This document shows, piece by piece, positions 1 through 37,183 of a stretch of 37,183 nt of DNA. A program made the translations under genes and the position numbers. The notes under the pieces were generated by a model. That model did not search any database. It saw only the letters and a program-made list of their open reading frames with translations, and had not been told where the DNA came from. The stretch is from the NCBI GenBank assembly GCA_025457745.1, contig JALOTT010000008.1, positions 1 to 37,183 of the forward strand, written 5' to 3'. Positions within the stretch are counted from its first letter, which is position 1; every line of letters begins with the position of its first letter. Source of the stretch: Verrucomicrobiota bacterium. GTDB lineage: Bacteria > Verrucomicrobiota > Verrucomicrobiia > Limisphaerales > JADLHS01.

Positions 1-943
1 CTTCCGCCTGGACGATCAGTTTTTCATCGAGGGTTTCCTGCGGCCCGGCGATGGTCAACTGTTCGATCAAGGCCGGCAGGCGTTGTGCGAAAATGCCCTC
101 CGGCGCCTCGGTGTTTTGATGTTCGTAGTAGTGCAGCAGTTCGAGAACGAACGACAGCTTCGCGAAAGCAATGCGCTGGGACCGCGCCGTCTCCGTCTGT
201 CCCTTGCTGCGCTGGACGCGCTGGTGCAACCCCTGCAATTCCTTCCGCTTCTCCGGCGTGAGCGTGGCGTTTTGCTGGAGCAACTCAGCAAAGTCATTTT
301 TGAAGGCCAGCACGATCTCTTCCGGCTTGGGACGCGGATTCCGCCGGGCATCGGTGGTCAGGTCGTTGAAAAAGACCAGCGCCGGTTCGCCGAAATCCCG
401 GACGATCCGGTCCTTCGGCAACTGGCCTTTGACGAAACAGCGGGTCGCGCGGACGACCTTCGCTGAAAAGGACGATTCCGGATCCTTGACGAGCGCTTCG
501 AGCAGCTCCTTTTCCAGCGGCGGGTCCAACTGGATCAGTTCCGCGACCGCCGGTTTCACGGCCGCCGACAGGTCGCGCTTCGTCTGGTCGAGCGCGCGCA
601 GCACCATCGGTTGCGGCAGGCTCGTATCGGCCTTGCCCTTGGCTAGCAGCGCGCAGACTTCGCCGACGTGTGCGTTGTGTTCGACCAGTTTGGACACGAT
701 GACGCCGACGTCATTGATCGGCAGTTTGCTCACCAGGTTGGAAAGCAGGAGCACGAGTTCGGTGTGGGATTTCTGCCGATGCTCGATGACGCGCTCCAGG
801 AGGGAACGCAACACCTTGTTATCGTGTTCCAATGCGGCGCGTTCGGCTTCGAGTTGTCCGATCCGCAATTTCAATTCGTGCCAGCCCTGTTGGACTTCTT
901 CCAATGTTGCGGTCGGGCGCGTAAGAACCACTGTGTCGTCCAT
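1..943 (-). CDS. Conserved hypothetical protein, C-terminus off the window (MDDTVVLTRPTATLEEVQQGWHELKLRIGQLEAERAALEHDNKVLRSLLERVIEHRQ...)
   Basis: Hand translation of the minus strand from ATG at 943 stays open to base 1; coiled-coil-like N-terminus. Not in the ORF track because no stop lies in the window; the plus-strand ORFs over it have low-complexity, unlikely composition. Confidence 0.75.
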   Translation of the reverse strand, partial: MDDTVVLTRPTATLEEVQQGWHELKLRIGQLEAERAALEHDNKVLRSLLERVIEHRQKSHTELVLLLSNLVSKLPINDVGVIVSKLVEHNAHVGEVCALLAKGKADTSLPQPMVLRALDQTKRDLSAAVKPAVAELIQLDPPLEKELLEALVKDPESSFSAKVVRATRCFVKGQLPKDRIVRDFGEPALVFFNDLTTDARRNPRPKPEEIVLAFKNDFAELLQQNATLTPEKRKELQGLHQRVQRSKGQTETARSQRIAFAKLSFVLELLHYYEHQNTEAPEGIFAQRLPALIEQLTIAGPQETLDEKLIVQAE

Positions 944-1114
944 GCGTCAATCTTCCCCAAAGCCGGGCTTAGTTTCCACAATTATTTGAGTGGCTCACAA
1001 GCGTTGGCCCGCCCGCTCTCTGTTGCTGGGTTGGGGGATCGTTATTGCTCCTAACGTTGTCCGTGAGCAATCGGTTTTCCGATTTGGATCTGGGAAACGG
1101 TTGGTGTTGCGCGG

Positions 1115-2389
1115 TCATGGTCCCGGCGGAGTGGCCAGTTGGTTCAGCCAGCCGTCGCCGCCCCGCTCGCGGTAAGTGGCCCACGCGCCCGTGCCAAGTT
1201 CGGCTTCCAGCGCGCGTTCCGTCTCGGCGCGGATTGCCTGCAGCGACGCCGTGCGTTCTTCCACGGTGCGGGACTCGCCCTCGCGAGTCCGACGAGCCTG
1301 GGCTTCAGCCTGATGGAATCGGTCGTAAACCGCTGTCCCCTTCTGCTCCGGCAGGCTGTAGCGCTCGATGACTTGGCTGATCTGCTCGAAAGAGTTGTCC
1401 GTGGCCCGCTGGTAATCTGCATAACGCGCTTCGCCGAGCGATTTTTGAATTTCCGCTGCGGCGCGCTGCCGAACCTCCGCCCGCTGCCTGTTCGCCTCCG
1501 GCGTGTTCTGCTGAAACTCCGCCTCCGCCTTCTGGCGTTGGGCGGTGGCACGCGCAATGATGCGGAGTTCGTCCTCGGAAAACTCGACCCGGGATTGCCG
1601 GAGGCACACATCCGCACCCGGCGAGTTCCGTAGGCGATACTCCGCCAGTTCCTCCGGCGTGAGCAGTTCCGCCAGTTGCCGGCCGTGGTCCGCCTCCAGC
1701 TCCCGTTGCTGGCGCTGGCGTTCTTTGCGTTCCTGGTTGGTGAGTGCGTGGTCACATTTCTTCAACTGTTTCTTCGCCTCGTCCACGCCTTCGCGGAGAG
1801 CGACGACCCCCTCCCGCTTTTCTGGCGTGAGAAAGTCAAGGAGCCGGGCCGTCCGCGCTCGCGCCGCCGCCGCGCGGTTCTCTTCGTCGTCGGCTTGAAA
1901 CGGGTTCACATGACCCAGCAGTTCCTTGAACACACCGGCCCGTTCCTCTTTCAATGCCCGCCACGCCTCTTCATATCGTTTGCTCTCGTCCTTGACCTTG
2001 TCCGTCTCCATCTCGGCAATCAAGCGCCAGAACTCGCGGTGCAACGGCGCGAGCAATTGCCGCAGGCGTTCGACGAATAGATCGTCCACGTCCGCCACGA
2101 TGAGGTCACGGATCGTTCGCTCTGGACAGCCGATCGCCTGTAGGTTCTGCATGTAAACGCGGTAGTCGCGGGACTCGACCTCGCTCCAGTGAAACGGCGC
2201 GGTCACTTCCACTATCGCCGGCAGGGATTCGCAAATGATCTTGCGGACGCGGATTGTGCGATTGGTCAGGGGCTGCGCTGCCGGCCTGGGGGTTACGGCA
2301 GTGTGTCGTACGAGCGTCGCGCGCGTGATGGCAACGCCGAGCGCCACGTTCAGAGCGAGGGAAAGGATGAGCCAGCGGCGCGCGTTCAT
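1115..2389 (-). CDS. Hypothetical membrane-anchored protein, paralog of the next gene
   Basis: MNARRWLILSLALNVALG N-terminal hydrophobic anchor; charged helical body; shares the motif NLQAIGCPERTIRDLIVADV with the neighbour. ATG at 2389 overlaps the upstream stop (ATGA). Confidence 0.8.
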   Translation of the reverse strand: MNARRWLILSLALNVALGVAITRATLVRHTAVTPRPAAQPLTNRTIRVRKIICESLPAIVEVTAPFHWSEVESRDYRVYMQNLQAIGCPERTIRDLIVADVDDLFVERLRQLLAPLHREFWRLIAEMETDKVKDESKRYEEAWRALKEERAGVFKELLGHVNPFQADDEENRAAAARARTARLLDFLTPEKREGVVALREGVDEAKKQLKKCDHALTNQERKERQRQQRELEADHGRQLAELLTPEELAEYRLRNSPGADVCLRQSRVEFSEDELRIIARATAQRQKAEAEFQQNTPEANRQRAEVRQRAAAEIQKSLGEARYADYQRATDNSFEQISQVIERYSLPEQKGTAVYDRFHQAEAQARRTREGESRTVEERTASLQAIRAETERALEAELGTGAWATYRERGGDGWLNQLATPPGP

Positions 2390-3612
2390 AACCGGTTGAC
2401 ATTGGTCACCCACTGCCCGGACTTCTGGAGGTAATCCCCGAATTTGGACCCCAGCAACGCGTTCACCTCACGGGAAACGCTCGCGGTCACGGCCTCGAGC
2501 TGTTGCGTGCGGACGGTGGGGTCGAGCGCCTTGTCCTGACGCAGGTTCTGCACTTCCTCTGCGGCCAGTTTCCGAACTTCGTAGAGCAGGTGCGCGGTTT
2601 CGATCGGAAGCAGCGACTCGTTTGCGAACGACCGGATGCCGCGGTAGTTGCAGTCCTCCAGAAGTTCGAGTTCCACAAAGCGCGCTTCACCCAGAATCTC
2701 CCGCATACGCCGCGCGAGCGCCGCCTTGTCCGCGTCTTTCTCTTCCTTCGTCTGGGATTCTTCCAATTCCAGCACATTCCAGCCCAAGGGGCGGACTTGC
2801 ACGCCGGCCAGCGTAATCTGGCGCAATTCGGTCGCCGTGGGCTTTAGCTCCTCCAACCCGCCGCTCTTGAACAACCAATCCATCAGACCAGCCCGCGCGC
2901 AGAATTCCTCGAACGGCGCCGGCGGGAGAATAGCGCGCAACTGCCGCTCGGCTTCGTCGCGCCAGCGGCGAAGTTCGGCGTAATCCTCATCCAGGAAGAT
3001 GTTCCGGCATCGCCATTCCACCTCTTCCTTGGCTGCGGGCGCAGACATGATCAAACCGTACGCACGCTGGAATTGATCTTCAGAAACTTCCCCCAGCAGC
3101 ACCCGGCAGATGACCTGCTCATCCTTAAAAATGTCGCGCTCGAGTTCCGGCGTCCATTCGTAGCCGAACAACCGGCGCAACATCGCCTGAAGTTCTTCCT
3201 TCAACTGGAACGCCTCCGCCTCGCGCTGCCGTTCCGCGGCAACGCGCCGCGGGCCGTTCGCCCAGAAGGGGGTGGTGTCCGGACGATTCTTGAACGCCGC
3301 GAACGTCTGCCAGACATCGGCAACAATAAGGTCGCGAATGGTCCGCTCCGGACACCCCACGCGACGGAGGTTGGCGACGAACTCATCGTAGTTCGTGGAT
3401 TCAAGCTGTCGCCAGTGAAAGCGGTTCGTGACGAAGGTGGTGCCCGGTGGCAGGTTCGTGACGGCGCAGGCGACGCCAGTTTTGGCCGACGCCTCGGTTT
3501 GCGTCGGCACCGACAACACTGACGGCTGAGGCGCACGAAGCCACTTTGCCGCCGCCGCGGCCAATGCGACATTCAGGCCGACCGAGAGCATCAAGAGGCT
3601 CGCTGTTTTCAT
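2386..3612 (-). CDS. Hypothetical membrane-anchored protein, paralog of 1115-2389
   Basis: MKTASLLMLSVGLNVALAAAAAKWL anchor, NLRRVGCPERTIRDLIVADV motif; ATG at 3612 preferred over the listed TTG at 3621. Confidence 0.8.
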   Translation of the reverse strand: MKTASLLMLSVGLNVALAAAAAKWLRAPQPSVLSVPTQTEASAKTGVACAVTNLPPGTTFVTNRFHWRQLESTNYDEFVANLRRVGCPERTIRDLIVADVWQTFAAFKNRPDTTPFWANGPRRVAAERQREAEAFQLKEELQAMLRRLFGYEWTPELERDIFKDEQVICRVLLGEVSEDQFQRAYGLIMSAPAAKEEVEWRCRNIFLDEDYAELRRWRDEAERQLRAILPPAPFEEFCARAGLMDWLFKSGGLEELKPTATELRQITLAGVQVRPLGWNVLELEESQTKEEKDADKAALARRMREILGEARFVELELLEDCNYRGIRSFANESLLPIETAHLLYEVRKLAAEEVQNLRQDKALDPTVRTQQLEAVTASVSREVNALLGSKFGDYLQKSGQWVTNVNRL

Positions 3613-3695
3613 CGGACTCAAAGTGTTTTCGTTGACGTTGCCATGCCCCGTTCACGATGTTTCTCAATCGCGCGGTGCAGGCTCGGGTCGTGGTT

Positions 3696-4289
3696 CTACG
3701 GGGTGACCGGATTCGACCGGCGCACCATCTCGCCCGGTTTCTGGAACAACTCGCCTTCGCCGATGTGCTTGAGAACGAAACGCTTCAAGTCACGCGTGGA
3801 CGCGGTCAGGAGGATGCGGTCTTTCTGTTCGACCTGGTGCGCGAGGGTTTTCGGGTTCGCTTCGAGATGTTTCTTCAGCCACTCGAAATCGAAGAACGCG
3901 AGCTTCAGTCCCGGCTCAAGCTGCGATACGCGAACGAGCAGATGGCCGGGATACATGGCGAACGCCACGAGGTCGGCTTGGTTCGTCGCGTACTCGCAGT
4001 TGCTCGGGATGAGGTCGAGAAAAAATTCCTGCTTGAGCTTGAAAAGATGGGCGTTGAACTCGCCGCGCTTGCTGTCCTTCTCGGTGACGGTAAGTTTGTA
4101 GGCCTTGTCGTCGCCCTTCTCGAATTTCCATAACTGCGGTTCGTCCGACGGCTCCTTCGTCTGCCATTCGCCAAGCAGGCGCGGGTCGAAGACGATGTCC
4201 TCTTTCGTGTAGAACGGATTCACAGACGGAATGCAGCCGCTCAAAAGCAGGGCGGTGACAACTGGGATGATCAAGTTGCGCGTTTTCAT
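3696..4289 (-). CDS. Hypothetical lipoprotein
   Basis: MKTRNLIIPVVTALLLSGCIPSVNPFY: signal peptide with lipobox LSGC. Confidence 0.75.
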   Translation of the reverse strand: MKTRNLIIPVVTALLLSGCIPSVNPFYTKEDIVFDPRLLGEWQTKEPSDEPQLWKFEKGDDKAYKLTVTEKDSKRGEFNAHLFKLKQEFFLDLIPSNCEYATNQADLVAFAMYPGHLLVRVSQLEPGLKLAFFDFEWLKKHLEANPKTLAHQVEQKDRILLTASTRDLKRFVLKHIGEGELFQKPGEMVRRSNPVTP

Positions 4290-4451
4290 GTCGGTCACAG
4301 TCTATTTCCACCGGGTCAATCCCGGCGGTGTGTCTTCACTAATACAAAGCGAGATTCGCCGGCAAAACAGATCAGTTTCTTTGCGAAATGTGGCTTTTCT
4401 CTGGCCGCCTCCGTCACGCCTGTTAAAGTCAGGACCAGGTTTCAGTACTTA

Positions 4452-7013
4452 ATGGACAAGTCCACGACCAATGTCCAAGACGTGTTCGCCGAGGCAATGG
4501 GATTGCCTCGTGGCGAAGCGCGCGTCCGATTCCTGGCCGCGCGTTGCGGCAGCGATCCCGCTCTGCGGGACGAAGTCGAGTCGCTCCTCCGCGCCCACGA
4601 CGACGCGGGCGAATTCCTGAATCCACCGCCGCCCGTCCCGGGCGCGCAGGTTGGAGTTCACGCTTCAGCGTGCCCTCCCCGAACGCCGGACAAGCTGAAG
4701 CTTGAACTCCAACGGGGCCGGACTTCTGACGCGCTGGGCACAGCGGTCATGAACGCGGCGGCCCACGCGGAAGCTTTCCTGCGCGGCGTCTCGAATCCGA
4801 CTGACGAGCAGGTGGAAAATTTCGTCGCACAAGTTCCGGAAGTCCTGCGCCCGGAGGCTCGCGAGCGCATTCAAGCTGGCTTGCATGTGCGCCAACTCCG
4901 CGACCGTGAGCGCCGTCCGCCGTCAGAGCACGAGGAAGAGCTGCCGCGTTTGCCAGGCTACCACATCGAACGGAAACTTGGCTATGGCGGCCTGGGCGTC
5001 GTCTATGCCGCGCATGACGAGAAGCTTAATCGCCGCGTCGCCATCAAAGTTCTGCGTCGGCGCAGCGATGCGCAGGTGCGCAAGCGGGTGCTCGCCGAGG
5101 CGCGCCACACCGCGTCGCTCGGCGACCCCGGCGTGGTCACGATTTTTTCCGTGCTCGATGAAACCGATCCGCCGGCCATCGTCATGGAATTTGTCGAGGG
5201 CTTCCCCATTGACCGGTTCGCCGTGCAGCTCAACTTCGAGCAGAAGGCGCGGCTGCTCCGCGAAGTGGCGCGTGGACTTTCCGCGGCCCACGCTGCCGGC
5301 CTGATTCATCGCGATCTCAAGCCGGACAACATCATCGTGGGGCCGGACATGCGGCCGCGCATTTTGGATTTCGGCCTGGCGTTGTCGCTCGAAGAGGCGG
5401 GCCGGCAGGGACGCTGGTTCGAGGGCACGCCGCTTTACGCCTCGCCGGAGCAGGCGCTGGACAAACCGCTCGCCGCGGCGTCGGACGTGTTTTCGTTTGG
5501 CAGCCTGATGTTCAAGGTGCTGACGGGCAAAGCGCCGTTCGCGGGCGATTCGATCAGCCAGGTGCTCGAAGCCATCGCGAGCACCGCGCCGCCGTTCCTG
5601 CGCGAAGTGGCCGTGGGCGTGCCGGAGGATTTGCAGGCCGTCTGCCTTGCGTGCCTCGCTTGGAATCCCGCCGACCGGCCCACCGCCGAACAGATCGCGC
5701 TTGAACTGGGCCGCTTCCTCGTTGGCGAACCGGTGCGGCTCAAGCCCAAGTTGTACGACGATTTGTTGCGCCGCTCGATTAGCGAACACGAGAACCAGGC
5801 GCGCGCCTGGGAAAGCCAGAGCATCATTTCGCGTGAGGAGCGGGACGCCTTGGAAGTGATGCACCGCCGGTTGCTGGCGGACGAAGACCATTGGATCATT
5901 GACGCGCGCCGCATTACGCCGCTGCAAACGATTCTGTCCGGCGCCACCTGGCTGACCGTCGTGGCCACGGTGCTGATGGTCTGGTTGCTGCGCGATGAAT
6001 TCGGGCCCCCTTGGCGCTGGCTGCTGCCGGCGTTCTTCACAATGACTTTGCTGCTCGCGGGCCGCGCCGCGCGCCGTGAACGCGAGCCGCTCGCGGCGGC
6101 CACGTTTCTGGCCGGTGCGACGCTGGCCATTGCGCCTTGCGCGCTTGCGTTGCTTGCTGAATTCGGCGCGTTCGCCACGGCGCCCACCGACGTGAAGCAA
6201 CTCTTCGCCGGAACCTTCACGAATCAACAAGTGCTCGCGTCATCACTCGCGGCATTGGCGGTGTCCATGTTTGGTCTGTGGCGGTTGAAAATGACGGGCT
6301 TCGCCTGGACCACGGCCATGCTGGCCACGACCAGTTACCTCAGTTTGCTGCTGTTGTTCAACTGGCTGGAGAAAGAGCCGGAGATCCAGGCGCTGTGGTG
6401 TTTGCCGGTGATGGCCATGGAACTCGTGGCGCTCAGGTTCGAACGCAGCGGTCGCGTGCGCTGGACAACGCCTTTCCATCTGGTGGCGCTGATTACGTTG
6501 GTGGCCGGCCTGGATGTCATCGCGATGAACGGGCCGACGCTCGATATGCTCGGAGTGGACGCGGCGCGCTGGCCTTACTTCGATCACGAACGACAAGTCG
6601 CGCTCTCCGTGGTCATGAATGGGTTGTTGTTCCTGGCGCTCATGCTAACCACCGAACGATCGGCCAGTCTCGATCTCCGGCGCGCGAGCAAACTGCTCGA
6701 AGTCCTGGCAATCCTGCACGTGTTGAGCGCGCTGTTCGTCAACGCGATGAATCACCGCGACGACGCGCACGTGCGGGTGGACGTGTGGCTCTACCTGAGC
6801 GCGGCGGTATTGCTCGCGGTCCTCGCGCCGTTTCGCTCGCGGTGGCGATTATTGGTCGGCGGGCTGGCGGGCTGCGGGCTGGGCAGCTATTTGCTCGTGA
6901 ACCTTGGATTGGTGGCGCGCAAGCCGTTCATTGTTGGCCTGGGATTTGCCGGTTTGCTGGTGGCACTGGGAACTTTTGTTTACGTCCGGCGTAAATCACG
7001 CCCCGGCAATTGA
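4452..7013 (+). CDS. Serine/threonine protein kinase with multi-pass C-terminal membrane region
   Basis: Kinase motifs GYGGLGVVYAAHDEKLNRRVAIKVL, HRDLKPDNI, DFGLAL, TPLYASPEQ; many hydrophobic segments after the kinase domain. Confidence 0.93.
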   Translation: MDKSTTNVQDVFAEAMGLPRGEARVRFLAARCGSDPALRDEVESLLRAHDDAGEFLNPPPPVPGAQVGVHASACPPRTPDKLKLELQRGRTSDALGTAVMNAAAHAEAFLRGVSNPTDEQVENFVAQVPEVLRPEARERIQAGLHVRQLRDRERRPPSEHEEELPRLPGYHIERKLGYGGLGVVYAAHDEKLNRRVAIKVLRRRSDAQVRKRVLAEARHTASLGDPGVVTIFSVLDETDPPAIVMEFVEGFPIDRFAVQLNFEQKARLLREVARGLSAAHAAGLIHRDLKPDNIIVGPDMRPRILDFGLALSLEEAGRQGRWFEGTPLYASPEQALDKPLAAASDVFSFGSLMFKVLTGKAPFAGDSISQVLEAIASTAPPFLREVAVGVPEDLQAVCLACLAWNPADRPTAEQIALELGRFLVGEPVRLKPKLYDDLLRRSISEHENQARAWESQSIISREERDALEVMHRRLLADEDHWIIDARRITPLQTILSGATWLTVVATVLMVWLLRDEFGPPWRWLLPAFFTMTLLLAGRAARREREPLAAATFLAGATLAIAPCALALLAEFGAFATAPTDVKQLFAGTFTNQQVLASSLAALAVSMFGLWRLKMTGFAWTTAMLATTSYLSLLLLFNWLEKEPEIQALWCLPVMAMELVALRFERSGRVRWTTPFHLVALITLVAGLDVIAMNGPTLDMLGVDAARWPYFDHERQVALSVVMNGLLFLALMLTTERSASLDLRRASKLLEVLAILHVLSALFVNAMNHRDDAHVRVDVWLYLSAAVLLAVLAPFRSRWRLLVGGLAGCGLGSYLLVNLGLVARKPFIVGLGFAGLLVALGTFVYVRRKSRPGN
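4651..4712. repeat. 62-bp palindromic element inside the kinase ORF, in frame
   Basis: Arms ttggagttcacgcttcagcgtg (4651-4672) and caagctgaagcttgaactccaa (4691-4712): 20 of 22 bp complementary, 18-nt spacer; translated as VGVHASACPPRTPDKLKLELQ. Confidence 0.85.
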
Positions 7014-7572
7014 ACGACAACGCCCGGTTGATTTCCCGGTACAGCCACGCCCGCGCGTAAGCCCAATGGCGCTTGGCCGTGGGTTCAGAAAAGCCCATCA
7101 CCTGGGCGGCTTGTTCAATCGTCAGTCCGGCGAAGAACCTCAACTTCACCAACTCGGCTTTGACAGCATCGTGCGCGGCCAGCCGGTCCAACGCTTCATG
7201 CAGCGCGAGCAATTGCTCGTCATCCACGCTGGCCGCGAGATCCAGGCCGTCGAGGTCCACCCGCTCGGCGCCGCCGCCGTGACGCAACGCCCGTTTCCGC
7301 CGCGCATTGTCAATCAGGATGCGCCGCATGGCCTCCGCCGCGGCGGCAAAGAAATGGGCGCGGTTCTGCCATTCGGGTTGCTCGTCGCCGCCCAACCGCA
7401 ACCACGCTTCGTGCACGAGCGCGGTGGCTTGCAACGTCTGGCCGGGAGCTTCGTGTGCCAGCTTCTGCGCGGCGAGCTTGCGGAGCTCCTCATAGACCAG
7501 TGGCAGGAGTTCATTCGCCGCATGCGGATCACCCTGGTCAATGCGCTGAAGGATGACGGTGAGTTCGGTCAC
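6928..7572 (-). CDS. RNA polymerase sigma factor, ECF subfamily (TIGR02999-like)
   Basis: MTELTVILQRIDQGDPHAANELLPLVYEELRKLAAQKLAHEAPGQTLQATALVHEAWLRLGG...AHFFAAAAEAMRRILIDNARRKRA; GTG start. 3' end overlaps the kinase 3' end. Confidence 0.93.
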   Translation of the reverse strand: MTELTVILQRIDQGDPHAANELLPLVYEELRKLAAQKLAHEAPGQTLQATALVHEAWLRLGGDEQPEWQNRAHFFAAAAEAMRRILIDNARRKRALRHGGGAERVDLDGLDLAASVDDEQLLALHEALDRLAAHDAVKAELVKLRFFAGLTIEQAAQVMGFSEPTAKRHWAYARAWLYREINRALSFNCRGVIYAGRKQKFPVPPANRQIPGQQ

Positions 7573-7632
7573 GCGAAAATCATTACCGGAATCGGCGATG
7601 GGAAAGAAGCGTAGAACTTCGGCGCGTCATTT

Positions 7633-8175
7633 TTACCGGGAAGCTTCTTTCATCGCCTCGGCGTAGGGTTTGCCGTCGAGGAAAACCTGCTTGATGCTGG
7701 CGCGGCCGGAAGCGGGCACAACGGCTTGCACGGTGAGCTTCCCGCGCGGGTTGCCCGTGCCTTCGCGCACGTAGTAACGTTCCAGGCCGTACTCCACGTG
7801 AACCACGTTCGTGGCGTTCCATATTCGCCAGTTGCTCCGGGCTTGCAACAGCACCTGGTTCGCCGGCGGCTCGAACTGATTTGTGCTCGCTCTGCCCAGG
7901 GCAAAAAATTCGCCGTGGGGTTCGAGCGCGACATACACTTTGGTTCCCGCCGGCAAATCCCTTTTCACCGGTGGCGAAAAGAGGTTGGTCGGCACACTGC
8001 TGATTTTGTAATTCAAGATCAGGTAGTCTCCGCGCAGCAAATCGCGCGGGTCCACCCGCTCGGTTTCCAGCAGGATGACTTTGCCGGCGGACCACGCGTA
8101 TTCTTGCACCGCCACGGTGTAAAGCACCCAGGCGCTTTGCAGCGCGAGCACGAAAATGAACAGCTTGAGTTTCAT
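7633..8175 (-). CDS. GDYXXXXY domain-containing protein
   Basis: MKLKLFIFVLALQSAWVLYTVAVQEYAWSAGKVILLETERVDPRDLLRGDYLILNYKIS: GDYLILNY motif. ATG at 8175 overlaps the DUF2157 stop; the longer listed ORF start is spurious. Confidence 0.88.
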   Translation of the reverse strand: MKLKLFIFVLALQSAWVLYTVAVQEYAWSAGKVILLETERVDPRDLLRGDYLILNYKISSVPTNLFSPPVKRDLPAGTKVYVALEPHGEFFALGRASTNQFEPPANQVLLQARSNWRIWNATNVVHVEYGLERYYVREGTGNPRGKLTVQAVVPASGRASIKQVFLDGKPYAEAMKEASR

Positions 8176-9477
8176 GACTGAACCTCCGTTCCCGCTTTGG
8201 CGGCTTTGATGCGTTTGTTCATCGCGCGCCGTTTCTTTTCCAGGTAAACGCCAAACACAATCAGGAACACGCCGGACACGACGAACATCAGCCCGGTCCA
8301 CGCCATCGTCCCGAACAGACCGAGGTACGTCGCGATGATGTCCAACGCGACAAACCCGACGCCGAGGTTCACCAGGAAGGCCGACCGTTCCTGCAAGCCC
8401 ACCTGGATTTGCAGCAGGCAGAAAACGAACAACACCAGCGCGGCAAACGCGTTGACCGGCGTGAACCCCTGATGCCAGCCCCACATCCGTTCGTGCGGCG
8501 CATAAAACGCCGCGACCAAGAGTCCCGCCGCAACAGCCAGCGCCAGCGTCCAGGTCCAGCGCCATTGGCGGTCCAGTTCAAGGTTTCGCGCGCCGAGGGC
8601 CACGAGCGCCACCGCCACGACCGCCAGTCCGGGCAGAATCCAGTGCGAGCTGCCGGCGTCAGGGTGATAGCCACCCAGGAAACCCTGCCACGTGAGCGGA
8701 TAGCTGAACGCCAGCAACGCCAGCAGGCCGAGCCGCCCGGTCACTTTGGCGAACGACACAAACGCGCCGCGCCGCAGCACGTAACCGAACCCAACGTAAA
8801 CCAGGCCCAGCAGCGCGTAGCCAAGCACCTGACATTCGTTGCGCAAGCGAACCAGGCTGTCCTCTTGGTTGATCTCGAAGCCGAACCAGATTCCCAACGC
8901 CAGCAAGGCGAGCAGATGCTGGGCTTTCGAGCGCAGCAGCCAAGGCAGCGCGGCGATGCCCGCCCACCAGAGCAGGAACGCATTGGGCGGACGCGACACG
9001 AGGTGGTAGATTTGGCCGACCAGCGCGATGTTGCCGAGAAACAGCAGCGAGCCAAGCAGGTGCAGCGCCTCGCCCGTCTTGCGGTAATTGCCCCGCACCC
9101 GGCCTTCGGACCCGCTTTCCTCTTTCGCTGTGGAGAAATCCAATGGTCTTTCGATCGGGAGAGCTTGCCTGGAGCCGATTACCGTGGTAGGGCGCGTCAC
9201 TCCGTGCGCGCCGGGGTCCGACTCTTCCAGAGGCGGCGCGCGCGCCGAGCATCAGCGCCAGTCCGACGGCGATTTTTACGCCGCGCGGGATTTCCTCCCA
9301 GTTCGCGGCGACAAGCAGCACGATGCCGGCGGCCACCAGCACCGCGCCCACGAAGGAAATGATGACGAGGAATTTATTGCTCTCCTCTTTGAGGTTGAAG
9401 TGCGCGATGATTTTTTGCCGTTGGTCGGCGGTGATGAGGCCTGCCTCCTGAATCTTTTGGATGTCGGTGTATTTCAT
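8172..9477 (-). pseudogene. DUF2157 membrane protein, interrupted by an out-of-frame insertion of about 140 bp
   Basis: N-terminal half MKYTDIQKIQEAGLITADQRQKIIAHFNLKEESNKFLVIISFVGAVLVAAGIVLLVAANWEEIPRGVKIAVGLALMLGA in one frame, C-terminal half NYRKTGEALHLLGSLLFLGNIALVGQIYHL... in another; the junction contains a dispersed repeat arm. Confidence 0.8.
9186..9212. repeat. Dispersed repeat arm ggtagggcgcgtcactccgtgcgcgcc
   Basis: Same 27-mer as the left arm of the perfect palindrome at 31724-31796. Confidence 0.85.
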
Positions 9478-9592
9478 ACGATTCTCCAGTCCGCCGTATC
9501 GCAGCCGGGACCGAGCGCGTGGCGGGCGTTCCCGAATTGGCCGGTTTTCGACTGTTGGAAGAAGTTCCCGCGCATCGGTTTCATGTCTTTCG

Positions 9593-10441
9593 CTACGGCC
9601 GGCTTTGAGACTGGCCGCCGGTGGCCGATGTCGGTTGGCCGCGCCCGATTCCCGCCTGGAGCAACCCGAGCGCCTGCTCGAGCGCCGCCCGGTTCTGCGC
9701 CCTTCCTTTCGGGCCGTAGATATCGAACGAATGTGTTTCGCCCGCACGGGTGTGCACCACGAGTCGCCGGCCCAGAAAGTATTTGTCCACACACGCCTCC
9801 GTCAGCGAGTCGAATGGCAGTGTGAACGCCGGCCCGGTGTTGGCGAACCGCGCGTCCGACAGAAACTCCAGGCGTGTGCTGTAAATGAGCAGCCGGCCCG
9901 TCTCGCCGACCCAGATCTCGCGGCCCTTCCCTTTGAAACCGTCCACGCCGGCATGCCAACTGGCGCACACGGTCAGCGCCGGGTGTTCGTCTGACATTGC
10001 GGCATTATGGAAGCCCGCGGCGGCGGCGTTGGTGGAAGTGTTCAGAACCTTGCCGGCGTATTTGGAACCAAACCAGGTTGACGAACGCTCCGCTTTCCGC
10101 AACACGCCGTGCTCATCGAACTCGGCCACGAAATAGCGGTCCTTGGTAATCGAGCCGCCGGCGGCCGAGCCGTAACCTCCCACGAACCACAACCCGCAAA
10201 CCTTCTCCGAACGATAGGCCAGCTTGCTTTCCTCCGGGGTCACGGCGTCCGGTTCGCCCAATGCCGTCATGACCTCGGCCCGCGTGGTCTGGCCCGGCTC
10301 AAACCGCTGCGGCGTCTTCTTGTTGATGTTGGCGCGCGCCTTGCCCGTGTCATATTCCGGCGTGGGAACGATCAAACAACCCGACGTGCCGACCGTCAGT
10401 CCCAGCGCGAGCCCCAATGCGGCAAGATTGCGCGCGCTCAT
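9593..10441 (-). CDS. Lipoprotein, BamE/SmpA-like N-terminal region
   Basis: Lipobox GTSGC; FEPGQTTRAEVMTALGEPDAV resembles the BamE-type G-x-T-...-LG-x-P motif. Confidence 0.7.
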   Translation of the reverse strand: MSARNLAALGLALGLTVGTSGCLIVPTPEYDTGKARANINKKTPQRFEPGQTTRAEVMTALGEPDAVTPEESKLAYRSEKVCGLWFVGGYGSAAGGSITKDRYFVAEFDEHGVLRKAERSSTWFGSKYAGKVLNTSTNAAAAGFHNAAMSDEHPALTVCASWHAGVDGFKGKGREIWVGETGRLLIYSTRLEFLSDARFANTGPAFTLPFDSLTEACVDKYFLGRRLVVHTRAGETHSFDIYGPKGRAQNRAALEQALGLLQAGIGRGQPTSATGGQSQSRP

Positions 10442-10789
10442 TCAGTTCACCTCCACGAGCGAGTGCTTGCGCAACACGCCACCGTCGTCGAACACCAGCA
10501 CAAGGCTGTACTTGGCCCGCAGCCACGTTGACCAGCCGTCGGACTGCGCCTCGCGCTCGACGACGTAATAGCCCTTGTTCTTCGGCTCGAAGCCAAGCCG
10601 GTAGGTGACGATGTTTTCGCGTTCGAACTTGCCGGAAGGCTGGCCCAACTTGAGCACGACTTCCTCGCGGGCGGTTCTGCCGTCGGCCAGGAAATCGAGC
10701 AGGTCCGCGTGGCCTTTAAGTGGCGCGGTGGTGGCACAACCCGCGACCGCGATTGCCATCAGCAGCCCACCGATGATTTTTCCATTCAT
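10442..10789 (-). CDS. Small lipoprotein, BamE-like
   Basis: MNGKIIGGLLMAIAVAGCATT lipobox; GRTAREEVVLKLGQPSGKFE motif. Confidence 0.7.
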   Translation of the reverse strand: MNGKIIGGLLMAIAVAGCATTAPLKGHADLLDFLADGRTAREEVVLKLGQPSGKFERENIVTYRLGFEPKNKGYYVVEREAQSDGWSTWLRAKYSLVLVFDDGGVLRKHSLVEVN

Positions 10790-10872
10790 AGCCTCAACGT
10801 TTTCTTGGCAGCATTATGACCGGGACACCTCGCGCCGCCAGCAATTCTTCCTCCGGCTTTGGCCCTGAGATT

Positions 10873-11604
10873 TCATCGGCTGCGAGCCGGGCCGCCGGGC
10901 GCATGGCCTGTGGCTGCGAGATTCTGGTGGCCGGTCAACGTTCGGAGCAGTTCATCGGCAAGCGCCGCGGTCAGTTCGTCGCGCAACGCGGCGCGCAGCG
11001 TTTCGGTCTTGCCGTCGGCCAGTTGGGAGGGCGAATGAACCGAGCGCTTGGCGTCCGCGCTGACGAGCAGCACGGGCTCGCACGTGGAAGTGTCAATCAA
11101 CGTGCCGGCCGCTTTGCCCTCGGCGATGACCTTGGTGCTCGGAACGAGGACGCCGGCCACCAGCGTCAGATCGAACAGTCGCAGCGCGTTTCCGTCCGAC
11201 CACGAATTCATGTTCCCGCCGAAAATGAGCACATGACTGGCGCCAACCGACTGCGCCAGCCGGCAGATGGCCTGCACCTGTTCGAAGACGACTTCCGTGT
11301 GGTTGCTTTGGCCGCGGGTTTCGCCCCACGACGGTAAACCAACCGCGGACGTCACCAGCGAAGGGTCGGACAGCAACTGGTCAAGCATGGCCTTGGGCGG
11401 AGACGGTTCGCCAACCTGCACGACCGCCAGGTGGAGGGGTGGCGTGAGCCTGGGTTGCGCGCCCGACGACTTGGGCCGCAGATTGAGGATGTAGTTGGGA
11501 TACGTGACGTTCGCCTGTTCGCGGCGGGACAGGCCGGTCGTTTCGCAACCGGTGGTCAAACCCAACGCCACCAGCGCGACCGCGAATTGAATGGTTGGTT
11601 TCAT
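10873..11604 (-). CDS. Hypothetical lipoprotein
   Basis: MKPTIQFAVALVALGLTTGCETT lipobox; coherent ORF, divergent from the LysR gene. Confidence 0.7.
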   Translation of the reverse strand: MKPTIQFAVALVALGLTTGCETTGLSRREQANVTYPNYILNLRPKSSGAQPRLTPPLHLAVVQVGEPSPPKAMLDQLLSDPSLVTSAVGLPSWGETRGQSNHTEVVFEQVQAICRLAQSVGASHVLIFGGNMNSWSDGNALRLFDLTLVAGVLVPSTKVIAEGKAAGTLIDTSTCEPVLLVSADAKRSVHSPSQLADGKTETLRAALRDELTAALADELLRTLTGHQNLAATGHAPGGPARSR

Positions 11605-11747
11605 ATTTCAATCTTTCGGTGTGGACTCGCTCGATGAATCACAATCTCACGCGACCAGCGGATCCAATTTCTGGCGGAAGCCTATCTTGGCTTGCCAGCG
11701 GGGTGTTAATTGATAAAAGTGGCGGCGGCATCGGCTGAATCAATCGC

Positions 11748-12653
11748 ATGAACATTCATCACCTGGAATTGTTCTATTACGTGGCGCGGCACGGCGGCAT
11801 TAGTGAGGCGGTGCGCAACATGCCCTACGGAATTCAACAGCCGGCGATCAGCGGGCAGATCATCCAGTTGGAAGCGGACCTCGGCACGACGTTGTTCCAG
11901 CGTCGCCCGTTCTCACTCACGCCAGCGGGCGCGCAGCTTTACGATTTCATCAAACCGTTTTTCGACAACTTGGCACCGATGGCGGAGAAGTTGCGCGGCG
12001 GCGTGTCGCAGCATCTGCGCATTGCGGCGTCGGAAATCATGGTCCGCGATCATCTGCCGCGGCTGTTGCAGGAATTGCGCAAGAAATTTCCGAAGCTCAA
12101 GGTGAGTTTGCGCGAGGGTTATCACCCGCAGGTCGTCACTTGGCTGCAACAGTTGGAAGTGGATATTGCCATCGGGTTGCTCGGCGGCAAGCCGCCTGCG
12201 GGCATCAATTCCGTCCCCTTGTTTCAGATGCCGCTGGTTCTGCTCGTGCCGAGGAACAGTGAACTCAAATCCGCCGGGGAACTCTGGCAGCGCGACCGCA
12301 TCGAGGAGACGCTCATCACCGTGCCCAGCAACCAGCCGATTCGCCGCGCGTTCGAGGAGGGACTTGCGAAACGAAAGGTGGACTGGTTCGGCGGCATCGA
12401 GGTGAGCACCGTCGAGATGGTGCAAACCTATGTGGCTAACGGCTACGGCATTGGTGTGACCGTGGACGTGCCCAAAACGAAATACCATCCGCAGGTGCGG
12501 CCGCTGGCGTTGGAGGAATTTGAGCCGGTGACGTTTGGCGTGCTCTGGCAGGGGCGGCACAATCCGCTGCTTGATGCGTTCCTGAAAATTCTGGAGAACG
12601 CGGCGCGCGAAATCATGGCCGGGGAAGACCCGTGCCGGTTGTTGTTGAAATGA
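11748..12653 (+). CDS. LysR family transcriptional regulator
   Basis: MNIHHLELFYYVARHGGISEAVRNMPYGIQQPAISGQIIQLEADLGTTLFQRRPFSLTPAGAQLYDF HTH followed by a substrate-binding domain. Confidence 0.92.
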   Translation: MNIHHLELFYYVARHGGISEAVRNMPYGIQQPAISGQIIQLEADLGTTLFQRRPFSLTPAGAQLYDFIKPFFDNLAPMAEKLRGGVSQHLRIAASEIMVRDHLPRLLQELRKKFPKLKVSLREGYHPQVVTWLQQLEVDIAIGLLGGKPPAGINSVPLFQMPLVLLVPRNSELKSAGELWQRDRIEETLITVPSNQPIRRAFEEGLAKRKVDWFGGIEVSTVEMVQTYVANGYGIGVTVDVPKTKYHPQVRPLALEEFEPVTFGVLWQGRHNPLLDAFLKILENAAREIMAGEDPCRLLLK

Positions 12654-12730
12654 AATGATTTGGCACATGGGCGGCGTGCGCACCCTGCTGGAGGGGCAAA
12701 ACCTGGCAGGTCACCAGGGGTTGAGACGAT

Positions 12731-12750
12731 CCGCGCTCTCACGAGCGCGG
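12731..12750. repeat. Small intergenic hairpin ccgcgctc-tcac-gagcgcgg
   Basis: Perfect 8-bp inverted repeat, 4-nt loop, between convergent genes; no T-tract follows. Confidence 0.5.
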
Positions 12751-12787
12751 CTACAGGGAACGGGGGCCGCCGCGCGGCACTCGCGCG

Positions 12788-13849
12788 TCACGGCCAGCGG
12801 AGGCGGTAGAAACGGGCGGGATGATTTGTCCACTGTGGGTCGCTGAAATAGAACGATTCGCCGGTGAGGGTATTGGTTTGCAGTGGAGACCAGGTGGAAT
12901 TGGCCGGACTGGCACAGGCTTCGACCACGACGACCATGCCGCTGGCCCAACTGATATTGAACCCAAATTGATTCGTCCGCACACCGAAGCTGCCATCGCT
13001 GATTTGAACACTCGGCTTCCACAGCGCCTTGGGATACCCGCCAAAGGGCAGGTCCCAGCCAGTGGTCCCAGGCAGGTAATAGACGGTTGCATTGACGCCT
13101 TCGAATGCGTTCGCATCAACGCTGCTGGGGGCGTCCCCCTTGAAATAGACGCTCGTGAGATTGGTGCAGTGATAGAACGCATACACTGCGATGCTGGCGA
13201 CACCGTTGCCGATCGTGACGCTGGTCAGGCTGGTGCAATCAGAGAACGTTCCGTTTCCGATGCTCGTGACGGCGTCGGGGATCGTGACGCGGATCAGGGA
13301 GGTGCTGTAAGCAAACGCAGCCTCCCCAATGCTGGTGACGGCGTCAGGGATCGCTACGCTGATTAGAGAGGTGTTTTGAGCAAACGCGGCGTCCCCGATG
13401 CTGGTGACGGCGGCAGGGATCGTGACGCTGATCAGGGCGGTGCAACCCCGGAATGCCCACGGCCCGATGCTGGTGACGTTGGTGCCGATGGTGACGTGGA
13501 TCACATCGGTGCGGTTTTCAAATGCAAAAGCATCGATGCTGGTGACCGGCAGGTTATGGATCGTGTCTGGGATCGCCACCGTCCCGCCGACACCAATGTA
13601 TCTGACGATGGCGATCGTGTTCTCATTGGTCGTGTATTCAAAATCCTCGGCTTGCACTGCGGTGGACGCCGCCAAAACGACCACCGACGCCAGCAACAAC
13701 CGGCTCCCGGCGCAGGCCATGTTCCTGCGCAACCCGGCAGGCCTGGCGGGTGAATTCGGGCGTCCCGCGAGTTGCCGAAGGTGGTGTAAAAGGGTTGCCC
13801 CGGAGGAGGGTTGCCAGGTGGTGTTCATTTCGGTAGTGGGATCGGTCAT
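12788..13849 (-). CDS. BspA-like leucine-rich repeat (LRR_5) secreted protein
   Basis: Tandem units (VTSIGDAAFAQNTSLISVAIPDA / VTSIGEAAFAYSTSLIRVTIPDA / VTSIGNGTFSDCTSLTSVTIGNG); signal LLLASVVVLAASTAVQAEDF; C-terminus ARFYRLRWP. True start may be downstream of 13849. Confidence 0.88.
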   Translation of the reverse strand: MTDPTTEMNTTWQPSSGATLLHHLRQLAGRPNSPARPAGLRRNMACAGSRLLLASVVVLAASTAVQAEDFEYTTNENTIAIVRYIGVGGTVAIPDTIHNLPVTSIDAFAFENRTDVIHVTIGTNVTSIGPWAFRGCTALISVTIPAAVTSIGDAAFAQNTSLISVAIPDAVTSIGEAAFAYSTSLIRVTIPDAVTSIGNGTFSDCTSLTSVTIGNGVASIAVYAFYHCTNLTSVYFKGDAPSSVDANAFEGVNATVYYLPGTTGWDLPFGGYPKALWKPSVQISDGSFGVRTNQFGFNISWASGMVVVVEACASPANSTWSPLQTNTLTGESFYFSDPQWTNHPARFYRLRWP

Positions 13850-14325
13850 TATCTATCATCTTTCACATTAGGCGGTCAATTCGGCCTGGTATCTGCAACG
13901 CCAGCGGGCAATGCCGCTGCTATCCGCTCTGTTCTCACGACCAGGTCCGAGTGCAGGCCTTGTGCCATCCAGAGCGTCTGCCGATCGCTTCTTCCAGCCG
14001 CGCCACCGCCGCCGCATCTGAGCGCCGGCCCTGAGACAACGGATGCCTCATGTCAGGACAAGGGCGGCGAGTTCGCTGCGCGGGAGGCAGGGTAACGGCT
14101 CGAATCCGTCCCCAACGCCGGCAAGCCGGAATGGGCGCGGATGTTGCTAAAAGGTTGGTGTTTCCGGCGTCGAGTTATTGGTTTGGGGCGCGGGAACGAA
14201 AGTGTCGAGTTCTCAAGGCGGCAGGGTGAGGTGTGGCAGAGAGATTGCTTGACGGATAACGGTTGGACAGCGAATGAACTGAACAAGCCAAGGCAACGAT
14301 CACCATTTCCAATTTGAAAGCTGTT

Positions 14326-14871
14326 ATGTTTGCGATGGAACTGCCCGGAAACCGTCCAGGGAAACCACGGACCGCCGCCTTTACGCTGGCGGAGGTGGTC
14401 ATGGCCGTGGCGATTGCGGCGCTGATTTTCGGAGGCATTCTCGCCGCCAACATTCAACTCACCAGGCGCGCGGAATGGTCGGGGCAGTCCCTGGCCGCGC
14501 AGGCGCTGGCCATTCAGCAACTGGAGCAGGCCCGCTCCGCCTTATGGGATGATTCGACCGGGGTGCAACAAAGAAACGAACTGACGAACCTCAACCTGTC
14601 GGGCTGGACGTACAACACCTCAACCCGGGTGGGCAAGGGGTATTCCTGGTCGAATCTCGATCTCCCCATTGCCGGCACGAATTTCATCCGGGCCACCAAT
14701 TATGTGACCATCACCCTGTTGACCAACGTCACCGGCCTCCCGGCCATCAAGCTCCAGATGGTTCAAGTGGACACGGTCTGGCGCTTTCTCGGTTTCGGCG
14801 CCACCCGCCTTTACACCAACTCGATCGCCACTTACTACGCGCCGGACAATCTGGATCCCAGCAACTTATGA
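14326..14871 (+). CDS. Prepilin-type N-terminal cleavage domain protein (PilV-like pseudopilin)
   Basis: KPRTAAFTLAEVVMAVAIAALIFGGILAAN; ATG at 14326 preferred over TTG at 14314. Confidence 0.8.
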   Translation: MFAMELPGNRPGKPRTAAFTLAEVVMAVAIAALIFGGILAANIQLTRRAEWSGQSLAAQALAIQQLEQARSALWDDSTGVQQRNELTNLNLSGWTYNTSTRVGKGYSWSNLDLPIAGTNFIRATNYVTITLLTNVTGLPAIKLQMVQVDTVWRFLGFGATRLYTNSIATYYAPDNLDPSNL

Positions 14872-15500
14872 AAGGCTTTTTCATGAAGCAGCGGCTTCCG
14901 GCTGGAAGCGCCGCGCGGCGGACACAAGCGCTCACGCTCGTCGAGATGATGGTGGCGATGAGTATTTTCAGTCTCGTGTCCCTCGGCTTGGTTTACACAC
15001 ATCTCTTCGCCCTGCGCCAGGACGAACTGGCGAACAGCAAATTGGGCGCGAGCGATTCGTCGCGGCGCGGCTTCAGTATGCTGGCGGACGATGTGCGCGC
15101 CGCCAAGATGTGGCAGGTGGGCGATGGCAACCAGTCCACCTTCACGCCGATCGCCAACGGCACCGCCCAGCAGGGCACCGCTCTGCAAATCAACCTTACC
15201 ACCGACACGAATAGTTACATCCTCTATTACTTTGACACGTCCAAGTGTGAATTACGCCGGCGGCACAGCGGCGTGACCGGCTCGAAGTTGATCGCCCAGA
15301 ACCTGACGAACACCATGTACTTTCGCGCTGAGAACCACCGGGGCGAAGTGCAGACGGACCTCTCTCACAAAGGCGTGATCAACGTGGCGATGCAATTCTG
15401 CCAGTACCAGTATCCCCTCACGAGGGTGGGGCCCGGGTACTTCTACGACTATTACAAAATGGAGTTCAGGCTGGCTTCGCACATCCCCGATGGACCATGA
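14868..15500 (+). CDS. Prepilin-type N-terminal cleavage domain protein (PilW-like)
   Basis: AARRTQALTLVEMMVAMSIFSLVSLGLVYTHLFALRQDE; ATGA overlap with the previous gene. Confidence 0.82.
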   Translation: MKGFFMKQRLPAGSAARRTQALTLVEMMVAMSIFSLVSLGLVYTHLFALRQDELANSKLGASDSSRRGFSMLADDVRAAKMWQVGDGNQSTFTPIANGTAQQGTALQINLTTDTNSYILYYFDTSKCELRRRHSGVTGSKLIAQNLTNTMYFRAENHRGEVQTDLSHKGVINVAMQFCQYQYPLTRVGPGYFYDYYKMEFRLASHIPDGP

Positions 15501-17344
15501 AAACAGGAATCAAACTCCCACGACCCTCATCCGGCGGCTATGCGCTGCTCATGGTGCTGGTCATTGGCGCGGTCAGTCTGGTCGTGCTGGCGGCCACGAT
15601 GAGCCGCACCGGCTCGGTCGCATTACAGAACGACCGCAACAACCAGTACGTGGCCAACATCAATGCCGCCGAAGCCGCCGTCGAAAAGGTCTTCGCCCGA
15701 CTGGCTTACGATTTTCAACAGGGCGGTTTGGCCACCGTAAGCGCCAACCTGAGCCTGTATCGGACCAATGTTCCCACTGCGAGTGAAAATTCCTACTGGA
15801 GCCAGTTTGGCTTCTCCGACGGCCAGGGCAACGCGAACCGGGTTTACGTTGCCAAGAAAAGCGATTACACGGGCCCGCTGCCTTCGCAGTACGCCGGTTT
15901 GTTTGCGAGAAACGCTCCGCTATACCGGGTGCTGGCCAATGTCCGGGCCACCACGGGGCCGTACAAAAACATGACCAACGCCGTGCAGGAGGATGTGCTC
16001 CTCGCTTTGATCCCCTTGACCCAGTACGCCATCTTCTATAATGGCCTGCTCGAATTCAGCACCTGCGCCCCCATGATCGTCAATGGGCGCACGCATGCGA
16101 ACGGTTCCATTTACGTGGGGAGCAGTTCGACGCTGGCCTTCAACGGCACCGTGACGGCCACGGACACCATTGGGTCACCCGCAAACAACGGCTCCGGCCC
16201 CTGGACCTTTCCTGGGAACGTCTCGTTCAACGGCAGCCCGAGCCGCAAGACCAATGTTCCAACCGTCAGAGTCTCCATCAACATGACGAATACGCACAGC
16301 TTGATTGACTTTCCCGCGGCCGGAGTAACGCCCGGCTCCGACGCCGGACAACAGCTCTTGTACAACCAGGCGCACGTGGTGCTGCTGGTCAGCAACACGA
16401 CGGTCACGGCCAGGATCCAGGCCGCGCCCAGCACGTATCAGGTGCCGGGTGAAGATACGCCGATAGTAATGGCCCAGTCATGGACCAATGGTTCTTCGCC
16501 GCTCACCGTTCAGACCCTCATCAGTACAAACTTCCCGTTTCTCACGCTGACCAATACTTTCCTGGATCAACGCGAGAACAAAACGGTTCTCGCCACCCAG
16601 ATTGATGTCGGCAAATACAACCAATGGATCACGACCAATGCGAGTGTGCTCACAAAATTCCCGGCCGGGTCCGGCATGCATCCGACCATTCTCTACACGG
16701 CGGATTGCCGCACCAACACTTCGAGCCAACTGAGCGCCGTGCGGCTCGCCAATGGGGTGGTGCCGCCCTACAATGGCGGACGCGGCTGGACCCTGGCCAC
16801 GCCCAATCCGCTCTACGTGTTGGGCAACTACAACTGCCCAAACTCGGGCCATCTGGCCAGCACCAACACCTCCGCCACGTACCCTTGCGCGCTGATGTCC
16901 GACGCGTTGACCATTCTTTCACCGAGTTGGAGGGACTCCACCAGCTTCACTAGCAGTGATACGGGACAGACCCCCACGGGCAGCGCCATTACGATTAACG
17001 CCGCGCTGCTTACGGGCATCAAACCTTCGTCGGGGAATACCACCGCCACGTTCAGCGGCGGGGTCCACAACCTGCCGCGCTTGCTCGAAAACTGGACTTC
17101 CAGCCGCTACGTCTGGCTGAACACCTCCATCCTCAACCTGTTCAACAGCACCAAGGCCACGGGCCAGTTCATTACCCCGGGCACCGGCAGTTATTACACC
17201 GCGCCGACCCGCCGTTTCAGTTTTGACAACAACTTCCTAGACTACACCAAAGTGCCGCCCGGCATCCCCTGCGCCCTCGCGGCCATCCGCGTGAATTGGG
17301 CGACGCCGCCGCCCAACAATGTTACCTACGATGTCACACCTTAG
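15497..17344 (+). CDS. PilX-like pilus-associated protein
   Basis: GGYALLMVLVIGAVSLVVLAATMSRTGSVALQNDRNNQYVANINAAEAAVEKVFARL: PilX-like N-terminal helix; ATGA overlap with the previous gene. Confidence 0.7.
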   Translation: MKTGIKLPRPSSGGYALLMVLVIGAVSLVVLAATMSRTGSVALQNDRNNQYVANINAAEAAVEKVFARLAYDFQQGGLATVSANLSLYRTNVPTASENSYWSQFGFSDGQGNANRVYVAKKSDYTGPLPSQYAGLFARNAPLYRVLANVRATTGPYKNMTNAVQEDVLLALIPLTQYAIFYNGLLEFSTCAPMIVNGRTHANGSIYVGSSSTLAFNGTVTATDTIGSPANNGSGPWTFPGNVSFNGSPSRKTNVPTVRVSINMTNTHSLIDFPAAGVTPGSDAGQQLLYNQAHVVLLVSNTTVTARIQAAPSTYQVPGEDTPIVMAQSWTNGSSPLTVQTLISTNFPFLTLTNTFLDQRENKTVLATQIDVGKYNQWITTNASVLTKFPAGSGMHPTILYTADCRTNTSSQLSAVRLANGVVPPYNGGRGWTLATPNPLYVLGNYNCPNSGHLASTNTSATYPCALMSDALTILSPSWRDSTSFTSSDTGQTPTGSAITINAALLTGIKPSSGNTTATFSGGVHNLPRLLENWTSSRYVWLNTSILNLFNSTKATGQFITPGTGSYYTAPTRRFSFDNNFLDYTKVPPGIPCALAAIRVNWATPPPNNVTYDVTP

Positions 17345-18077
17345 AGCCGGTTTGAAAACTCCAACGACACTCCGCGTGACACGCGGCCTGCAGGAAACAG
17401 CCGGAATCGCCGTCCATTGTAGGCCCGATGCCCTCACCGGGCGGGTTTTCAAACAGGCGCTTAAATCCATTTGCCGCAACGCCGCAATTTTGGGCGCGCT
17501 GTCGCTCGTCCTCGGCAGCGCCCGCGCCGGGGAGCCGGCCGCACCGCAAACCGCATTTCTGCCGCGCACATTTGACGCGGAGACCCGAAACGGGGAAATC
17601 GTCGGGTGGGAAGGACAGACGCGCCGCGTGTTCGTGACGCGCGGGACGAATGAATTCTTTTTCGTCGTCCCGCAACGCATGCGGGTGGAGGTCACCCCGG
17701 ACAAGGTGGCGCTGGTGTCGGGCGACGCCACTTATTTTCTTACGTTCCGCATTCTCAGCCCGGGGAACGCGGACGCCGGTCGGGAATTCCTGGTGAACCA
17801 GTTTCCGAACGCGAAAGTTGTGGACGAGTTTTCCCGGACCGCCGCCGGCCAAAACGGCCCCGCCCTCGAACTGCGATACCAGGCCGCGGGCGGAATGGAA
17901 CGGGCCGTCTGGGTGGCGCTGATCCCTTCGACCGCCGGCCTGTTGGAATTCTGCCTGAATGCCGACCCGCCGAAAGCCGCGGACGGCCAGTTGGCCTTCA
18001 ACTCACTCCTGCGCACCTTCCGCAGCAATGAGAACGGCAAGCTCGAAATCACCACCCGGGTTCTGGATCAATCCTGA
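17334..18077 (+). CDS. Hypothetical secreted protein, N-terminus carrying a repeat element
   Basis: Open frame from ATG 17334 (MSHLRAG...); hydrophobic AAILGALSLVLGSARAGEP follows the element. Start uncertain. Confidence 0.65.
   Translation, partial: SHLRAGLKTPTTLRVTRGLQETAGIAVHCRPDALTGRVFKQALKSICRNAAILGALSLVLGSARAGEPAAPQTAFLPRTFDAETRNGEIVGWEGQTRRVFVTRGTNEFFFVVPQRMRVEVTPDKVALVSGDATYFLTFRILSPGNADAGREFLVNQFPNAKVVDEFSRTAAGQNGPALELRYQAAGGMERAVWVALIPSTAGLLEFCLNADPPKAADGQLAFNSLLRTFRSNENGKLEITTRVLDQS
17346..17458. repeat. 113-bp palindromic element at the N-terminus of the 17334 ORF
   Basis: gccggtttgaaaac (17346-17359) and gttttcaaacaggc (17445-17458): 13 of 14 bp complementary termini. Confidence 0.65.
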
Positions 18078-18162
18078 GCCACCCGGCGCGCGGAATTTAT
18101 TCCGCGCGTTTCGACACCGGCTCGGTGCTCGCCGAATTAATTCCGCGCTTCTTGGGTTGCGG
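18073..18162. repeat. 90-bp direct repeat, copy 1
   Basis: cctgagccacccggcgcgcggaatttattccgcgcg...cttgggttgcgg; about 84 of 90 identical to 18341-18430. Confidence 0.85.
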
Positions 18163-18216
18163 TTTCGCCGCTCCGCCTTTTCCCCTTCCTCCCGCCCCTC
18201 GCCCGTAGCCGCGTCT

Positions 18217-18250
18217 CGCCCGCCGTGCTCGCGCACCGTCGCGGCAGGTG
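18217..18250. repeat. Inverted copy of part of the pil-operon repeat
   Basis: cgcccgccgtgctcgcgcaccgtcgcggcaggtg is the exact reverse complement of cacctgccgcgacggtgcgcgagcacggcgggcg in the 20478 copy. Confidence 0.8.
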
Positions 18251-18340
18251 AGCGCGCGGAGCTTTCCCTGAACCCGCCAACCCCTGCGCGCGAACTTTTG
18301 TTGCGCCGGCAGCAAAAGTTGGCATCCCCCGGCTCATGGT

Positions 18341-18430
18341 CCTGAGCCGCCCGGCGCGCGGAATTTATTCCGCGCGTTTCGACACCGGCTCGGTGCTCGC
18401 GGAATGAATTCCGCGTTCCTTGGGTTACGG
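18341..18430. repeat. 90-bp direct repeat, copy 2
   Basis: See 18073-18162; a third partial copy lies at about 32046-32078. Confidence 0.85.
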
Positions 18431-18681
18431 CACATCCCCCTCTGCGGGATTCAGGGACAGGGCCGGGACATGGTGCCCACGCGGCGGACGAAGGCCGCGC
18501 AGTATCTGGGGGAAAACCGTTCGTAAATTCACGCGGGCGTTGAATGGCTCGGGTGCTGCTATGGCCGGAGGCGTTCGCGATGATATGAAATTTGAGTGAC
18601 GCGCCCGCGCGGCGAAGGCCGCGCGTGACGGAAATAAAATGCTGCTTGCAATCAAACCGGCAACTAGGATAACACACGTGC

Positions 18682-19758
18682 ATGGCCCTGCCTTTTTTTG
18701 ACAACAGTTCAAAGAAGAAGCGAGACCAGATGCTTGCCATTGATCTGGGTGGCCGCACGACCAAAGCGGTGCATTTGCAGCGCCGCGGCGATGGCTATGT
18801 CCTTGGCCGCTACGCGCTGCTGGACGCGCCGATTTACGAAAAGAACCTCTCGGTCGAGTTGCTCGGCGAACATCTCAAGGCCGTGAGCCAGGCGCTGGAG
18901 GCCCGGACCAAATTCGTCACTTTGGCGTTGGGCTGCGACGAATCCATTGTCCGTCACGCCGAAATGCCGCGCATGCCGGCGGAGGACATGCGGCTGGTGC
19001 TGAAGAACAATTCCAGGAATTATCTGCAACAGGACCTGTCCAATCACGTTTTTGATTGTTACATCATTCCTTCCGCGCAATTGCCCAAACCGGCCGATCC
19101 CGGCAAACCTCCCGCGGGTCCCCAAAAACAAAAAGTTCTAATCGCGGGCGCCAAGAAGCAGGTGGTTGACAATTTAGTGGCGGCGACCCGCAATGCCGGT
19201 TTGGTGGCCGACCACATCCTTCCCGGCCTCATCGGGCCGATCAATGCCTTTAAGCTGGCGGCGCCGGAGGTTTTCAGCGGTGAAATCGTGGCCTTGGTGG
19301 ACCTCGGGTTCAAACATTCGTCCATCAGCATAATGGCGGGAGGCGAGTTGATCTTGAGCCGCACGGTGGCCATTGGCGGCGACCGGTTGACCGCCGGGCT
19401 CGCCGAATCCATGAACATCAGCTACCCCGAAGCGGAAGGCATCAAGGTGGGCATGGCCCACGAAGTGCAGGCGGCGCTCGAATCCCTGCTGTCGCCGCTG
19501 GGCCGTGAATTGCGCGCCTCCATTGACTTTTTCGAGCATCAACAGGACCGGCCCGTCTCGCAGGTCTTCATCACGGGCGGGTCGGCGCGCTCGGAATTCA
19601 TCATGCAATCGCTGCAAAACGAAATGATGGTCGAGTGCAAGACCTGGAATCCGACGACGTTTCTGCGCCTGGAGCTGCCGCCGGCGCAGGCCGCGGAAAT
19701 CGAACAGGTCGCGCCGCAACTGACCGTGGCCATCGGCGCGGCGCTGACCGCTTTCTGA
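18682..19758 (+). CDS. pilM: Type IV pilus assembly protein PilM-like ATPase
   Basis: QMLAIDLGGRTTKAVHLQRRGDGYVLGRYALLDAP...; actin-like phosphate motif; VDLGFKHSSISIMAGGELILSRTVAIGGDRLT; followed by PilN/O/P/Q-like genes. Confidence 0.88.
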   Translation: MALPFFDNSSKKKRDQMLAIDLGGRTTKAVHLQRRGDGYVLGRYALLDAPIYEKNLSVELLGEHLKAVSQALEARTKFVTLALGCDESIVRHAEMPRMPAEDMRLVLKNNSRNYLQQDLSNHVFDCYIIPSAQLPKPADPGKPPAGPQKQKVLIAGAKKQVVDNLVAATRNAGLVADHILPGLIGPINAFKLAAPEVFSGEIVALVDLGFKHSSISIMAGGELILSRTVAIGGDRLTAGLAESMNISYPEAEGIKVGMAHEVQAALESLLSPLGRELRASIDFFEHQQDRPVSQVFITGGSARSEFIMQSLQNEMMVECKTWNPTTFLRLELPPAQAAEIEQVAPQLTVAIGAALTAF

Positions 19759-19771
19759 TTTTTTTCAACCT

Positions 19772-20446
19772 GTGTTCATTCACCTCAATCTGCTCGCAGA
19801 AGCCCAAGCCGCCGAAGAGTTGCGCCGCCGCGACCCGGTCAAGCGCGCCCTGTGGCTGGCGGGGCTGCTGGTTTCGGTGATGCTGGTGTGGAGCAGTTCG
19901 CTGCAGGTCAAAACCATGCTGGTCCAACGGGACCTCAGCCGGGTGGAAAACAAGATTGGCAGCCGCACCAACGAGTACCAGCAAGTGCTCGACTTTCAGA
20001 AGAAAACCGCCGACATCGAAATGAAGCTGGGCGCGCTCCATCAACTGGCCACCAACCGCTTTCTCAACGGCACGCTGCTCAACGCGCTGCAGCAAACGAC
20101 CGTCGAGAACGTGCAGTTGTTGCGGCTCCGGGCGGATCAGTCCTACCTGATCACCGAGGAAGTCAAGGCGAAGAAGACCGAGTCCGGACGCACGTTTCCC
20201 GCCCGGCCCGCGACCGCGACCGAGAAGATTGTGCTGACGCTGGAAGCCAAAGACACCGCGCCCAATCCCGGCGACCAGGTCAATCGCTTCAAAGAAATGA
20301 TTGCCGATCATGCTTATTTTCAAAACGCGCTGGGCAAGACCAACGAAGTGAAACTGACCACCCTCTCGCCCCCGCAAAGCCAGCCCGACGGCAGAGCTTT
20401 CGTTCAATTCACGCTGGAATGTCGCTACCCGGAGAAAACCCGATGA
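19772..20446 (+). CDS. PilN-like protein
   Basis: GTG start; FIHLNLLAEAQAAEELRRRDPVKRALWLAGLLVSVMLVWSSSLQ: single TM segment then coiled coil; position after pilM. Confidence 0.75.
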   Translation: MFIHLNLLAEAQAAEELRRRDPVKRALWLAGLLVSVMLVWSSSLQVKTMLVQRDLSRVENKIGSRTNEYQQVLDFQKKTADIEMKLGALHQLATNRFLNGTLLNALQQTTVENVQLLRLRADQSYLITEEVKAKKTESGRTFPARPATATEKIVLTLEAKDTAPNPGDQVNRFKEMIADHAYFQNALGKTNEVKLTTLSPPQSQPDGRAFVQFTLECRYPEKTR

Positions 20447-20477
20447 CCGCTTATCAAACAATGCCGCGGTCCATGAT

Positions 20478-20641
20478 CCTCCGGGTAGGGCGGGCAGTCC
20501 CCTGCCCGCCGCGAAGGTGGAAGGATGTGCTGCTGCTGCCGGACGGCGCGCACCTGCCGCGACGGTGCGCGAGCACGGCGGGCGGAGTGACGCGCCCCGC
20601 CTCGGCCCGGAAGCCAACCCTGGAGGATTTACGCGGATGAA
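20478..20641. repeat. Pil-operon leader repeat, copy 1 (spans the RBS and start codon of the PilO-like gene)
   Basis: Aligns without gaps to 21286-21449, about 16 mismatches in 164 by hand count; ends ...ggaggatttacgcggatgaa. Confidence 0.88.
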
Positions 20642-21224
20642 CTTCAGCAAGCTGCCAAAGAACAAACGCAACCAGCTCATCATGGTCGCCTTGCTGACGG
20701 TGATCGCCTTGGGCGGGCTGGGATTTGGCCTCATCAAATGGCAGTACGCCAATCTGCGTGAACTCGCCGGGAAGCGGGAAGTCGCGGAAAAGAAATTCGC
20801 CCGGGTGACGGATACGATCAATCGCGCCGACCAGATCGAGACCGGCTTCAACGCTAAAAACAAGGCGCTGGTCGAACAGGAAGACGCCATGGCTTCCGGG
20901 GATATCTATTCCTGGGCGGTCAACTCGCTCCGGCGCTTCAAGCTGTCCTATAAGGTTGAAATTCCGCAGATCAGCCAGCCCGCGCCGCCGGGCGACGTGA
21001 ACCTGCTGCCGAAATTCCCGTACAAGCAAGTGACCTTCAGGGCGGGTGGAACGGCCTATTTCCACGATTTCGGCAAATTCATCGCCGACTTTGAAAATCA
21101 GTCCCCCCATGTCCGCGTGTTGAACCTGGTCCTCGAACCGTCCCCCAGTGTGGGCGCGGGCGAAAAAGAAAAACTCGCCTTCCAGATGGACATCGTCACT
21201 CTGGTGAAACCCGACGCCCCCTGA
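20637..21224 (+). CDS. PilO-like protein
   Basis: MNFSKLPKNKRNQLIMVALLTVIALGGLGFGLIKWQYANLRELAGKREVAEKKF; ATG at 20637 with ggagg upstream; the longer ORF start at 20517 lies in the repeat. Confidence 0.78.
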   Translation: MNFSKLPKNKRNQLIMVALLTVIALGGLGFGLIKWQYANLRELAGKREVAEKKFARVTDTINRADQIETGFNAKNKALVEQEDAMASGDIYSWAVNSLRRFKLSYKVEIPQISQPAPPGDVNLLPKFPYKQVTFRAGGTAYFHDFGKFIADFENQSPHVRVLNLVLEPSPSVGAGEKEKLAFQMDIVTLVKPDAP

Positions 21225-21285
21225 TGGACGGCAACTCCATGCCCATGTTTATGACCGCGTCTCAAACTATCTTCCTGCCCCTGAA

Positions 21286-21449
21286 CCTCCGGGTAGGGCG
21301 GGCAGTCCTCTGCCCGCCGCGAAGGTGGAAGGATGTGCTGCTGCTCCGGGCCGGCGCGCACCTGCCGCTACGGTGCGCGAGCACGGCGGGCGGAGTGTCG
21401 CGCCCGACCCCGGCACGGAGGATGCCACTGGAGGATTTACGCGGATGAA
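21286..21449. repeat. Pil-operon leader repeat, copy 2 (spans the RBS and start codon of the PilP-like gene)
   Basis: See 20478-20641; start codons of the two downstream genes lie at the same offset (159 bp) in both copies. Confidence 0.88.
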
Positions 21450-21939
21450 ACTGCGCTTCCAGATCCGCCGGCGGGGGGCCACGCTGCTCCTGGCGGCGCT
21501 GTTGGGTCGGGCCGCGGTTCACGCCGGTCCACCCCAACCCGCCGCGCCAGCCAAAGCCCCGGCCCCAGCCGCCGTGTCCCTGACGAATGGGGTGATGGAA
21601 GTTCCGCCGTCCGTCTTTGTGGTTGCCTCCGCGACCCAGGCGGTCAGAGACCCGTTTTTCCCGAATTCCACGCGGCTGGCCGCGGCGATGATGACGACCA
21701 GCACCAATGTGACCGGGGCGGCGGTCAGCGACCTGGCGCTCAAAGGCCTTTCCGGCACTGCCGCCCGGCCCCTGGCCACCATCAACAACCGCATTCTCGA
21801 GCCGGGCGAGGAGCAGGAAATCGTCACCTCCGCCGGCAAGGTCCGGGTACGCTGTGTGGCAATCAATTTGAAAGACGAAAGCGTGGTCATCGAAGCCGGC
21901 GGGACCCGACGCGAGCTGCGCTTCCCGCGGCGAAAATAG
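21445..21939 (+). CDS. PilP-like periplasmic protein
   Basis: MKLRFQIRRRGATLLLAALLGRAAVHAG signal; position between PilO-like and secretin. Confidence 0.6.
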   Translation: MKLRFQIRRRGATLLLAALLGRAAVHAGPPQPAAPAKAPAPAAVSLTNGVMEVPPSVFVVASATQAVRDPFFPNSTRLAAAMMTTSTNVTGAAVSDLALKGLSGTAARPLATINNRILEPGEEQEIVTSAGKVRVRCVAINLKDESVVIEAGGTRRELRFPRRK

Positions 21940-22232
21940 GACAACGCAGGTTTCGGACACGGGCGTCCGAAAGCTGGATGGCCGCTGGCAGCCTTTTGCC
22001 GGCCCGCGGCCCTCAGCGGGCGTGGTTTTGAAACGAGTCTCAACTGATTTGTGTCAATGCGGGACAAAATGATTTCAGAGCCGGGCACCGGCGTCGTTTG
22101 CGCCGACCGTGAACGACGCGCGGGCGGCTGGCATCGTTATTGCAGAATTGAATTCACTTTGATGACAGAATTATCTGGCCTTTGACTGACGACTTTGTAT
22201 AAATCTCCGAAACCTTGAAACTTCACCAACCA

Positions 22233-23900
22233 ATGAAACCAACACTTCGCATCGCCACCCTCATCGGCCTCTTCGTTTGCAGTCTGGGCCGCGCCCAAAC
22301 CCCTGCCGCCAGCGACTCGCCGGCCACCGCGCCCACGCCGCCCATTGCGGCGGCGCCCGCGACTGAACCGGCGGCCGCACCGCCGGACGCCGCGCCGGCC
22401 ATTGCTGCGCCGGCCACCGCCGAACCAGCCACCGCCGCGCCGTCCGCCGTCATCCCGCTTATCCAGTTTCAAGACGTGGCGCTCACGACCGCCATCGAAA
22501 ACCTCGCGCGCCAGGCGGGACTCAATTACATCCTCGACCCCAAGGTCACATTTGGCCAGCCCGGCCCGGATGGCAAAGCGACCCCGCAGCCGAACATCAA
22601 CCTGCGCTGGGAAAGTCTCACCGCCGAGCAGGCCCTCATGGCCCTGTTGACCGTTTACAACCTGCAACTGGTGGAGGACCCCAAGACCAGGGTCGCCCGC
22701 ATCACCACCAAGGACCCGGCCGCGCCTGACCCGCTGGTCACCAGGGTCATCCAGCTCCAATACGCCGGTCCGAGCAACATCCTCTCCAGTGTCCAGAGCA
22801 CGCTCACCGACAAACGCAGCAAAGTGGTCGCGGATGTTCGCACCAGCCAGTTGGTCATTGTGGCGACGGAAAAGGAACTGGCCGGGGTGGAAGAATTGTT
22901 GAAGCAACTCGACACGCCCACCAAGCAGGTGCTCATCGAGGCGAAAATCCTCGAAACCACCGTGAATCCCAAGACGGTCAAAGGCATTGATTGGACCAGC
23001 ACTTTGAGCAAGCAGAACGTCACCTTTGGCAATGGCATCACCAGTGGCAAGACCACCACGCTGCTTCCGGGCACGCCGGTCACCACCACGCTGCCCGGCG
23101 GCAGAACCATCACCACCACCCCGGGTTCCAGCTCGCAGACCTCGTTGGAAACCTTGCTGGGCGGCGGCGGAGTCAGCTACAATACCCTCAAAGGCTTTCA
23201 TCCCGCAACGGCCTTCTTGAATGCCGATGGTTTGAATGTGGCGCTGTCCTTCCTGAATGGTTCCGACGACACCAAAGTGATCTCCGAGCCGCGGATGGTC
23301 ACACTGGATAATCAGAGAGCTACGATTGATGTCGGCTTCATGTATCCAATCGTGAATGTGCAGGCGTCCACCGCGAATACGACCGGCGGTTCCCAGATTT
23401 CGTACTCGAACTTGACGGTGAATCTGGATGTCACGCCCCGCATTACTGCCAACAACTTCATCGAAATGCGAGTCCTGCAGAGCGTGCTTAGGCTTGGCGC
23501 ACCCGTTCAAACCACCGTCGCAGGTGTTAAAAATGATGTTGACTCGTTCTTCACCCGCAAACTGGAAACCTCCGTGCTCATCCCCAGCGGCAACACGCTG
23601 GTGATGGGCGGCCTGATTTCTGACCAGTTGCTGAACTCCAACGTGAAAGTCCCGATCCTGGGTGACATTCCGATCTTGGGCTACGCCTTCCGCAAGGACA
23701 GCAAGGAACGCAACCGGCAGAATCTCATGATCTTCATCACCCCGACCATTGTTAAGGACACCGATTTTCAACCAACGCAATCAAAATTCCTGCAATCAAC
23801 CGGCAAGGAAGCCGCCCTTGAAGAATGGTCCGCCTGGGACAGCGGCAAGCCCCGCGACTGGAGCAAACCGAAAGGCACGACGAAAAATTCCCAACCGTAA
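22233..23900 (+). CDS. Secretin (PilQ/GspD family)
   Basis: FQDVALTTAIENLARQAGLNYILDP; VLIEAKILETT; VTPRITANNFIEMRVLQSVLRLG; SVLIPSGNTLVMGGLISDQ...VPILGDIPILGYAFRKDSKERNRQNLMIFITPTIV. Confidence 0.93.
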   Translation: MKPTLRIATLIGLFVCSLGRAQTPAASDSPATAPTPPIAAAPATEPAAAPPDAAPAIAAPATAEPATAAPSAVIPLIQFQDVALTTAIENLARQAGLNYILDPKVTFGQPGPDGKATPQPNINLRWESLTAEQALMALLTVYNLQLVEDPKTRVARITTKDPAAPDPLVTRVIQLQYAGPSNILSSVQSTLTDKRSKVVADVRTSQLVIVATEKELAGVEELLKQLDTPTKQVLIEAKILETTVNPKTVKGIDWTSTLSKQNVTFGNGITSGKTTTLLPGTPVTTTLPGGRTITTTPGSSSQTSLETLLGGGGVSYNTLKGFHPATAFLNADGLNVALSFLNGSDDTKVISEPRMVTLDNQRATIDVGFMYPIVNVQASTANTTGGSQISYSNLTVNLDVTPRITANNFIEMRVLQSVLRLGAPVQTTVAGVKNDVDSFFTRKLETSVLIPSGNTLVMGGLISDQLLNSNVKVPILGDIPILGYAFRKDSKERNRQNLMIFITPTIVKDTDFQPTQSKFLQSTGKEAALEEWSAWDSGKPRDWSKPKGTTKNSQP

Positions 23901-23946
23901 GGCGCGGCGCAACCCCTGACTCCACAATGTCAGCCAATAGATTTTT

Positions 23947-26900
23947 ATGAAAACTGAATTATTCAAAGACCGGTGGCCGGCTTTCGGGCGATGGCCGCGC
24001 AGTCGCCGGTTATGCGCCGCCCTCATGGGCGCGGCTTTGGCGCTGGCGGCCCCTCACGTGCAGGCGGCAGCCGCTGTGGACACGGTCACGGGCGGCCCTT
24101 CGCAATTCTATCCCAGCCCAGCCTTCGGCTATGTGGATGGCGGCACCGCGCTTGACGCGAAGTTCCAAACCCCGGCTGGCGTGGCACTGGACCCTTCGGG
24201 AAACCTGCTTTTCGTCGCTGACCGCGACAACAACGTCGTCCGCAAACTCAATCTGTCCGCCAACAATACCGCGACGTTCGCGCTGGCATGGACGAACAAA
24301 ATTAGTCAGCCCGTCGGCGTTGCCGTGGACGGCGCGACCAACGTTTATGTTCTTAATCGCGGCAACGGCAACAACGGCACCGTGCTGAAATTTACCCCTG
24401 CCGGCAGCTTCGTCTCCACCAATGCCGCCGCGCTGACCAACGCCACGGCCATCGCGCTCGACGGCGTGACCAACATTTTTGTGACCCTCGGCGGCAACAC
24501 CGTGATTCGCATAACGCCCGCCGGGGTGAGAACCACGGTCGCCACCATCACCAATGCCGGCACTTCCTTGCAGGGCATCGCCAGCATGGACAACGGCGAC
24601 ATTGCCGTGAGCGACGCCGGCAATCACGGCATCTGGCTCATGGACCCGTTCACCGGCGCGTGGACCGCGCTCACGGGTTTCAACGGCGCGGGGGATATTT
24701 CTGACACGAAGGAAGTCGCCCAGTTCCGGTCGCCCTGCAATCTTTCCAAGGCTGGCAACGGCGTGCTCGTGGTCGCCGACCGCGGCAATCACCGGGTCAA
24801 GCTCGTGGATTCGGAAGGCACGGTCGCCAACCTTTATGGAGTCAAATCCAATTTCTGGGTCCAAGGCTCGCAGGCGCAGGGTATTTTTGCCGGTTGGTGG
24901 GACGGGACGGTTTGCGAGAGTGACAATTATGGCTGTGACGAGGCTCGCGAACCATGGGGCGTGGTGGTTGCTCCCAACGGCGACGTTTACGCGACGGAAA
25001 CGTATTACCATTTGATCCGCAAAGTCACTACCACCGGTCTGACGCCGCCCGGTGCGCCGGGCGTGGTTCCGCAATTCAATAGTCCGCTCGGCATCGCTTT
25101 GGATTCATCTGGGAATTTCCTGTTCGTCGCCGATCAACTGAACAACGCGGTCTTCAAGTTGAACTTTGGCGATAACGTCACATCGCCCTTCGCAACGACG
25201 AACATGAATCAACCCGTGGCGGTCGCGCTGGACCCGGCGGACAATGTTTACGTGTTGAACCGGGGCAGCGGTACCAATGGCTACGTACTCAAATTCAATA
25301 AGTTTGGAAACTTTCTCGGCACCAACGCCACCACTTTGACCAACGCCACCGCCCTGGCCCTGGATGGCAGCACGAACATGCTGGTCGCGGAACTGGGTGG
25401 TGCCATCAAACGCATCCCGTCAGGCGGCGGGCCGGCCACCGTCATCGCTGCCATCACCAATGCCGGCGTTCAGCTTCAGGGCATCGTCGTGGAAGATGAC
25501 GGCACCATCGCGGTTTCCGATTCCGGCAACCACGCGGTCTTTCTGATCAACCCCGTTTCCTATGCCGTGAGCGTCCTGACCGGAAACAACGGCCCTGGCG
25601 ATACCATCGGCACGGCTCTCTTCGCTCAGTTGAACCAGCCGCATCATCTGGCCAAGGCTGGCGGTGGACTGCTGGTGGTCGCGGACTTCTTCAATGACCG
25701 CGTCGTGGTGGTGGACGCTGCCGGCACGGCCACACGGCTTGCGGCCACGAATTCCGAAGTCTGGTTTGGCCGGGCGGGCGATCCGGTTTTGCCGGCCAGC
25801 AGCCGGTTTATTGAAATGCAGCAACCGGCTGGCATTGTCGTGGCGCCCAACGGTGACGTGATCACTGCCGAGATCTTGAACCACAACATCCGCCGAATCC
25901 TGAACACCGGCCTGACCGGCACCGGCGGCGGCAGCGGTGGCACAAATGGGGTTGTGATTACACCGCCGACGATCAGTCCGAACACGGGTTATTACCCTAT
26001 GGGCCAGATCATCACCGTGGGCAGCCCGAACCCGACCGTGTTTTATACGACCGACGGCAGCGAGCCGACCACGAACAGTGCGCGCGTCACCATCAGTGGC
26101 AACACCGGCTTCATCCGCTGGGTCAACACCACGAATGACCTGACCGCGTTGCGCATCAAGGCGTTCGTCAGCACCAATGCCAGCGTCACCGTCTCCGGCG
26201 TCCCGGCCAGCGCCAACAACGTGGGCGTGCCGTCTGGACTCTTTGGCAACCTCCGCGCGGGAGTCGGTTCCACCGTCGTCATCCCGGTCGTTGCGAATCT
26301 TCGCACCAACGACCAGGTCAGATCCTATCAGTTCAAGGTCCAGATCACACCCAACGGCAGTGCGCCCATGATTTCCGATCAGTTCCGGCCGTTGAGCGTC
26401 GCCTCGAACGATTTCATCCGGGTGATCACATCCGCCCAGGGTGATGCCATTGCGACCATCAACGTGTCGCCTTACACCAACGGCCTCGCGCGCGGCTTGG
26501 AAATCACGGCCATCGGCACCAACGCCAACGTGTCCTTCCAGCGTTTCGCCATCGTCGCCATGCTCGCCGTGCCCATCCCGGGCTCCGCGCAGCAAGGCGA
26601 CACGTATTCGATCAGCGTGTTGAACGGCAGCGCCACGTCCGATGGCGTTTCGTCGCCCGTCCCCTTCCCGTCCATGCCCGACGCCACGATTCTGGTCACC
26701 AACGTCGCCTACACCGTCGGCGACTCGGCGAGCAGCGGCTGGTACAACGCGGGTGAGTTCGGCAACACCGACCTCGACAACAGCGACGTCAACAACGCCT
26801 TCTATGCCGCGGCCGGACTCCGTCTGCCCTATCCGTTCACGGATGTCTATGACGCCATGGACGCGTACCCGGAAGACGAAGCCGGCTTCGTGGGCGGCGA

Positions 26901-27912
26901 TGCCGAAATCCGCTTCCTCGACTGGCAGGTGATTCTGCAACGCTCGCTGCGCCAGATCCCGTACTATGGCGGCACCAACAATTGGATGCGCGCGTGGCTT
27001 TCCGGCGGCGACCGGACCAGTTTCATGACCACGCTGCCCCTCGGTTCACCCGACCAGGAGGCTGGTGTGACGGTCGGCGCCCCGTGGAGTCGGCAGGCGA
27101 AGGTGGGGGCGATCTCCGTTGGCAACGCCGTCGCAGGCGGTCTGGTGAACGTGCCGGTTTATGTGCGAACGGCCTGGGGCGCGCCACTGGCCGGCTTGCA
27201 GTTCCGCTGCATCGTAACGCCCGACAACGGCGGCCCGGCGCTGACCGCTGCGCCCACGTTCATCGCCAAAGGCGGTCTGGCCACGCCCATCCAGCAAAGT
27301 TTCAAGCCGAGCGAATTCGCCTGCGGTTGGTCGCTGAATATCGTCAACGGCGTGAACTGCGCCGCGCATACGAGCAACTACCTCGGCACCGTCCGTTTCA
27401 CCATTCCGCCCGGTGCCGTGGCCGGCCACACTTACACCGTCGCGTTCGCCAACGCCGATGGCGCGCCCGATATCCACACGCAATACACCTTCGAAACGAA
27501 ACGCGCCACGGTCGCTGTCGGTGCCGCGGCGCCGCCGGTCACGGACATCACGTCCGACGATTGGAAGGCCTATTTCTTTGGCAGCCTCGCCGACCCGAAC
27601 GCGGATCCGAACGCCGATCCCGACCATGACAACGTGGTCAATTGGGCGGAATACGTGGCCGGCACCGACCCGACCGACGCGGCCTCACGGCTCAAGTGTG
27701 GTTCCGCCACGCGCACGGTCAGCGGCCAGCGGCAGGTGGTGTTGAACTGGTTGAGTGCTCCCGGCAAGGCATACAAGGTGCTGGTTTCAACGAATCTGGG
27801 CGGCACGTGGGACGAGTTGCCGGACACGATTTCCGGCGATGGCAATGCGGCACAATACATCGAAACGAATCCGACCGGCGCACGGTTCTACCGCCTGCGC
27901 GTGCTGCCGTGA
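23947..27912 (+). CDS. Giant secreted NHL-repeat protein with chitobiase-like, dockerin-like and TSP3-like C-terminal segments
   Basis: Repeated PxGVALDxSGNLLFVADxxNNxVRKL units; TVFYTTDGSEPTTNSA; GEFGNTDLDNSDVNNAF; DPNADPNADPDHDNVVNWAEYVAGTDP; C-terminus ARFYRLRVLP. Confidence 0.85.
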   Translation: MKTELFKDRWPAFGRWPRSRRLCAALMGAALALAAPHVQAAAAVDTVTGGPSQFYPSPAFGYVDGGTALDAKFQTPAGVALDPSGNLLFVADRDNNVVRKLNLSANNTATFALAWTNKISQPVGVAVDGATNVYVLNRGNGNNGTVLKFTPAGSFVSTNAAALTNATAIALDGVTNIFVTLGGNTVIRITPAGVRTTVATITNAGTSLQGIASMDNGDIAVSDAGNHGIWLMDPFTGAWTALTGFNGAGDISDTKEVAQFRSPCNLSKAGNGVLVVADRGNHRVKLVDSEGTVANLYGVKSNFWVQGSQAQGIFAGWWDGTVCESDNYGCDEAREPWGVVVAPNGDVYATETYYHLIRKVTTTGLTPPGAPGVVPQFNSPLGIALDSSGNFLFVADQLNNAVFKLNFGDNVTSPFATTNMNQPVAVALDPADNVYVLNRGSGTNGYVLKFNKFGNFLGTNATTLTNATALALDGSTNMLVAELGGAIKRIPSGGGPATVIAAITNAGVQLQGIVVEDDGTIAVSDSGNHAVFLINPVSYAVSVLTGNNGPGDTIGTALFAQLNQPHHLAKAGGGLLVVADFFNDRVVVVDAAGTATRLAATNSEVWFGRAGDPVLPASSRFIEMQQPAGIVVAPNGDVITAEILNHNIRRILNTGLTGTGGGSGGTNGVVITPPTISPNTGYYPMGQIITVGSPNPTVFYTTDGSEPTTNSARVTISGNTGFIRWVNTTNDLTALRIKAFVSTNASVTVSGVPASANNVGVPSGLFGNLRAGVGSTVVIPVVANLRTNDQVRSYQFKVQITPNGSAPMISDQFRPLSVASNDFIRVITSAQGDAIATINVSPYTNGLARGLEITAIGTNANVSFQRFAIVAMLAVPIPGSAQQGDTYSISVLNGSATSDGVSSPVPFPSMPDATILVTNVAYTVGDSASSGWYNAGEFGNTDLDNSDVNNAFYAAAGLRLPYPFTDVYDAMDAYPEDEAGFVGGDAEIRFLDWQVILQRSLRQIPYYGGTNNWMRAWLSGGDRTSFMTTLPLGSPDQEAGVTVGAPWSRQAKVGAISVGNAVAGGLVNVPVYVRTAWGAPLAGLQFRCIVTPDNGGPALTAAPTFIAKGGLATPIQQSFKPSEFACGWSLNIVNGVNCAAHTSNYLGTVRFTIPPGAVAGHTYTVAFANADGAPDIHTQYTFETKRATVAVGAAAPPVTDITSDDWKAYFFGSLADPNADPNADPDHDNVVNWAEYVAGTDPTDAASRLKCGSATRTVSGQRQVVLNWLSAPGKAYKVLVSTNLGGTWDELPDTISGDGNAAQYIETNPTGARFYRLRVLP

Positions 27913-27949
27913 GGCAACCGAGAATCTGACAACGCAAATTTACGCAACC

Positions 27950-30900
27950 ATGAAAACGAAAATCTACCTGGGAATGTTGGCCGTGGCCGGCTTGGTGATC
28001 CCGCTTTGCGGGACGGCGCAGATCACGGTGGACAACGCCCTCACCAACGGACTTTTCGAGCCGCACGGCGTGGCCGTGGAGAGCGATACCGCCATCTACA
28101 TCTCCGACAGCGCCCATCATCGCATCGTGCGCTTCGAGCCGAATACCGGGGTTTCCTCCACCATCGCCGGGCTCTTTGGCGACAGCGGCGGCGAAGATGG
28201 CCCGCCCTATCTCGCGCGCTTCAATTCGCCCCAAGGCTTGCTGCTCGCCACGGTGGGCGGCACGGCGGGGGTCATTGTTGCGGACACCGGCAATCATCGA
28301 ATCCGATTCATCAATCTGGCCAACGGTAACGTCAGCACGCTGGCGGGCACCGGTAGCACCGGCAGTTCGGACGCCGGCGTCGGGACCAGCGCGAAGTTCC
28401 GCTTTCCCATCGGCCTGGCCTTGGACAGCGCGGGCATCCTCTACGTCGCGGACTCGAAAAACAACGCCATCCGGCAGATTGATCTGAACGATCCGAATTA
28501 TCCGGTGACCACGCTGGTGGTTTCCGGCACGACTTTCCGTGAGCCCAACGCGGTGGCCGTCGGGGCGACCGATCAGCTCTGGGTGGCCGACACGCGTAAT
28601 CACGCCGTCAAACTCGTCACGCGCACCAGCGCCACCACCGCGACGCTCACCACGGTGATGGGCAGCAACGATCAGAATGTTTCCGGCACGGCGGACAATA
28701 TCTTTGGCCCCAGCGCCCGCTTCAATAATCCCCGTGGTTTGCTCTGGCTCGGCGGGGCCGGCCTCGTCATCAGCGATACGGCCAACCATACGATTCGTCT
28801 GGCGACCAATAATCCGGTTTTCGGCGTGACCAACTATGCCGTCCGCACGTTGGCCGGCATTCCCGGTCAGTCCGGCTACGTCAACGGCGCGGCTCTGGCC
28901 GCGAAATTCAGCGGCCCCCACGGGCTGGCCCGCGACACCCTCGGCAACGGTTTTCTGGTCGCGGACACCGCCAACAGTGTCATCCGCCGCATCCAGACCG
29001 GCCCGGTGCAGCCCCCCGTGGCCGCGCCGCAAATCGGCTGGGTGGACTTCCCTCCGCCGCTCTTCCGGTCGGTCCTTCGCACCGATCAGCCCTTCGTGTT
29101 CAACAACGACGTGATTGTCGCGATCTTGCCGGAGCAGGCCACGGAAACCTTCTTCACTTTCGGACCGACTCCGCCCAGCCCGGTCGAAGACACCATTCCT
29201 TCACCGAGTCGCGGCAACGGCGCGTCGCCGCCGGCGTACCGTGACGGCTTGTTTGAGTATGAAGTCGCGCCCTCCATCATTTCGGCGGCACCGGACGTAA
29301 CCGTCAAGGCCATCAGCACGCAGGATGGCCGCATCAGCAGCCCTGTCGTTCAGGCGCGTTTCCAGTTTAAGGTCGCCAATCCCATCGTCAGTGGCAACAA
29401 CGCGGCGTCCTTTACGGTGGATGATGCCACCGCCAATGCGACTTTGTGGTACACCACCGACGGCGTGACGGATCCGACCCCCAATGGCGCAAACTGCGTT
29501 GGCCCCCTCACGGCGCCCGTTCTCCTCAACCTGAACGGCACCAGCGATGTGACGTTCAAAGTCCGCGCTTTCCGCCACAACTACAAGGACAGCGATATGG
29601 TCACGCGGGTTTTCTCAACGTCGAATTTCATACCGACGCGCATCACCTTTGGCCTGACCAGCGGCGAGCCGAGCAGCAGGTTCCTCGCGCGCCCGGGGCA
29701 GTATTTCTACGCGCCGGTCACCCTCCAGTTGCAGCCCGAGGGTGATACCATGTACAGCTTGCAGTTTAACACCACCGTTACGAACGGACTAAACAATCCG
29801 AATACCGGTTTCCGCCCCCCCGCCATCCAGAACGGTGAGGGCATTGACTTTTTCTCCATGCTGATGTCCAAGACTGCATTGGACAAAGCCGACCACAGAC
29901 CCCCCAATGCCGGCAACGAACCGTATCTGACGATCCGGCCGTTCCTGATGACGGACATAACCAATCAGGTCGGATATTCCCTGTTCGTGAATACCAACAA
30001 CAATCTCCTGGGCGTGGGGTGGTTGTTCCGGTCCGGATACAAATACAGCGTCACAACCACGAATGGAATCTACTTGTTGGATTTCGACACCGCGCAACAT
30101 GATTTGATCAGTTATTCCATTCCCCACGACACCTTGTTCGACAAGAAAAACGGAATTGTTGTGGTCGGGGCTTATTCGTTCCAGGTTCCAAACAACGCTT
30201 CCATTGGAGATAAATACTTCATCCAGTTGGGTAGCCCATCGGGAACCCGCGACGGGGTTGGAGCGCCCGGCGCGGATGTTTATATTCAGCCACCCGCAAC
30301 CAACCAGGCGGTCACGGTCGGCACGCCAGTCTATCTCGTTGGGGATGTGGCGCCGTTCCACTGGCTCAACGCGGGTGATTTCGGCGAAGGCATATTGGAC
30401 AACGCCGATGTCATGCAGGTGTTTCAATCGGCCATCTTGGGAGACAACATGCCGCCGGTGAATTCCGACCTGTTTCTGGCGATGGATTCAGCCGGCCGGC
30501 TCGGGGATTGGGACCCGGTCCATCAGTACTACACCGAAGGGTTTTTCTATGATCCCATTACCATCACGAATGGCAGCGAAACGACTATCAATCAAGTTGC
30601 CTTCGGCGACGGTGATTTGGACGTGAAAGACGTCTTTGTCACCTTCCGCCGCTCCTTGGATCCCAGCCTGAAATGGTTCCTGCGCTACTGGACCAACAAC
30701 CAATTTGTGGCGGTGGAGACGCCAAATCTGGCGTTCAACAGCAATACTCCGAGCATGCTGTCGCTGGCCAAGAGCGATTCCAAACCCATCTCCAAAGCGT
30801 CCAGCGGGGCGGCCACCTATCAAGATTCGTCCGTTTTATTCGCGGCAGGAGATGCCGTGGTTTTGGCTGGCCAGACCATTCAAATTCCGATCACCGCGAA

Positions 30901-31633
30901 CATTTTCGGCGAATACCCGCTGCGGGTGCTGGGTTTGAACCTCACCGTGAGACCATTGGACGGATCTCCGGACCTGACAGTACCCGTTCAATTCACTCCG
31001 ACTCCCGCCTTGGGGCAACCCACCATTCCGGCTTCAAAAAGTGCCGCCAATTATTCCGCTGCGTGGCTCAACAGCGCCATTGCTGGCCTGTGCGGCAACG
31101 CGAACGTCGGCACGTTGTCAGTCACGCTCCCGGCCAATTGCCCGGCCAACGCCGCCTACGCCATCCACTTCGACCACGCGTCCGGTTCGCCCAACGGCTT
31201 GGCCGCATTACCCAAACATGTTTTGACCGGCTTGATCACTCTTTCCGATCGCTCCGCCTCTTCGGCCAACGACGGCATCCCGGATTCATGGCGGTTGCGC
31301 TACTTCGGCACCATCCACAACCTTCTTTCCGCCGCTACCGCCGACGCGGACGGCGACGGCGCCAACAACTGGCACGAATACAAAGCCGACACCGATCCGA
31401 ACGACGCGGCCTCAGTATTGCGCCTGCGTTCCAGCCGCGGCCAGGCCAAGGACTTCGTCATCCGCTGGCCGACCATTGCCAACAAGCGCTACGTTGTGGA
31501 GCGCGCCCCGACCCTTTACGGCCCGGTTTGGACCCCTGTCCTCACCAACTCTGGCACCGGCTTCGACATCGAATGTCACGATCCGAATCCCGGCGCGGCC
31601 AGCGGCTTCTACCGCGTGCGCCTGGCGCAATGA
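27950..31633 (+). CDS. Giant secreted NHL-repeat protein, paralog of the previous gene
   Basis: MKTKIYLGMLAVAGLVIPLCGTAQ signal; NHL units (GVIVADTGNHRIRFINLANGNVSTLAGTGSTG); GDFGEGILDNADVMQVF; DADGDGANNWHEYKADTDPNDAAS; C-terminus SGFYRVRLAQ. Confidence 0.87.
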   Translation: MKTKIYLGMLAVAGLVIPLCGTAQITVDNALTNGLFEPHGVAVESDTAIYISDSAHHRIVRFEPNTGVSSTIAGLFGDSGGEDGPPYLARFNSPQGLLLATVGGTAGVIVADTGNHRIRFINLANGNVSTLAGTGSTGSSDAGVGTSAKFRFPIGLALDSAGILYVADSKNNAIRQIDLNDPNYPVTTLVVSGTTFREPNAVAVGATDQLWVADTRNHAVKLVTRTSATTATLTTVMGSNDQNVSGTADNIFGPSARFNNPRGLLWLGGAGLVISDTANHTIRLATNNPVFGVTNYAVRTLAGIPGQSGYVNGAALAAKFSGPHGLARDTLGNGFLVADTANSVIRRIQTGPVQPPVAAPQIGWVDFPPPLFRSVLRTDQPFVFNNDVIVAILPEQATETFFTFGPTPPSPVEDTIPSPSRGNGASPPAYRDGLFEYEVAPSIISAAPDVTVKAISTQDGRISSPVVQARFQFKVANPIVSGNNAASFTVDDATANATLWYTTDGVTDPTPNGANCVGPLTAPVLLNLNGTSDVTFKVRAFRHNYKDSDMVTRVFSTSNFIPTRITFGLTSGEPSSRFLARPGQYFYAPVTLQLQPEGDTMYSLQFNTTVTNGLNNPNTGFRPPAIQNGEGIDFFSMLMSKTALDKADHRPPNAGNEPYLTIRPFLMTDITNQVGYSLFVNTNNNLLGVGWLFRSGYKYSVTTTNGIYLLDFDTAQHDLISYSIPHDTLFDKKNGIVVVGAYSFQVPNNASIGDKYFIQLGSPSGTRDGVGAPGADVYIQPPATNQAVTVGTPVYLVGDVAPFHWLNAGDFGEGILDNADVMQVFQSAILGDNMPPVNSDLFLAMDSAGRLGDWDPVHQYYTEGFFYDPITITNGSETTINQVAFGDGDLDVKDVFVTFRRSLDPSLKWFLRYWTNNQFVAVETPNLAFNSNTPSMLSLAKSDSKPISKASSGAATYQDSSVLFAAGDAVVLAGQTIQIPITANIFGEYPLRVLGLNLTVRPLDGSPDLTVPVQFTPTPALGQPTIPASKSAANYSAAWLNSAIAGLCGNANVGTLSVTLPANCPANAAYAIHFDHASGSPNGLAALPKHVLTGLITLSDRSASSANDGIPDSWRLRYFGTIHNLLSAATADADGDGANNWHEYKADTDPNDAASVLRLRSSRGQAKDFVIRWPTIANKRYVVERAPTLYGPVWTPVLTNSGTGFDIECHDPNPGAASGFYRVRLAQ

Positions 31634-31687
31634 CGCCACAAGCCCCGTAGCCGCAATCGTGAGATTGCGGACCTTTCAACGCCACGG

Positions 31688-31714
31688 ACCCCGACATCCA
31701 ATGTCGGGGTTTTT
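31688..31714 (+). terminator. Rho-independent terminator
   Basis: accccgacat-cca-atgtcggggt: perfect 10-bp stem, 3-nt loop, followed by tttt; about 55 bp after the NHL gene stop. Confidence 0.85.
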
Positions 31715-31723
31715 CTTTACCTT

Positions 31724-31796
31724 GGTAGGGCGCGTCACTCCGTGCGCGCCGTGGTTGCTTAAGACGAACGGCGCGCACGGAGTGACGCGCCCTACC
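31724..31796. repeat. 73-bp palindromic element, 27-bp perfect arms
   Basis: ggtagggcgcgtcactccgtgcgcgcc (31724-31750) / ggcgcgcacggagtgacgcgccctacc (31770-31796). Confidence 0.95.
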
Positions 31797-31832
31797 CATG
31801 TGCCGATTTCCACCGATAATTGGTCCAACCTC

Positions 31833-31867
31833 GATGTTGGGAGTTGAATGTTGAATGTTCGATGTTT
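31833..31867. repeat. 7-bp-period degenerate tandem repeat (gatgttg ggagttg aatgttg aatgttc gatgttt)
   Basis: Direct reading; five consecutive 7-mers. Confidence 0.75.
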
Positions 31868-31885
31868 TGTCCATTCCCTTTTCCC

Positions 31886-31970
31886 GGTAGGGCGGGCAGT
31901 CCCCTGCCCGCCGCGCCTTCGCAATGCGGTCAACCTCACGAACGGCGCGCACGGAGTGACGCGCCCTACC
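31886..31970. repeat. 85-bp composite palindromic element
   Basis: Left part ggtagggcgggcagtcccctgcccgccgcg matches the pil leader repeat; right part ggcgcgcacggagtgacgcgccctacc matches the right arm of the 31724 element. Confidence 0.85.
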
Positions 31971-32139
31971 CTGCGGCTTCCGCCACGCGCCCGAGGATTT
32001 GGCCGCGTGAAAACATCTCTGAAACCAAGCGCGGGGGGTCGCCGAAGCGGAATAAATTCCGCGCTCCTTGGGTTGCGGCACCCGCCACGCTGCGCCTGGG
32101 CGTTGAATTCCGACGGCGAGGTTCCGGTTTAGCGGCAAT

Positions 32140-32349
32140 TCAAAGTTTCGTCCGAATTCCGCACGCCCGCACGAGGCACCAGCCACGCACCGCTTCGAAC
32201 ATGGCAAACAATCCGAACGCGACCAGCGCGAGGCACCACCAGAGCGTGTGGTCCGCCAGGATGATTCCGGCGATGAGCGAAATTCCGCCGAGAACCCCGC
32301 GCACCAGCCGTCCGCGAAAATCAATGTTCCGATTCCAGAATTGTCTCAT
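32140..32349 (-). CDS. DUF2892 / YgaP-like small membrane protein
   Basis: MRQFWNRNIDFRGRLVRGVLGGISLIAGIILADHTLWWCLALVAFGLFAMFEAVRGWCLVRACGIRTKL: two TM segments, N(I)DxxxRxxRGxLG pattern. Confidence 0.75.
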   Translation of the reverse strand: MRQFWNRNIDFRGRLVRGVLGGISLIAGIILADHTLWWCLALVAFGLFAMFEAVRGWCLVRACGIRTKL

Positions 32350-32503
32350 GGAAGACCATTACCACATTACGCGCTCGAAACCAACATTCCGCGCGCAACA
32401 AAGCTCCCCGGACACAAACCGGCTGTTTGGGCACACCAACTGCTGAAATCACGGCCATGCCGGAGAAAGCGAGCCGCGTCAAATTTCCCGTGGCGATCAA
32501 GGC

Positions 32504-32725
32504 ATGAACTTGCTCGATGCAAATTTTCTTTTCGCCTCCCTGTTCTGGGGGTCGGTGGGCGTTGGCTGCTGGATTTACGGCAAGAAACAGCGGGAGCTGA
32601 TGCCCATGCTCGGCGGCGTGGCGATGATTGGGGTGTCCTGCCTGGTCAGCAGTTGGCTGCTGATGACACTCCTGTGCATCGCGCTGATGGGCGCGGTCTA
32701 TCTGCTGGTGAAACGGGGCGGCTGA
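32504..32725 (+). CDS. Small hypothetical membrane protein
   Basis: MNLLDANFLFASLFWGSVGVGCWIYGKKQRELMPMLGGVAMIGVSCLVSSWLLMTLLCIALMGAVYLLVKRGG. Confidence 0.7.
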   Translation: MNLLDANFLFASLFWGSVGVGCWIYGKKQRELMPMLGGVAMIGVSCLVSSWLLMTLLCIALMGAVYLLVKRGG

Positions 32726-33080
32726 ACGAACCAACCCAATCTCCACAGCGCCGGTCATTCGCGCTGAAGGCGCCGGCCACTTTTTGAGAGGGATGCGGCG
32801 CGGCGGGAAACCTTCGGATTTGCCGGTCTTTCATTCCGCTAAAGCGGGGTGTGAATGAAAGCGAGCGTGCGACCGTACAAAAATGGAGATGCGGCCCTCG
32901 AAGACCCGCCGGATGGGTAGCAGGTCAGTTTCAATTTTCGGCGAGCGTCCTCGGGAGCCGGCTCGCCCGCCGTGCGCGCGCACCGTCATGGCTCGTCAGC
33001 AGCCTCGCCCCATCAAACCGGCCCCTACGTCGGACGGTGAAAGTTGACATTTTGTTTTCTTGTGCAATAGATTAGCGATT

Positions 33081-33554
33081 ATGTCCACGATTACCAAAGC
33101 GCTCGTCATGGAACACGCGGTCTTCTGCGCGGTGTTCGATCAAATTGAACGCGTCTGCCCAAGGATGGGGACGGCGCAGGAAGTGAAATTGCTGGCCGCC
33201 GTGGTGGAGGGCCTGTTGAACGGCCACGCCGAGACGGAAAAGAACTTGGCGTATTCGGCTTTGGACCATGTTTTGAAAGATGACGACCGGTTGAACCGCC
33301 TGCACCAGGATCATCACGAGATTGATGAACACTTCCATTGTGTTCAGCGGGTAAATGACCCGGCGGAAGCGCAACGCCTGCTCCGGAAAGCATTGGCGGC
33401 CACGCGCGAACACTTCCGGCGCGAGGAGCAAATCGTCTTTCCGTTTTTGGAGCGGGTGCTTCAGGCTGAAACATTGGCGGCGTTGGGAGAAACGTGGATG
33501 AGCAGCTACCTGGCTTCGGCGAAAAGGGAAACGCCGGCGACTATTGCCGGTTAG
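33081..33554 (+). CDS. Hemerythrin (HHE) domain-containing protein
   Basis: EHAVFCAVFDQIE, NGHAETEKNLAYSAL, HQDHHEIDEHF, REHFRREEQIVFPFLERVL: hemerythrin-like metal ligand spacing; ATG at 33081. Confidence 0.85.
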   Translation: MSTITKALVMEHAVFCAVFDQIERVCPRMGTAQEVKLLAAVVEGLLNGHAETEKNLAYSALDHVLKDDDRLNRLHQDHHEIDEHFHCVQRVNDPAEAQRLLRKALAATREHFRREEQIVFPFLERVLQAETLAALGETWMSSYLASAKRETPATIAG

Positions 33555-33633
33555 TTTTCCGACCGGACGCTCCGGTCATGCCCCGTTGGCGCTTTTGGTG
33601 TCGGGTTAAATCCGCGGTACTCAAATCCTGGTC

Positions 33634-33732
33634 AACATCCCTTTCTTGCGCGCCCTTGCCGCTGGAGAGTAACTTCCCGGCATGACGCACGCGGACTTTG
33701 TCCACCTTCACCTGCACAGCGAGTACTCGTTG
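33634..33732 (+). repeat. 99-bp exact direct repeat, copy A (dnaE leader and first 17 codons)
   Basis: Identical by inspection to 34316-34414. Confidence 0.95.
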
Positions 33733-33761
33733 GTGTGGTGGAGTTTAATTAGTCCCTGAAC

Positions 33762-33980
33762 ATGCAAGCCACACTGCCATTAGACCGGATGACCCGGGAG
33801 GAAAAGCTCGCCGTGATGGAAGAGTTGTGGGCGGACCTTAGTCGCGACGAAGCACAGGTCGAATCGCCCGTGTGGCACGGTGATGTGCTGCGCGAAAGAG
33901 CCGAGGCCGTGAAATCCGGCAAGGAAACTTTCATGGACTGGGACACTGCCAAGAAACAGCTTCGCGACCAGCGGACATGA
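33762..33980 (+). CDS. Putative addiction-module antitoxin (TIGR02574-like)
   Basis: MTREEKLAVMEELWADLSRDEAQVESPVWHGDVLRERAEAVKSGKETFMDWDTAKKQLRDQ; stop overlaps the toxin start. Confidence 0.85.
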   Translation: MQATLPLDRMTREEKLAVMEELWADLSRDEAQVESPVWHGDVLRERAEAVKSGKETFMDWDTAKKQLRDQRT

Positions 33981-34276
33981 AGGCGGCGATTCTGCCTTCG
34001 GCGCGCGATGATCTCGCTGAAGGCTTCAGCTTTTACGAACGGCAACGGGAAGGTTTGGGAAGCTATTTTCTGGAGTCTCTTTTCTCGGACATTGATTCCC
34101 TCCGGCTCTATGCGGGAATTCATTTGAAGATGTTCGGTTATCACCGCCTCCTCTCCAAACGCTTCCCGTACGCGATCTACTACGATGAGGTGGAGCGAAC
34201 GACTCGCGTTTGGGCGGTGCTGGATTGCCGCCAAGACCCGCAATCCATCCGCCGCCGACTGGCCGGGTTGCGTTGA
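33977..34276 (+). CDS. Type II toxin, RelE/ParE family
   Basis: MKAAILPSARDDLAEGFSFYERQREGLGSYFLESLFSDIDSLR...RFPYAIYYDEVERTTRVWAVLDCRQDP; ATGA overlap with the antitoxin. Confidence 0.88.
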   Translation: MKAAILPSARDDLAEGFSFYERQREGLGSYFLESLFSDIDSLRLYAGIHLKMFGYHRLLSKRFPYAIYYDEVERTTRVWAVLDCRQDPQSIRRRLAGLR

Positions 34277-34315
34277 GGCGGTGAAATTTGGCAACCCCGT
34301 CTCTTCGCTCGTTTG

Positions 34316-34414
34316 AACATCCCTTTCTTGCGCGCCCTTGCCGCTGGAGAGTAACTTCCCGGCATGACGCACGCGGACTTTGTCCACCTTCACCTGCACA
34401 GCGAGTACTCGTTG
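34316..34414 (+). repeat. 99-bp exact direct repeat, copy B
   Basis: See 33634-33732. Confidence 0.95.
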
Positions 34415-37183
34415 TCACCTGCACAGCGAGTACTCGTTGCTCGATGGCGCGTGCCGCGTGGACCGGCTGATGGACAAGGCGCATAAACTGAAGTTCCCCG
34501 CGCTGGCCATCACCGACCACGGCGCGATGCATGGAGTTGTTGATTTCTACAAGGCCGCGCAGGAGAAAGGCATCAAACCCATCATTGGATGCGAGGTCTA
34601 TGTCGCGCCGGGCAGCCGCCTCGAGAAGAAGACCACCAGTGGCGGTCGCGACGTGTATCACCATCTAGTCCTGCTGGCGAAGGACGAAGCGGGCTACAAA
34701 AATCTCATCAAGCTGGTCACGGCCGCGCACCTCGAGGGCTTTTACTACAAACCGCGCATAGACAAGGAACTGCTCGCCGCGCACAAGGAGGGGTTGCTGG
34801 CGCTTTCCGGCTGTCTCGCGAGCGAAATCCCGGAGTGGATACTGAAAGATCAGGTGACCAGGGCGCGCGACGCGGTGGACTGGTTCAAGCAAACGCTCGG
34901 CGCGGAGAACTTTTATCTCGAACTTCAAAACCACGGCGTCCCGGAGCAGGCCAAGGTCAACAAACACCTCGTCGCGTGGGCGAAGGAGTTTGGCCTGAAA
35001 CTGGTCGCGACCAACGACGTGCATTACGTCGAGAAGAGCCACTCGCACGCGCACGATTGCCTCGTGTGCATCGGCACGCAATCCATGTTGAGCGATCCCA
35101 AGCGCATGAGCGCCGGCTATGTGCCGGAGCAATTCTACCTGCGCTCCGCCGAGGAAATGAAAGCGCGCTTCACCGATGCGCCCGACGCGGTGAAGAACAC
35201 GTTGGAAGTGGCTGAAAAGTGCAACGTCGCGTTCGATTTCAAGACGCTGCACTACCCGGTGTTTCATCCGCCGGAGCATTTCACACGCGAGGGGTTCTTG
35301 CGGCAATGGTTGGCGGAGGGGTTGCGTCGCCGCTACACCATCCGGGCGAAGGCGGAAGGCAAGGAGTTCGTCGTCGAAGGCATTGATGATCCGACGCGGC
35401 TGCCGACATACCCCGTAGGACAGGCGTCGCGCCTGTCTCAAACTTCAAATCAAGAAAACGAAGACAGGCGCGACGCCTGTCCTACGCTGGACGACCCCGC
35501 CGTCACCACCGCCGTCAAAATCGTGATGGATCGCCTGAAGCACGAGCTCGCGGTCATTGAGAAAACCGGCTTTACCAGCTACTTCCTCATCGTTGGCGAT
35601 TTCATCCGCTACGGCCATGAGCACGGAATTGCCTGCGTGGCGCGCGGTAGCGCCGCCGGCTCGATTGTCACTTACCTGCTGGAAATCTCGAACGTGGACC
35701 CGATTCGCTACGGCCTGCTGTTCGAGCGTTTCCTGAATCCCGAACGTGTCAATCCACCCGACATTGACATTGATTTTGCCGACGACCGCCGCGCCGACGT
35801 GATCGAATACGTCCGCCAGAAATACGGCAAGGATTCCGTCGCGCAGATCATCACGTTCGGCACGATGGGCGCGAAGTCGGTGGTGCGCGATGTGGGCCGC
35901 GTGATGGGCTTGAGCTACGGGGAGTGCGACCGGCTGGCGAAAATGATTCCGTTCGACCTCAAGATGACGCTCGAAAAGGCGCTCAAACAATCGCCGGAAC
36001 TCAAGCAGGCTTACGAAAGCGAAGAGGCGACCCGCGAGTTGATTGACACCGCGTTCATTCTCGAAGACCTCACGCGCAACGCAAGCGTTCACGCGGCGGG
36101 CGTCGTCATCGGGCCGGAGCCGCTCGTGAATCTGCTCCCGCTCAAACAGGACGACAGCGGCACGCTTGTCACGCAATATGCGATGAATCCCGTCGGCGAT
36201 CTCGGCCTGTTGAAGATGGATTTCCTCGGACTGAAGACGCTCACCGTCATTCGGAACACCTGCGAAATGGTCAAGCGCAACCAGGGCATCGAAGTGCCGA
36301 TTGAGAGCCTGCCGCTAGATGACGCAAAGACTTATGACCTGCTGAACAAGGCCAACACGCTGGGCATTTTCCAGTTGGAATCCGGCGGGATGCGCGACCT
36401 GTGCCGCAAGTTTCAAATCAGTTCTGTCGAGCACATCACCGCGCTCGTGGCGCTCTATCGTCCCGGCCCGATGGAGTTGATCCCTGAATTTATCAGACGC
36501 CGGCACGGCGAGATCGAAATTAAGTACGAACATCCGTTGCTCGAACCCATCGCCAAGGAAACCTACGGCATCCTCATTTACCAGGAACAGGTGATGCAGG
36601 CCGCGCAGGTGCTGGCGGGCTACACGCTCGGCGGCGCGGATTTGCTGCGACGCGCGATGGGCAAGAAAAAAGTCGAGGAGATGCAGAAGCAGCGCGAAAT
36701 TTTCGTCAAGGGCTGCCACGAGCAGAACAACATCCCCAAAGCCAAGGCAAACCAGATTTTTGATTTGCTGGAAAAATTCGCGGGCTACGGCTTCAACAAA
36801 TCCCACGCCGCCGCGTATGCCATCGTCGCGTATCAGACCGCCTATCTGAAGGCGAATTATCCCGTGGAATTTTTCTGCGCGATGATGACCAACGACATGG
36901 GCGATACGGCCAAGCTCGCGCAGTTCATCGCCGAGGCGCGCGAGTTTGGCATCGAAGTCTTGCAACCGGACGTGAATGAGAGCCAAGTATTCTTCGCGCC
37001 AGCGGAACGGAAACCCATAGGCCGGGCGTCGCGCCTGTCTCAAACTTCAGATCAAAAAGATGGAGACAGGCGCGACGCCTGTCCTACGCAGGTGATCCGC
37101 TTCGGCCTCGCAGCCATCAAAGGCGTCGGCGAAATTGCTGTCCAGAACATCCTGAAAGCCCGGAACGAAAGCGGAAAATTCAA
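34380..37183 (+). CDS. dnaE: DNA polymerase III subunit alpha, 3'-partial; canonical ATG (34364) is frameshifted by the 25-bp duplication
   Basis: HLHSEYSLLDGACRVDRLMDKAHKLKFPALAITDHGAMHGVVDFYKAAQEKGIKPIIGCEVYVAP PHP domain; NPPDIDIDFADDRRADVIEYVRQKYGKDSVAQIITFGTMGAKSVVRDVGRVMG; LYRPGPMELIPEFIRRR; FAGYGFNKSHAAAYAIVAYQTAYLKANYPVEFF. Not in the ORF track because there is no stop. Start uncertain (TTG 34380 is the first in-frame option after the TGA at 34365). Confidence 0.9.
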   Translation, partial: MSTFTCTASTRCHLHSEYSLLDGACRVDRLMDKAHKLKFPALAITDHGAMHGVVDFYKAAQEKGIKPIIGCEVYVAPGSRLEKKTTSGGRDVYHHLVLLAKDEAGYKNLIKLVTAAHLEGFYYKPRIDKELLAAHKEGLLALSGCLASEIPEWILKDQVTRARDAVDWFKQTLGAENFYLELQNHGVPEQAKVNKHLVAWAKEFGLKLVATNDVHYVEKSHSHAHDCLVCIGTQSMLSDPKRMSAGYVPEQFYLRSAEEMKARFTDAPDAVKNTLEVAEKCNVAFDFKTLHYPVFHPPEHFTREGFLRQWLAEGLRRRYTIRAKAEGKEFVVEGIDDPTRLPTYPVGQASRLSQTSNQENEDRRDACPTLDDPAVTTAVKIVMDRLKHELAVIEKTGFTSYFLIVGDFIRYGHEHGIACVARGSAAGSIVTYLLEISNVDPIRYGLLFERFLNPERVNPPDIDIDFADDRRADVIEYVRQKYGKDSVAQIITFGTMGAKSVVRDVGRVMGLSYGECDRLAKMIPFDLKMTLEKALKQSPELKQAYESEEATRELIDTAFILEDLTRNASVHAAGVVIGPEPLVNLLPLKQDDSGTLVTQYAMNPVGDLGLLKMDFLGLKTLTVIRNTCEMVKRNQGIEVPIESLPLDDAKTYDLLNKANTLGIFQLESGGMRDLCRKFQISSVEHITALVALYRPGPMELIPEFIRRRHGEIEIKYEHPLLEPIAKETYGILIYQEQVMQAAQVLAGYTLGGADLLRRAMGKKKVEEMQKQREIFVKGCHEQNNIPKAKANQIFDLLEKFAGYGFNKSHAAAYAIVAYQTAYLKANYPVEFFCAMMTNDMGDTAKLAQFIAEAREFGIEVLQPDVNESQVFFAPAERKPIGRASRLSQTSDQKDGDRRDACPTQVIRFGLAAIKGVGEIAVQNILKARNESGKF
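34390..34439 (+). repeat. 25-bp tandem duplication (tcacctgcacagcgagtactcgttg x2) in the dnaE 5' end
   Basis: 34390-34414 and 34415-34439 are identical; 25 bp is not a multiple of 3. Confidence 0.95.
35415..35485. repeat. 71-bp palindromic element in frame inside dnaE, copy 1
   Basis: 24-bp perfect arms gtaggacaggcgtcgcgcctgtct / agacaggcgcgacgcctgtcctac, 23-nt loop; encodes VGQASRLSQTSNQENEDRRDACPT. Confidence 0.95.
37017..37087. repeat. 71-bp palindromic element in frame inside dnaE, copy 2
   Basis: Arms 37017-37040 and 37064-37087, 23-nt loop (caaacttcagatcaaaaagatgg); encodes IGRASRLSQTSDQKDGDRRDACPT in the same phase as copy 1. Confidence 0.95.

Follow-up and report, generated by a model that had tools for sequence, protein, structure and literature searches.

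Two consecutive genes of the pil operon in this Verrucomicrobiota bacterium are preceded by closely similar leaders, which raises the question of whether these leaders represent a mobile cassette that sets translation, a structured RNA element, or a local copy of an otherwise ordinary repeat. The window analyzed here is the whole stretch of 37,183 nucleotides of contig JALOTT010000008.1. Within it, the labels pilN-, pilO-, and pilP-like derive from gene position and alignment with relatives, and the gene order around the repeat pair is the same as in those relatives. The leaders were delimited by repeat search, base-by-base comparison, and frame and substitution analysis, and their cores by genome searches and a REP scan. 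The features are as follows:

18682-19758, forward strand: pilM (PF11104 PilM_2, E 1.3e-26).
19772-20446, forward strand: pilN-like gene, without Pfam match, assigned by its position and by tblastn against relatives; the TGA stop shares bases with the opening ATGA of leader copy 1.
20443-20641, forward strand: leader copy 1, at the pilN-pilO junction, with the frame 20443-20640.
20485-20600, forward strand: REPIN core of copy 1, comprising GTAG, a REP hairpin (20489-20510), a spacer, and an inverted long REP (about 20542-20600) whose outer CTAC tag has decayed.
20620-20641, forward strand: RBS end of copy 1, CTGGAGGATTTACGCGGATGAA, with the Shine-Dalgarno sequence GGAGGA at 20622-20627 and the pilO ATG at 20637; identical in both copies.
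20637-21224, forward strand: pilO-like gene, with a weak PF10741 match below the cut-off and 43-53% identity to the correspondingly placed genes of 11 family members.
21251-21449, forward strand: leader copy 2, at the pilO-pilP junction, with the frame 21251-21448.
21293-21408, forward strand: REPIN core of copy 2, with its hairpin at 21297-21318 and the same spacer as copy 1.
21428-21449, forward strand: RBS end of copy 2, with the pilP ATG at 21445; identical in both copies.
21445-21939, forward strand: pilP-like gene, without Pfam match, assigned from position and an MKLR.. start as in relatives.
22233-23900, forward strand: pilQ secretin (PF00263, E 2.4e-45).

The original prediction described a gapless repeat of 164 bp with about 90% identity, and the corresponding segments (20478-20641 and 21286-21449) agree at 148/164 positions (90.2%). 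This description is correct yet understated, as the similarity reaches further left, to 199 nt aligned without gaps at 86% identity and a spacing of 808. Beyond these limits the likeness ends sharply, with 6/40 matches to the left and 12/41 in the 41 nt to the right, which is the chance level; the similarity of the pair itself is far beyond chance. Base-by-base comparison also bore out that RBS, spacer, and start codon are duplicated 808 bp apart, both copies closing with the same 22 nt (22/22 identical) on the starts of pilO and pilP. The segments of copies 1 and 2 match at 31/42 positions in the left flank, 25/26 in the REP hairpin, 29/31 in the spacer, 54/59 in the inverted REP, 11/19 in the right flank, and 22/22 from the RBS to ATGAA, with 27 differences in total and a longest exact common run of 36 nt. 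Each copy starts with ATGA and ends with GGATGAA, so that ATGA bounds it at both ends, and each forms an exact 66-codon frame from ATG to TGA, a feature outside the original prediction. In copy 1 the opening ATGA contains the pilN stop and the closing ATG is the start of pilO, the start of pilP taking this place in copy 2. Judged from this comparison, homology of the two leaders spans exactly 199 nt and takes in the RBS and ATG.

The 116-nt core of each leader is a REPIN, i.e., a pair of GTAG-tagged REP palindromes inverted relative to each other, in which GTAG and a 9-bp stem closed by a loop of four bases are followed by a spacer and then by a longer inverted palindrome. At 20485-20510 and 21293-21318, GTAG together with GGCGGGCAG-TCCC-CTGCCCGCC forms a tagged short palindrome of the GTAG REP type. 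The left GTAG is intact, and the right CTAC tag now reads CCGC in copy 1 and CGAC in copy 2; the loss of these right outer tags is consistent with decayed REPIN members. REPINs are REP doublets that form hairpins (Bertels and Rainey, PMC3116915), and, like the pil core, they consist of two inverted REPs around a spacer, measure about 70-110 nt, and occur in hundreds of dispersed copies. Unlike the REPINs in that study, the pil pair encloses an entire gene, its two members have a common RBS and start codon, and no cognate RAYT was found nearby. Head-head dimers of GTAG REPs are known in the verrucomicrobium Opitutus terrae (Di Nocera et al., PMC3733652), and that paper describes features seen in the pil type as well, including the GTAG tag, stems of 6-9 bp, outward-tagged dimers, and positions both between tandem genes and inside genes. 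This likeness is one of description rather than of published consensus sequence, and a 199-nt leader pair is not described in the accessible text of that paper.

The left-end hairpin had been proposed to be common to other genomic repeats, and indeed GGCGGGCAGTCCCCTGCCCGCC, present at 20489-20510 and 21297-21318, is found at hundreds of other sites. A degenerate pattern for the REP motif gave 365 matches in the present assembly vs. 0 for the reversed control, and counts within the bacterial family range from 0 to 201 per genome. The core is a member of a dispersed repeat family of mobile type. Its arrangement was surveyed with a simple codon-based gene finder in a 418-kb sample of contigs picked for holding REPs, so the frequencies are not genome averages. 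In this sample 65 REP clusters were detected, including 42 plain outward-tagged (+-) doublets and 15 singlets; the common doublet type is mostly 67-77 nt long, and doublets with one long arm measure 100-116 nt. The clusters lie between tandem genes (28), inside genes (20), between divergent (8) or convergent (6) genes, and at contig edges (3), with median distances of 141 nt to a start and 47 nt to a stop.

These placements bear directly on the proposal of a mobile or gene-converted 5' UTR cassette. On the sampled contigs the REPIN cores lie between genes or, often, within them and show no tie to starts; the original prediction had named random placement relative to start codons elsewhere as a refutation, and for the core this outcome was observed. 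The complete unit is present only twice in the genome, the dispersed part being the REPIN core alone, and the left flank and spacer were found only in the pil pair. Among 320 genomes of the order, including the present one, the RBS end CTGGAGGATTTACGCGGATGA has exact matches only at the two pil sites, with near matches (1-3 mismatches) scattered; because exact copies are limited to these two sites, the RBS end is not part of the mobile family. Of the cassette proposal, the dispersed, mobile-type hairpin and the common descent of the leaders, including RBS and start codon, are therefore retained, but mobility of the whole unit is not, as there are only two copies. A start-codon-associated mobile cassette was rejected, since sampled REPINs are not at starts and the RBS end is unique to the pair, and the leader appears to be a local copy made once in the present genome rather than a general regulatory cassette.

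About 20 of the 65 sampled clusters lie in frame within protein genes, where conserved enzymes gain from them peptides such as GRAGSPLPAA...DGAHGVTRPT or VGRVTPCAP...RRARSDAPY. The enzymes include UvrA (L198 6493-9528, two inserts), FeoB (L207 3906-6284, two inserts), protoporphyrinogen oxidase (L218 445-1908), LeuRS (L189 6779-9454), TrpE (L181 260-1837), and others. Double REP inserts in uvrA are likewise described for O. terrae (PMC3733652). A second REP family, GTAGGACAGGCGTCGCGCCTGTC, forms two inverted doublets (35415-35485 and 37017-37087) within one long open frame at 34437-37181 of the window. The start of this frame, MTHADFVHLHLHSEYSL, presumably resembles DNA polymerase III alpha. 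In a relative, three matches to the 116-nt core (L036 and L057; G004:C4 at 85572, 87065, and 88558) are spaced exactly 1493 bp apart, which suggests a tandem array of a 1.5-kb unit.

Ten PF01797 matches were detected in the present draft assembly, none of them flanked by the pil-type REP, and no RAYT adjoining this REP type was found in the present genome or in five relatives. Some PF01797 genes are flanked by other REP types (GGAG-CGCGGAA and GTAG-GCCGGGT). At L126 and L120, Y1 (RAYT-like) transposase genes lie amid many copies of one tagged hairpin, GTAG-GCCGGGTG and GGAG-CGCGGAA, respectively, which suggests several REP/RAYT pairs in the present genome. The window also contains a 91-nt repeat (18072-18162 vs. 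18340-18430, 93% alike, and also 32047-32078) built on GCGCGGAATTTATTCCGCGCG; its CGCGGAA palindrome, there bearing a GGAG tag, also flanks the Y1-transposase gene in L120.

pilN and pilO adjoin in 20 relatives belonging to the same family and order, with an ATGA overlap in 11, the pilN stop and pilO ATG within a few bases in 6/20, and the pilO ATG no more than about 15 nt from the end of the pilN alignment in 3/20. None of these 20 carries an insert between pilN and pilO, and the 18 relatives with the pilO-pilP region in view have a short spacer there and no insert. Because neither junction holds an insert in the relatives, the leaders are additions in the lineage of the present genome; the family search with pilO returned no second genome of the same genus.

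Based on these observations, the pair probably arose when a REPIN-bearing leader formed before one pil gene and a copy then reached the next start codon, joined at ATGA microhomology, and it would persist as a nearly harmless insert. An ATGA overlap tied the ancestral pilO start to the pilN stop, and the insert supplies its own GGAGGA and a stop-free frame again ending on ATGA. Under this scheme a REPIN embedded in about 80 nt of leader, ending in a strong Shine-Dalgarno sequence and a start codon, would have arisen once, and the whole segment would have been copied to the neighboring start codon by local recombination or template switch via ATGA(A) microhomology. Joining of an ATGACC...GGATGAA segment into an ATGAA site in this way would give exactly the observed product, which may have persisted through doing little harm. 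A single origin for the whole 199 nt is indicated because the spacer, the left flank, and the RBS are common to both copies. REPs reiterated locally together with flanking DNA are reported in PMC3116915 and PMC3733652. When REPIN flanks were compared, the pil pair ranked second of 2862, the remaining top-ranked pairs being on a single REP-array contig, and contig C202 has other local REPIN copies with common flanks; duplication with flanks is rare, yet not unique in the present genome. Three points count against this origin: no RAYT was found next to a pil-type REP, divergence is uneven (core 92-96%, flanks 58-74%, RBS 100%), and the search turned up no genome bearing just one leader, so that the direction and mechanism of copying are inferred. 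Because one neutral duplication cannot explain the uneven divergence, either gene conversion of the core or selection has to be invoked in addition.

Other origins account for parts of this pattern. Two independent REPIN insertions, with similar flanks and RBS by convergence or chance, would agree with a core more alike than the flanks and with the two REPINs on contig C500, which have a common spacer and not common flanks; but the left flank and RBS of the pil pair beat all 20000 random comparisons, a flank test that largely refutes this origin and makes it highly improbable. The C500 REPINs themselves (L213, 1482-1588 and 2501-2608) are long-arm elements about 1 kb apart and, unlike the pil pair, are a local REPIN copy without flanking DNA. 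Also very unlikely is a self-contained miniature transposon, about 190 nt long, that entered ATGA sites twice, duplicated 4 bp of target each time, and carried the REPs as internal passengers. ATGA does flank both copies, and a 6-bp terminal inverted repeat (CCGCGT/ACGCGG) lies just inside it in copy 2, with 5/6 positions in copy 1, but this repeat is too short to convince, only two copies exist in 4.37 Mb, 808 bp apart at the same tetranucleotide, and relatives have nothing comparable. An artefact of this draft metagenome-type assembly (567 contigs, 6.3% contamination) might be suspected, the more so as the window holds an exact repeat elsewhere. A collapsed or misassembled repeat, the refutation that had been named beforehand, is nevertheless extremely improbable in view of the 27 differences, the 36-nt longest run, and the gene order of the relatives, evidence drawn from the assembled sequence. 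The exact repeat (33634-33732 vs. 34316-34414) is 99 nt long, lies over a gene start with its copies 682 bp apart, and has a 25-nt tandem copy directly after the second (34415-34439); either a duplication or an assembly error could account for it.

A functional reading is that the leader was selected for translational coupling: ribosomes ending pilN would restart on the overlapping ATGA, translate 65 codons across the REP hairpins, stop at the pilO ATGA, and expose a strong RBS, copy 2 serving pilP likewise. Both copies run open from ATGA to ATGA despite 27 substitutions, without gaps; the RBS end is fully conserved; its GGAGGA, nine bases before the ATG, is predicted to pair with the anti-SD more strongly than any other in the operon; and the SD is predicted to be paired in the isolated leaders. 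However, the frame has dN 0.156 and dS 0.145 (dN/dS about 1.1), with amino-acid changes as expected for random mutation, and it is open in 25% of shuffles and survives 46% of mutation simulations. Moreover, the opening ATGA of copy 2 lacks an SD and lies 26 nt past the pilO stop, and the SD partner differs between copies. Selection for coupling is a possible but unlikely reading; the chance that the ATGA-to-ATGA design is functional is small. The broader idea that an ATGA-ended REPIN leader is a portable insert, copied before successive operon genes with coupling kept and hence tolerated or selected in operons, is quite unlikely. A conserved small protein was rejected from the dN/dS ratio and from the lack of a call by the codon-based gene finder.

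The suggested role as an RNA element gained no support from folding. The predicted folds of the leaders are somewhat more stable than those of shuffled sequences (z -2.0 and -2.7), as palindromic repeats would give, but the copies have no common SD partner, and the pairing in copy 1 varies with the length folded; the same RBS-controlling structure in both, as a structured regulatory leader would have, was not found. A switch between CCUCC (20478-20482) and GGAGG was predicted when the copy 1 leader was folded alone, was lost with 100 nt of upstream sequence, and is absent in copy 2. A known RNA family was likewise rejected, the leader having no Rfam match up to E 1. In E. coli, REPs affecting translation must lie no more than 15 nt from the stop codon (Liang et al. 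2015, as cited in PMC12306157). Like those described there, the pil REP hairpins are downstream of a stop codon within the transcript, but the REPINs begin 38 nt (copy 1) and 68 nt (copy 2) after it, beyond this distance. By analogy with the effects reported for intergenic REPs, the stem-loops may shield the mRNA upstream of them and adjust expression across the operon, with no dedicated switch.

The locus presents an ordinary, known element, the REPIN, in an unusual, locally duplicated setting. It illustrates how fixation of a dispersed palindromic repeat, along with a new ribosome-binding site, can take place between the tightly coupled genes of a conserved operon and be followed by local copying to the next gene. 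Were the ATGA-to-ATGA frame in use, this would account for the escape of such inserts from polar effects; otherwise, the pair is a clear case of REPIN-linked local duplication outside Proteobacteria.
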